DNA from: Pilasporangium apinafurcum
Lineage: Eukaryota; Oomycota; Peronosporomycetes; Pythiales; Pythiaceae
DNA: 64,000 bases
Direction of reading: 5' to 3'
NCBI GenBank assembly: GCA_001600495.1
Contig: BCKE01000011.1
Coordinates: 502,570-566,569 of the forward strand
In this document: in pieces, positions 1 to 64,000 of the stretch
Position numbering within the stretch: the first letter of the stretch is position 1
Layout: every line of letters begins with the position of its first letter
Notes under the pieces: generated by a model
Told to the model about the DNA's origin: nothing
What the model saw: only the letters and a program-made list of their open reading frames with translations
Database searches by the model: none
Position numbers and translations under genes: made by a program

Positions 1-869
1 AAAAGCGATAGCTCATTAAATATATTCCCCGTACATTCGTTTGAGAATGTGCTATAAATCATGGATGTCGAAAAATGCAGCACTTATTTAACACAAATTG
101 TGGTTATTAGCCAATCGGTTAAATATCCTTCTGTTCCGTGGGTCCGGCTAGATCGGATCTGCCAAGAACCAGATCGTTTAATTGTGTGCAGAAACAGTTG
201 TGGCTTCGGAAACGGTTGGCGAACTGCTATTATATCTTGCTTTTACTATATTCTATGAATTTCACCCGGGCCGCTTTGAACCCATATGGTAATTGGGCGA
301 CTGACTACAATGTATAGAAAATAGCCAGAAAAAAGACTGTAGGAACATAAGGTGCGCAATTAGTATACAAAAACCAAGTTTATCTCCGCCGTTATTAGTG
401 AGTAGATAGGGTAAGGAGAAAAAAAGGTGTAGGAGCTCAGTCAACAGCTGTTTTTCCGACGGGAATGGAGATGACGGAAGTACCAGGTGGTTTCTACTGG
501 ACCATCGGGACTCTACAGAAAAGAATTGTTGAGCACTTAGCGTAGAATAGTGAAGCGATTGATCTATGAAAGAGTTCCAGTGCCTCTACACTAAACTGTG
601 TAACGCAGCAGAAGGGTGTTATGCACCATTTGGCATGTGGCGTTAGCAGTAGGAAGAAGCGTTGATGGTGCATACCCTATCCGATACCTTGTTGGTTTCG
701 ACAATATCCACGTCTCCCTCGAGACGAAATTAAACCCAAGACTTTAATTAATTAAACCTATTTGTAACAACAAAAGTTAGATTTGTTAGACTTGGTCGGT
801 TAAAGTTAAAATACCTACTATACTGGTATTATACCGGTACAACAGGTACTGGAAAGATACACCAGTTGG
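1..869. other. no gene recognised
   Basis: No reading frame here resembles a known protein. The longest frames are about 60-70 codons on either strand with no recognisable motif, and no transposon ends or long repeats are visible. The last 100 bases probably contain the promoter and 5' leader of the thiamine pyrophosphokinase gene. Confidence 0.4.
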
Positions 870-920
870 ATGGCCAAGGCCGTTGATCAGCGAAGGGACC
901 ACGAAAAGCTCAGCAACTTC

Positions 921-1868
921 ATGCACCAACGGCTGCGTGTGATTGTGCCACGACTCCAACCGCTTCGTCCTTTTTCTTTCTTCTCTACATCTAATCTTCA
1001 TTCTTATTTTAGCCGCAGCAGCTTCAGCCGCTCAATTTGCACAGCACAAATGGAGACCAAGACCCATTCGAACGCGTTCTGGGCTGACCCAGCCAAGTTC
1101 CGCACGGAAGTGCCGCACTTAGCAGTGCTTCTGCTCAATAACAAGCACAGTCTTTGGAAGATCAAGCACGAAGTAGCGCCACATGGCACGAAGATCCACC
1201 CAACAGAGCTATTTTGGAATATGTGGAGTAATGCCGAAGTGACAGTCTGTGCGGACGGGGGCGCGAATCGATTGTTTGATCGCAGTATCCAAGTGGATGC
1301 GCAGGATTTGGTGATGCCACATTACATCAAAGGCGATCTTGACTCGCTGCGGGATGATGTGAAGGAATTTTATGCCAAGAAAGGTACTAAGATCTTGCAG
1401 GATTCGAACCAGGACACGCATGATCTTGACAAATGTCTGGAGTTGATCTTTGAGTTACAAGGTAAACTGAAAGAAGGTAATGGGAAAAAGTTTACAGTCG
1501 TCATCTTTGGCGCATTGGGTGGTCGATTCGACCAGGAAATGGCCAATATCAACGCGCTCTTCCGCTGGCACGACCATTTCGACCAAATCATGCTTATCTC
1601 GGAAGAAACGACCGCTCGACTTTTGCTTCCCGGTGTACGACATGTAATTGAGCCAAACTTCCATTTCGAGACGCGCACGTGCGGGTTGATTCCAATCGCG
1701 GGCACGTGTCTGAAAACGACCACGAAAGGCTTGAAGTGGAATTTGAATGACCAGGAGATGAAATTTGGTGGCTTGATCAGCAGTTCCAATCACGTTGATG
1801 ATGCGCACAACACAGTGGAGGTCTTGAGCTCGCATCCGTTGATTTGGACCACGGAGCTCAAGCAGTAG
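921..1868 (+). CDS. TPK1: thiamine pyrophosphokinase, probably mitochondrial or dual targeted
   Basis: Transfers pyrophosphate from ATP to thiamine to make thiamine diphosphate. Family motifs are visible: CADGGANRL, KGDLDSL, an acidic QDTHDLDKC stretch and GALGGRFDQ, which together form the ATP/thiamine site of the TPK catalytic domain. The C-terminal third fits the vitamin B1-binding domain. The frame is open from 870, but the Met at 921 begins an Arg/Ser/Phe-rich, acid-poor stretch of about 40 residues that looks like a mitochondrial presequence. A further Met at 1050 would give a cytosolic form with the conserved domain intact, so leaky initiation could give two locations. The gene is one exon and converges on the coiled-coil gene 86 bases downstream. 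The family call is secure; the start is inferred. Confidence 0.9.
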   Translation: MHQRLRVIVPRLQPLRPFSFFSTSNLHSYFSRSSFSRSICTAQMETKTHSNAFWADPAKFRTEVPHLAVLLLNNKHSLWKIKHEVAPHGTKIHPTELFWNMWSNAEVTVCADGGANRLFDRSIQVDAQDLVMPHYIKGDLDSLRDDVKEFYAKKGTKILQDSNQDTHDLDKCLELIFELQGKLKEGNGKKFTVVIFGALGGRFDQEMANINALFRWHDHFDQIMLISEETTARLLLPGVRHVIEPNFHFETRTCGLIPIAGTCLKTTTKGLKWNLNDQEMKFGGLISSSNHVDDAHNTVEVLSSHPLIWTTELKQ

Positions 1869-1954
1869 ATTATGAGTTGTCGAACATTATTATTTTTGTG
1901 AATTGTCTCCAGATTTATCGAAGGAAGAGAGAGGACAGATATTTGAATTTAATG

Positions 1955-3927
1955 TTACTGACCGGATATGACGGCTTTTAGTTGCACGTTCTCAATTTCC
2001 ACTTGATGTAGACGGTCAAAGACACTGACCATGCATTGTTCGATCTGTACATCTAATTGATCACGCTGTTGTACATCTTGAGCGATGCGTTGGATCTCTT
2101 CTTCCATGAGTTTTTGTTGCACGTATGACTCACAACTTTGCTGCTCAGCCTCGTACAGCTTTGAATTGTAGAGCGATACGTTTTGAGAGTGTTCCTGGTA
2201 CAATTGTAGTAACTTTTTCTCCATGAGCTGTAGCAACTCACGAGTAGAGGCGTTTAGTGCTGCCGGATTCTCGTACAATGTCTTGGTTTTCAAATTGAGC
2301 AAGTGCTGGAAATCTTTTTTCATCTTCAGGTAGTTATGCTTCTGCCGTTCCGATTCTGTCAGTGCGTCTTGTAATTTTACCTGGAGCTTGTTGACCATCT
2401 GTCGTGGCGTAGTCTTTCCCTGAGACGCAGTTTTCGTGTGTTGTGGTTGCTGCTGCTTTGTGATGGTGAGTTGCTGTGATAGGTCCTCAATACGGATCTT
2501 TAAAGCAGTGATGGTCTTGTCCTGCTCTGTCGCCAAATGACGGAGGTATTCGAGCTGTTGCTGGTCGATACGTGTGATACTCTCACGTGTGGGAGGTTGA
2601 ATGAGTGTTGCTGGTGTGGATATTCGCTTTGAAACTATCTCTGCATTATTAGGGGAGCTCAGTTGATTGGTCCGTCCGCGTTCAATGGCGGAAGGCATTT
2701 GAGTTTGTGCAATCTGATTGGACACGTCGTTGCTATCTGTAGTTTCAGGATTTGCTATGGTCTTTGTATTAACCTGTTGAGGTTCCAGTTGCGCGAGTTT
2801 CTTGCGTAACTCGGCGTTTTCATCTTTCAATTGCGCAACTTGCTGCTCGGTCTGCACGTTCTTTTTGTAAAGCTTGCGCATGACCATCTCTGCTACCTGG
2901 AGACGTTGACGCGGAGAATTAAGATTCTTCTCTGCTGGCTTGTGTGCGATGACTGCATTATCTTCTGGTATAGATGCCTCATCCTTACTTAGTTGGTATG
3001 TGGCTAGCTGTGTCGAGGTAGACTGAATGTCGACCTCATGATGACCAGTAGCTGGTTGATTGGCTGCGCCATTGGGAAGTTGGTTGCCGTGTTTCATATA
3101 GTTTTCAGTCGATTGCTGGGCAAAAACGAGTGCTGGCGCTGAGTTTTGACTGTGATTTTTGTACATGCTTAAAGTCAAACATCGTTTCTCATGCAAATCA
3201 TAATACCATTAGTGGATCCTCACCGCTTTTGCATCGTTTCGTATTCATATTTGATTTGATCCAGTTCCTGCATGGCCAGCTATAGACAAAGAACAGAATT
3301 AGCCATCATGGGCATTTAAATCCCCAGAATGATTGTGTTAAGCGCCTGCTTATTAACCTGAAACTTGGCGTTCACATCGCCTGACGCCTGTGGTGAGGTT
3401 CTAGTCACTAGCTTCCGTTTTGCAGGAGGTGGTGGCTGGAATAAACCGATGTGGCTCTTGTAAACCTGATTGTCAAGTGAGATATGCTCTGCACTTGCCA
3501 CGAGTTTTGCTCGGCCATTCCATGTCTTTTGCGTCACTGGCTATGGTACATCAAAATGAAAGAAGTGTGAAATTACATCTCGTAATATGAATGAAGGCTA
3601 TCTGGTACAGATCAATTCTACAACACCCACTTTGTCCTGGCGTGGACGTAATAATCTCATCGATGCTTCAGTTCTACCTGAGGTTCTGTCTAATACCTCC
3701 ACATCGACTTCATCGACCATCTGATTCCGGGCGCGTTGCATACTGCTGCTACCGCTGTTTATGATCACTTTTGGAAAATCATGAGTAGGAGGTACGGATC
3801 CGGTCGCTGACGGAATATGGGCCGGTGGATGCGTGTCTTTTGTGGGCTGGGCAGCAAAGAAACCGCCTTTGGCGTGTATCGAGCGCTGCGCTGGCAGAAA
3901 AAATCCACCAGAGAATCCTTTCGCCAT
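1955..3927 (-). CDS. four-exon coiled-coil protein of unknown function
   Basis: Reconstructed exons (minus strand) are 3927-3631, 3540-3358, 3279-3224 and 3167-1955, giving about 582 residues. All junctions keep frame and have GT..AG ends; the third exon is only 56 bases. The first 100 residues are Gly/Phe/Pro-rich and basic. From about residue 240 on the chain is Gln/Glu/Lys/Leu-rich with long heptad-like stretches (for example around ELRKKLAQLE and LMEKKLLQLY), predicting extended coiled coil, and there is no catalytic domain. Such proteins are commonly centrosomal, basal-body or trafficking scaffolds, but nothing in the sequence decides this. The start was chosen as the Met followed by AKGFSGG; an upstream in-frame Met at 3969 is possible. 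Confidence 0.7.
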
Positions 3928-4764
3928 TGTGTTCGTCGGACAGACAGCGCTGCTGATCAACGCAAGCAAGCACTCTCACTATCCTGATGTGGTCATCATG
4001 TCATGGATCTTAAAAGGTTGTCATAATGGCTATTTTTATGCAACAATCGCTTTATTGGCCAAAATTTAGCGTGCGCTACACTATTTTAGAGCATAAAACC
4101 CCAATCAGCATTCTCAAAACGATTGGTTGCAATACAACCACTCCAACTACTTCCTCTTTGGCTCAACGAAGTCGAATGTCATTTTGAGTTTCGCGCGCAG
4201 AAGGAGAAAGAAGAACATATAGCGTGCTGAAGAAGCTATCTAGACTTGTGTTGTGTGTGTGCAGTCTGTTCGTGTTGTATTGTTGCGAGTGTATGCTATG
4301 ACGATCCTCTTTTAAATTTTCAGACTAGAGTTTCTGAATCCAGGGGGTAGTAGCCTTGGTTGTTGAGAAGTTTACTCCGAGCATACTTTTAGCACAAACC
4401 GTATATGTATGTAGATGTGATTGCATGCGATCTGTTTGGAGCGCATATGAATTGAAAAGGGCTGATGAATACCTTACCAAATTAACCATCTTTCGGGTCT
4501 GATTTCCATTCGTGATGGACCCTTCAAGGATTACTGACCTTTTCGTTAACATCACTTTGATAGCAATTAAAAAGCATGCATGAACAGTAGTGCACGCATG
4601 TATAAACTAATGCGAAATAAAAAACAAAAGCTTTGTATCATTTCTTGAGAGCTCTCGTCTATTTATCAATTGCCTCACAAACTTACATTTCAATTCCCCG
4701 CGTATTCTACAATATCATTTAGGCGCACTTGGTAGAACTGGTTAGCTAGACAAAAAACTAAAAG
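3928..4764. other. intergenic, no convincing gene
   Basis: It separates two minus-strand genes. A short minus-strand frame around 4158-4229 (MFFFLLLRAK... ending FVEPKRK) could be the tail exon of a tiny membrane protein, but I could not find matching upstream exons. No repeats with clear ends are visible. Confidence 0.35.
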
Positions 4765-7700
4765 CTACTGCGGTATGGGCATTGCCATTTGCACATCTGG
4801 ATGATCCAATCGACAGCATCCCAGGATCTGCTCCGGTAGTTCGTCTTCAGTCTCGCCCTGAAGCACAAAACCGATGTCGATGACGAGTTTTGTGGTCTTG
4901 TCCAGTAGTAGGTGGATGCCACGACGAGCGATGTAGGAAAACGCATGAATATCGACTACGATCTCAGTGCTGCCTTCGTTGAAATGGTAGATGCGGTGCT
5001 GAGGACGAGTAAGCACAGGTGTTGCGTTGTGACTTACAAGTAGCTTCTTCCCCATTCCAGTAATGCCACATTCGTCTTGGTTGGAGACTTGGGCAATCAC
5101 CTTGAAGCGATCTGTTAAGCTAGTATCGTTGCCTGCTTCTAAAAAGCGCTTGAGTAGCTTCAATGTCTTGGTCTGTGGATCCTTCAGCGTCTATAGATGG
5201 ATGCACAACGGAGAGAATGAGAAACAATTGAGTAACAAGATGGGTTTTGACGTTGAGTGGGATATAGGATTCGCACCTCATGGACTGAGTTTGGAATTTT
5301 CCAATAGAGAACTAAGCTGTAACCAGGACCATCATATGTTGCTTCACCCCAAACGCTCGGTCCATACGAAGGAAGCTACAGCCAGTAACATTACTATGAG
5401 AATAGCGTCCTAGACTCTTGCCAAGTATCCAGACGCTTACCTGAGCATTGATAATGAATAGCTTCTCGTCAACAAACTCTTCCGGTAACTCAACTCGCTG
5501 CGAGATCAAATCAACTTTTCGATCTGTTCGAAGCAAATCAGCAGCAAGAAACTCGAAAAGCGCAGGCTCTGAGGGCTATGATATACGAACGTAATGTGTC
5601 AGGAATAGTCCAGACCATTTTGTTTCCAATATTGTCCATACCTGCTTTCTCCTCGATTTCTTATAGTCAGAACCTCGAATGGAAAAGAACTCAGCCTTGG
5701 TTGTAGTCCATGAGTGAGGAACATTGCTAGATTTGCCGCTAGGGATCATCTCGGTTCGCTTCATTGAACTACCCATGACAAATTTCTCAAAAACTCCACC
5801 CATACCCAGCCCCATTCCTGGGATGCCAGAGCTACCAGTGCTTGGCATACGTTCCAATCCAACGAGTCCCATCGAACTCCCGCCAAAAGATGTTGCTTTG
5901 TGCAAACAACAATTCAGTGGATCTCCACATTGTGAGATATCTGTGCCTAAAATTGCGGTGTCAACATTCCCTTGATGTTCTGAGGTTTTCCTATCACTAC
6001 CGACGTTCATTGCCGGAATTGGATATAGTGGACGTGGATTGTAGGTGCTCATCACAAATCCGCACGTCACCGATATGCACACAAATACCTTCCATAGCAC
6101 GTGCTCGCTAGCCAAACATTTCAAGGCCACAATATTCAGTACAAAGCCCACAATGAGACACTGCTTCGTTCCATCAATAGTAACTTGAAGTCTCCACTGT
6201 GACGGAACTAGAGGCTGCGGAACCGGAAAGTGTGTTCGAATTGGAGGTAATGAAGGCTTCGATGGGGCTGGAGCCGATGGAGCTGAAAGGGATGTCGTAT
6301 CAGTTTCCTTCTTTAAGGTTGATGTTCTCCTTTCTTCTGCGTTTTCATCGGGTGAAATTGTTGATGGCGTGTCAAACGGTAGTTCGTGCCCTCCAGATTC
6401 TTTTTGCTTCTGTTGCTCCTGTTGCAGTTTCTGTCGGTACAGTTGTTGATGAGATAAAACAGGACCTACATGGACATCCACATATGAGGGAGTGGTCACC
6501 AACAGTCAAAATAACCACAAACTGTAGCCTCATATCCGTTACCTTTGTCTGAAGAAACATTTTGAGTGTGCTTTCGATTTATAACTTCTGCAATAGCGTG
6601 GGTCCAGTGGTCAAAGTCAACCTCGTTATCTGCGCATAACTGGTAATAACACCAAGAGCAACGATTAGTCACTGCACAGTGTTGTTAGAGCTCTGCAAAT
6701 TGATATCGTACCTTGAACTGCACTCCACGTTTCGACTCGATGTCCTGCAATGACAGAGTTGAAATTTGGAAATAATAGCTGGTCGGCGCATTCTTTGCAA
6801 ATGACTTCTCAAACAGCAGTGACACGTTGTCCATGTTTAAATCCAAATCGCCGCGAAACCACGGATGGGCCTTGTTCAAATAAAGTAGCTGGTGCTTATC
6901 CTGTTGGCCTTCATCATTCGCTCCAGACTTTGTAATTGCCGTATCCTTCGCTGCCGTTACTGTCTCCATCGGTCCTCGTACCCCATCTGACATAGAGGGA
7001 GCACTTGAGTTACTATTTGTCTTGATCACTTGATTTTGTGATTGGCCAAGCATCTTCTCGCCAGCAACTGGATCTTGTTCCTCCATATGAACGATGTTTC
7101 CGTGTGAAGACGACGGGATATGGTTTGCTGGATTGTGGCGATAATATGATATTATCCCTTTCTGCCTATCCAGTACAAACCACCGCCGATGCCACGATCG
7201 TTTCGACCACTTCCCATCGCTGATTTTGTGCAAGTAGCCGCAGACGTAATCTTTGCTGATTTGCGATTCTGAAGAGAATGAGTATCCCGCAGCAAGAAGC
7301 GCTGACGCTGCTGGATCCGCATCGGCGTAGTGTGTTTTACCATGGGACGCCTGGTGAACCTGTGACTTGCCAGCATGTAAAATACTTCGACCAACCTTTG
7401 ATATGCCACTACCAACAGTCTTTCCAATATGTCTTCCCATTTTCTGTACTCCACGAGGCCGTGACGACGTTTTACCTGTGCCTGATCCGCGTCGACCACT
7501 TGGAGTAGACGAGCCATTGTTAAATAATGGCGTCGTAGCAGTGGCTTCGTCATGGTCTCCATGATGTGATTGGAACTCGCCAAAGAGTATATCTGGGTCA
7601 GGCGTCGGAAGATCGTCTTGACTGTCGCGCAGACCACCATCATGGAAACTACCTGCCATATCTTCCATTTCAGATATCTGATCGGAGTCGTATAATTCAT

Positions 7701-9075
7701 CCGAGTCATCTCCGCTATCTTCGCCACCAATAAAATCAAAGGAGCTGAACTGATTCCCGCTCTTGCTCTTATCAGCGCGGCATGATGGACTATGGTTTAA
7801 TAGGTCTCTATTTGTTCATGTCAGCACAGATCAAATGAGTGGGTTCGTGTAGTTTAGTGGATATTTCACCAATGAAGCGCTAGAAATATGAACGTACGTA
7901 TTGGCCAAGTGTTCTTCGCTTGTGTGAATCGAGAGGGGACTGGACGGAAGTGTGGACGGAGGCAAATGGTAAGCTAGAAACTATCATACATCAAAACGAA
8001 ATCCAAGAGAAAGTAAATATTAGATCCTATGTCAATATAGCTCACAATTACTGAGCTTGTGCAAACACTTACTTCCATCAATACTGGATAGCGCCGAACC
8101 CATTCAACAAATTTTGAATTAGAGAGTATTCCGCCTGCTGGAATGTTACATTCTTCAAATGCTGCATAGAATTTCTGCACAACAACGAAAGGAAATTAAA
8201 ACTACATCACTACATGACTGCACGAGGCAAGCAATCTCAAAGACGAACCTTTGGGACGGAATTAAAGTCTGCCAAGTACTCCAACAGACTGTAATAATCC
8301 GTTTCTGTAATGACCCCTTCTTCTTCTCTAAATAAAATGCAACAATGTACACGCCATCAGATGTGCACATGATGATCCAAGATTGGAAGCAGCAATGTGA
8401 CTGGACAAAGTACCTCTCTCCCGAGTACACGATATTGTACATGGAAAACACATAGCTAATTCGATCTTCCGTGTTACCACTATAGCAACATCATCCACAC
8501 GTATACACACAATTACAAACTGTCACCAGTCAATCAAGTAAGGTGATCAATGCTGAAGCTTACTCATAGCATAACGCGAGGATACTGATGAACGCCTCCT
8601 TCGAGATCCGATCCCCATTTAATTCCTCAAAACACTTCATCGTCGCTTCTATACAAATCCATGCACAGCATCGAAGAATTGATTGGATTAGCTTTCCATA
8701 GCACTTACAGATATATAGCAGAAACAGAATGTAGTTCCTCACCTCCAAAGAGGGCACGGAAGAGCTTGGACGACACCAATTCCTCTTTCTTTGCATAGAA
8801 TCGATGTTGCTCGTCTTCGACCGCATCACCCTATAATATACGTGGGTAGCACCTACGTTATTCATCTAAGAACGCCCTTGTTTGACGTTAGTGATTCGAT
8901 TCGGAATTGTTGATGTACCTTGAACGTAAGCCATGCCACAGTGAATTCACCCGCATCGACTATACAACACACAACAATGTCTACAACGTGAGCTTCGCAC
9001 AGCCATGAGAAAGCCCAGCTAGCCACTCGTACATGGACGGAAAAATGTTCGCTCTTTCGACGCTGTCGCCCCCAT
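4765..9075 (-). CDS. EF-hand-like/PH/EDR2-C (DUF1336) fusion protein with N-myristoylation signal
   Basis: Fourteen exons read by eye on the minus strand: 9075-9033, 8959-8919, 8830-8743, 8648-8564, 8479-8414, 8327-8249, 8174-8073, 7973-7894, 7807-6712, 6639-6543, 6465-5642, 5575-5441, 5375-5277 and 5190-4765. They add up to 1087 codons in one frame. The protein begins MGATASK, a consensus N-myristoylation signal. Residues ~15-170 form paired helices like a calcineurin-B/EF-hand protein with degenerate Ca loops. A PH domain (~380-590) carries a long internal insertion. A hydrophobic hairpin lies at ~695-731. The C-terminus (~835-1075) is the EDR2-C domain: FSIRGSDYKK, ALFEFLAADLL, GYSLVLYWKIP, LVIDIGFVLQ and ELPEQILG. 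Plant EDR2 binds phosphoinositides at endomembranes but carries a START domain, which is absent here. A membrane or lipid-contact role is inferred. Exon 8 and its junction to exon 9 are the least certain part. Confidence 0.85.
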
Positions 9076-9371
9076 GCGTTCCTTCTCGTCCTCTAATTAA
9101 CGCGTTCGCCCGGTTGTGGCTCACCCTCCTGCCCCGCACTGCCCCGCACTTCTGTTCAAAGGGGTTACACCTCTTGAAGCAAAATCTACGAAATTACATA
9201 TATAACCTTAATAGAAATAGATAATTCTTATGATAAACTCAAAATATTGGAAATACCAAAAATATAGGCTGCGAAATTTTAGGTGACTGACGGAAGAGCC
9301 GTTTTTCTCACAGGCGATCTGTAGGGACAGCATGCCATCTTGTTGATCGCACTACTGGCTATTCGTAGAAG

Positions 9372-10621
9372 CTAGAGAGCTACTTGCGGAAGTGTCTTCA
9401 TGGACGCGTGTACATGAGCTTGGAAGTAGTGTAAGGATGACATTGAGACATTCTCATGGAGCGTACGCTGTAGTTTGGTCTTGCTATGTGCCTTTAGCAG
9501 CGCTATGGAGAGTCCTGCTGCTGCTCTTGATGTTGTTGTTGAGGTGCGTGGGGCGGACTGGAGCAGATGTTGTGGGATAGAGAATTCCTGCAGAAGTACC
9601 GCCGATTGCTCTCTCGTGCTGAGTACAAGTTGCAAAATAGAGAGCATGAGTTTACTGGTTTTACCTCATAGATATGAGGAAAGCACGAGTTGGCTTACCT
9701 AACGGCTGTTTGGAGGACGAATAAAGGGCACATGCTGAGGCAATTCTCTTCTTTTGACCACTCTGCATCTGCATTGCTTGATGAAATAATTGTTTTTTCG
9801 TCTCGATGAGGGTCATAGAGGTCGTAGACGACTGGATAACACAGTAAAAGACCAGCGATGGCTGTGCAGTGAAGTGGAATATTGCGTTCATCCAGGTCGA
9901 GCACTCGTGACAGCTCCTGGCTGTGGCGTGAATCTACTAAGTGAAGAAGCTGTCGACATATGCTAACAATCGTATATTCTACGTGACTGAGCCGAGCATA
10001 GTCTTGCTCTTTCTGGAGAAGTATTGGTTGCTCCAGCTCGGCACTGACGTTGACAACCACCAGGTCCTGCAAATTACTCGCCAACTCTATCATTTTCTCA
10101 CGAAGAAACGCCGCCACATTCATGAAAAATACATTTCCATTCACCACCACTGCGTAGATATGCTCAAATCTGTATCCATGCCATGGATGATGATGTGTCT
10201 GTCGTGAGAGCGCTTGCAATAAAAACTCCACCAGATCCTTTTCCATCAAGCAGCAATCCACCAGGCAGGACGGTCGGATACCCATGCAAACGACCATCAT
10301 ATTGTTCATGATCACCCGCAATTGGGTCATTGTGATCCACTTCTTCTGTTTGCGTTTCCGTGTGGATAAATGCGAATAGTATTCAGACACCAAGAAATGG
10401 TGTAGCTCCATCATTTGCTGGTCGGTCCATCTGATTATTCCATCGTAGTCGGCACAAAGCGTGCTGCTCTTGCTAGATGGTATTGCAGAGACGTCACGAA
10501 ACCACGTGGTGGTTGAAGCAAGCTGTTTCTTATCGCTATTTGAGAGAAATCCATCGAGTTTGCCAGAGATTGCAATTAGCAACCATCTCCATTGTCTTGT
10601 TGGTGTTGACAGCATGGACAT
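9372..10621 (-). CDS. C1orf74-like (DUF4504) protein
   Basis: Two exons, 10621-9699 and 9618-9372, give about 389 residues. A frame stop just after the donor makes the intron necessary. Features resembling the C1orf74/UPF0739 family include a LCADYDG segment near the N-terminus, a YPVVYDLYD motif and an NCLSMCPL motif near the end of exon 1, followed by a helical C-terminal segment. The biochemical role of the family is unknown, so none is proposed. The assignment rests on remembered motif resemblance and is moderate. The gene lies 296 bases downstream of the divergent EDR2-like gene's start. An upstream start is possible because the first Met is immediately followed by family-like sequence. 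Confidence 0.55.
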
Positions 10622-11829
10622 TTGTCGTACAGTATTTACCTCATATTTATATCGGATTCCAACCTGCAGTTATATTTAACCCTATTCCACCCGACTCAGT
10701 GTGTTATGATCATACCCGTTAATCTGATTACCCAAAAAATCGGGTATTCATAGCATTAACCGATAATATCCATTCATAAGAGATATGTTAACTCATTGTC
10801 TCAAATATCGGGTTGTACAAAGAAAAAGGATGTTGGGTTACAGCTGAAATTGTTAATTCGCAATAGTACCTTAACCTATCACCAAAAACAATTTAGGGCT
10901 AATAAAAAAAGGAAATTGATAGGTGCATCTCATCCATACATTTCCAGTGGTATGAGAAACTACAGACACCCATGCAACGGAGATACTATCAATGTAATTG
11001 ATTGAATACCAGAGTTTTGACATATAAATGCTTATCTCTTGGTACACACTTTAAGGACCTATCCGATCTTTCTCTGATAAACATGCAAAAATACAAAACT
11101 GAGCATATATCTCGCTATTAGCTGTCTTGATTAGTGCAGCATCGCATTCTTAACACAGGCTTATTGGATGTGATATTCTGCAGGTTTCTTTTTGTAAAGA
11201 CGAAGGCTGCTTAGTTTCGGCACATGATGAGAAGTAGTGAAAACAAGGCCAAAATATATTGTTTCTAGAGGTATATGTATGAATGAGGTACATATAGCAA
11301 AAAAGCGAAGTACATCTATCAGTGCGAAGTGATTCCGAAAATGGTGGCATTCTCGATGCCCTTTGTAATAATCAATGCCAAATTAGCAATTGCCTACTTT
11401 GTAAGACATGCTTCCCAAGTTCGATACGAATGAAGGAAACACAGCTCCAACTGCTCGAATGAGCTAAAGAGTATGCCTGTCAGTATCTTCTCTCTACTAA
11501 TGAAAACAGTGACATGTGATGTGAACGTATTAAACATGACTCTCGAGTAAGTAGATCGTACGTCTGTTGTACCTACACTTCAAGGACAAGGAACTACTCG
11601 CGCGATATTAAGACAGGAATGATAACTGTGCTACTGTCTGGCGGAGATATCATATAGTCGTGTCTATTCCTAACCTTGATTTGTTGGGCTTTTTTTATTG
11701 TCGTTTGCTCTTAGACTATAAGGATGATATGTGGGAAACACTGATGTGGCAGCACGACGGCGATTCTGGCCAAATGTTGCCGCTCCGATTGTATATAATG
11801 GACAGGTGACACCCAATGCAGCTCCTACG
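10622..11829. other. gene-free AT-rich spacer
   Basis: No frame over about 70 codons with recognisable content occurs here. The sequence is AT-rich with scattered stops in all frames. No terminal repeats or tandem arrays were seen. It precedes a decayed Myb/SANT-like relic, so part may be old mobile-element debris. Confidence 0.4.
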
Positions 11830-12446
11830 CACAGCTTCATCTATCTTCCATCAAAGAGAGCTGTCGTTTGCAAATAGAAGCGTGACAGTAGCATGCAGTG
11901 GTTTTAGCCCGTCAAAGCCGCCATATAACAGTAATGGCGCCTTGCAGAGCAATGAGAGTGTATAAACCTTCTCAATTGCAAGCCATTCAGTAAGTGCTGG
12001 CTCATTAAATAATTCGCCAAGTGGTAATACTCCAGGCAATAAGCCAGCGAACCCCTCAGTCATGACAATCCGCAACATACCCAGCCCTATAGAGCTCTTA
12101 ACGAACTATATTACGACGAATACCGGTGTAGCTTCCTCAGCTTTGTCGGCGTGTTTTACACGAGCAAGTCCTACGGCATCTCAAGAAATAGGAGGTACAC
12201 GCTGAGTAATGCGAGAAGCGAGTTCATGCGAAGACAGATTGGAAAGTGAAGGTGGAGCTATTCCAGCAATGGACTCGCGTCTGCGACCGAATATGGTTCC
12301 TGAGGCGCGATACGGTAATGAAGACGGATGTGACGATCTTAGCAAAGCTGCTACAGGAGCTGGCGGTGTTTCGCTTGAAGAAAAGTGAACTATCTGTAGC
12401 TATATGGTCTCACAAATATCTTTTCGTGTGCTTGGTTGGAGCGTGA
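11830..12446 (+). pseudogene. relic of Myb/SANT-like, element-associated gene
   Basis: The 3' part (12219-12390) reads QQWTRVCDRIWFLRR, then TDVTILAKLL and a KKSEL tail. This matches, in order and spacing, the C-terminal block of the intact gene at 19005-20079 (KWTRICDRIIHLRR, then TDEGIIAELL and KKATLAE) and more weakly the gene at 21812-22555. The 5' part is Ser/Asn/Pro-rich like the low-complexity middle of the intact copy, but it is interrupted by stops and needs frame changes (for example a TAA at 12207). The N-terminal DNA-binding part was not found. It is best read as a dead, truncated copy of the family clustered at 19-24 kb. Confidence 0.5.
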
Positions 12447-12466
12447 TAGTGGCGATGTCTTTTTTG

Positions 12467-14473
12467 TTATGGATGCAGTGGATCTACAATGCTTTGATTC
12501 TCTCCTATGCATTTTTGAAGGTTTGGTGGAGATTCTAGTACTTGTTTGATGTGGGAAATACGCATGTCGGAGACGCTATGGTTGCTTTCCATGCACTGCA
12601 ACCGTGCTATTCGTTGCTGCTTCACTCGAGTATACTCACGCAAGATATCCATTAGCTCCTCTTGGTTAACGGCAACATTGTGTGCTTTTGTGATGTGTTG
12701 TGTCGTCGGTTGATCGAAGCCAGATGACGAATTCTTCCGGTGAACATTCCATTGCAGTATATGATTGGGATTTCTATATACGCTTCTATAGAAGTTGCAT
12801 AGCATGCATTCATGGCTAGTGTCATCCATGTGATGATTTTGGTGATGAAACTGAAGCTCATCAACCAAGCGCTCAATGAGTGTACGTAGGCACGACTCTT
12901 CATGTTTCAGTCGCTCACAGTCTGCTTCTTCGACCATATCAGCGAATTCATTTGCGTCATTCCAGCAAGTGCACTCGAATATCCCCGTCGATCGATATCG
13001 GAGCAGCATGTGTTTGGTCGCTTGCGTGAACCCAACCTCAAGCATTTCCAGTTTCTTGTCCATCACTCTCTTCAATTCGGCCACTTGTTTATCGTAATGA
13101 TGGATGAGCTGTTGTTTTTCCGCTTGGAGCTCTGCAGCGTATTGCTTTTGCAATCGCTCTCGTTCGGCGCGCACAGCGATATCAATCTCTGTATGCAGCT
13201 TCGATGGGGACACAATCTTGGAAAAACTTCGTGTTTTATCGCCTCCATTCGGACTGCCGCTGTTATGGTTGTCGCCATTTGAATGTGTGCTAACTGTGTT
13301 GGAGAGATTAGGCTTTCGAACAAACGGTTTGATGCTCTTAGCGAAGGAAAATGTATGGAACTGCTCCAGTTGTGTCTTCGCATAGAGTACATGTAATTGA
13401 TCCAGTTGGATGGCTTGTTCGGCTTGTTTCAATCGACTGGCGACCAACTGTTCCTGCAGTGACTGGTTCTTTGTCACAAGCGTTCGAATGAGCGTAGCTA
13501 TATGATTATTCCCGCTCCAATTTAATTTCGAAGGCGGTGGATTAGCTGAATCCACATTCGTAGACGATAATGAATTGGCCACAACATCATCATCAGTCTT
13601 ATCATCTTTGCCCTGGAAACGAAGAAAGCGAAGCAGGACGAATGTATCGACTGCGATGGTTTGCATCGTCGCTTGAACTTGCTTCAGCGACTGCATCGAG
13701 TGCCCATCAATTGAGCACAGAATGTCGCCCACATGGATGTTTCCACATGCCTCGGCTGGCCCAATGTCATTTGAATGCAAGCGACGAAAGGATTCTACCA
13801 CCAAGACTTCCTGACCACTGGCAGATGCACTGTTGGAATTGACACCAACATTGAGACCTAATCCACTTGCGTCAGTTTGCAACACCACGTCGACAAAGAA
13901 CTGCTGTCTTCCTTCTTCTCTCGGTACTGGCGTTGGTAAAGGAGTGTCCTGTTCTGGATATTGATATCTCACTTTATACTTTGATGGGATTTTCTCCGTT
14001 TCCGGTCGATCACGTTCTACTGATTCTGCATCTAAACGATTACCAGCTAATACCAGCTCCATCCCAGATGCTGAAATAGTATCACAACACTTGGGTCCTT
14101 GTTCTGTATCTTCTTGTTGATCATTAGCCGCTTCAGACTCATCGAATGCAGTTGTTTTATCACCTTTGCTGGCTGATACTGTAGTATCATTACTCTTCAA
14201 AACCTTCTCTTCTTCTTCTTCTTCTTCTTCTTCTTCTTCTTCTTCTTCTTCTTCTTCATACTCTGGTTGCAGCTGAGGAGCTACAGACAGTCGCTCACTC
14301 GCTCTTCCGATCGCGGATCGCAAATAGGACGCCACAGCGATCGGATTCATCCGTCGTGGATCCAATTTGACGTGCTGTTTCACTGGAGAACATCCTATTT
14401 CTGATGAAGAAGATGGAGACACAGCAATAGATTCTTCTGTATGCGTCATATTGTTCTTGCTCGTTGGTATCAT
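12467..14473 (-). CDS. PDZ-domain coiled-coil protein
   Basis: A single-exon gene of 668 residues. The N-terminal third is acidic and low in complexity, including an uninterrupted Glu run of about 17 residues. A PDZ-type domain follows at ~195-300: the GLGLNVG carboxylate-loop equivalent, GPAEACGNIHVGDILCSIDG, and a closing strand FVLLRFLRF. The remaining ~350 residues are mostly coiled coil (LQKQYAAELQAEKQQL region) with a basic C-terminus. PDZ domains bind C-terminal peptides, so a scaffold role is likely, but partners cannot be named. It is divergently placed to PAAF1 with about 180 bases between starts. A second in-frame Met lies at 14449. The PDZ call is good and the function is unknown. 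Confidence 0.75.
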   Translation of the reverse strand: MIPTSKNNMTHTEESIAVSPSSSSEIGCSPVKQHVKLDPRRMNPIAVASYLRSAIGRASERLSVAPQLQPEYEEEEEEEEEEEEEEEEEKVLKSNDTTVSASKGDKTTAFDESEAANDQQEDTEQGPKCCDTISASGMELVLAGNRLDAESVERDRPETEKIPSKYKVRYQYPEQDTPLPTPVPREEGRQQFFVDVVLQTDASGLGLNVGVNSNSASASGQEVLVVESFRRLHSNDIGPAEACGNIHVGDILCSIDGHSMQSLKQVQATMQTIAVDTFVLLRFLRFQGKDDKTDDDVVANSLSSTNVDSANPPPSKLNWSGNNHIATLIRTLVTKNQSLQEQLVASRLKQAEQAIQLDQLHVLYAKTQLEQFHTFSFAKSIKPFVRKPNLSNTVSTHSNGDNHNSGSPNGGDKTRSFSKIVSPSKLHTEIDIAVRAERERLQKQYAAELQAEKQQLIHHYDKQVAELKRVMDKKLEMLEVGFTQATKHMLLRYRSTGIFECTCWNDANEFADMVEEADCERLKHEESCLRTLIERLVDELQFHHQNHHMDDTSHECMLCNFYRSVYRNPNHILQWNVHRKNSSSGFDQPTTQHITKAHNVAVNQEELMDILREYTRVKQQRIARLQCMESNHSVSDMRISHIKQVLESPPNLQKCIGENQSIVDPLHP
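14209..14257. repeat. (GAA/TTC)n microsatellite inside the PDZ gene
   Basis: About 16 uninterrupted trinucleotide units encode a poly-Glu run on the minus strand. Each copy change alters length but not frame, so this tract is probably polymorphic. Confidence 0.9.
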
Positions 14474-14649
14474 TTAGTGATCGAAAGGATACGGCTTTTC
14501 AAGGTCATTCCCTCTCTAATCCGATCCATTGGATCCGTACTTAGCGAAAGTTACGCGTACTTAACGCGAATGGGAAATTCTGTAACCCGAGTCGAATTGA
14601 TTTGGATTGGCCAACAATGGCAAGAGCTAATGATTGCGCACGCTATTAC

Positions 14650-16325
14650 ATGCAGATCCAGCCGGATTGGCATGAAATCGAAGGAGATAAAGAGAGTTGC
14701 TGGTTGGATGTGTACGAACGCACAGTGATGACAGTGAAAGAAGAAATGGATGAAACAGCTTCGCGTTTGAATACGCAGATCCTCGCAAACAACAGTTCTC
14801 ACTTACAACTGCCGATGAGTGCATCCACTGCTACGTCAAAAAAAATAGCAGATTCGTCGCAGACCTGCATGTGGCCAGATCTAGTGAAGATCACCAAACA
14901 GGAGAAGCACTGGATAGAGGTTCAGGCCATGGTTGGTGGAGCCACAACGGTACGCACTGTATTTCAGGCACCTGTGGCTGTCATGAACCTTTTCCCTACA
15001 GCAGCTCATAATGCTACTGGACAACCAGCAATGGACACTACGAACTTCAAAGACATTAAAACCCACCAGAAATTGCAATTGTATTCCGTGGATATCTCTA
15101 TTGACGAGCAAAAGGGTGTTGTGGGTGGGTCAGAGGGGTTCTGTGCGCTTTGGAATACACTAAAGCCATGCGATCAGGTTGTACCGCTCGTGGGCCATGT
15201 GTTGGACGTCTCAACTGTGAAATTTTTCCCCAGCTCAAAAGTGGTGCTTACTGGTTCACTGGACTTTACGCTGCGCATCTGGAGCGTCGAGAATGGACTA
15301 TGTGCAGCAGTGCTAAAGGGCCATCGAGGCGGTGTGCAGGATGCGGCAATCATTGGCAAAGGGAGGAATGTGTTGTGTAAGTATTGACATTACTTGCTTA
15401 GTGATGCTATGCTGACTGTATTGATATCTTACCGATGGATGTCCATGTTGTTGCAGCGTGTGCGTCCGATGGATTGATCCATCTTTGGTGTTGTGGTAAC
15501 CAGCAAGTAATCGCCAAGTGGGGGAACGATGACCAAAGTCCAGTGCATTGTCTGTCCCTGTTGGATGATTCCACGGGATACTATACGAGTTCGCCAGGAC
15601 GAGAGGAAGCTTTGCCCGCTCCGTATCAGAATGAGGCAGAAACAGCGGGGAAAGTTCTCTTTGCGGGGCTCGAAAACGGCGAAACACTTGGCGTAGATAT
15701 TCGAGCACGCTCTGCAGTAAGTGATGAACTCTGGTCGCATCCATATCCCTCCATATACTGGGATATGATGATTAACATGGAATTTCTGTTGTTGATTATG
15801 ATGTGCAGGTCGCAAATTTGCCTGGAACGGCAGCAATATTGTCGTGCATGGCCAGTAGTGGTGAAGCAGCTCCGATGCTGTTTACGGGAAGTGAAGACGG
15901 CATTCTCGCTAAGTGGGATCTGCGCTATACACGGTATTGGGAACACTGCTAGTATCCTTCTATACATATTCGCCATTCAATCTAATTGGATCATGATCTT
16001 CTCTGTGATGCCGTCATTGTTTCCGTTCAGGACTCCGATGTATTTGGTATCACGTAGCTCTGCTGCGATTCATCAATTGGCTCTGTCGGGTGATACACTC
16101 TGGAGCGCGCACGGTGATGGCGTTTGCTGCAACTGGAGCAATTTGACTCATATAACTGCCCCAACAAAAGATGAAAAAAGCAATGCGTTTCCATATATCT
16201 CGACGGAGTTGACGGGTCCACAATACGATGCTGTGCGTAGTGTCGCTGTGATGCCTGAGACAGGAAAAGTGTTCACAGCGAGTCGAGATGGTCAATTGCG
16301 TGAGTACATTCCACATTTCCTATAG
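14650..16325 (+). CDS. PAAF1: proteasomal ATPase-associated factor 1 (Rpn14-like WD40 chaperone)
   Basis: PAAF1/Rpn14 binds Rpt subunits and chaperones assembly of the 19S proteasome base. Exons are 14650-15376, 15457-15716, 15809-15933 and 16031-16325, all in frame with GT..AG ends. From the Met at 14650 the protein is 468 residues; the frame is open to a Met at 14602. Human PAAF1 begins with a similar IQSDW segment, matched here by IQPDW directly after 14650. WD repeats include GHVLDVSTVKFFPS, LDFTLRIWSVENG, KGHRGGVQDAAI with GKGRNV just after it, and a final VFTASRDGQLREY. The order and the 'GRNV' segment match PAAF1 rather than other WD40 proteins. It converges on the transporter gene to its right. 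Confidence 0.9.
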
Positions 16326-16484
16326 AATATGAAATGTGCAGTTCTGAGAAATAGTCAAGGAAAAGAGACCATAAACAGAAACGAAGACATATATTTGTAT
16401 TTAATTCCAAACACATTTATTTCACAGCTTCTCTTTGTAGTTGAAAAAATATGGCTACAGGTTCAGATCGCGTTCTATTTCACA

Positions 16485-18062
16485 TTAAACATGAAGAGCA
16501 TTATTCAGCTTATTGGAGTTGTGGTACTCTTTGCTTTCTCTTCGCACCAAGTCTGCGCGTTTCTTCGATGCCGCTGCACTCGATGCATCCATGTCAATCA
16601 CTACTACTTGATGGACTGGATACTTGCCATTCTCTTCATCTGAATCCTGAACACTTCCCAACTGTTTGCCGTCTTTAACGTCGCTATCCGCGAGTGAAAC
16701 AGGCTCGTAGACTGCGAGTTCTTGCTCCATGGGTGAGTGTTTTAGGAAAGTATACAGCAGCATCCCACACGTCGCCACAACCAGTCCGATAATATTGATC
16801 GGAATCAGTTGATCACCAAAGATAAACACTGCCAACAGCACCTGTGTCACATCCTTGAAGCTGCCCGCAATACCTAGCGAAAGCGCCGACGTTTTCTTGA
16901 CCAGCAAAATTTCGACAAAGATGAGCACGAAGGCGAGACAGCCGCTGATAAAGATAAATACCAAAGAGAGCATTAGCAGCTGACCATCCAGAAAAAACTT
17001 GGACGTCAGCATCTCCTTGCCCTCAGATAACACAGCGATCGGCAATAGTCCTAATGCGCTACTGGGAGAGATGTAGTACACCACAGCCAGGATTTTGTTA
17101 GTCGATTCATCCATTTCTTTGAGAAGTGACTGCGTGAGCACCCATCGCAATGTTCCGAGAATCGCGGCAGTCAGTACAAGCAAAAAACCATGCAATACAA
17201 ACTGCGTGGAGCCATAACTCGCTAATGCAATTCCCGATGAAATCAATAAAGTCACTGCTGCAAGCGCATATGATGGTCGCTGATGACCCAAACATATCGA
17301 AAACAACAAGTTCCTGTAGAAACAACATGATGATTAAAGCAATTAGAGTGAGTTGATTGCGTACTTCCACATAATTATATGAATAATAGATAAAATAAAA
17401 CCGTACCAGACGTTGGCAGTGGACTTGACAATCGTGTAAAACGTGACCGTGATGTAAAACAGCGACAAGTTCGAGAGCATAATATCGAGTGCTGTGCAGA
17501 GCCCAATGGGCACAGCCAGTCGCCAATACGTCGACACAGGCAGTTTGCTCATCGGTGTGACGCTGCAGCAACGGTCGACGATCCGTGAGAGCACGCACTT
17601 GATAAACATATTGAAGCACGTCATCGACGTGGCAAACGGGTATCCACCGTCTGCCCAAACGCGCAAGAACCATTTGTTAAACAGCGTCATGCCGATGCTG
17701 ATCGCGTACCACAGCACCACGTACACGCTCACATCCAGTGCATGCAACACGACGTGGAATTGTAGCCTACCGCTGCAGAAACTGCCGTGCGTTGGTTGAC
17801 TACTGCTTATCTTCTGTTTGGTTTGCAGTAAATAGAGCGTCATCAACCGTAGGACCAGTGCTACTGAGAGCATTGCTGTGCAGGTAATTATCAGCGCAGC
17901 TGTTTGGTCTTCATGTTTGATGTCCTGTGGACGCGCAGAAGCTGCCTGGAGCGACGGCATCGCCGTCAACAGCACCGGCGCGGTGGACGATTCCATTGTG
18001 GGCATGTGCTGTTGCTGGTGGTGATAATTGCTGATTGATGGAGACAGCAAAGTAGAGAGCAT
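16485..18062 (-). CDS. SLC35C2-like nucleotide-sugar/triose-phosphate transporter family protein
   Basis: Two exons, 18062-17407 and 17313-16485, give 494 residues. It is a drug/metabolite-transporter-fold protein with about ten membrane spans. Diagnostic segments follow SLC35C2 order: SIGMTLFNKWFL, TALDIMLSNLSLFYITVTFYT, IVKSTANVW, GTLRWVLTQ, EILLVKKTSALSLGIAGSFKD, and FGDQLIPINIIGL. SLC35C2 relatives act in the early Golgi and influence protein fucosylation, but the substrate cannot be read from sequence. An extra N-terminal region of about 100 residues with one more hydrophobic stretch precedes the conserved core. The C-terminal tail is acidic and then basic and probably faces the cytosol. 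Confidence 0.85.
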
Positions 18063-19004
18063 AATGACAACTGTACATCAGTTCAATAGGTAAAACAATG
18101 ACTAGAAGATATTAACAAGCAATCCGCGAGCCAACGGTGCCAGTTTTCAGTTGTTTTCCTAAACTCAAAAAATCCGCAACTGCCTTTTAGCACATAATAT
18201 TTTGGCATAGGATAGTTTTTTATTTGTAATGATGAACAAAGCAAACAGCGTTCAAATCGAACTAGTGGTTGTCGAGTAATTAGCAGTCAAAGATGAGTAT
18301 TCGCTTCCATTTTGGCATTGTTTTAGCTTGATGGTCATCGTTTTTATTTCTTTTGATTCATAATTCGTTTCATATATGTCATTTACCCTAACCATATTGA
18401 ATAAAATGAGCTCTAATATTGTCAAGAGTGTTTGTCGTCCAAGTAATTTGGCGGCAATCTTCGAGTTATTGGTGCAATACTGTTGGTGTCTTAAGCCACT
18501 CTTCAGCACTTGAGTTCCATACTATGTGCTACAGAGTATATCATTGGACAAAAATGGTATTGTGGTATTTTTTATGTTCTGAACGACCTTGAGAATCGCA
18601 AAATCGATGACCATCTGACAGAAAATGCAAATTTTGTCGTACCAGTTCTCCTCTCTGGATGCTACGACTTGGATAATAATCACGGGAAACAAGTTTTCTT
18701 GGACGGATCTGTTTCGAACTGCCACACATTTTCGTAGAGCACGAATAGCGGATTTTTTGGATTTTGGCCAACCTAAGAATTAGGCTGTTTTTGGCTCCCT
18801 TGACTTGCGGATTGCTTGTTAAAAAAAGATTATTTTATAATAATATAAGTTATTTAATTGCTAAACTCCCATTACAGTGACCCCGGGCAAAAGAGGTACA
18901 GTAGTGGATGGGCTGTTCATCATTGCCGCTTCTAACAGCCCAACAATTGCTCTTATGGTGGGAGCTATGCGTGTTCTATCATACTCTCTATACTATTATA
19001 ATAA
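18063..19004. other. intergenic, no recognisable gene
   Basis: AT-rich sequence. A 75-codon plus-strand frame near 18510-18737 has no motif I know and ends in stops on both sides; it may be a transposon remnant. It borders the cluster of element-like genes at 19-24 kb. Confidence 0.4.
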
Positions 19005-20079
19005 TTAAATCATCTCTGCAAGTGTGGCCTTCTTTCTTCGAAGCACTTCGAGGTCTACAAGTAACTCCGCTATTATGCCCTCATCTGTCTCATTTCCCAG
19101 CATTCGCCGTAAGTGAATGATTCGGTCACATATTCGAGTCCATTTTTGAAAAATGGCTCGTTCGTCGGCTCGTTCGGCACGGCGATCGGCGCGGTCAGCT
19201 CGCCTGGCGAGTAGTGCGACAAGTTCCTCTTGGAAGGTGGACGTATTTCTTGGTGCAGAAACTCGGTTGAATCTATTATTTGTGGTGCGGTGACGATAGT
19301 TTGCATCTGATGACGCCATATTGGAATCATTAGTATGTTCAGAAGGGATACTTGCTGAAGTAAGCAACCGCAGCTGTTCCGATGATTGCTCATTCTCTCC
19401 TTTTTCTCTTGATGGTACAACTTCCGGGGTCTCTTGTGGCAGTACCTCCGTATGTTCGCTCCTAATTTCACTTGGATAAAGTTCAACTAGGTCTGTCGTT
19501 TTGTGTTGCGATCCATCATCCTGTCGGCTACTGTTCTCTCCTGTAGGTGATGATGGTGGCTGTGTTGTGATGGAGTGCGTTTCTTCTACGGCGCTTACCT
19601 CCGTCTGCGAGTGTGTCTCTTCGTTGGCATCCATTGTTTTGTCTTCGCGGAGTATGTCGTGTACAATGTAAAAGTATGGGTACTTTAACTTGATAGCGTA
19701 GACCATCTCCGGTGGGTCCTGTTCTTCATTGCCAAAGGTGTCGTATTTGCTGAGAAATTTCCGGTACTTGATCCGGAGTTTCGCGATTTTAGTCTTCACT
19801 TGTGGCACAGTCTTATCTACCGCGAGGATTTGTGGTCACATCCATCAATAGAATCAATGCCATCAAATTCCAATGTCAGAATGATAAGCAAAAAAAGATA
19901 GTGTGCACTTGAGGAAAATGACCTGATGCCGTCGCTTCAATGAACGCCCTGTAGAAGCGTAGCTTCAACACTTTATACGACTCAACATTCTCCTTCCAGA
20001 ACGCCAGCAACGCTTCTGTTTCTTCCTCCGACCAGAGCACAGGATACCGGACGTTCACGGATGTGAACGCCGCACTCAT
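19005..20079 (-). CDS. Myb/SANT-like DNA-binding protein of mobile-element type
   Basis: Exons 20079-19923 and 19816-19005 join in phase to give 322 residues. The N-terminus has a trihelix/SANT-like pattern: LWSEEETEALLAFW, a second helix around KVLKLRFYRAF and a third around KTKIAKLRIKYRKF. This fits the Myb/SANT-like domain found in plant and oomycete transposon-derived genes. A Ser/Thr/Glu-rich linker follows. A basic/acidic heptad stretch (RADRADRRAERADER) precedes a conserved C-terminal block KWTRICDRIIHLRR...KKATLAEM. That block recurs at 12.2 kb and 21.8 kb, so this is a multicopy family, possibly the DNA-binding partner of a PIF/Harbinger-type transposase. No transposase or terminal repeats were found next to it. 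It appears intact. Confidence 0.6.
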
Positions 20080-20700
20080 GCTGATAGTTTTTCTTTGGCG
20101 TTGTTTCCGTTCAAAAATCATACTAAACTGATGATTTGCAACCAATAGCAGCCGTTCATTAAATAAATATCGGCCAATAAACAATTTGAAATAGGTAATT
20201 AGCCTATATTCCCCACTTGTACAACACATTGTAGAAATGATGTGGGAAATAAAGATTAAAACTAAGATTGCCTTGAGAGTAGACTTTAGAATTCATTGGA
20301 TGGAGAGACTCCTTGGTGGCTGTTGCTGCGTGCGCAATCATCTTGAAAGGCCTTGTTGACGATCAATTGCATTTCCAGAAAAATGAAATTATACACCTTG
20401 GGTGGGGAAAAAAGGTTAAGATATATGGAGTCAGAAAAATCAAGTATACACCACAAGGTACTTCTCAGGAGTTTGAGAGTTTCTCATTTCAGTGGCAACT
20501 CTTGAATGAATTGTCTCCGGCTTCTCACTAGCGAAGCATATTGAATTCAAGTATTTATCACCTCACGTCCTAGCAGCCATCCATTGAGTGTTGTTTCAAT
20601 ACCATTTGCCAAGATAGAAAGAACTGCAGCTTTGAGAAACAACATAATCAAAAAATCGAACCAACTACGAGGTGTCCTTGTTTTTGAACGTTATGATAAA

Positions 20701-21694
20701 ATGGCATCAACGAGCGACGGTATTGAAGAGAACACCACTAAAAAGTGGAAAGCCCGCCCGGATTTTGCGGAACGGAAAGTTCGACAAAAGCAAATAGTCT
20801 ACACCACTGTGAAGACTGGGTGGCGAAAGTTTTGTAAAGACAAAAGAATAGCAAAAAAGATTGATGAGGCTGTGCGAGTTTGTTCAAGAATAGTGTGTGA
20901 GGCATCTATGCTGGCATCCGTCCATGTTTTGCGATTATTGGAAGCTGGCGAAGAACTCCCTGCATTGGATAATAACTTCTTCAATCAATGCTCATCTGCG
21001 ATAGCCAACTTGGCCGGCAACAGAAAGGTCGCCAATCCTGAATTGGAAACCAGTCGAAATATTTACAGGACCCAGCACCCTTCAGTTTATGAACCGACAG
21101 AGAAGAAATCCTATATGACTCAGATATTGGTTATGATCGCTCAGCACGCAAGACAGAATTTTCAAGTCAGCAACCGATTGACGTTCTACTCCCGGTTGTG
21201 TAAGTAGATGCGCCTGCAGATACGTCTTCACAACAGTGACTATTTTGAAAAGCACCAAGGCAAGATAACCAAGAGTGCTGTTTCATTGCTGGTCCGTGCA
21301 AGCACCCAAACTCAGTATAGCTTATTCGGTCAGATGCTCGTGTATGGAGATGCAAGTTTCACAAGCTCAGTTAAAGGCAACATTGCTGTTCCCACAACGA
21401 CCCTACGGAAGAAAATTGGTTCCAGGTGTCGTGTTGTTGATGTGGACGAGCAAGCTATGTTGTACTTGTCACAAGAAGATGAAGGGGTTCGTCCTTAACG
21501 AGAAAATTGTCAGTGACGGTCTTTATGGTGTGCGACACTGCGAAAATAGTGAATGCCATCACACATTGTGGGACCGTGATATCAACGCCGCAATCAACAT
21601 TTTGAGACTATTCATCGACCAAGTGAAGAAAAAGAGGAGACTCGAGGCGTTCACGAGGAAAAAGAATGAATTGGTACTCGAAATCAAAAACTGA
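20701..21694 (+). pseudogene. degenerate Fanzor (eukaryotic TnpB-like RNA-guided nuclease) gene
   Basis: Three pieces in order make up a Fanzor-like protein. The first, 20701-21204, is basic and helical (KTGWRKFCKDKRIAKKIDEAV region). After an in-frame TAG at 21205 the frame continues to about 21448 with a YGDASF segment, the RuvC-II-type site with the GNIAVPT loop. The reading frame then shifts to TSKLCCTCHKKM, the four-Cys zinc finger (C..C ... C....C) and WDRDINAAINIL, the RuvC-III motif. The end is at 21694. The RuvC-I segment and much of the middle are missing, and the remaining length (about 330 codons) is well under a usual Fanzor. Known family: Fanzors are reprogrammable RNA-guided nucleases carried by eukaryotic transposons. 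This copy is dead; no repaired sequence is proposed. Confidence 0.75.
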
Positions 21695-21811
21695 AGTGAT
21701 AAACGTCCCCACTGCTATGATTCCGGAAACGGATGAGTGTAATCTGAAATTAGTTATGTGTCTTGCTCTAGCGCTCCAAGTCGTGCTACCCATATCCACC
21801 ATCATCTCTTC

Positions 21812-22555
21812 TTAAAGGCGTTCACGCAACTCGCGCTTCTTCTTGTAAAGAAACATCAAATCCGCGTGCACTGCGTTCCGAATATTCACATCCGTTACGA
21901 GCGTCATTTGTTGGACTAAGCTCAAAATTCGATCTGACACACAGATCCATTGTTGTAAGTACTCATGTTGTTGCCGAAGAATCGATTGTTCAACCGCTCG
22001 TTGGTCACGTCGCTGTGCACGGTCTTCATGTCTTGCGAGAAACTCGAGAAGTTGCTGGTGCATGGAGCAAATGTTCGCACTGTCTAGGTTAGAACAATGA
22101 TACTTAGGAGAGACCTGTGCTCTATCCAAAGTACCCATCGGAGATACTTCTTGCACTCGAACAGCATCGGCGTCACTTCCCACACTCGTTTTGTCACTTG
22201 TGTCTTCGTCTTCAATACTCATGTAGATTGAATTGCAATCAGTAGCCTCCACAATCCGAGGACAACCATCATCGCAAGTATAGATGCTATTCATTTTTTT
22301 CTGCGCAATGAGCCCCAGCATGGACTCCTTGGACTTATTTTTGTACCCTGTCACTTTTAATGTGGCACAGATCTTGCGCACATCGCGGAATCGAATTGCA
22401 TTCGTCGAGATACCGCGGATGGCTTGCACATACGCGCGACTGGTGCCGTTGTGTGCCTCCACATCCACCTCTACCTCCGCTATGGTTAAACCATCGAAAT
22501 GCCATGAGTTTCCACCAATTATGTCTTCCGTTGTATCGATATGTATTCCATTCAT
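21812..22555 (-). CDS. element-family protein with conserved WD-like 'QW..DRI' C-terminal block
   Basis: A one-exon frame of 247 residues without breaks. Around residues 50-85 (RFRDVRKICATLKVTGYK...MLGLIAQKK) the helix-loop-helix spacing resembles a SAP-like DNA-binding motif; this is a resemblance only. The middle is acidic and Ser-rich. The C-terminus repeats the family block seen at 12.2 and 19.0 kb: a Gln/Leu-rich helix with RRDQRAVEQ, then QQWICVSDRILSL and ADLMFLYKKKRELRERL. The conserved C-terminus joined to a different N-terminus suggests a shared interaction or dimerisation module with swapped DNA-binding parts. It starts 252 bases from the divergent gene at 22808. Confidence 0.5.
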   Translation of the reverse strand: MNGIHIDTTEDIIGGNSWHFDGLTIAEVEVDVEAHNGTSRAYVQAIRGISTNAIRFRDVRKICATLKVTGYKNKSKESMLGLIAQKKMNSIYTCDDGCPRIVEATDCNSIYMSIEDEDTSDKTSVGSDADAVRVQEVSPMGTLDRAQVSPKYHCSNLDSANICSMHQQLLEFLARHEDRAQRRDQRAVEQSILRQQHEYLQQWICVSDRILSLVQQMTLVTDVNIRNAVHADLMFLYKKKRELRERL

Positions 22556-22807
22556 GATGATATTGCAAGTTGCCGCACCAGCTCATATATGAAATGCATG
22601 CAGGCTGGGCTGAAGAAGAGTGATGGTCATGTGTGCACAAAGCCCGCATCCAGGATCCGATCTAGCCAATCAGCGAGCGTATAATGAAATAATTAGCCAA
22701 TTGCTGGTTTTTTTGAAGTTCTATAAGCCAATCAAATTTGCGCATTTGTTGCTGTTAAAACCATTGAAAGAGCACACCCATGCCATTGGAAGTGGAAAAA
22801 TCACAAG
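22556..22807. promoter_or_regulatory. divergent promoter with three CCAAT boxes
   Basis: Three AGCCAAT motifs lie within 73 bases (22664, 22695 and 22726) between the divergent starts at 22555 (minus) and 22808 (plus). CCAAT is the NF-Y site and is a common promoter element. The regular ~31-base spacing is notable. Function is inferred. Confidence 0.4.
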
Positions 22808-23979
22808 ATGTACCACCAGATGATGGCGAATACCAATCAAGTGACCTGGCTTCCATCGCGTGCTAGCGCTTCACGCAGCAATACCAGTATTAATTGCTCT
22901 ACAGTATCGTCCAGTCCGAACGACAGCGTCAACTCCACCCGTTCTCTTCTTCCGAAATCTAGATCGACTAAGAGGAAACGTCCCATCGGATGGGAAAAAG
23001 ATGCGGTGGGTAGTGGTCGAAGTAGCACACAGCTTCTGTTGGATTGGTATACTACACCAGGGAATTTCGAGCGATGGCGTGGTGATATTGGAGGAGACAG
23101 TGCAACGAAACGAGAGATGGCCAAGGAGATTTTGACGTTGCTCCGTGCAGAAGGTATTACGCATCGGAATGAGAAAGGTGTGATCCAGAAAATCCTGGAG
23201 TTTCATGATACATATGCAAAAGCGTACGCATGGAAGCAGTCAATGGAGCAATATATCCTTGATCAAGATAAAGTAAATGGTGTTCAGCAAGTTCAAGGTA
23301 CAGTAGTATTGATTATTGCATAGACTCCAGTGCTTTGTTCTGAGTTTGGTTTGGTTCTTTGTCTCCCATACATGTGTCAGAACACGTTGTCAAGATTTGC
23401 AAACACTGGGATCGGCTAGATCCGATCCTGAGCCGTTATACTTACGCAAGGTCCAGTACTAGACCTGCAAGCAAACATACTAGCGATGCTGTCAGTATTC
23501 AAGGGTCATCCTTTGACGAAGATGCTGAAGTGATAGGAGACCTAGAGGATGAGGAGGATCAAAACCAAGGCGAAGAGGCTGTTATCCGTGAAATATGCGT
23601 CTCAAGTGATGGTGAAGAATCGCACACGACCTCAGACGATAATGACGATACCGAAAGGATACTGAATTCTGTCTCGAAACATCACAAGCAAGCCGCCATC
23701 GGCATCGTGGCATCTCATAAATCAAGACAACAGAGTGATAATGGTAGTGTTTTAGAGGATTCCATGATTTATAGGTTGGATGAGCTGTTCCATTTTTATA
23801 TGGCTAAACGTATGAAGATCGCTGCAGAGCAAAACATGATCGCGGCCGAGCGAACGCGGATCGATATGCTCCGGACTCATGTTGACTTCGTCAAGGGGCT
23901 GAAGGAGACCGGGATTTATACCACCACTGAAATCAAAGAAATGGCTGCTGTGTACTTTTCAGATCACAAGAGGAAATAG
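22808..23979 (+). CDS. Myb/SANT-like, element-type protein
   Basis: Exons 22808-23297 and 23381-23979 join in phase 1 for 362 residues. After a Ser/Arg-rich start, residues ~60-145 carry a helical domain with conserved aromatics (DWYTTPGNFERWRG, KREMAKEILTLL, VIQKILEFHDTYAKAYAW). This is the pattern seen in oomycete and fungal proteins annotated as Myb/SANT-like or Harbinger-derived DNA-binding proteins. The middle is strongly acidic. The C-terminal helices (AEQNMIAAERTRIDMLR, then FVKGLKETGIYTTTEI) are typical of the same group. Starts at 22820 or 22823 are also possible. The gene is undamaged and next to related genes, so it may be a live member of an expanded family. No catalytic domain is present. 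Confidence 0.55.
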
Positions 23980-24243
23980 GAACAAACGAGCGTATGATTT
24001 CTTTTGATGGGATGGGTGATCGTGGCATGCGATCGGTTCATCGTCGCACAAAATTCATGCACATTTGCGTAGTGCTTGCATTACCAACGACACCTTGAAG
24101 CAGATACTTACTATACACACGTTACATATTAAGTACAAGCACCTCATATTCATCTTTTTCAAACAAGCAAAGAACAGCGTGCACAGTCGCATCTACCCTC
24201 TTTAGTGTCCTTGCACATTGACGATAGCTGTAGTAGTAAGTTA

Positions 24244-26629
24244 TTAACTCGTCGCACATTCCTGCACGCCTTCATTGTCTCCACCTGGCTGGAACACTAA
24301 ACGAATGATATTTGGCCGCATTGAGCCACCAAAATACGATCCAATGATGTCCGACATCTGATGTTGGTTGCGCACTGTCATCTCATCCAAATCAGCTTCA
24401 CTTGGTGCATCTTCAGGGTTACCAGTCGGTGTCCACAAGCGAATAACGTTCTCAATCCCACTTGTCGCGAGACATGTATCAATCGGGTGTGCCTGTGCGC
24501 AATTCACAATATCTTCATCAGCTTTGATGGCGTTCACTAATTTTCCTGTTGCTTTATTCCAGATAAACGCACGGCCGTCATCGCTACCAGCGACTATATA
24601 AGCATCATTATCGCCGAAGAACGTCGCCTCTTTGATGTCCGTTTGGATATTGCAATAGCCAATATATCGACGTACTACGTCCGAATTCACCGGCACACCA
24701 TCCAAGCAATTATCCTTCCAAAATCCATCTTCATCTGCAGGCAACGTCGGCTCTTCTTCCTCTTCATTCATTGTCTCGTGGGTCGGACTTTCTTTCTCTT
24801 CGCTTTCAGTCGAGGAGGAATCATAATCATCAGAAGAATATGACCGTTGACGGCTAAGCCTTGCCAGTCCATTGCGACTACCACCATCCGATCGATTACC
24901 ATCTTCACGAATGTATTGTGTCACGTCTGAGTCAAACTCGGGGTATTTTTCTTTGTATCGTTCAGCTTGCCATTGTGCGTGTGCCTCTCTTTTCCCAGAG
25001 TGAAGTGCTTTGATATATGCCAATTCGATTTCTCGATCATTTGGATCAATCTCCAATGCTAATTTGCAGCGCACAGCCGACAGGTAAATATCGGCATTCC
25101 ATGCTCGAGCGAGATATGCCTTGGCACAATTATGATAGAGATCTTTCCGGAACGATTGCGACATGGTCGGTAAGCATTTAGCACTACACGCTTTCGTAAA
25201 ATATCGAATGGCTCGTGTATGATTCCTGCCTAGCAATGCTACTAAGCCTTTTGAATGCAGCGCCTTCACTTGGTCTTTGGTTAATGGCAATGTGGCACTT
25301 GTTTGATCCATTTCCATTCCATTCTGCCAATTCGGTCGCTGAGACTGCTGTTCTTCTCTTTCTGGCTCTTCTTTTTCTTTTAGAGCATCAACACCTGTAG
25401 ACACGAGGTCGTGGTGGCTCTTTGAGTCATAAATAGTAATTGGATGGGGGCCATGGTTCATCTTGAACAGGTAGATATGATCATTATGATAGTTCGCCAG
25501 CACTTCCGAGCCATCGTGATTAAACTGAATACTGGTTCCATGCGAGGAATCATGACGACGCTTCGTAGTAGCATCGCAAAATTCATCCAAATGCAAATGC
25601 GGTGGTGCAAAGATCTCGACCGGTATAGTCGCGTTCACTGTAGTATCACCACTTCCTCTGGGTGGATAAGTCTGTGGTTGCACACGCAGCATGCGTCGAT
25701 CGTACAGGCGCGTATAGAAATCGCCACACGCAACCACGATTTTTGTCGGGTCTACTGGATGCGTCGCCATGCCCATGCCCCGCAACACACGCCCGCGGCG
25801 GTTACGCCCCAATCGTATGAGAATACCAGACGTGTCCGACACTTCATCTGAGCTGCTGCTGTTGTTGTTAGTACTGAGCTTGGGGAGATCGCGTACGTCG
25901 AATTGGTAGATTAATCCGTCTTCTGCCACCGTCCAAAACACTTTGGGGACTCCCCAGGAGCTCCCGATATCCTTCACCCGACCACGATGCACTCGAAATA
26001 CTTTGGTGGAGTCGCGATAGAACGGTGCATAATGGATTCGAACATCGTAATCCATAGCACCTATCCATATACAGCAATGTCAGTAATAACAAATGGTTAG
26101 TCCTTAAGTTCATTACCATTTTGGTACAACAATCCATTTTACCGGATGCAATGATATGATCATTGGTATCCGGCACAAAGCAGACCGCAAAGATATTGAG
26201 CTGATGACCGGTCTCAATTACCTCGCGCTTCTTGCGCGTCGCATAATCCCAGATCACGACATTATGGTCATCCGATCCGGATGCCAAGAGCGTGCCGTTG
26301 TGGTTCCAGCGCAGATGGTTCACACAGCCGCTATGACCATCAAGCACACTCTCACAGCGCAAGCGTCTCACCAAACTGCCGTGGCCATGACAGGCCGCGT
26401 GGATCATGCGCGCGTTGCCATACACTTCGCGCTCCTGGAGCAGCTTCATGATTCCTATGGAGTCATCATGGATATACTGCCAATGATGATACGGATGCAT
26501 ACGCGGTGCTACGCCTCCTCCTTTTTCTTCCACCATCGTCTTTTGCTTCTTTTCGCTCCGCTTCTTTGTCTTATCAGACGGTTTGACTTGTTTAAATATC
26601 CAACCATGCCATTTTTTGTTAGAGAACAC
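24244..26629 (-). CDS. WDTC1: WDTC1/DCAF9-like WD40-TPR protein
   Basis: Exons 26629-26131 and 26060-24244 give 771 residues; the intron uses a GTTGTA donor, chosen because it keeps the frame through the third WD repeat. The order matches WDTC1. N-terminal WD repeats (LDGHSGCVNHLRWN, GTLLASGSDDHNVVIWD, FWTVAEDGLIYQFDVR, KIVVACGDFYTRLYDRRM) come first. TPR-like helices follow (KALHSKGLVALLGRNHTRAIRYF, then KLALEIDPNDREIELAY). C-terminal WD repeats close the protein (TDIKEATFFG, YIVAGSDDGRAFIWNK, CLATSGIENVIRLW). WDTC1 is a substrate receptor of the CUL4-DDB1 ubiquitin ligase and a regulator of chromatin and fat storage in animals. The start is uncertain: Mets at 26536 and 26500 are closer to the conserved region. 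Confidence 0.87.
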
Positions 26630-26990
26630 TCGATTGAGAATACATCTGCTTTGTGTAGGTATCCATTTTTGACTTCAACGTGTTTGCGGATGATACCATA
26701 AATAGATCCAAAGTTTATCCACGTTCCGTAAACAAGCTTTACTCTGTCCTCAATCCGGAATGATACAGGATGATTGGATTATATTTTATATCACTTTAGT
26801 TTTTTAGCGAATAGAAATATGTAAATATAATAATAAGATTTTGATTGGATGAAAATTAGCGTGTCATGTCAGAGGTTGACCCATTGACATGGTCATTACA
26901 CACAGAAGGAAAGGGTACGCTTAATCATCCATCCCATCCCAAATCATCTCATTGAGAAGATCACACTCTCTCCTCCCCCATAAGGCAAAG
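26630..26990. other. divergent intergenic region
   Basis: Separates the WDTC1-like and kinase genes, which point away from each other, so it should contain both promoters. It is AT-rich at 26760-26870, with no clear coding content. Confidence 0.4.
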
Positions 26991-28362
26991 ATGGCACGAC
27001 AGGGAAAGAGAGCACATAATACACGCTGGCGGGTGCTCACAAGCGGCCGATGGACGGTAGCAGATGCACTGAAGTTGCTCGCATTAGGGGTGGTGCTCTT
27101 ACTCGTTGGCATCAACTTCTCGATGCTCTCCAACATGGTTCACACACAAGGAGAGGCCTTGCAGCGGCTGCGATCGACCGAGCAACGCATGCGCTATCCT
27201 GGAGTGACCGTGCCATCCATGGTTACTGAAGATATGGCTGCAGATATTGCGCCAAAGCCATGGTTCCTCGATCCAACGACGTATGAACGAGAGGTTAGTT
27301 CTGTGTGTAGTTCTTCACGACTTTGAAGGAATGATTGAAAATGATGAATTGACTCGTGAATACTCTATGTATTGAATAGAGCGGCTGTGATTTCTCATCG
27401 TCTGTTCGGTTATTTAAACCAGAAGCACTAGAGATTAACTGCGCGAATATCGATCAACTCGTATTGGGGGATTATCTCGGTGAAGGATTTTGGCGAAAAG
27501 TGTACAAGGCACACTGGAATGGTAAAGCCATTTTTAACCTGGATTCATATGTGCTGAACGTAGAACGTAAAACATTATGGTGGCTTTATGCGATTAAATA
27601 GGACGCGACGTGGCTGTGAAAGTCGTGAAGGAAAAATTGATCGACCGCACCGATATCATTCCACGGCATGTCGAGGAAAGCGCGGCGATTTTCCCGATTC
27701 GGAACGAACCAAACATTGTCGGACTCGTCGGGTGGTGCAATACGACCGTAATCGTAGACTATGTACCCACTGCCCTCGATGCGCTGCTTTATCATTCAGA
27801 CGAAGTGATTTCTGTCAAGCGGGCACTTCGATTATCGCGTGATGCAGCGCGTGGATTGGCGCAGCTGCATAACGTCCCTGGTGGTCCATTTGCACATACC
27901 GATCTTCAAGCGCGGCAATTCCTGATCGATAGCACGGGCAGATTGCAGCTCAACGATTTTAACCGCGTGAAGTACACGGGTCCACGCATAAATGATGGTG
28001 TCCCAACCGATGAGAAATGCAAGTTTAGTACCTCAATCGCCAAGGGAAAATGGCGATCTCCAGAAGAGTATAAGCATTTAGAACTCGATGAGAAGCTCGA
28101 CATTTACAGTCTTTCTCTCGTGATGTGGTCTATCCTCGCGCGTGTCAAGCCTTACGAAGAAATGGCGCGTGAACAGGTGTATGAGCAAGTGCCAAAGGGA
28201 CTTCGTCCTCCAATCGCAGCAATGAGTGGTTACCCACAGCAGATGCAAGATCTGATTGTTCGCGCATGGGATGCAGATCCAGCAAAACGGCCCACAGCGT
28301 TAGAATTGGCAGTGGAGATTGATCGGATACTGAATAATTACGACGGGGAACGAGCCAGATAG
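26991..28362 (+). CDS. membrane-anchored atypical protein kinase, probably lumenal
   Basis: Exons 26991-27293, 27380-27521 and 27602-28362 give 401 residues. A single hydrophobic span (~26-46) near a basic N-terminus predicts a type II anchor, placing the kinase domain in the lumen or outside. The kinase fold is recognisable: glycine loop LGEGFWRKVY (~134-143), VAVK with Lys155, a catalytic-loop equivalent HTDLQARQFLID (Asp249, with Gln where Asn is usual), LNDFN in place of DFG (Asp267), and KWRSPEE in place of APE. A Cys/Gly-rich juxtamembrane linker precedes it. The HTD...Q and DFN pattern recalls heterokont secretory-pathway kinases and, more remotely, the FAM69/PKDCC group. Whether it is active is open: Lys and both Asp remain, but the metal-binding Asn does not. 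Confidence 0.8.
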
Positions 28363-28588
28363 GATTAGCATAGTAAAGAGCATCACCATCTTCAGCATAG
28401 GAGCCAAGCAGCTAAAAACGAGATGGCGCGTTTATATGATTAAAACAACCACAAGATAATAGACGGTATGTATCCTTCACAAGCATGTTTCGTTTCATTC
28501 ACTAAATACTTAAAAACAAATAGGTCTTTTCTATGAGAGCGTGATGAAATAATAGATAAGTAGACTGGCCAAGAACGCGCCTCGGAGT

Positions 28589-29557
28589 TTAGAACGACAG
28601 GTGGAGCGGATCTTCTTCAAAATCCGCGAGCCACCATTGCACGCGGTGCTTGGCACGACAGTAATTAGTCACGGCAGGTGGACCGACGCGGCTGCGGCAC
28701 AGTGGGCACTGGTACTGGAACATTAGCCACTGAAAGATGCATTCCCGGTGGAAGACGTGGTTGCAGGGCAAAATTACTCCGGTTTCGGAGCCATCAGCCT
28801 CGCATTCTGAACCGTTATGTTCGTTGCCACTGTAGTGGGTGTGAACATCGTGGTCCAAATCCACATCTTCCAGGCAAATCATACACTGAGTATCGGCCAT
28901 TGATGAACCCGACGACAAAGTCGAGGAAGAAGATACTAACGACGACATAGAACAACGTTTGATCGCCTCTTGGTAATTATCGACGTAAATCTGCAACAAA
29001 GATCGTCGATCAGCCTCATCTCGGACGCCAAGGAACTCAAAGAGATGCGTTGGCAACAAGCAACGTGCTTCCGAACATTTCATGGCACTTCCAGGCAGCA
29101 AAGTGCACCGCAGCAAGTGCAGCAGCACGTTCTCCAATTTCAGTTTGCGCTCTTCAATGGCAGCTTGAGCAGAGGAGCCCAGCAACCGCTTGCGAGGGAA
29201 GCACGCTGTCACGTAATCACGGATAGCTTGGCAGGAGCCAGCGCATTTGTCACTGTGGCACGTGTAGACCTCCATAATTTTGGTCTTGAAGGCGTAAAAC
29301 TCCGAGTATCGGTACGAGATGGTCCATTGGTAATTGGTAGTGACACTGGTCAGAGTACAATGGTAGACCACGTGGTGGTCATCGTCCAAAGAAGTAGAGG
29401 CGATATGCACGTCCAGTGGCAGTTCTTGCCGTGGACATTCACTGCTGAGCATCTTGAGTGAGAGTGTCTTGGTCGGCATGGCATTTTCCAAATTGACAGG
29501 AGGACAACGACGCCGAGGTGGTGGGGTCGGTGGAATGTAAAGCTGGTACATGATCAC
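28589..29557 (-). CDS. PX-domain RING-finger protein (putative E3 ubiquitin ligase)
   Basis: Single exon, 322 residues. A PX domain spans ~45-180: a strand-rich start (LDVHIASTSLDDDHHVVYHC), WTISYRYSEFYAFKTKI with the Arg-Tyr-Ser motif that contacts phosphoinositide, then CFPRKRLLG, the Pro-rich/basic loop. A Ser-rich linker follows, then a RING-H2 finger at ~225-290: CMICLEDV, a long acidic insertion, ILPCNHVFHRECIFQWL and CPLCRS. The ligands are C-x2-C ... C-x-H-x2-H... C-x2-C, so the finger should bind two zincs. PX targets endosomal lipids and RING-H2 recruits E2 enzymes. An endosomal ubiquitin ligase is the natural inference. An alternative Met is at 29479. Confidence 0.85.
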   Translation of the reverse strand: MIMYQLYIPPTPPPRRRCPPVNLENAMPTKTLSLKMLSSECPRQELPLDVHIASTSLDDDHHVVYHCTLTSVTTNYQWTISYRYSEFYAFKTKIMEVYTCHSDKCAGSCQAIRDYVTACFPRKRLLGSSAQAAIEERKLKLENVLLHLLRCTLLPGSAMKCSEARCLLPTHLFEFLGVRDEADRRSLLQIYVDNYQEAIKRCSMSSLVSSSSTLSSGSSMADTQCMICLEDVDLDHDVHTHYSGNEHNGSECEADGSETGVILPCNHVFHRECIFQWLMFQYQCPLCRSRVGPPAVTNYCRAKHRVQWWLADFEEDPLHLSF

Positions 29558-31984
29558 TTAACGGTGGTGTGTCTGTTGCGTCGCTTTCAACGAGTAAATA
29601 CGCTGTTTTGTATCCTTCTGGGACCAAGCGAATGTGAGTCCTTGTCGGAAAATTAAAGAATGGGAGACTGGGTAGGCAGCGATCCTCATATTCTGAAGGC
29701 CTGCACAGAGAGAAGGATCGCTAATTTTTTCTCGATGGCGACCACTGGACGAACCAGCTGAATGAACAGGCGCGTAAACGGTGTTTGCTTGTGTGTAGAC
29801 GCGTTCAATTGATCATTCGATTGTCGGGTCCATGAGACAGTTGCCTTTCGTCACCAAGCACCACTGGTTCGTCCACTAGGTCCACTATTCAGGACTCTTT
29901 TAATGCACGATGATTGGCTGTAATTTCGTGTCATCAGGCAACGTCACTAGTTCTTTCAGTCTCATCGCATATAATTTGACCAATAATAATCGTTTACTGT
30001 ATAATAAAAGCTTTTCATTGGGTGATTGGTACGCGTCACGAATGTATGCACTTTTTTCAGTAGCTGACAGGATGATCAGCTGAAAATGCTCAGATTCCGA
30101 TATGTGCGCGACATGCCTTTTTTTTTGTTAGATGATTGGAGTGCGTTATTTGTGATCTGTTCTTGCGTGAGTCTTTGTTGCGATCACTGGCTATTGCTTA
30201 TGAATCTATATAAGTGATAGAGCGCTGGCTGATATGCGCCACGCTTCTTTTGCAGCAGTCCGAACATAGGTGGCTCCGCATGTTTAACTCTGACTGACAA
30301 ATTGTTTCTGAGCAGCGCAACTGCTACATCATTCCAATACTATACCTCTTCACCATTTTTTCATGTACCAATGTCCAACAATATGCATCGAACACTAAAA
30401 GTACTAGCCACCGTATCATCAAGCATGGGTAATGAGGCAGTGAATCTCGGTTTCTCCAGACACGCTACTTGGGTTGACTAGTACAGGTAGCAATCATGAC
30501 TGTGGTACGGCGGTTTTTTCTTGGTGATAATTCATTGTGGGTGATGGGAGAAAAAGAAGGCAGTTGTGCCACATAACTGGTCGAGTTTCTAAAGTTTTCT
30601 GAAGTTGTAAAGATGGAACATCACTCGGGTCGCCCACATTCGATGAACCTATTTTCACGATAGTGGAGTCATCCCATCCTGCTTTAGTGCTCTATGTCGT
30701 TCGTATAAAAGATTCCTAACGTACCTCTCCTCATGCTTTAGGAGGAGCCAGTTGATTGGCGTTCGTCCATCATTCATTTTCATTCGATTCGCTCTTAGTG
30801 GACGGTGGGTATGACACCTTACTTAGATGATAACTCGGCGAACGTATGCACATAAACTGCGATATGAGAGATGCGTTCGATCAGATCTTGAGACCCAAGC
30901 AGAAAAAATGATGTGACGCGTCGTTGCCTGCGAATGAAAAGATCAATTTCAGGCGACGTCATCTATCAATGACCTTCGTCCATGGATCGCCAGTCGTTTC
31001 TTTGCTGCTCTGAGGGCTTGTCTCACAACAGCAATCAATTTGTCATGTCCATTAAAATTCTTAATCGCTCGCTTTCTGAAGTTACAAAGACCAGGGCAGA
31101 ACAGAAACACTGATAATTGAGCAGTACGTTCGGTCTGTCTCTTGGGTTTAGCATGCAGACATGGGTGATGCACTGGCATTGGCGAATGAAAAAGCAATGA
31201 GAAGGCGACGTCATAAAGCAACCCATGCATATCACACGACCAGTCGTTCTTTGATTGGCGACTGAGCGATTCATGTGCCACACACACGAACCAGTCGTTA
31301 CCTTTACTGACCGTGTTTGTCTCATGCACAGCTGAAAATACTGTTATTCTGACCGGGCGGAACTGAATCACATAACTATATCCATCGCAAACAGGTATTT
31401 GCAAGTGGGAATGGACAGGATCGAAACCAAAACAGCCAATATCGTAAGAGAGGGTGCACTCATTTTGTCAGGTGCACATGCGAATTTTGTGTCATACATG
31501 ACCCATTTCCTTTCGAATTGAGCACATATACCAATTGTATCACTTCCAATTTGGCTAATGCGGAACTAAACGTTCCTCACAAATCCAGAGCTCTCTTATG
31601 AACGAATGTACTGAAGAACGAGCTTGTTCTTTCATAGACGAGTGTCTAATTGTACACCTGGGGCATTGATCGAGATAATCTCTTACAGAGTAGGTTTTAG
31701 TTGTGTGTGCAAACGGAGGTGATCACTCTTGCCTTTTTGAGATGCTGGCGACCATATGAGCTCAAAGATAGGCATTTACATCTCCAATGAACTTGCACAA
31801 TATCGGCGTTGCATTGGCTCTGTTAACCCCACTCAGTTCTTCCAATTTGGTCATTTTTAGCCAAGATGGACACAAAAAATGGATCCCTGAACTATTTCTC
31901 AGCTACGGCGAATTTAGAATCCACATCAAGTCATTCCATAGCGTTAATAAATTCTCCCAAATAAAGCTCCCGTGTGGCTGATTC
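29558..31984. other. 2.4-kb gene-poor region with old repeats
   Basis: No convincing gene. A minus-strand frame of 151 codons (31404-30949) is open but looks like two imperfect copies of the same unit rather than a protein: forward sequence near 30952-31030 and 31205-31270 shares GGCGACGTCAT, CCAGTCGTT and nearby blocks. A 12-base inverted pair (TGGACGAACCAG at 29746, its complement at 29864) and several CCAAT/ATTGG motifs (29.9-30.2 kb) are visible. It probably consists of decayed mobile or duplicated DNA beside the LRR gene cluster. Confidence 0.4.
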
Positions 31985-33152
31985 TGCATGGTCTGGATCT
32001 TGACTGTGCTACTGCATATCACCTACACATTCGTAAACTGGTTGGCGTTTCAAATCTCCATGTAGTTGCTTGCCTATCCCGAAATCATTACCGTGTGATT
32101 GCGCTTTAGACTTATCACTCACCCTGGCGCGATGTTGCCGCTAATATGGTCATCACCGGAGTATTGATCGCCTCGTGGCATACAATGGCCGTGCTTGAGA
32201 CATTACATGTGCTCATCCAGATGCGGTAAGAGGAATTTCATCGATTTATACGGCCAAAACAGACTTTGTTAGCAAACGCATTAAGCCAAAAATTGGGGTG
32301 ACTGCTTAACGACTTGACTGTGCAACTGGTAGACCAACTCGTGGACATCGACGGCGAACGTTTCGAGACAGTCATAAATGTCCATAATATGCTTGAGACC
32401 GCTGCATGAGTTGCTACTTGCTGTATATGTTGGTCGACTACCTCGTTGCGCTCATACTGACGCTCAATTCCTGGTTTACATCGTTGCTATGCTACATCTA
32501 TCTGGATAAATTACGTCTTTTCGATCAGGTTGTTCATTTCTTACTAGGAGTATTACTCGGTACATGGTTCACAATTGTGATACCAGTTGGATATCACGAA
32601 TACCACCACGTTGTCACCAATGCTGGTACTCAATAGATTTCCCGATGGATCTAGACTGGAAACGGCCGAAGCAGATCGACACTTTCTTCATTCAGCAGAG
32701 TCCAATCCACTATGTACTGGAACCGCTCTCAAAGGTTTACGTTCACATCCTCGCACTTGTTAACGACGCCATAGCAGAGTTTTCGAGTTTATTGTTTATG
32801 AATCATAGTTGTATGGGTTTAAATATCACTGTCAATCTCATGCATCCCTTGCTGCATCAATTTAAGACTGAAAATTTCAGCTGCGGAGTGTTTGTAATTG
32901 CAAACACGAATATTTCCCATGTACTAATATGGATTAGATCTACGATCACCGCCTTTGCCCATGGTTTGCCTTTGTGTAGCAACCGCAATGACCGAACGGA
33001 TGAGAGTAGCGCAATTACAAAGTATCCATTCATCAATACGCCGATTCCAGTGGTTGGGTGAGGCAGCCGTTCCTCTCGGAGATAATCACCAACGAACAGC
33101 TAATATAACCATTCTGCCAGAGTTTCTTCCGACACTGCTGATGATTCCTTAA
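31985..33152 (+). pseudogene. decayed paralogue of the LRR membrane protein gene
   Basis: Reads in order, with several frame changes and stops, against the intact gene at 33255-35288, but on the opposite strand. MVWILTVLLHITYTF at 31988 matches the first membrane span; MVITGVLIASWHTM at ~32145 matches the second. Then MSCYLLYMLVDYLVAL (32406) and GTWFTIVIPVGYHEY (~32562) match later spans. After a gap of roughly 300 codons, IDTFFIQQSPIHYVLEPL and CGVFVIANTNISHV...GLPLC match the C-terminal LRR end. The central cytosolic region is deleted. The copy is therefore inverted, internally deleted and dead. Confidence 0.75.
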
Positions 33153-33254
33153 TTGATATAAACATTACAATTATACTGTGGACATAATCGCAATCACGTG
33201 CTATTGTGCCGCTGTACGTACAATCATAGCGCTGAGGCAACCACTGACTCGTAA

Positions 33255-35288
33255 CTATGGCAGTCGTTCTTTCAGCAATCGCTCGAGTGGAAAAACCTGA
33301 TTCACAGTTGGATCCGCTAATCTGGGATCCGATGCATCACACACCACATTCTTATTTCCGTTGCTTTCCAAGTTATTGCATAATGGGGTTCCAGCTGCAA
33401 AGATCGTCGTCACTGCTTCAGCCCAGGGAGGTAGAATAGAAATATCGGTGTCCATGATAAACAAAAGCCGACAGGGAGTGTTCGAATTAGCGACTGATGG
33501 TAGAAGAGCGATGGAGTTGTTGTTAAGAGTTAGCGAGGAATACCGACGGCCATCCAAAAACTCCACTGGAATGGAAGTGATGGCATTGTCCGATAATGTA
33601 ACAGTGGTGAGATTCATCCTGGTCAGTGCTTCGGGGACATGGGTCAAGTGGGTTTGTTGCACCGTAAAGAAATCGATACGCTGGGTCCATATTTTGTCCA
33701 AATCCGCTGGTAAGTCAGCTAAATCAGTCGCACAAAATTCTATATCGCACGCAGGAAAATCATCCGCAAGTAATCCCGGAGGCAATGAGACCATATTCTT
33801 GACAAGTGCCACGTAAACTTCTGACAAGCGCGGGTTATTGCGCTTGGTCACTGCTGCTTCTTCACCCCAACGTATCAAAGTAGAATTGAAGATTTCAAGC
33901 TGTACAAGATTCGCGAATGTCTGGATAGTTGGGGGCATTGTAAGTGCTGGACAATGCGAAAACAACAATGACGCAAGAATCTTTGGGTCCACCTCCTTTA
34001 AAATCTCATCCAATTCCCCTTGGTTCCCTTGAATACCCAATCGATAGCAATTCACTTCCAAGACTGCACATGGTGTGAGCGAGGATGACCACCACGGGCT
34101 CATATGAAGTCGACAATGGAGATTTGGATTCCATCTAGTAGACCATGGTCGCATATAAGCATATAAATGAATTCCCAACACGACAGCGCCTGTCATGAAG
34201 AAGAAGATATTGATGAGATTTTGATATAGACATCTTAAGTAGTAGCTCCCAGATCTCGTGATAGTCTGGTCATCCAACTCGAACGATCTCAACTCAGCTG
34301 TATGAGTACTATCACCGCTCCTTGCGGTGATAGGAATGACTCGGTTAATGCGCTTGGGGATCATCTTCATGCGTCTTTTTGGTACAATATTCTGTTGCGG
34401 TGCGGAGATTTTCCCAAAACCATTTTGCATAACATCATTTCGGATTTTCGCTTTATGTTTCACGGTTTCGATTGACGCTGAAGCCATCGCGGCTGCCAAC
34501 TGTGTCGACAGTGCGTTCGGCCATGTGTTGATGGCCAGCTGCTGGGAGACGCTGGCGGTGTTAATAACCCAAACGTTGTTGTAGAAATCTACTTTCGGAC
34601 AGATATTCATCCACAGTATCAAAACACACAACGGTATCGCTACTGTGAAGCACGCAGCGAGTAAAGCTTCTGTAACGACGCGAATGAATCGCCCTTCGCG
34701 TGTATGTTGATAGCGATAGCGCAGGTAGGGTGTCGACCAGCAATTCGCTACCAACGCTATAACTGAGAAGTGATTGAGCCAGCTATAAGAAATATAGCAG
34801 CTCATACGAAACGTTAGGTAGATTTGGGTGATTATTTCGACAGATTCGCTCATATCGCTGATGTTTTCAAAGTATGTCCCGTCCACACTCATGGTCAACC
34901 AATGCAATCTGCACAACCAACGCATGTATATCGATCGATAGGTCTTCCAGGTCGTTACGCGGCGGACCGCACGATTTCGTTTGATGGACTCAGGACCAAA
35001 TATCACTTGTCCCGCCCGAATTGAAACAACGACCATTCTGATCGCAGCATAGATATGCCACATCATCACCAGTGCGCTCGTTATGATCATTGTTATGGAT
35101 ATTTCCGTGCGCAAGTGCGTGTCAAGGCCAAAATAGCGAAAGCCTGTGCTGTAGTAATCAGCGCGGGAGATCAATTCTCCATACAAATAAGCTGTTAGAC
35201 CATACGTTAGAGCATAGAAGACATGCAACACCAGCAGCACAATCCAGAGAGCTTTGAACCAGTTCCGATTGAGCTCCATTGGGCTCAC
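33255..35288 (-). CDS. polytopic membrane protein with extracellular leucine-rich repeats
   Basis: One exon, 677 residues. Spans are predicted near 13-35, 63-90, 165-195, 208-235 and 360-385. A basic, Met/Ile-rich loop (~270-350) lies between the fourth and fifth. The C-terminal ~300 residues form a soluble domain with irregular leucine-rich repeats, for example LPADLDKIWTQRIDFF, LTHVPEALTRMNLTTVTLSD and ITSIPVEFLDG. It ends with a Cys-containing cap (GTPLCNNLES) and a conserved PLERLLKERLP tail. This architecture occurs in multicopy oomycete families of unknown function; a surface sensor is plausible but unproven. Two damaged relatives flank it, at 31985-33152 and 35872-36060. The upstream Met at 35288 was used; MELNRN three residues later is equally possible. 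Confidence 0.75.
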   Translation of the reverse strand: MSPMELNRNWFKALWIVLLVLHVFYALTYGLTAYLYGELISRADYYSTGFRYFGLDTHLRTEISITMIITSALVMMWHIYAAIRMVVVSIRAGQVIFGPESIKRNRAVRRVTTWKTYRSIYMRWLCRLHWLTMSVDGTYFENISDMSESVEIITQIYLTFRMSCYISYSWLNHFSVIALVANCWSTPYLRYRYQHTREGRFIRVVTEALLAACFTVAIPLCVLILWMNICPKVDFYNNVWVINTASVSQQLAINTWPNALSTQLAAAMASASIETVKHKAKIRNDVMQNGFGKISAPQQNIVPKRRMKMIPKRINRVIPITARSGDSTHTAELRSFELDDQTITRSGSYYLRCLYQNLINIFFFMTGAVVLGIHLYAYMRPWSTRWNPNLHCRLHMSPWWSSSLTPCAVLEVNCYRLGIQGNQGELDEILKEVDPKILASLLFSHCPALTMPPTIQTFANLVQLEIFNSTLIRWGEEAAVTKRNNPRLSEVYVALVKNMVSLPPGLLADDFPACDIEFCATDLADLPADLDKIWTQRIDFFTVQQTHLTHVPEALTRMNLTTVTLSDNAITSIPVEFLDGRRYSSLTLNNNSIALLPSVANSNTPCRLLFIMDTDISILPPWAEAVTTIFAAGTPLCNNLESNGNKNVVCDASDPRLADPTVNQVFPLERLLKERLP

Positions 35289-35871
35289 TATGTTGCATCT
35301 GGAGTTTGGTTCAATCGGTTAAATGCGAGTACTCCGGTCGCGCATTTATAACTGCGGTCATTTATAGCCTGAATGGACAAAAAATACATGTACCCCTCTT
35401 CCGATTTGATGATAAACCTGCCATGAACGACACACCAACTCACACACATCAAAAGACCTTACTTATGGTTTTTACCTTAGGGTTCTCGTGCGGTTAGTTC
35501 TTTTCCGTATGCCATGACGAAACTGATGCTCTTCACTAGCAAATATGTTCATTAGTGTGAAACTTCATGTCATTCGTTGGTACTCCACTATCTGTGCTCT
35601 TGCAGTAGTCAGTACCAATAACGCGTTAATCAATGCGTACTCGACGATAGTGCATCATTCTATCTGCATCAAGAACCTATTCTATGCCATGACGTTGTCG
35701 TTCTTCCACTTTCATGATGAATCCATGACAACACCAAGTATCGCATGTTTGTTGAGCAATGTTAACAATGCTGGCTATAGATATTAACGAAAGTGTTCAC
35801 TCCGTCCGCATGTCTGTATATCGCTTCAGCCCCGATCATTATGCGCGAAACCGAGCAGAAAGGAGCAGCCC
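35289..35871. other. intergenic between LRR gene and paralogue fragment
   Basis: Holds the promoter of the LRR membrane gene (minus) in its left part. No gene or clear repeat is visible in the rest; probably debris of the adjacent decayed copy. Confidence 0.35.
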
Positions 35872-36060
35872 TCAAGGCTGCCACTCAGCCATTAACCTCT
35901 CAAGCGGGAGCATTTCACTCATTGCAGCTGCGCAATCGATCACAGGGAACGCCAATTGACTACCATTGTTCTGAATTGTCTTGCACAACGGTGTTTCTGC
36001 TGTGAGCAATGCTGTCGACAGAGTAATCGATGGCGATGCCTTCGATACATTGGCACTCTC
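35872..36060 (-). pseudogene. C-terminal fragment of the LRR membrane protein family
   Basis: The minus-strand frame reads IMESANVSK, then TAETPLCKTIQNNGS and PLERLMAEWQP before a stop. This aligns with IMDTDISIL, AAGTPLCNNLESNG and PLERLLKERLP at the C-terminus of the intact gene at 33255-35288. Nothing upstream of it resembles the rest of the protein, so only the last ~60 codons remain. The same orientation as the intact gene suggests an old tandem duplication. Confidence 0.7.
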
Positions 36061-36385
36061 CATTATTCGATGCGAGTACGTAAAATGCATTGGTCAATCG
36101 TATGGCCATTCCATAATAAGGTTTCCGCTCAAGATGACCATGGTATAGCTTCGTTCAGTCATAAAGAGATAGAGGAACGCTCGGGAATGAAAATAAATGG
36201 ATCTGCAAATGTATCACACCCATTTCATTACAGTAGTATCATGCATCAGGTGGAGATATTAAAGCTTTGCGTTATTTGTTTCTTTAACTGCGTGATATTG
36301 GAATTGTTCCTATGAAACTGTCATTCGTTTTGCTGACGCTAGATGATGCAAAATATCCACCCCCTATCCAAGGTGACATGATACG

Positions 36386-37681
36386 TTAGCATAACACAAT
36401 GCCCACTTTGGCTCCTTCCATGCGTGGGCACCGCCAATTGTACAGATAGTACATCAAATCACCATCACCAGGACCAAATTTGAGCTCTTGCAGAAATTCG
36501 GCATTGTCCATCAAGCTAAGCGCGTTAAAGACGTCGAAATCGTTCTTCTTGGCCATCACCAGTGCATCTTGCATCAATTCAGTCAAAGGTACCGAGGTAG
36601 CGACATTGTAAAACGAATACGCAGCATTCAACTTTGAGTGCTTTTCGTGGCCGATGACTGACGACGGCAAATGGTAAAAGCTGCAGAAATCCGTGATCTT
36701 ATGTGTCTCTGGGTTTTCGACCACGTATGAGCTAATCACCCCAGCGCGTGGTAGCATCCAATGCGCTACTTCATTTTGATCATAATGAGGCACCAGGTCA
36801 AACTTGGCGAGATAGTTCTTCAGCAAAGTAGTCACCTGCGCCACGTCTTTCTTTTGCATCGGACGGAATCCTGGCACAGCAGATGCATCGGGCAACTTAA
36901 ACATCTTGATGGTTCGAGTCATAGTCATTCGCGGTGCCAATCGAGAAAAGCCCACTTCGATGAGTTTCTTTGGGTTGAGCGAGCGATGGAAATATCGACA
37001 TTGTGCGACAGGCATTGGCAACACCACACCAGCAGTGTATACAGCTTGCCAAATGTTCTTCAAGTTGACGCGTCGCGTGATTTCTTTGATCAATACCGGT
37101 GCAAGTCGTTTGGTACGTAATTTCTTGTGTACGCATAGGAAGTTGATCTCGGCCATCTCCATAGTCTTTTCATACACACGCGTCCGCACGGGGATACCAC
37201 TGATAAACGCCATAAGTTTGTTGTTCTTCTGATTGCGTACGCCGATATGCCACTCCTTGTAGTATCCTGGTGGTGTCAATGCCCACTTGAGAAATTCGAC
37301 CGAGTAATCAAAGCGAAACATGTTGTCATCGTCTTCCACGTAATTCTGCGTCAACAAATCGTACACTTCCTTGGCGTCTTCGGGTTTCGCGAAATCTATT
37401 TCGTCCCACACAAAACCCGCAGGCATAGCGTATGCTTCCTTGCGAATCTCATCAACGGTTTTTTCTGGGTCAATTGCGCCATGTTCCTGCGGGAATTCGT
37501 CGATATCAGGCACTGGTTGGGTCTTCCAAAACTTGTACTCACTCTTGTTCGCCTGCTTGCGCTCAGCACGCTTGTTGTTCGTCGCAAGGTTCAGTTGCTT
37601 GATGACCTCCAGAAATTCTTCTTGTTCTTCGACCGTGATCAGCTCCAGCTTATCTTCTCCTTTCTTCGCAGGCGCGCTCAT
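36386..37681 (-). CDS. NMT: glycylpeptide N-tetradecanoyltransferase, copy 1
   Basis: Attaches myristate from myristoyl-CoA to N-terminal glycines. Single exon of 431 residues from the Met at 37681, the position equivalent to the start of copy 2; the frame stays open to 37798. Both NMT signatures are present: EINFLCVHK and KFGPGDG. The double GNAT fold is complete, the N-terminal [10 protein letters not shown] helix and FKWT-type FWKTQPVP entry segment are present, and the chain ends [16 protein letters not shown], close to the usual C-terminal catalytic carboxylate. It is divergently paired with copy 2 and shares a 198-base identical tract with it. It is expected to be soluble or ribosome-associated in the cytosol. 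Confidence 0.95.
36954..37151 (-). repeat. 198-base tract identical to 38584-38781 (inverted)
   Basis: Base-for-base identical, in inverted orientation, to the tract in the second N-myristoyltransferase. Sequence on both sides diverges at once at silent positions. It is best explained by gene conversion. Confidence 0.9.
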
Positions 37682-38050
37682 CTTGTCTTGGCTTCCTTCC
37701 AGCTGGTCTCCCTTTATGTCGGATTCCCCAAATGTGCGGTAAATGCGGGCTTGCACCCGACTCCACCGAGGTTTTTCATTGGAATATAAAAACCTCATAT
37801 CCGCACTTCAAAGAGCATATATTTGTCCAATAATTTTCATCTACTACAAAATATTAACCAATCAATGACATTATACCTTCTGCTCAATACCCATCAACAG
37901 TAGGTCGCACATTGGTCACTAAATATTTTCAGCCAATGAATGCGCGATTTAGCTGTGCAAAGGATTGTAGGTATCGGATCAATCCATCCACAAAAAGAGG
38001 AAGTGGAGGGACGCGAATAGCTCCATACACATCGAAGTGACGAGAAGCCA
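37682..38050. promoter_or_regulatory. shared divergent promoter of the two N-myristoyltransferase genes
   Basis: The 369 bases between the two starts contain CCAAT motifs at 37827, 37858, 37933 and 38047, the last overlapping the ATG of copy 2. Two-way NF-Y-type control is plausible. The part near 37682-37798 stays open in frame with copy 1 and could be coding if an upstream Met is used. Confidence 0.4.
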
Positions 38051-39349
38051 ATGAGTGACGAACAGCAACAGACGACACCACAGCCACAAGAGTCAGATGA
38101 ACTCATCACAGTAGAGGAACAAGAGGAGTTTCTTCGTGTGCTCAAGCAGCTGACGCTCGTGGACCACTTGCCGCAGCCTACGAAACGGCAACAGGATTTC
38201 CGGTTTTGGAACACCCAACCCGTTCCAAAATTGCACGAGTTTCCGGATGTGCATGGCCCTATTGATGCCGAAAAATCTATTGAGGATGTGCGGCAGACGC
38301 CTTACAATATGCCGGTGGGATTTGCGTGGACTGAATTGGATTTGACGCAAGCCAAAGAAGCACGGGAAGTGTATGAGCTGTTGACACATAATTACGTTGA
38401 AGACGATGGCAGTACATTTCGCTTCGATTACTCGACCGAGTTTTTGCAATGGTCGATGACTTCACCAGGTTATCACAAGGAGTGGCATATCGGCGTACGT
38501 AACACCAGCACGAACAAACTCATGGCGTTTATCAGTGGTATCCCCGTGCGGACGCGTATCTACGACCAGACCATGAAGATGGTCGAGATCAACTTCCTAT
38601 GCGTACACAAGAAATTACGTACCAAACGACTTGCACCGGTATTGATCAAAGAAATCACGCGACGCGTCAACTTGAAGAACATTTGGCAAGCTGTATACAC
38701 TGCTGGTGTGGTGTTGCCAATGCCTGTCGCACAATGTCGATATTTCCATCGCTCGCTCAACCCAAAGAAACTCATCGAAGTAGGTTTCTCTCCGCTTCCT
38801 CCTCGAACGACCATGGCCGCTACGATCAAGAAGCTGAAACTTCCAGCACATACATCATCACCAGGTTTCCGCTTGATGGAATCTAAGGATATACCTCAGG
38901 TGACCTCTATGTTGAACACGTATTTGACAAAATTTCACCTTGCTTTTGAGTTCAATGAAGAAGAGGTGGCCCATTGGTTGCTCCCACGAGATGGAGTTAT
39001 TCATGCGTATGTGGTGGAAAACTTAGAAACTCGAGAGGTCACTGATTTCTGCAGTTTTTACAACTTGCCGTCGACGATCATCGGCAACGACAAGTACAAG
39101 AAGCTTAATGCTGCCTATTCCTTCTACAACGTAGCGACATCGATGCCTTTACCAGATTTAATGCAGGATGCGTTGATCGTGGCCAAGCAGCTAGGCTTTG
39201 ATGTCTTCAACGCACTGAGTTTAATGGACAATGTGGAATTTTTGGAGCCACTGAAATTTGGTGTAGGTAGTGGTGACTTGCACTACTATCTTTATAACTG
39301 GCGGTGTCCACGCATGGCAGGAGCGCGCGTCGGTATGATTTTATGCTAG
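38051..39349 (+). CDS. NMT: glycylpeptide N-tetradecanoyltransferase, copy 2
   Basis: Single exon of 432 residues, collinear with copy 1 over the whole length. The first NMT signature (EINFLCVHK) lies in the identical tract. The second reads KFGVGSG, so the Asp of the usual KFGxGDG is Ser; this could alter activity or specificity. The N-terminus (QQQTTPQPQ) differs fully from copy 1 and lacks its basic charge, and N-terminal basic stretches influence ribosome binding in this family. The rest of the fold, FWNTQPVP entry and WRCPRMAGARVGMILC end are intact. Two retained copies suggest dosage or subtle specialisation; neither can be told from sequence. Confidence 0.95.
   Translation: MSDEQQQTTPQPQESDELITVEEQEEFLRVLKQLTLVDHLPQPTKRQQDFRFWNTQPVPKLHEFPDVHGPIDAEKSIEDVRQTPYNMPVGFAWTELDLTQAKEAREVYELLTHNYVEDDGSTFRFDYSTEFLQWSMTSPGYHKEWHIGVRNTSTNKLMAFISGIPVRTRIYDQTMKMVEINFLCVHKKLRTKRLAPVLIKEITRRVNLKNIWQAVYTAGVVLPMPVAQCRYFHRSLNPKKLIEVGFSPLPPRTTMAATIKKLKLPAHTSSPGFRLMESKDIPQVTSMLNTYLTKFHLAFEFNEEEVAHWLLPRDGVIHAYVVENLETREVTDFCSFYNLPSTIIGNDKYKKLNAAYSFYNVATSMPLPDLMQDALIVAKQLGFDVFNALSLMDNVEFLEPLKFGVGSGDLHYYLYNWRCPRMAGARVGMILC
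38584..38781 (+). repeat. 198-base tract identical to 36954-37151 (inverted)
   Basis: The counterpart of the tract in copy 1, covering codons for EINFLCVHK through LIEV. No differences were found in a full base-by-base reading. Confidence 0.9.
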
Positions 39350-39487
39350 AAAGATAGTTTATAATGTCACATCATAGATTATCAAACAAACGCAAAGTGG
39401 TATTGTCAATGACGCCATATATCATTCTATTATTTGCTTCCTTGGGACGTCTATCAAGCACTAAAGGCAATTCGCAAACAACCGCTT

Positions 39488-41152
39488 CTAATAGGAGTTG
39501 AACGTGGCTCTGGCAATGGTGGTACTGGCTACCACTTGCTCAATAGGAACGCGCTTCTGCTCCATACTATCTCGGTCCCGTACTGTGACACACTTGTCCT
39601 CCAAGGAGTCAAAGTCTACAGTCAAGCATAAGGGTGTGCCAATCTCATCTTGCCGACGATACCGGCGGCCGATACTTCCCGACACGTCGTAATCCACACT
39701 GGCGCTCTGCGAGAGGTCTTCGAAGAGCTTCTGTGCCACCTCCATTAGCGGTTCTTTCTTCACGAGCGGCAGTACAGCAAACCTAAATGGTGCGATCTCT
39801 GGATGCAATCGCAACACTGTGCGTTTTCGACCAAGCACTTCTTCTTCGTCAAAGGCGTCCAAGAGCATCGAGAGCATCACGCGACCCAAGCCCAACGCGG
39901 GTTCAACGACGTGAGGCAAAAATTCTTCCTTGGCAATTGGGTCTTGGTACATCAAACTCTTGCCACTTGCGTCCATGTGCTTCTTCAGGTCGTAGTTCGT
40001 ACGATTGGCAATCCCCCACAGTTCGCTCCAACCGAACGGATATTTGAATTGAATGTCAGTCGTCGCACGGGCGTAATGCGCGAGTTCCTCCGGCGAGTGC
40101 GCATGCTTGCGCAAGCTTTCTGGCTTGATGCCGTATTTGGTTAAAAAATTGTAGCATTCGTCGACCCAGTACGTAAACCACTGATCGGATTCGTCTGGGT
40201 GTGTGAAGAACTGCAGTTCCAGCTGCTCAAACTCACGCGTGCGGAAGAGAAAGTGCCCCGGTGAGATCTCATTCCGGAAGCTTTTCCCCATTTGTCCAAC
40301 ACCAAAGGGGAGCTTCTTGCGCATTGTGGACTGCACATGCGCAAAGTTAATGTACGCACCCTGTGCAGTCTCCGGTCGCAAGTAGATCCAGTCGCATGTT
40401 TCTTCAGTCGCACCCATATTGGTACGGAACAAGAGATTGAATTTCTTGGCTGGTTGGAACGAATGGTGCTCACCACAACTTGGGCACGGGATGTCGTGTT
40501 TCGCAATCATGTTATCCATCTCTTGCAAAGAGAGTGTCGCAACAACATCAATCTCTTTCTGTGTAGGCAGCATGGACTCGAGCAACTGGTCCACACGTAC
40601 CCGTGAGTTGCATTTCTTGCAGACCGTCATCGGGTCTGTAAAGTTCTCGACATGACCGGACGCAGACCAGACTGGATATTGTCATTATATTGTATGTTAG
40701 TATCCAGTTTACACCCATATACGATTGAGCGTGATCAACCTATTCAATTGTTAAATAAGCGTCCTACCTGCTGAGTTCATCAGCACCGAAGAGTCTAATC
40801 CCAGACAGTTCGGACGCTTTTGCACGAATTCGAACCACCATCGATCCTGAATGTTCTTCTTCATTAATACACCTATCAATATCTCCATTTTAGCCATACA
40901 GACATTCATATACGTCGAAAATGAATGCAGAATAGGCTGTGTCTTACCCAATGGACCATAATCGAAGCTGTTGGCCAGACCACCATAAATCTCGGATCCT
41001 GGAAAGACAAATCCACGGTGTCGACAGAGCGCCACCAACTTTTCCTGCAAGTTGGTTGCGGATGCACCAGCAACAGTACTCTTTGCAGGATTGTGCTTGG
41101 TCGTGAAGCTGCGTCGCGCTGGCTGCGCATGGATACGCAGCCGCTGCATCAT
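39488..41152 (-). CDS. GARS: glycyl-tRNA synthetase (alpha2 type), with presequence
   Basis: Charges tRNA-Gly. Exons 41152-40948, 40872-40768 and 40671-39488 join in phase for 497 residues. Class II landmarks are present: FDYGPLG and the insert NIQDRWWFEFV, GLDSSVLMNSA...SASGHVENF, motif 2 FRNEISPGHFLFRTREFEQ, and motif 3 EPALGLGRVML. The two CxxC pairs (VCKKCNS and CPSCGEH) sit where the family carries them. The anticodon-binding domain follows (IAPFRFAVLPL, DEIGTPLCLTVDFD). The first ~20 residues (MMQRLRIHAQPARRSFTT) resemble a mitochondrial presequence; the frame is open to 41227, but that overlaps the divergent neighbour's leader. Eukaryotes often make both compartments' enzymes from one gene, so a cytosolic form from a later start is likely. 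Confidence 0.92.
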
Positions 41153-41277
41153 GACCTCTCGAATCGGCAAATGCTTGTGGTGATGACAGGGACTTTGTTC
41201 AAGCGACTTTCGTGCAACATTCAACATGTGTGCGTCGTACCATCACTCTGTGTAGGTTGGAAAACAAACACCAAAGA

Positions 41278-42804
41278 ATGGAAGACCTGCTCCTGAAGTT
41301 GCTCGTGCTTTCGCGGCCGATGGATACCGCAGCTGCATGGAAAGAAGCGCTTGAAGGCAGCACAGACAACCAAAGAAATGCACAGCCCAAACAAGAAGGA
41401 GTACAGGTACAGCAGCAAGAGGAAGAGGCTGCAACTAGAGGCAACGATCTCATGCGAGCAATAGATGCTGTAGTACCTCTATTACCCAATTACAAGACTC
41501 TTCATACTCAGCTCGAAGCACTGATGGAGTACTGTCGAAATGCATATCCTGTTGAAATAGATCTACTGGTACAAATGTGGTTACGGAGGGGAAGTACAAG
41601 TACGACTTTTCGGACTTGGGTAGTGGACTGGCTCGGGTGTAGCCATTTAGTGCACATCAAAGCATTGAAGGATGAAAACGCCTTGTGGCTGTGGAACTTT
41701 GCATTATCGCTTGCATCGTTGCATGAAGAACAAATACCATTGAAGCGGCGGCTGCTGGGGTATGTTGATGAGCTAAACACCATCGCGCCATCTGACTCTT
41801 CGTCGTCAGAGCATGTCATCGACATCCTAGAACACATTGATACAGTGGAGAAGTTACTGGACTTTTACTGGCATTATGCAGAAGAGTTGGCGCCGTTCGC
41901 TATGCTCTGTGCTGCAAAATTGCACGTTCTCGTGTTTAAACAAGCAAGCCGTGGGCTGCAACTCTCTGACACCGATATCATGGTGAGACTGAAATGGTCG
42001 CTTGCGTTAAAGCCATGGCTCTTCCAGACATTGCTGAAGTATGCAATTTTATTAAAAGTATTCCATGGTGTGACAAGCGTTATTCCCTTCCAGTTGAGCG
42101 CTCCATTGAATCACGCATGGTCGAATTGGGCGCATCATACGATACAAGGCGATATTTTGAAACAGCTTACAGATATACAAAACCAACTCGAAGATGCATA
42201 TAAAGCAAATGCAGTTCATGTGGTTATCCATACAAATGAAAAGTCGCAAAATTGCCTAGATGGCGGAGACAACCGGCATCTTTCTGCGCTATCGTGTGAT
42301 GAAGCAGATTTGGTTCTGAAGGAGCTGGAACGAGATCTGGAAGATGTTCCAACGCATTTGTTTCCTAATGTTATTATGGTCTTTGGCGTCGTACTGAGCA
42401 CTATATCGAGCTCCCAACAACCAGAGATGACGGAAAGCCTTATGATGGGCGTGAAACTATTGTTCACTACGTTGTGTCAACGTTCAGATCATACAGCCTG
42501 CTTCATTGCGCTTGCCTTGATTTTGAAAGATAATTGGGTTCACCATCACATTTGGCGAGAACAGCCACATCAATATCTCGCTATAGTAGAAGCACTCCAT
42601 AATAGCAGCGTGTTGTACCACCATGATGCTCAGAAGCGCTGGATTCTCAATATGACGGTACAGCTACTGCTTTTTGAGTGCGATGTTGGTCTGGTAGAAG
42701 CATGTCAAGGCTCTCTATCAGTGTTTCTACCAACGCGGTTGCTCCATCTTATCAGCATTCGTTGTAGTTCGTTCGACAACAATACTCCACAAATTGTACC
42801 TTAA
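41278..42804 (+). CDS. large helical protein, unrecognised
   Basis: Single exon, 508 residues from the Met at 41278; the frame is open to 41212. It is almost entirely alpha-helical by composition, with Leu/His/Trp-rich amphipathic segments (LWLWNFALSLASL, FPNVIMVFGVVLSTI, ACFIALALILKDNW, LNMTVQLLLFECD). This resembles HEAT-like or TPR-like solenoids, with no catalytic or metal motif and no clear membrane span. A Gln/Glu-rich linker lies at ~35-60. The length and style recall subunits of large complexes (for example Mediator- or Integrator-type solenoids), but I do not recognise it. It is divergent from glycyl-tRNA synthetase with a gap of 125 bases and convergent with COA5 (93 bases). Confidence 0.65.
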   Translation: MEDLLLKLLVLSRPMDTAAAWKEALEGSTDNQRNAQPKQEGVQVQQQEEEAATRGNDLMRAIDAVVPLLPNYKTLHTQLEALMEYCRNAYPVEIDLLVQMWLRRGSTSTTFRTWVVDWLGCSHLVHIKALKDENALWLWNFALSLASLHEEQIPLKRRLLGYVDELNTIAPSDSSSSEHVIDILEHIDTVEKLLDFYWHYAEELAPFAMLCAAKLHVLVFKQASRGLQLSDTDIMVRLKWSLALKPWLFQTLLKYAILLKVFHGVTSVIPFQLSAPLNHAWSNWAHHTIQGDILKQLTDIQNQLEDAYKANAVHVVIHTNEKSQNCLDGGDNRHLSALSCDEADLVLKELERDLEDVPTHLFPNVIMVFGVVLSTISSSQQPEMTESLMMGVKLLFTTLCQRSDHTACFIALALILKDNWVHHHIWREQPHQYLAIVEALHNSSVLYHHDAQKRWILNMTVQLLLFECDVGLVEACQGSLSVFLPTRLLHLISIRCSSFDNNTPQIVP

Positions 42805-42896
42805 AAAAGCGAGGTGGCACAAAAAGCTATAATAGATTGAGAAGTTTTGACTGTTGACATTATTCGTCGATTTATCGTGCACATATCTGAAGATCA

Positions 42897-43220
42897 TTAG
42901 CTGCTCGGATCTGGCTTTGAAACACCACCTTTCGGTCCACGGATGCGCGTCCGCATGTCCAATTGCCCGCGTTTGCACTCAAAATATGCTTGTCGGTAAC
43001 CCTGGCAGAAGGATGTCATAGAGTTGGGTAACAGAAAAGTGCAACGTTAATGAGCTTCAGTTACTCAGCATGCATCCATACCATACTATACCTTGCACTC
43101 ATGTCCATATTCCTTCATCTTCAGACACTGTTTCAGTGTACGCGTGCCGTCACTCATGCATTCCTCCTCGATCATACAGTCGCGCAGTGCCTCGGCCATG
43201 TCTCGACAGGATTTGCCCAT
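42897..43220 (-). CDS. COA5: cytochrome c oxidase assembly factor 5 (PET191)
   Basis: A 77-residue protein in two short exons, 43220-43092 and 43001-42897 (phase 0, GTATAG...CCAG intron), easily missed by gene finders. Cysteines at 5, 15, 21, 32, 42 and 52 give CX9C (5-15 and 42-52) and CX10C (21-32) spacing. The FECKRGQLDMRTRIRGPKGG end matches human COA5 (FFECKR...D.R.R.RG.KG) and yeast Pet191. Members sit in the mitochondrial intermembrane space, imported by Mia40, and are needed to assemble complex IV. The first Met precedes GKSCRD directly. It shares a 152-base divergent promoter with the PDI gene. Confidence 0.85.
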
Positions 43221-43372
43221 TTTGGTTCTACTGTGACTTGTCGAAATTGACACTTTTTGCCATCAAACATCAGAGCATCATCAGGAATTGATCACCAGTA
43301 ATACACCAGTATGGTCTCAAGGGATCAGAATCAGATTCTGATTGACAGGATTGAAGAGTTCTATTAGTCAAG

Positions 43373-45212
43373 ATGCCGCCGCGTGGACAAATGACGCGGT
43401 GCTTGGTTGCGCACGTACGCGCGTGGCTGTTGTTTTGCATGGTGATCATATGCATTTACCTTCCGTATGAGGTCTCGGCCGAGTATAGCTCAAAGGACGC
43501 TGTAGTGATTCTCACGGACAAGAATTTTGAGAAAGAAGTGTTGAATAGTCCAGATTATTGGCTTGTGGAGTTCTATGCACCATGGTAAACTGTGGTGGTT
43601 AAGTCTATCATGCAACATTCTGCCAGCTATAATAACGCATTTTATGTTTTTGTGCGTATGATGGAAGGTGTGGTCACTGCCAGAAATTGGAACCGTCGTA
43701 TAAGGCTGCCGCGAAGAAGTTGAAGAAATTTGTAAGTCTGCAGGATCCACTGCTCTTCGACAAAGATGTGCTGACGACTTTATATTCACCTACACTCCGT
43801 TTATCCCGTATTAAAGGCGCGACTTGGCGTTGTTGATGCAACGGTTCATAAAAATTTGGCACAGAAATATGGTATCCAAGGCTTCCCAACGATTAAAGGT
43901 ACCACTGACGTCAGTCCGAACATGTCCTTGCATGTGATATATAACGTTGGCCATTGTTTTTTTCTAGAATTTGGATCCAAAAAGAAGAATCCATCAGATT
44001 ACCACGGTGGACGATCAACGGAAGCGATCGTAAGCTACGTCCTGAACTCCAAGGAAGCAAAAAAACTTGGTGTGAGCAGCAGTTCCGTCACCACCCTCAA
44101 GTTTGATAAGGTGCACACATTTTTAACGTTTGATGAGAAGCTCCCATCTGCCATCTTCTTTGGTAGTCCGAAGAAAGCTAACGAAAAGAAGAAAACGAAT
44201 AGCAGGGTAAGACTCCGTATATCTACGTATGCTCGGCATACTGTTATGACTAAGTGATTCTGCTTATTTCATATGAAAATGTTTAATATGCAGGCACCAT
44301 CATGGCTAAATGATGTCGCCGAAAAATTTAGGAAAGGCAAAAAGAAGAAGAAACCAACGGTCCAAATCGCATTTGTTCCTGGTCATGATACTAAGATTTC
44401 GAGTCATTTCGGTATCAAAGGTAGATCGAAAATGAGAGCGGATTACTAATCAATGACTCGAGGAGATTAATCTCAAATGTCATGAACTTTATGTTGTAGA
44501 GGAAAATCTGCCAACAGTTGTGTTTGTGCATCCCTCGAGCATGAAATATTCGATTTTCGATGGTAACGCATTGGACGTAGCCTCTTCCATCGATTTCATC
44601 TCGAAGTCGTTGCAGTTGGATGAAACCCAAATGGAAAAGCTTCACAGCATTCCATTATTCCCTGCCCCGGAAACTCCAAGAAAACAACCAAAATATGAGC
44701 TATCGCGGTTGACAGGAGATCACATCCGTGATTGTCTCAAAAAGCGCGGCAAGATGTGCGTCATCGTGACGAATTCTGATGCTTTTAATACTCGCGATGG
44801 CATGACCAAAGACGAAAGCGTGGGCAAATTTCTTGCAAAGAAATACCGCCGCGATCCATTCAAGTTTTTCTGGAGTGAGGTGGAAGATGGAGCTTTTAAA
44901 GCGCTCACCAGCTTTATTGGTGAAACTGATATCGACGTCATCGTGCTCAAGCCTGGAAGGAAAGCAAAATACTCGAGTAGGTTATCTGTCTCCACTATGT
45001 AATCTATCTTTTACTAACTGAGCTATTTTGCTGTTTGTTCGGTAGCTCTTGCTGGAGTCGAAAGTACGAGTCAGATTGTGGGGTTTCTAGACAAAATCGT
45101 GGATGGATCAAGTAGCTTCCAGCATCCAAAGGGGGAAATAGCCGACTTGGAAGCGACGCTCAGTGGTGCGAATGGGATTAAAATTGACTTTGGTGCGAAA
45201 GAAGACCTATAA
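43373..45212 (+). CDS. ER protein disulfide isomerase with one active thioredoxin domain
   Basis: Seven exons: 43373-43584, 43668-43731, 43817-43898, 43968-44206, 44294-44420, 44500-44976 and 45046-45212, with frame kept at each junction (455 residues). A signal sequence (~1-36) precedes a thioredoxin domain with [16 protein letters not shown] and the cis-Pro segment GFPTIK. The CGHC exon junction splits the Trp codon. A second thioredoxin-like region (~150-270, [10 protein letters not shown]...[10 protein letters not shown]) has no active cysteines. The tail is AKEDL, close to KDEL, so ER retention is expected. Domain order resembles PDIA6/MPD1-type proteins. It assists disulfide formation of secreted proteins. 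Exon boundaries were read by eye. Confidence 0.85.
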
Positions 45213-45854
45213 AAGAAATGTCTACACGCTTGTTATAAATAAGACCATATCTCGCTTCAATCCGATGCGTAGCTTTGACACATGTTTATCCATGGCAAAT
45301 CTGTCCAACTCACATTACTCCAATTTCAGAATGGTCACTAAGAAAGCGCGAATATCAGAAGCAGCCAAATCTCGCTCAAGCATCCTTTTTGTATAGGCAG
45401 GAAACTACATTTACGATCTCTGCAATACCTGGACAAAAGAGGCGGTTGCAATTAATTTTTCAGGAGTCTCGTATAGTTCATTGTTGTGGGAAGATCACTA
45501 CTGATTGGCTTCCTTTCATTACTGTAGTGAAGCTGGGACTCCCTGTTGTATTTATGTTGCTTTTTTTTGCAATTGAGTTGAGTGTAGTATATGCTTCCTT
45601 GCTCGGTAGTAGTACCAGTGAACATCTTCGCAATTGCGCTAAATGTCATAGTACTTCAGCCATAGATCCATAGCATTTTACACACCGATCACTGTCTTCG
45701 GCAAAATTCAAGCAAGGATCTATGTAGAAGCTTTGTCGATGTTCTAGCACTAGATACATAATGATCAAGAGCGCAATCACACAGTCTATGCGCGTATAAG
45801 CTGCCTATATTTTCTTTCCACTTTACGGCATACCATTGCATACAATCACCATTT
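45213..45854. other. 3' intergenic region between convergent genes
   Basis: Lies between the PDI and eIF2B-gamma genes. I searched its minus strand for a downstream exon with hexapeptide (left-handed beta-helix) repeats that would complete eIF2B-gamma and saw none. No other gene is apparent. Confidence 0.4.
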
Positions 45855-46823
45855 TTACGCTGATATCGAACCCGGACGCGTAATACGAAGCCGTGAGCCA
45901 ACTTCTTCGTCCATTGCCCTGTACGCTGAAGTTGTGTCGGCTCGTTCGCAATAGGCGTTTGTTGGTAAAACATAGCCGAAGCATCGAATAACGTCATTTG
46001 GATCCACTGCCGGAGTTGACAACGAGAGTGACGACGCCAGTCGCTGCGCACACACGGCCTTGTCGCGAATGGATTCCGGAAGCGCCGCAGCGCCACGGAA
46101 CTGTCGACGCACCAAGTGCGGGATGAGATCAGCCTTGATACTAGCGATATATTTCTTCTCCTGTAACAGCTCAATGACCCAGTGCGAGAAAATATAGAAA
46201 TGCGGATCGTACATGTCCGAATGCAGCACGAAATTCGTGCGTCGCTTAAGTAAACTCTTGGAGATATACATGTCTTCATTCATATGGACAGCCTGGGACA
46301 CCAACACGACGCGGTTCTCCTTTTCAACCAGTCCGATGCAATCGATCATGTCCTTGTCACGCCGCGGCTTTGGTTTATCTTTCCCCTTCGCCCCTGCAGC
46401 ATCTTTCTTTTCTGGCTTCAGCACCATCGTGACACTGGCATCATTCATCCTGTGGAAGTCGGCGACATTGTGTACAACCATATCGGTGATCAAATCGCCC
46501 GCAATCACAATGAAATCTTTCTTAATCTTGTCCGCGATCTCACGAAGCGCTTCAGCAGTATCCGTATTTTCCTTAACCTCGCAAATATCAATGTGTATCT
46601 TGCCGACATACTCGCGCTGCACGTAATCCTGGATCTGCGGCAGCATCTGCGCGACCGTGACAACAATCACTTCCGAGAACCCTGACGTCTCCAGCAGATT
46701 CAACTGGTACCAGAGTAGCGGCTTCTCGTTTGCAGGCAGCATCGCCTTTGGAGTATCCGTTGTCAATGGGTACAGGCGAATGCCTCTTCCACCGGCGAGG
46801 ATGATCGCCTGGAAGTCGGCCAT
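45855..46823 (-). CDS. EIF2B3: eIF2B gamma-like protein lacking the beta-helix domain
   Basis: Single exon, 322 residues. The nucleotidyltransferase-like domain is clear: FQAIILAGGRGIRLYPLTT, TPKAMLPANEKPLLWYQLN, a lysine-rich insertion (KKDAAGAKGKDKPKPRRD), CIGLVEKENRVVL and DPHFYIFSHWV. The final segment YVLPTNAYCERADTTSAYRAM matches where eIF2B-gamma leaves this domain. Family members are ~450 residues because a left-handed beta-helix follows, and here the frame ends after ITRPGSISA. eIF2B-gamma/epsilon form the catalytic subcomplex that exchanges GDP on eIF2. Either the gene is truncated, or the beta-helix is on an exon I could not find. The GNAT-free domain also resembles GDP-mannose pyrophosphorylases, but the NAYCERADT segment favours eIF2B-gamma. 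Confidence 0.75.
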   Translation of the reverse strand: MADFQAIILAGGRGIRLYPLTTDTPKAMLPANEKPLLWYQLNLLETSGFSEVIVVTVAQMLPQIQDYVQREYVGKIHIDICEVKENTDTAEALREIADKIKKDFIVIAGDLITDMVVHNVADFHRMNDASVTMVLKPEKKDAAGAKGKDKPKPRRDKDMIDCIGLVEKENRVVLVSQAVHMNEDMYISKSLLKRRTNFVLHSDMYDPHFYIFSHWVIELLQEKKYIASIKADLIPHLVRRQFRGAAALPESIRDKAVCAQRLASSLSLSTPAVDPNDVIRCFGYVLPTNAYCERADTTSAYRAMDEEVGSRLRITRPGSISA

Positions 46824-47573
46824 CGCGGGTCAATCAATTTATTTGGTTGAGCTTCTCAATTCTTCTGTTTCCTCCAATAAAACCATGACGGGTGGATACT
46901 TAGTCTCCATGTGAAATCGAACTTTACCGGCTTGCGAACTTAATGGAGTGTATCTCGATGTTGACGAACCGCCGCAATACAAAGTTGCACTTTATGGCGC
47001 GCGCATTCGTAAGTCGATAAATCAGAAGAAACTAGAAGAAGACGTGAGAGAATGTATTAAAGGCGCGTATTATATTGCCATTGAAAATATCCTTGAGTGT
47101 GCGTGAGCATCCATACTGAACTGCGGAAGCAAACAATGAGCGATTCCGATGAGGTTTGTGAACATCATGCACTACTGTTCGATCTGTTGAATCATATCGA
47201 TGGCTGAGATGGTGCTGTATGTATGACTCTTATAATTTGAAAATTATTATTACCTACAGGAAAAGGTTCTATTGGACGATGAGGTAAGCTTTGTGATGGT
47301 TTTATGCGCGAATAAAGTCGATTTTTACGTACGTGTGATGACGTTGTTGATGTTGCCGTAGAGCATGGATGAAATGTATGAGCTTGAGGATGCGTTAAGA
47401 GTCAGGTGTTTCATTACAGTCTGTCGCATGGAGAGTTTTTGCTATGTATGTTCTAACGTGGCACTGTCTGTGGAATAGTATTGACACGAATGCGTCTCTC
47501 TCACCAACGAAACAAAACGGTAGGAACACATGTAGATAATGTATAAAATTGCAAGTGGCTAATGAACTGTATA
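46824..47573. other. intergenic with possible 5' microexons of IFT46
   Basis: Three plus-strand pieces keep frame with good splice sites: 47136-47153 (MSDSDE), 47260-47283 (EKVLLDDE) and 47362 onward (SMDEMYELEDALR). All three start and end at codon boundaries and are acidic like the N-terminus of the IFT46 frame. They may be the true first exons, spliced into the Ser/Asp-rich region near 47600, but the last junction is ambiguous. The rest is AT-rich. Confidence 0.35.
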
Positions 47574-49194
47574 ATGGCTGAAGGCTCACATCGGTATCCA
47601 AGCGATAGTGAGGGTGACGAGGATGTCAGTAGCAATAGTAGTAGTAAGATGAGTGATATTAGTAGTAGAAGTAGTAGTAGTGATGAGGGTGGCGATGGTT
47701 TCAGTGATCATGTTGACGACCATGGAACAAATGGGAACATAGTCGCCACGCACCCACGCTTTGTTCATACTCACGCTCCCACTGAGGGAAATATGGATGG
47801 AGATGATGCCGAAGATTCTGACGAACCTCCAGAAATTCCAGGAAGCCCCATTGCAGAGCGCATGACAAGAGTCGTTACGGATCACAAAGGAAACGGCGAC
47901 ATCCACATCAATACTTTACTGCAGCAACAACCACAAAGGATACCTCCTACGACGTCAGATATCTTGATTATTCCAGATGAAGACTATGAAGTGAGAGAAT
48001 ATGAACAGCCAAGAGCAGCTGAGTTTCACGACTCCAGTTCGTCCGAATCAGAGAAGGAATATAGTGATGACGACGTTGACCTGCGTAGCAAATCCAAACA
48101 TTTTCAAACTCAAGACTATCGGAAAATAGAGCGGCCGAAAACTGCAGTAAAAGACCTCGAGCAATATCGCGATGCGGTACCGAACGAGTTTTTCCAAGAA
48201 ATGGAAGCTATTGAACTTGCAAAATCTCGATCACCAGAGCAAGTCGGAATTGAGAATCGAAAAACTACAGATGTTGCACAGAGTAAAAGCAGCACAATAT
48301 CACACTCCAAATCGAGCAGCAAGTCTAAGTACGCTGTGTACGTGCCACAAGAAGTTGAAAATTTGTTTCAGGTACGCAGGGACTCTTTTTAAACTGCCTG
48401 GTTTTATTCTCGAACCACCTGATAAGCATCTCCGAATGTTTTCAATAGTTGATCGATGCATACACTCCAGAAGAGGTTGAAATCGGAACTCGGCTGGAAG
48501 CATTTATTCCCGATTGCGTACCTGCGATTGGTTTACCATTCGATGGTATTCAAGTAAGTAGTATTTATTGGTTTATACAGAGAAGATTAATATGGATCTC
48601 ATCGATTTTTTGCAATCAGATCCCACGTCCTGACGGAAAAGAAGATGGGATTGGCACTCTCGTGCTCAGAGAACCTTCTGGAAATTCTAATCTTGCAGAG
48701 CTGGAGCTACTTATGCGCGTTAATTCTGATAGTCAACATAAATCCAGGTTCAAGACGGAGATTGTTCGCAGCATTGAAAATGCGGCACATCGTCCAAAAG
48801 AAATTGACCAGTGGATCGCAAGCGTGGCGAAGGTCGAAAATGCGAAGCCGCTGGCTCAGGTGTTGCATGCCGTACCTTGTGCCTCAACATATTTCTGCGC
48901 TAACTTGGCGACAAATGATTGCTGTAGGTTATTTACAAAAAGCCCATGCCAAGCCTAGAAGTGTTGATGGAATTATGGCCAGAAGAGATGGAGCAAGCAT
49001 TCTCGGCACAAATGATATCCTCCGTACCTATTGCTAGTATGGATGTGAATCTACACGAGCTCATCAAGTTGGTGTGCGTTATACTGGATATCCCTGTATA
49101 CGAAGGCAACTACATCCAGTCGCTGCATGCGTTATTTTCACTTTTTCATGAGATTAAAGCATATGAACACAAAATGACACAGCATCCACAATGA
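47574..49194 (+). CDS. IFT46: intraflagellar transport protein 46
   Basis: IFT46 is a core IFT-B subunit that carries outer dynein arms into cilia, so this organism should make flagellate zoospores. Exons 47574-48371, 48449-48553, 48620-48859 and 48928-49194 give 469 residues. The N-terminal ~200 are acidic and Ser-rich, as usual. The conserved region has the family signature: VPQEVENLFQ, YTPEEVEIGTRLEAFIPDCVPAIG, IPRPDGKEDGIGTLVL, EIDQWIASVAKVENAKPL, IYKKPMPSLEVLMELWPEE, and VCVILDIPVYEGNYIQSLHALFSLF. Exon joins were placed by this alignment. The start at 47574 (MAEGSH) is tentative; see the microexons upstream. Confidence 0.9.
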
Positions 49195-49296
49195 AGCAAC
49201 AATAAATGCAATTGTGGATTCAGACCACGCGCGCTACAGGTGCGTACTTGACCCGAAAGGTATTTACCAACGGCGGGAATGGTGCAACTCGGTTAT

Positions 49297-50039
49297 TTAC
49301 GTAGTGGCGAAGGTTCCCGGCCATGGCTGATCAACACGATCTGGGTTCTTGGTGCGATCCATTTTGTTACATGTTGTGATATCGGCCGAGAAGAACATGG
49401 TCTCCGTCTACAGAAGTGCAAGTTTTTTGTGAGCATACTACAACATCGACGATGGGATGAACTTGGATAGTTTGCTTTACTCACCGTTGGGCATTGAAAA
49501 TTGAGTACATATGGGCATTTTCGCACGACATCTTCACATATAGACAGGCACGTTCGATGTCGTCCACTCGATCCTTCCACACAGGTGGACGCTGAGGATG
49601 TCGAAGATGAAGATTCAGATGTGATGGTAGCAGATGATGACACTGAATTGTACGGGCAAATATCGGAGCGATACTTCGCTTGATCGCCCGCGGCGCTGTT
49701 TATTGTCTCTTGACCGCATTTTTGAAATTTGATGCTGCAAATCCAGTATTTATAGGCATCACGGCAGTCATCGCAAGTGTAAAGACTATACTTCGCGCTG
49801 CATCTGAATCGCTGTAGCATGACGTTGAGATTTTCGTAGTAAAACTTGGCTTTGGCGTCAAAAACCGCTCCATCAATGTCACTTTCGTCAACGACGGCAA
49901 AGTAGTCAACCATGGAACAAAACGACAGGGAGTTCTTTGGGATGTATCGACATATTGGCGTCGCAGGTTCTTCCCCATCACTTGCGAGAACCCTAGAAAA
50001 GCTCGTCAAGATGATAGACAGAAGCACCAAGAGCACCAT
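49297..50039 (-). CDS. secreted cysteine-rich protein, Mid1/NALF-like
   Basis: Exons 50039-49485 and 49407-49297 join at phase 0 for 221 residues. A signal peptide (~1-19, MVLLVLLSIILTSFSRV) leads into a cysteine-rich domain. TCDDCRDAYKYWICSIKFQKC resembles the 'C..C...Y..WLC...F..C' block of the NALCN auxiliary factors FAM155/NALF and fungal Mid1. After a Ser-rich insertion, RTCLSICEDVVRKCPYVLNF matches their 'C..YC..V...CP...' block. The final exon ends with an extracellular TTCNKMD segment. Known members partner with a four-domain cation channel (NALCN, Cch1). A channel partner is therefore inferred, not seen here. Similarity is to motif pattern only. Confidence 0.65.
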
Positions 50040-50305
50040 AATACGCGGATGGACAATTGCAAGTACAGCTAGTATGAGGCGAGTCTAAATATGCTACACC
50101 ATGAAGTAAGAACTTTTAGGATCTAATGAAACTGACGAAATGGCAATGTCCAACCGTCGTGCGTATCTAATTCAGTTCTTTCGGAAAGGGATAGAACAGT
50201 AGGAGTATCATATGAATAAGAAGCCAGTCCATGCATACATTGGATTGGATGTTCCAAGTTCAGGTAAATGGCCAAACCTGATAAACATTCGCGACGGCAA
50301 CCACG

Positions 50306-51139
50306 ATGAAAAGAGCCACAACCATGCCGATTACATCTCGTGAATTCTCGCAGTGCTCTAGTGATTGCAAATATGCGTGTCGATGTGTTCCTAATGATAC
50401 ACCCATTGCCGAGCCGCGTCGAGCACTGACATCGGGCTCGTCGACTCTCACCGACCATCTGCGTGATCCCTCCATCGTGAAAACGGGCTGGCTACACGTT
50501 GCAAGCAATCTCAAGCGTACCTTTAAACAGCGATTTTGTATATTGCAAGGTGTTCGATTCTCCTATTTCCTCAACAACGATCCCGAAGCGAGACCGTTGG
50601 CAACACACGTCGTAGTCGACGTGAAGCGGTTGCACTGCATCAACCGCGCGTTCGTGATTATAGACGCCGAGCGTCGCCAACTGTGGGCGCATGTGGACCA
50701 CGATACTGCAATTTTGGAGAACTGGCTCGCTATCTTCCAATCAGAGCTCGAGTATCATGCTCGAATCATGGATGGCACCTATTTTCTGCGACCGATCATA
50801 AATGCTCAGTTGTCAACAGCAACAAACGATATCCATTCGGCCTTTACTGGATGGTTGATACTGCGAAAACACCTCTTTCGTCTCAAATGGTTATTTTCTG
50901 TCCCACAAAAGTGGTATTTTGTTCTGTCGGGACGACATCTTGCGGCGTTTGAAGTCAATATGGAGGGTCGCTGGGCCGATTTCTATGGCAGGATTGCAAC
51001 GGCAAAGCTCATCCAAGATGGCAAATGGATCCAGATCATACTGGAGAATAAAGGAATGATCGAACTGGCGAGTCGGAAAGAAGGAGGTACCATGAAATGG
51101 TTTCAGCGCATCCAGCAAGTACTTGCTCACAAGGAATAA
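50306..51139 (+). CDS. protein with two PH domains
   Basis: One exon, 277 residues. The first PH domain (~58-150) shows KTGWLHVASNLKRTFKQRFCIL, a strand pair through YFLNNDPEA, and the C-terminal helix NWLAIFQSEL. The second (~180-275) shows TGWLILRKHLFRLKWLFSVPQKWYFVL, then strands through ADFYGRIATAKL and the helix MKWFQRIQQVL. The Lys/Arg between the first strands in both copies could bind phosphoinositides. No other domain is present. It may act as a membrane adaptor; nothing fixes the lipid or partner. The first ~50 residues are Ser/Cys-rich and probably disordered. A Met at 50324 is an alternative start. Confidence 0.75.
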   Translation: MKRATTMPITSREFSQCSSDCKYACRCVPNDTPIAEPRRALTSGSSTLTDHLRDPSIVKTGWLHVASNLKRTFKQRFCILQGVRFSYFLNNDPEARPLATHVVVDVKRLHCINRAFVIIDAERRQLWAHVDHDTAILENWLAIFQSELEYHARIMDGTYFLRPIINAQLSTATNDIHSAFTGWLILRKHLFRLKWLFSVPQKWYFVLSGRHLAAFEVNMEGRWADFYGRIATAKLIQDGKWIQIILENKGMIELASRKEGGTMKWFQRIQQVLAHKE

Positions 51140-52299
51140 CTGCAAATTAGCATGCCCAATACTCGAGTGTAACTTGAGTATCGTCAGACATTTTTCCCTA
51201 CGCTTCTATATGCGTAGGAGATCACCGTAGCTGGAGTTATGCTATGTAGTTGCGTAAATAGAAGAAATCTGTTCCATGAGTTGCTTATTCCTGAATAGCC
51301 ATGATAGCGTGACTGTTCATGTGCAAATGACCATCATTCTGACGTTGAAGTGAATCTTCTTTCGTGTGAACACACAAAAAAAATGTCACGTCTGAAGTCG
51401 GTTCTTAACTGTTACATACCCTTCTCAAAGTATAACCTGGCTTTAGTAAACACGCATATAGAATACAGCCAGATTATGTTGAGTTTAGGAGGTTTCTATG
51501 TCGTTATAGCAAGGATTGAATCCGAAGTTGTGTTCTCTGTATTGAAGTTTATGTCGACAGATGCGAGAACATAGCCAGCCACACCAGCAACAAGAAAAAA
51601 AAAGCACCAAGCATAGAAGCCGAATCGACACGAAGAAAGCCGCTTTCGCTTATTCTTTTTCTTCTTCAACTCGACAATCCGACTACACGATAATCCATAA
51701 CCCAACCAAACTAACCACAGTAGAACGTCAGATCTAAAATTCCAGACAGTCTCCTATTTAAAGCAAATTGTTTAAAACAGTGTTTTCTTCGAAGAAGAAG
51801 CCGAAAAAACCACCCAAAGAAGGAAGAGAAAAAGCGCGAGCCGGCAGACCAAACTTACACGCATACAAGAGGAAGCAACTGAGGCAGTATGTGTACAAGC
51901 CAGAAGCTGCCATTATTATCGATTTGCTGCTATATTCACTCTGCTTTGTCGTTTGTATCGCTGTGATGTATAGGTACGGTCGCTTTCTGTTATCTCTCGA
52001 CGTGCTGTTTGGCTTCTGGAGGTCATTTTGTTCTTGTCCGGATTCCAGAGGCGATCGATCTCTCTCGCTTTCCGTGTCCGCATTTATTAATATCGTGCGT
52101 GCATTGGTGATCGACTATTTTCTTCTTCATCTTCCGAGGATCTCTGCGGCGTGTCTATCTATTTTTCTTTTATTATTGTGAATTTATTTTATTTTATTTG
52201 GGTAAATTTCCATCCGTGCTGTGGTGAACGAAGAAGAAGAAGAGGCGAAGAAGATAAGAGAGAAAAACAACAACACAGACACATCAATCCAGCTATACC
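51140..52299. other. spacer upstream of ATG2, gene content unclear
   Basis: Two opposed frames each combine a very basic start with a hydrophobic span. One is on the minus strand (51705-51496; KKKKNKRKRLSS, then a span through AGVAGYVLA); the other is on the plus strand (51768-52181; KKKPKKPPKEGREKARAG, then LLLYSLCFVVCIAVMY). Neither matches a family I know. The final 100 bases before ATG2 are purine-rich (GAA/AAG/CAA) and are likely its 5' leader. Confidence 0.35.
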
Positions 52300-55200
52300 A
52301 TGCAGTTCTTCAGACACTTGACCGATCCAGCACTAAAACGACTTTACAAATTCGTGCTCAAGCGCATGATTGGTCGTTTCTTGGCGGCTGACGAATTGGA
52401 TTTGGACCAACTGGATGTCCATTTGCGCGCGGGCAAGCTCGAATTATGTGACTTGCTATTAAATGCAGATGTATTGAATGCTGAAATCTGCGAAGCGAAT
52501 GCGTTGCCGTTCCGTGTGAAGAAAGGGTATTTGGGATCGGTGCGTGTGACGATCTCGTATGCAAACATCATGAGCGAAAGCTGCTTGGTCGAGATTGACG
52601 ATATCGAAGTTGTACTGGTCCCGATCGATGCAGATGAAGAAGAAGATAGCGCGTTTCATCAGGACACAGATCAATCCGGAGCAAAGTCTGCTACACAAAT
52701 GTCAACAACAGGAGCTAAACAAGGTGATTCGGCGCCTATTAAATCCAAATCAGCGACAACAGCCACAACGAAGGAACCTGTGAATGAAATATCACAAGAA
52801 GGACTCGATTTTGTCGCCAGTTGGATTGACCAAGTCACGTCGAAAATCAAAGTGACGCTGTCGAATATTTGTCTTCGCCTGGAAACAGGTGATAAGCATC
52901 GCACAGATCGGAATGCGTCGCTGCTCTGCAAATTGGAGTGGGCACAGTTTACGGATGAATCTGCAGTCGAAGTGCAAAGCGTGTATGGCCGCGCCAATTT
53001 AGATCATTCATCTGGAATGTTTGGCTCGCAGACGGCAGGAGGAGGCATGAGCTCTATCGCAGCAAGTTCACTGTTTGGCATCTCACAGAAAGGTATTAAG
53101 TTTCGCGGGATTAGCATGGAGTTAGAGCTTGGATGCGATGAAGAAATCAAGCAGGATACAGGCGATGAGGGCAGTGATATGATCCTCCACCCTATCCTTG
53201 CAAGTGATCCGACAAGACAGTGCTATGTCCAAGTGAAAATGTCCCATTATGAAATGATCGAAGCACCGATGTTGGATGCTGACGTGTTTTTACACTCCAT
53301 TCGAGTTGTGCTCCAACCTCAGCATTTTCCAGAGTTAGGTGGGTTGATTGATGCATTCTCAGCAGAGCCGCATAACAAGATACATCGTGCGGATGGTCGT
53401 ATCACAGCCGCATCTATGTATTTGTCGGTTTGTGATACCAAACCGACGTGGCTCAATGAAGATAATACCGATGACGACGGAACTATTGAGGGAGGCGCAT
53501 TGAGTTTATCATATAAAGAATTCCAGCGAATCGAGCAGTTGTTAATGCAGTATCGCCAGACGCATGAGGAATTAAGAAACGTGCAACGACAGACTCTACA
53601 ACAATCAGCTGCACAGGCGCCTGATGAATCGAACTTGGCAATGTCAAGAGCATTTTCAATGGCAGAAAGTGTGGACAGCGTAGGCCTCTCTGACTTGGAT
53701 GATGAGGAAAGCTTTTTTGACTGCGATACTGGCAGCAGCATGGTCGCCGATAGCAATCACTATGGTTCTAATTTGATGAGTCAATCCATCTACGCATCAG
53801 CCATCTATGACCATGGGGACAGTGACGCTGAAAGCAATGCAGATGCGCGAAGTATTGGATCTAGATCGACAACTGCCGCTCAAAGTAGAGCATCTAGACA
53901 AGTTCGTCATCGTGTAAAAGTGCATTTGTTAGAATGCGATTTGGTGTTGTTATATGACGATATTCCCGATGAAGAGTATAATGATGGAGCAGATGATGGG
54001 GATAGAGAAGTGCAATCCAAGTCTGTGTCTTTGCCCTCGACAGATGGTCAAGAACGATTGGAAATTGCGTGCAAGGATATTATATGCTCATGTTTAGTGT
54101 ACCCTCATTATGCGGCTCTGGCGTTGACAATCGGAACCTTTCGTATTGACGAGAAGATGCTCCCACGCATGTCCATGGATGTTGTCGAGGAAGAGAGTGC
54201 ACTCTTGTCAAATTCGATTTTGATGTTTGCAGATACGTCGCCCAGTACGGGAAGAAAAGTGCATTCATCTGCGAATATATCTGCGCAGTTGCGTTTGAAT
54301 TTCAAGCCTGACGAGGAGCAGCAATCAATTGAGTCGCTGTCCCTGCACCTAACTGCTCAACCAATTCTTTTTGAGTGGGATATGCATATATTGGACCGTG
54401 CTCATCGCCTTATGAAACTGTTGGAAGAATCATCGGCAAAGCAAGCTGCATCAAAGTCTACTAGGAATGATATGGTTACTGAGTATCCCAAGCTGCTGGA
54501 GGTGACCACTGAGTGCATCCAAGTCGCACTAAGATTTCCAATGGTGAATAGTGATGTTATTCGATTTGGCAATTCATCCAAGCGTGGGTTATGTGAAGAC
54601 AAGTTGGTAATTACGCTGGATATGGTCACAATTGGCTCGACATCACCACCTACAGGCAGTGAAGTTGACAAAACTGATGACGAACAAGACAACAACTTGA
54701 CCAAGATTCCACTCCCATGGCTATCTGAATTCGATGTTCGGTTCAACAACGCGAAAGTTGTTTTAGTTACACCTGAAAATGGACTCCAGCGATCATCTCG
54801 TCTAAAGGAAACTATTTTGATTACTGCAAAGACTGACGTTGCGGCGATGAAAGATTGTAGGTTGAATCTTCGCCTTCAAAGCCCATCGCGTGACGATATT
54901 CGTACAGCTATTGCAAGCAAACAAAATATGTCACAGGATTCAACACAGCATCCTGATGCGGTATCACCAGGTAGCCCAATGAGTGGAGACGACAACGACG
55001 GTGGCAGAGTGGGTGTGAATGGCTGGAATTTGTCGGCCATCGAACGAGCAGAACGTTTTGAGCGTGCAGCAGCAAATTCATCTCTCTTTGCTTTGGACAT
55101 TTCCATCCCAATCGCCAACGCTAGATTCATGAAGTCTTCGTTGGATCGTTTGATGATACTTTTTGACGCCTTGCTTATGATCAACCCAATCGATGTCAAC

Positions 55201-58200
55201 GCATACAATCAAATGATAGCCACTGCCGTCGGACGAAATCGTTTGATTCCGAGTTATATGAGTCTCAATCTTACGTTAAATGAAGGAGTCATTAAAATTT
55301 GCGACCATGTGGTGGTGTCTCCGGGTCAATCTTCAGGTAGTAACGTTCACATCGAAGGAGATGCGGACTGCAGCGAAAAGAAGAAAGTCCTCTTTTCATA
55401 CCATTTCGCTTTCCAGGAATTGAAGGTTTTTCAGATATCTCAATGGATGGGGCAATTAGTATCTCGAGTTCATGTGTCTGCTCAAAATATGACACTATTG
55501 GAGGAAGATGATGATTCTAAGCAGATCATTCCGATCATTTACAAGACGCCATTTGGTGTTTCAAGTGCTCCGATTGTATTTGCTGGTATCGACATTATTG
55601 ATCAAACGCAGGAAATGCGAGAAATGAAAGTGGAGCTGCATTTCTCTCACGTGAGCCTACGATATGATGTCACTTCAAAATGGATGTTCCAGTTGATAGA
55701 TATATTGCTGATGGAGTATCCAGCGCCAATTATTCCTCTCGATTCCATGGCTATGTCAGCAGTAGAGAGTGACCAGATCATCCAATCAGTCAAAGAAGGG
55801 ACTTATGAAGTTGTAAAGCTTGCGATTCCCTCCAAGACGGTATTTACGAAATTGTTTATCAACCTGTACGATGCGTTGGTGGACTACGCACCACCTGCGT
55901 TGGAGTCACGAGTAATTGTCGTAGTTGGCAATATTGGCGTGTCGTCGAATGTGGTAAGTGGGGCGTTGATGCAAGGATATCAGATTTCTGCGAAGGATCT
56001 TCAAGTGCACTTAACTCATTCACGGACGAGTTATGATGAGATCGATGATTGCGTCCTTGGCAAGGAAATGTATATGAAGACGAAACGACCTGGCAAGAAA
56101 GACCTAAGCTTTGCACGTGGCACAACCGGAGTCGTACAATCGACTTACCCATCTCTACTGATGTTTTTGGAGAAGTCCGGATATTTACAGATTATCACCA
56201 TGGATTTTATGGACGTGTTCCTACGAAGCGTTGTCCCTACAGACAATGACAAGTTGACGAGAAGAGTGGAGGAGAAGACACCTGTTTCCTCTTTCCCCGA
56301 TCTTTCAGTGGAATTAAACTTGGGCACCGCAAATATTTATGCCTGTTTTGATTCCTTTAACACGTTGGTAGAGTTGTTGTCTGCATGGGCAGATCAGCTG
56401 GCGATTAAGCAAGAGCCACATGACACCACTGCATACGTGGGTTTGGATCGGGTGAACGATACTTCGAGTGTGTCTGTCGTCACCAATTTGAGTTCTGCTA
56501 CTACGAATAACAGAGGGTTTGGAACGTCAGTTGGTTCGACATCAACATCGCAGTCGCCTGGTGCGATCATCGGAGCCAATAAGCCAGTTTTAACTTCAAG
56601 TTTAAGTGATCGTGCTGGCTTCTCTCGCGATTTTTCAAGTAGTCGAGCTTCTTTGAGTGAAAAAAGTGACATAAGTGGACATTATGGAAGCACCGAATCC
56701 AATATCAGTATCCTCGAACAGATTGACGAGATGGCGTTTGGCGGAGGAAAGCACATTTTTCCTGGCAAACATGTCGCCACCGACACGGAAGCGCGATTGT
56801 TGCGTACACGATTGGATGAGATTCAGAAACAGAAAGATCGACTAGTGAGTGGTATTCAACGCGATGATGAAATGTCGGGACCAGAACTGAAGATAAAATA
56901 CAAGTTGGAGGAGAAGAAACCCAAGATTAGGATCAATGAACTGGTGATTGAAGATTATTACGCCGAGAATGGATCAACACGAGGAAGCGTCTTTGGCACA
57001 AACGACAGTACTGCTGGCGATTTTCTAATGGGGCCAAAAGCACAAGCTCAAGAAGAAGAAGAAGAAAATCCGTGGTTTATAGGTCTCTCTAATGCTGCAC
57101 CTCACCTACGTGAAGATGTGCATCCTCTTGGATCGTTACCTGACGAGCAGGCTGCTCGATGGTTATCACCAAGTCAGATCCCTGTTGGAGGCATGCACGA
57201 TGATGTGAACTCTACAGTTTCGTCACCAAGATTTGAACCCATTGAAGAAAAAGCTCCAGTACCAAGGGAGATGCATACCTCACTACATGAAGTGTCTTTG
57301 GATGGGTTGCGATGTGAGGAAAATGCTGATGATGAAGAGAACGATGAATTTGATTCAGATCGGTTTCCAGTTGGAGCATTCCCTGCTACCTCTAAGCACT
57401 GGTGGGGTATGCAAGAGATGCATCCTGATGTCGAGCTAAGCGAGTTACAAACCGAAGAGACAGAATCAGCGTTTTCTCGGCGAATGGATTTCTTCGACGA
57501 TGATGAAATGCTGTTAGGTGATGCAAGCGAGTGTGACCAAGAAAATGCCAACCCGATGTCTATGTCGATGATAGGCATTGGCGAGGACCAAGGAACGGAA
57601 GTGGAGCTCGATTTTGCTCTGGATGGTGAACTACAGTCGAAATTCAATCGATTAATGGACCTAGAATCAAGTGATGATAGAGATCAAGAAGCTATGCTAG
57701 AAGAGGAACTGGAAAGCTTGCATTCCGAGTTTGAATCATCTCAGTTGAATCAACGGGAGCTCCGAAGAACAACTTCATCTCCTCGCTCTATCCCTCGGAA
57801 GGCTTCATTTTTATCCACCACAAATAGTCAGGCACCTTCGTTCTCTCCATCGCTGCTTTCTCCACCAGATGAGCCGACCGCGCGCTGGTTTTATGATGAT
57901 GTTGGCGAAGATGGATCTGTTCGGATGGGACCACCATCTAGAATTTATCCGCATCATATTGAGGTTCCTATTGGTGGTGCGGCAGCTTCATTGTCTTTTG
58001 GAGAAAAGGAGTCAGATGATGCCGTTAGAAGCATTGCTCGAGAAAATGCAACTAGGAAGATAGATGGCACAGCGCCTGTCGTTGTCACGCATGTCTTGCT
58101 TCGCAACTTTAGCATTTGCATGCGCTTCTTTGGTGGATCCGATTGGACGCGAGATGGCAAACAGGCAACAAATTCTTTGCACCCGCTGGAGAATTCAGCT

Positions 58201-59856
58201 GGAGGTAGGACAAAGGCATCTTCGGTGGATGAATCGAGATCAGCTAAGAAGGAGAAACTATTGGATGCTTTGCTCGATAATTACGTACCCTCCAACGGTG
58301 AAGATTTGTTTGGAGGCGACAACAGCTCTACATCAACTTTGTTTTCTGGTGCTCAGAGTGCGCCAGCCACATCTGCTTCTTTCATCGATCGGCAGAAATT
58401 GTCTGGACAGCCATCTCGTAAACGCTCGCTCAAGAGTGGCCGAAAAACAGAGGAAATGCTGGAATTGATGGTCACACGCATTCAAATGCGGCTGGATGTG
58501 TTCAACGAAGATGAATCGCAGCCACTTGCGTCCAGCACAGTACTGGCTTTGGGAGACTTTGAAATTTTGGACTACATCTCCACATCTCAAATCCGAAAAA
58601 TCATTTGCTATTGGAAGTCGGATGTCACCCATCCACGAGAGAGTGGAAGCAGTATGGTCCATGTGCACTTGATGACAGTTCGTCCAGGACCGAATTTGTG
58701 TGATGAGCATCGCCTCAAGGTGAGGATGCTACCACTACGAATCAACTTGGACCAAGAGGTAGTGAATTTCTTGCGCCAATTTGTGCCTGCAGAAGACCCC
58801 ACAATAAGAAGGAATCGGCCACAAGTCTCTTCAGCTCCTGGAGATGATGAAACCAAGATCAGTCATGGCATCGAAGGAACGGAAATGAAAATGTTGAACC
58901 AGCCATCGCGGGTTCAAGAGACGGACGTGAGTCTCGGTGGTTGGTTTTTCCAGAGCATTGATATCCGACCATGCAAGATCAAGATCGACTATCGCCCCAA
59001 CCACGTGGACTACGCAGCATTGCGTGCAGGCGACTACTTAGAAGTCATCAATCTATTTGTACTGGAAAACATGGAGCTCGTACTGCGTCGCGTCAAGATG
59101 AGCGGCATTGACGGATGGGCGGCGCTTGCTGAGCAAGTACTGATGTCATGGGTGAATGATATTTCGCGCCATCAGATCCACAAGTGCCTGGCGAGTGTGT
59201 CGATGCCGCCGTTGCGTCCGTTTGCCAACATTGGCTCGGGTGCTGCGGATCTGATTCTACTCCCGATGGAGCACTATGGGAAGGACCGGCGGCTTGTACG
59301 TGGCCTGAAGAAGGGTGCAAAGAGTTTCCTCAAGTCCGTGACGATTGAAACGCTTAATACGGCGTCCAAGGTCGCACAGGGCACACAGGCGCTACTGGAG
59401 CATGCCGATGATGTCGTGTCTTCTTCGTCAGCCTTACGGAAGAAACAGATTAAGTATCGTCAGGCAGGTAGTCGTATTCAACGAAATTCGAGAAGCATGG
59501 GTGGTGGTGGCATTCGCAGCGCACAGGACAGTGGTGGTGGCATTGGTGGGCGACAGTACTTGACACAGCAACCGTCAAATGCGACGGAGGGGCTCTACCA
59601 GGCATACGATTCGCTCTCTCGTGAACTGCATGTAGCGGCCAAGACGATCGTCGCAGTGCCGCTAGTGGAGTACAAGAAGACAGGGTCACAGGGTTATGTG
59701 CGGTCGGTGATCCGTGCTGTACCCGTAGCGGTGCTGCGACCAATGATTGGCGCGACAGAGGCTATGTCGAAGGCGTTGATCGGTGTACGGAACGCCGTCG
59801 ATCCGGAATTGAAGGAAGATATTGAGAACAAGTTCAAGGACTTTCGTGCGTATTGA
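52300..59856 (+). CDS. ATG2: autophagy-related lipid-transfer protein ATG2
   Basis: ATG2 is a rod-shaped bridge that moves lipids from the ER to the growing phagophore with ATG9 and ATG18/WIPI. A single uninterrupted frame of 2518 residues matches the family length (~2000-2500). The N-terminal chorein/VPS13-like domain (~1-110) has LYKFVLKRMIGRFL, LDVHLRAGKLELCDLLLN and FRVKKGYLGSVRVTI. Long acidic, Ser-rich inserts occupy the middle. The C-terminal ATG2_CAD region (from ~2214) carries WFFQSIDIRPCKIKIDYRPN, DYLEVINLFVLENMELVL, IHKCLASVSMPPLRPFANIG and GLKKGAKSFLKSVTIE, with terminal amphipathic helices (PVAVLRPMIGATEAMSKAL). It is intronless, unlike most neighbours. It is one of the most certain calls in the window. 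Confidence 0.97.
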   Translation: MQFFRHLTDPALKRLYKFVLKRMIGRFLAADELDLDQLDVHLRAGKLELCDLLLNADVLNAEICEANALPFRVKKGYLGSVRVTISYANIMSESCLVEIDDIEVVLVPIDADEEEDSAFHQDTDQSGAKSATQMSTTGAKQGDSAPIKSKSATTATTKEPVNEISQEGLDFVASWIDQVTSKIKVTLSNICLRLETGDKHRTDRNASLLCKLEWAQFTDESAVEVQSVYGRANLDHSSGMFGSQTAGGGMSSIAASSLFGISQKGIKFRGISMELELGCDEEIKQDTGDEGSDMILHPILASDPTRQCYVQVKMSHYEMIEAPMLDADVFLHSIRVVLQPQHFPELGGLIDAFSAEPHNKIHRADGRITAASMYLSVCDTKPTWLNEDNTDDDGTIEGGALSLSYKEFQRIEQLLMQYRQTHEELRNVQRQTLQQSAAQAPDESNLAMSRAFSMAESVDSVGLSDLDDEESFFDCDTGSSMVADSNHYGSNLMSQSIYASAIYDHGDSDAESNADARSIGSRSTTAAQSRASRQVRHRVKVHLLECDLVLLYDDIPDEEYNDGADDGDREVQSKSVSLPSTDGQERLEIACKDIICSCLVYPHYAALALTIGTFRIDEKMLPRMSMDVVEEESALLSNSILMFADTSPSTGRKVHSSANISAQLRLNFKPDEEQQSIESLSLHLTAQPILFEWDMHILDRAHRLMKLLEESSAKQAASKSTRNDMVTEYPKLLEVTTECIQVALRFPMVNSDVIRFGNSSKRGLCEDKLVITLDMVTIGSTSPPTGSEVDKTDDEQDNNLTKIPLPWLSEFDVRFNNAKVVLVTPENGLQRSSRLKETILITAKTDVAAMKDCRLNLRLQSPSRDDIRTAIASKQNMSQDSTQHPDAVSPGSPMSGDDNDGGRVGVNGWNLSAIERAERFERAAANSSLFALDISIPIANARFMKSSLDRLMILFDALLMINPIDVNAYNQMIATAVGRNRLIPSYMSLNLTLNEGVIKICDHVVVSPGQSSGSNVHIEGDADCSEKKKVLFSYHFAFQELKVFQISQWMGQLVSRVHVSAQNMTLLEEDDDSKQIIPIIYKTPFGVSSAPIVFAGIDIIDQTQEMREMKVELHFSHVSLRYDVTSKWMFQLIDILLMEYPAPIIPLDSMAMSAVESDQIIQSVKEGTYEVVKLAIPSKTVFTKLFINLYDALVDYAPPALESRVIVVVGNIGVSSNVVSGALMQGYQISAKDLQVHLTHSRTSYDEIDDCVLGKEMYMKTKRPGKKDLSFARGTTGVVQSTYPSLLMFLEKSGYLQIITMDFMDVFLRSVVPTDNDKLTRRVEEKTPVSSFPDLSVELNLGTANIYACFDSFNTLVELLSAWADQLAIKQEPHDTTAYVGLDRVNDTSSVSVVTNLSSATTNNRGFGTSVGSTSTSQSPGAIIGANKPVLTSSLSDRAGFSRDFSSSRASLSEKSDISGHYGSTESNISILEQIDEMAFGGGKHIFPGKHVATDTEARLLRTRLDEIQKQKDRLVSGIQRDDEMSGPELKIKYKLEEKKPKIRINELVIEDYYAENGSTRGSVFGTNDSTAGDFLMGPKAQAQEEEEENPWFIGLSNAAPHLREDVHPLGSLPDEQAARWLSPSQIPVGGMHDDVNSTVSSPRFEPIEEKAPVPREMHTSLHEVSLDGLRCEENADDEENDEFDSDRFPVGAFPATSKHWWGMQEMHPDVELSELQTEETESAFSRRMDFFDDDEMLLGDASECDQENANPMSMSMIGIGEDQGTEVELDFALDGELQSKFNRLMDLESSDDRDQEAMLEEELESLHSEFESSQLNQRELRRTTSSPRSIPRKASFLSTTNSQAPSFSPSLLSPPDEPTARWFYDDVGEDGSVRMGPPSRIYPHHIEVPIGGAAASLSFGEKESDDAVRSIARENATRKIDGTAPVVVTHVLLRNFSICMRFFGGSDWTRDGKQATNSLHPLENSAGGRTKASSVDESRSAKKEKLLDALLDNYVPSNGEDLFGGDNSSTSTLFSGAQSAPATSASFIDRQKLSGQPSRKRSLKSGRKTEEMLELMVTRIQMRLDVFNEDESQPLASSTVLALGDFEILDYISTSQIRKIICYWKSDVTHPRESGSSMVHVHLMTVRPGPNLCDEHRLKVRMLPLRINLDQEVVNFLRQFVPAEDPTIRRNRPQVSSAPGDDETKISHGIEGTEMKMLNQPSRVQETDVSLGGWFFQSIDIRPCKIKIDYRPNHVDYAALRAGDYLEVINLFVLENMELVLRRVKMSGIDGWAALAEQVLMSWVNDISRHQIHKCLASVSMPPLRPFANIGSGAADLILLPMEHYGKDRRLVRGLKKGAKSFLKSVTIETLNTASKVAQGTQALLEHADDVVSSSSALRKKQIKYRQAGSRIQRNSRSMGGGGIRSAQDSGGGIGGRQYLTQQPSNATEGLYQAYDSLSRELHVAAKTIVAVPLVEYKKTGSQGYVRSVIRAVPVAVLRPMIGATEAMSKALIGVRNAVDPELKEDIENKFKDFRAY

Positions 59857-60730
59857 GAGAAGGTAGACCTCAATTGATCGATCAAACTTGGTCATACAAT
59901 ACATCACGTATACGTATTTACAGAGAGAGAGAGAAGCCAAACACAGAAGGCAAATACTAATTGCGGCTGCCACATTAATTGCTTAATTAATGGGCAAGCA
60001 CGCCCTACCTCAATGAGGCAGCTACATATAAACCTGATAGCGAGCGAGTCTCATCCCATAGTACACAGTTAGCTTTGCATGCTGTTAATGGATTTACAAT
60101 TAATAGAGAAGAACTGTCACTCTTCCACCCTTCCACAAGTGCTGATGATGACAAATGTAGCTCTCTGCCGGGAGTCTATAAAGAAAAGCGTACTTATTTG
60201 GCTGGACGCTCCAAATCGCATCAAGAAGAACCGTGATGATTACTTGCGAGTCCTCAATTTTGATCAGTAGATTTAAGATATTTAATGACCTAGAAGCACA
60301 GCGACGAAATTGGTCATCGTCATGGCACCACGTGAGTGAGAACTTCTTTCAACAGAATACGCGTAAGCTCATTAGGAACTCTCTGTTCTGTATAAATGAT
60401 GAGAGAAGGTGTGTCAAACTTTGCCTGAACCATCATCGAAGCTCTATGTCCTAGCTGACATACCCAAGTGCGATACACTTCCTACGTAGGTGAGAAAATA
60501 CCATCCACAACACATAACTACTCACTTCGAGCTCTATCTACCTGCGCTCCGCTCGTTCTGGCAATTGCTTTCATCATGCGTAGAGCGAATTCTGGTTTCA
60601 GGATACACAAGGAATAAGACACAGTGATATTTGAAATCTATCCATCTTCCTATATTCCTGACGTTGAAGAACGTAATTTTTTTGAGAAAATTTTATTTTT
60701 AACTTTATTACGATAATTAATATTTGCTTA
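59857..60730. other. gene-free region downstream of ATG2
   Basis: Contains a GA-rich stretch just after the stop (59921-59940) and AT-rich sequence, with short unconvincing frames only. It leads directly into a foldback element. Confidence 0.4.
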
Positions 60731-61224
60731 CAGTCGTGGACACCATAAATGACATATTCGGCTATAACTTTCTCGATTCTTTTGTATACGCAACAAGGAT
60801 AATTGTGTTTGAAAGTATTTTTTGTTGGCTTTCCAATGACATATTCAGCTGTTGAATTGAGTGATTTAAGCCCAAAATATGCTCATTCCTATTAATTAGG
60901 ACTGATGCATAAATTTAAATATACTGAGTTTTGTACGTCAGCAAACATGTCATAAATCGTTTTGTTACCGATTCACAAACGAATTGGTCGAAAAACGATT
61001 TATGACACGTTTGCTGACGTACAAAACTCAGTATATTTAAATTTATGCATCAGTCCTAATTAATAGGAATGAGCATATTTTGGGCTTAAATCACTCAATT
61101 CAACAGCTGAATATGTCATTGGAAAGCCAACAAAAAATACTTTCAAACACAATTATCCTTGTTGCGTATACAAAAGAATCGAGAAAGTTATAGCCGAATA
61201 TGTCATTTATGGTGTCCACGACTG
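60731..61224. mobile_element. 494-base foldback MITE with TTA target duplication
   Basis: Two 233-base arms, 60731-60963 and 60992-61224, are inverted copies with one difference (60947) and a 28-base spacer. Outer ends read CAGTCGTGGACACC. The bases TTA flank both ends (60728-60730 and 61225-61227), a 3-base target-site duplication. That length and sequence suit PIF/Harbinger-type insertion, though these ends also look Tc1/mariner-like. It has no coding capacity. The near-identity of the arms indicates recent insertion or recent correction. Confidence 0.9.
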
Positions 61225-61392
61225 TTATTACCATGCGCAACAAAAATGTCACCCTAGGTAATAATACTAGGGACTCTAATGGAGTCTAGCTATCGCCTAG
61301 TAATCTATGACACTAAAGTAACACTTATTTTTTAGGGATTATAAAAAATAGGACACTATAATTGAAAAATAAAAATAATAGGACATTCCAAC

Positions 61393-61682
61393 TAGGGATG
61401 CGAGAAGTATTTAACGCGTTAAATACTTTTTTTGTTAAAAATAGTTAATAACTGTTTTTAAAAGTATTTAAACGTTAAAAAAAAGCCCCATATGAAATAT
61501 TTCCTTATTTCTCACACTTGGCCCAACAGAAGCAGTTTTGTTTACGAGAGTGTTGGTAAATTTCGTGCTGATTTCATTACTGAATTTTAAAAGTTATTAA
61601 CAGTTAAATACTTTGTGAAAAATTTGTACGAAACTGTTATTAACCAATTTCACAGTATTTAACTTGTGAAATTGCAACCCTA
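61393..61682. mobile_element. hAT-like MITE nested in the inverted-repeat element
   Basis: Ends TAGGGATGC and, inverted, TAGGGTTGC; flanked by the direct 8-base repeat ATTCCAAC (61385-61392 and 61683-61690). Eight-base duplications and CAGGG/TAGGG-like ends are the hallmarks of hAT transposons. Inside are several short palindromes such as TATTTAACGCGTTAAATA. It is 290 bases long and non-coding, so it must depend on a transposase from elsewhere. Confidence 0.85.
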
Positions 61683-62080
61683 ATTCCAACAATAAATAAA
61701 AGAAATAGGACATATGTATACCAATTACTTAAATTCCGTATAAACATAAATAGTTGTATATTCCAGTATACAGTTATGGTTTGGTTATGTAAAAGTACCT
61801 ACTACCTAATGTAATGGCAATATAAAAATAAAGTATACAAATATCAAGATGCAATCCCAAAAGGGACTGCGTCGTGGCAGTCCGACACTAGGAAAATTCT
61901 CTTCCATGCGAAAAGTTGCAATTGGAGTCCCCATTGCACGCAACCATGTTGATCAAAAGCCTAACCAAAGCTTGACGGTAGGATGCGAATGCACATAGCT
62001 CATGCGCTTGTAGAAATCGTCGAGGGTAGTGACGTGGAAAGTTGGAAGTTGCTCCAACACTTGGCTTCGCCTGTAGCAAG

Positions 62081-62164
62081 GTACTTCTATGTATATTTAT
62101 GCGTGTAACAAAGTACTTCTATGTATATTTATACGTGTAACAAAGTACTGCTATATATTTATAC
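62081..62164. repeat. 32-base tandem repeat, about 2.6 copies
   Basis: The unit begins GTACTTCTATGTATATTTAT and ends GTGTAACAAA. The first two copies differ by one base; the third is partial and degenerate. It lies inside the inverted-repeat element. Confidence 0.85.
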
Positions 62165-62280
62165 AGAATCCAGATAATTGGTATACATGTGTCCTATTTC
62201 TTTTATTTATTGTTGGAATGTCCAAGTTTTTTTATTTTTCAATTATAATGTCCTATATTTTATAATCCCATTTTTTTATC

Positions 62281-64000
62281 CTATGTTCTAACTCTACGAA
62301 ACTCTGAGGGTCGAGGTTTACCATTGATGTGACGATTACTTGTTTTCTTGGACGAAAATCGGATTTACGAGTTCTGATTGGCTGAAATACAGGAACTTGA
62401 ACTGACGTTGGTGAGTGGAGGTGGTAACTTGATGGCAAAATGAAAAGTGAATTAGATGGAAGACTTAGTTCGCTACCGCTACATCTAAGCCCCCTTTCAA
62501 TGCATGTTTTCTTAATCTGATTACGATCATCTTCCTACTTTCTTCCTTTACACATGTATTTATATGCAACTATGTATTTCTGACTATTTTCCCTCTTAAT
62601 GTATTGAAATATCTTTAAGGTATGTAATGTCGTCTGACCTCGAACGCAAGGTCAGACACATGCCGACGCTACGCTTGTTCCTTGCGTGCGAGGTCAGGCA
62701 TGTGTTACAATCAATGCTTGATTAGGATAATCTTTGAATGCTGCTTTCAGTTTTCCCATCTGGTTCGACTTTAATGTCTTAATGCTTGCTATCGTTATTT
62801 GAAGATACATCAATACGTTTCCATCCACTTGCGAACCTTCACGTCTACATTGACACTAGACAATGGTATCCATTGCTGGAAACGTGTTATACTCTGGATG
62901 TCGACACGTGACATTATTTTCTCTCAACAATTGTATCAGTTCATCATTTAGAAACGTCTAGATGTCAGTATGACCATGATCATGACCATAACAAACAAGC
63001 TTCGATGTCAACACTGTCATTACAGTAAATGCATTCTGAAAATTCGATTTAGTTGTCACAAATGGCTGTAGCACTACATGTAGCAAGTTCATGCCTGTGA
63101 TGACGTGGTTTCAAACTCACATCTCTACAACATGTTGTGTATTCCCGTTGCCACACGAAGGTTCTTTAGATCAGCTCAATGCGGAAATGTACCAGGAGAT
63201 AGTTCCCTTAGCCACAAAATATACAATATACAAAGACTAATATAAACACACAGAAAAATCTAGATATTTGACAGGACTCTAGGCAAAAGCCCTATACTAC
63301 AGACTATTTTTTACTCGTTCAGGAGGGAGTGTCTGCAGGCAACTCCCTAATGGCTCTCGATGTGTCTACCACCGAGAACCGTATGCTCGGTGTGGGGCCA
63401 ATCATTCGGAACAGGGATGACCTTCCTGTTACCAAACTCAAACTAATTCGTGTCGGGGGGCGGGGAAGGCACTCTCCTACTGGGCCAACCCGTCACTACA
63501 CTCTCAAAACACACACTACTCTGGGTATGCACCTTTCGAATCCAGAGGTTAACACTCGCTTAAGAAAGATATAGAATGTATTAGCTTAGATTTCTCTATC
63601 ACTAATACAAATATTGATATGAAATATTGGCTCCTGACCTTCGCCAAGAGTTCCCGATATATGGGATATGAAGGGTGATGTCAGGATTGAATACTTTTTA
63701 TATCTTGACGTCCCTGGTTCAAATCCCACAAGTTCATAATTTTGCATATCAAACTACATATCTGATATTGTTATGATTTTTGCATTTACAGTCCCGGTAA
63801 TAAAGATAGGGTACCCCGTTTTTCTAACTTTTTGTGAATAGTATTGCGCCGTTTCAAATAAAATTATTATGGATTATAGCCAATAACATAAGCTTTTGTA
63901 ATGGGTCCTGCCCTTACATGTGATTGGTAGATATTATAATCTACGCGGATGGAGCTGATTGGGTATTATTCAGTGATAATAACCAATCAGGCGACGTCGT
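62281..64000. other. gene-free, repeat-rich window end
   Basis: No recognisable protein gene. Notable parts are a GC-rich island at ~63300-63570 with an 81-codon frame (63329-63574) of unknown origin and an isolated tRNA B-box-like string near 63719. The last bases, GGCGACGTCGT, resemble the GGCGACGTCAT blocks at 31 kb, hinting at a dispersed repeat that continues past the window. Confidence 0.35.
62634..62697. repeat. 18-base inverted repeat with 28-base loop
   Basis: CTGACCTCGAACGCAAGG at 62634-62651 pairs with CCTTGCGTGCGAGGTCAG at 62680-62697, with one mismatch. It is GC-richer than its surroundings. It may be a hairpin terminator-like structure or the end of an old element. Confidence 0.7.

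Follow-up and report, generated by a model that had tools for sequence, protein, structure and literature searches.

A predicted Pilasporangium apinafurcum gene joining an N-myristoylation-type start and an EF-hand-like head to PH and EDR2_C domains

Gene model and other genes in the window

The window, i.e. the whole 64,000-nucleotide stretch of Pilasporangium apinafurcum DNA that was analysed, contains on its minus strand a gene (positions 4765-9075) which, when rebuilt from the raw sequence, comprises 14 exons and a CDS of 3,264 nt encoding 1,087 residues without an internal stop (Table 1). The exon coordinates were taken from the first-pass annotation of this DNA and re-joined on the minus strand, and its claim that fourteen exons join in one frame was confirmed: all 13 introns are of the GT-AG type and are 65-94 nt in length. 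A plus-strand gene across the locus was also considered and was rejected, the longest open stretch there being only 126 codons.

Several other ORFs were identified in the window. The next one upstream on the same strand (9695-10669, minus strand) contains DUF4504 (E 6.9e-12), and its 3' exon would lie on the side of the gene described here. At 28589-29557 (minus strand), an ORF encodes a PX domain (E 1.1e-5) and, behind it, a RING-H2 finger (E 6.2e-11), and an intronless ORF of 2,532 codons at 52258-59856 (plus strand) matches ATG2_CAD of autophagy protein 2 (E 5.6e-160) and, under the cut-off, VPS13_N.

Domain matches bridge introns 3-7 (the EF-hand-like region, weakly), 9 (PH), and 11-13 (EDR2_C), whereas introns 1, 2, 8, and 10 are bridged by none and depend on their splice signals, the preserved frame, and codon usage. 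Splice sites were scored in a leave-one-out manner, using a model built from the other twelve introns and decoys consisting of 280 GTs and 297 AGs; because both model and decoys were drawn from the same gene, this scoring is a consistency test only. The donor of intron 1 was equalled or beaten by 7 of the 280 decoys and its acceptor by none of the 297, and the splice sites of exon 1 are thus good. The corresponding numbers were 13 and 4 for intron 2 and 17 and 126 for intron 10; the weakest donor is that of intron 4 (73 decoys as good), and the weakest acceptor is that of intron 12 (183). For the codon scores, six further long pieces of ORFs in the window, of which one has no Pfam match, served as the training set; these scores ranked the claimed frame first in all 14 exons, with values near zero in exons 8 and 13 (-0.02 and 0.01 bits per codon, respectively), and the best-frame scores of 3 of the 13 introns were zero or slightly positive (0.05, 0.06, and 0.00). 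A single gene across all 14 exons is likely.

Table 1. Exons and protein features of the gene, with positions in the window
Feature	Positions	Strand	Residues or exons	Basis or remark
Exon 1	9075-9033	minus		carries start codon at 9075
N-myristoylation signal MGATASK	9055-9075	minus	start of exon 1	motif match
Exon 2	8959-8919	minus
Exon 3	8830-8743	minus
Exon 4	8648-8564	minus
Exon 5	8479-8414	minus
Exon 6	8327-8249	minus
Exon 7	8174-8073	minus
Exon 8	7980-7898	minus
EF-hand-like region	7972..8752	minus	55-171, exons 3-8	PDB sequence matches
Exon 9	7807-6712	minus
Acidic low-complexity linker	7609..7740	minus	219-262	sequence
PH, first part	7132..7248	minus	383-421	Pfam PF00169 at 385-421
PH insertion, low complexity	6886..7122	minus	425-503	coding-like in frame
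PH, second part	6565..6885	minus	504-586, crosses intron 9	Pfam
Exon 10	6639-6543	minus
Exon 11	6465-5642	minus
Two hydrophobic segments	6044..6160	minus	696-714 and 716-734	hydropathy
EDR2_C	4801..5710	minus	846-1076, exons 11-14	PF07059
Exon 12	5575-5441	minus
Exon 13	5375-5277	minus
Exon 14	5190-4765	minus

Domain composition of the predicted protein

By their profile matches, both EDR2_C and PH are certainly present, as had been proposed. EDR2_C (PF07059) was matched with E 6e-50 and 170.5 bits (gathering score 24.7) over positions 1-211 of a profile of 213, and exon 14 alone, which encodes half of the domain (profile 98-211), gave E 1.8e-29. In the PDB, the EDR2_C region matched RBL4 (8fre) with E 4e-4 over 27 residues, no stretch passing alone. 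A PHROGs search with exon 14 only found nothing, and exon 14 had no relative in viral or prokaryote contigs; in total, three scans of these contigs with exon 14 and the PH piece yielded no true relative, which is expected because the gene is eukaryotic.

The PH domain (PF00169) was matched in the whole protein with E 4.5e-9 and 37.2 bits (gathering cut-off 25.1), its first part being matched also from the exon alone. When residues 426-502 were left out, the match became continuous (E 4.4e-12, 46.9 bits, profile 4-104 of 105), which bears out the earlier description of a PH domain with a big insertion, here of ~77 residues (about 426-502). The insertion matches no Pfam family at E up to 10. That it is an unspliced intron was rejected, since residues 422-505 are free of stops and have an in-frame score of 0.31 bits per codon; in residues 385-421, which are certain PH, the claimed frame scores worst (-0.16 versus -0.10 and -0.03). 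Sequence matches of the PH domain in the PDB include TBC1D2, PLEKHA-type PH, SBF1, ORP11, and PLEKHA7, a set that does not single out PI4P binders. The fold predicted for the single-exon PH piece without an alignment had a mean pLDDT of 34.6. When prokaryote contigs were searched with the PH piece, a single locus came up, L001 in a Caulobacterales MAG (E 7e-6 among candidates), which matches the PH insertion only (E 4e-5 by tblastn versus this locus alone; 37% identity between L001 1595-1774 and residues 425-492). The L001 ORF, by eye a biotin carboxylase-like bacterial ORF, contains the 8-residue search seed exactly, and the similarity extends past the seed; with the seed located there and no family in the insertion, the match was rejected as chance.

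The first-pass annotation had also inferred that START is replaced here, a wording that would imply descent; no Pfam match to START was obtained in the whole protein at E up to 1; an ORP domain was likewise not found by Pfam in the whole protein. Two FFAT-like patterns (PMC3261905) had no match in the protein, and both would also miss the variant of EDR2 itself, which has Ile at position 4 according to a passage of the same paper. Because the patterns miss this variant and EFFSIRG (residues 852-858, at the start of EDR2_C) is a near miss to them, some room is left for an FFAT-like motif.

Exon 11 (residues 595-868), which encodes most of the region separating PH from EDR2_C, matches no Pfam family at E up to 10. 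Two moderately hydrophobic segments are present in this region, roughly at the place of the plant FFAT-like motif. Their 19-residue Kyte-Doolittle peaks (1.90 and 1.77) lie just above the usual cut-off of 1.6, and the pair contains Lys and Cys. The two segments could form a hairpin anchor; of the hydrophobic hairpin noticed earlier, the segments are thus present and the hairpin itself is compatible with them.

The MGATASK start, which was recovered in the rebuilt gene as first proposed, matches PS00008, the N-myristoylation pattern (MG plus allowed residues). N-myristoyltransferase favours Ser and Lys such as those found here, and Gly2 is predicted to be myristoylated. In-frame stops were found upstream of the start codon, and the next in-frame Met is residue 61. 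Two N-myristoyltransferase genes were also identified in the window, at 36386-37807 (minus strand) and 38021-39349 (plus strand), arranged head to head and 69% identical over 419 aligned residues. N-myristoyltransferase is often single-copy in protists, and the pair is a local duplication; its presence says no more than that the enzyme exists in this organism.

When the head (residues 1-184) was compared with the PDB using phmmer (E up to 10), 17 of the 18 matches were EF-hand proteins by molecule name (best E 0.0075), namely hippocalcin, frequenin/NCS-1, neurocalcin, KChIP, GCAP, NOX5, and a calcineurin B variant, although many are close kin and the 17 are therefore not independent witnesses. 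The remaining match was All0216, whose class is not assignable from its name. The best matches share one register over residues 55-171. By name, EF-hand proteins made up none of the matches in two controls, the reversed head sequence (0 of 1) and one shuffle of the head (0 of 7). Pfam listed no EF-hand family for the 184-residue head and gave EF-hand_8 for residues 56-176 with E 0.19 and 11.9 bits against a cut-off of 28, and an NCBIfam search of the head only found nothing. We consider it quite probable from these matches that the head is EF-hand-derived. The EF-hand-like helices of the first-pass annotation are thus retained on the PDB matches, which are marginal only, whereas its designation of the head as calcineurin-B-like is not: proteins of the neuronal-calcium-sensor type are the best matches and the calcineurin B variant is the last of the 18.

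Calcium-sensing, which had been suggested for this head, is unsupported because no canonical calcium loop was found. PS00018, the canonical EF-hand calcium loop pattern, has no match in all 1,087 residues. Three loops were placed from the hippocalcin alignment and completed by eye. The first reads EELNGDRISKEA, with Ala at position 12, and the third reads NIPAGGILSNSK, with Lys at position 12, while the middle loop reads EREEEGVITETD in our placement or NIVYSG..EREE, which is two residues short, in that of HMMER; none of the three joins Asp at position 1 with Glu or Asp at position 12. Two stretches each agree with PS00018 at 6 of its 8 constrained positions. One is EREEEGVITETDY (residues 107-119), in which positions 6 and 8 are Gly and Ile and position 12 is acidic; the second, separate from the three loops, is DGNTEDRISYVFS (residues 86-98), in which Asp occupies position 1 but Phe position 12.

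Comparison with known proteins and alternative explanations

Contact-site proteins of the CERT and OSBP type combine a PH domain with an ER link, and many neuronal calcium sensors are myristoylated. If the hairpin reading is right, the present protein resembles the former in having a PH domain for one membrane and a separate ER link, but neither START nor an ORP domain was found in it, and an integral hairpin, not FFAT, would provide the link. It resembles the neuronal calcium sensors (hippocalcin, frequenin, GCAP, and KChIP) over residues 55-171, of which they are the best matches, and differs from them in lacking a canonical calcium loop and in being fused to PH-EDR2_C.

Plant EDR2 (PH-START-DUF1336/EDR2_C) shares with our protein a PH domain upstream of a C-terminal EDR2_C and a putative membrane-attachment element ahead of the latter, whereas the protein described here has no START and no FFAT-like match by the two patterns and adds an N-myristoylation-type start, the EF-hand-like head, and the hydrophobic pair. 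According to passages of PMC1955445, the PH domain of EDR2 binds PI4P in vitro, EDR2 is located on the ER, plasma membrane, and endosomes, and DUF1336 appeared, in 2007, to be plant-specific. FFAT-like motifs are described in a passage of PMC3261905 for three of five plant EDR2-subgroup proteins, between START and DUF1336. Yeast Rtc5 and mammalian mEAK7 are described as N-myristoylated and possess an EF-hand-like head behind the signal (PMC11066047, the passages of which contain no statement of calcium-independent action), but carry TLDc where our protein carries PH-EDR2_C; mEAK7 is absent from the 18 PDB matches of the head, and the likeness is one of architecture. In the literature, including the DUF1336 papers, no such architecture is announced among the matches listed, in the passages seen, consistent with the earlier remark that the arrangement is undescribed. 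A set of 273 novel multi-domain Phytophthora proteins has been published, the list of which is in the supplements (PMC2705460); the main-text passages of that paper mention no pleckstrin, EF-hand, DUF1336, START, or PH domain.

Recoverin-type sensors expose or hide their myristate in response to calcium. A head of this kind, binding calcium through a non-canonical loop and thereby controlling membrane attachment, would agree with the best PDB matches being of the neuronal-calcium-sensor type, with the two stretches that agree at 6 of 8 PS00018 positions (one acidic at 12, the other with Asp at 1), and with the middle loop being put by HMMER's hippocalcin alignment on NIVYSG..EREE, where position 1 is Asn and position 12 Glu. 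That loop is two residues short, however, and its position 1 is Glu or Asn rather than Asp in either placement; position 12 is Phe in the stretch beginning at residue 86 and Ala and Lys in the first and third loops, and PS00018 is without any match in the protein, so that we regard such a switch as improbable. The head might instead be BTB-like or another unrelated domain, its EF-hand similarity being due to chance. Pfam gave BTB for the 184-residue head with E 0.014 (residues 34-93) and for a shorter piece with E 0.059, both under the cut-off, and EF-hand_8 reached only E 0.19, but a single superfamily accounts for 17 of the 18 PDB matches, of which the best share a register, and the two controls gave no EF-hand protein; this explanation appears unlikely, if somewhat less so than the calcium switch.

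The join of exon 8 to exon 9 is the softest point of the single-gene model, and two adjacent genes might be present, one consisting of the EF-hand-like exons 1-8 and ending in intron 8 and the other encoding PH-EDR2_C from Met243 or later. No domain match bridges intron 8, its acceptor is ordinary (equalled or beaten by 79 of the 297 decoys), the codon score of exon 8 is neutral, and read-through into the intron hits a stop. The donor, on the other hand, is fair (19 of the 280 decoys), the frame is preserved over the join, the two exons are just 90 nt apart, and residues 196-384, ahead of PH, are coding-like in frame (0.18 bits per codon). A branch-like CTGAC located 13 nt from the acceptor carries little weight, as CTRAY occurs somewhere in 7 of the 13 introns (none in intron 1). 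Two genes are, in our judgement, improbable. An explanation that is compatible with the single membrane-held protein preferred below is that of an ordinary lineage-wide protein, common in relatives and catalogued there as PH plus EDR2_C. Its domains are strong and full-length, and the 'plant-specific' description that PMC1955445 gave of DUF1336 in 2007 rested on the genomes then available. We rate this explanation as evenly balanced, and relatives of this organism likely share the arrangement.

Proposed role of the protein

Of the first-pass interpretation, one PH/EDR2_C gene without START and with a myristoylation signal was upheld, and the calcineurin-B-like, calcium-sensing character was not. 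As for its idea of a double lipid control of membrane attachment, it is reasonable to suppose that several lipid contacts hold the protein, because the PH-EDR2_C gene model is accompanied by a good N-myristoylation signal.

From domains that are seen in the sequence, we infer every step of the following mechanism, to which we give about an even chance. The protein would be held at membranes by its myristate, its PH domain, and the hairpin. The EF-hand-like head may act as a docking module independent of calcium, by the pattern of the myristoylated Rtc5 and mEAK7; by this analogy, a myristoylated docking head fits better than a calcium sensor. The PH domain would read a phosphoinositide, possibly PI4P by analogy with plant EDR2, and the hydrophobic pair would fix the C-terminal half to an inner membrane, be it the ER or a different one, and so do what has been proposed of the FFAT-like motif ahead of DUF1336 in some plant proteins of the EDR2 group. 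Thanks to its long linkers, which are acidic and of low complexity, the protein could have its two ends at different membranes; its most likely role is therefore that of a membrane-contact tether or scaffold whose working or partner-binding end is EDR2_C.

A more specific form of this mechanism, a contact tether in one chain in which the hairpin replaces VAP/FFAT, the myristate, calcium-dead EF head, and PH domain together recognise the far membrane, and EDR2_C, without START, is the effector, is rather unlikely. If true, it would show that EDR2_C can function in the absence of START as a lipid carrier. The occurrence of PH and EDR2_C without START in a eukaryotic protein separates the roles of EDR2_C and START, and, should both hairpin and myristate prove real, this protein would allow a natural comparison of the ways in which EDR2-type proteins get to their membranes.
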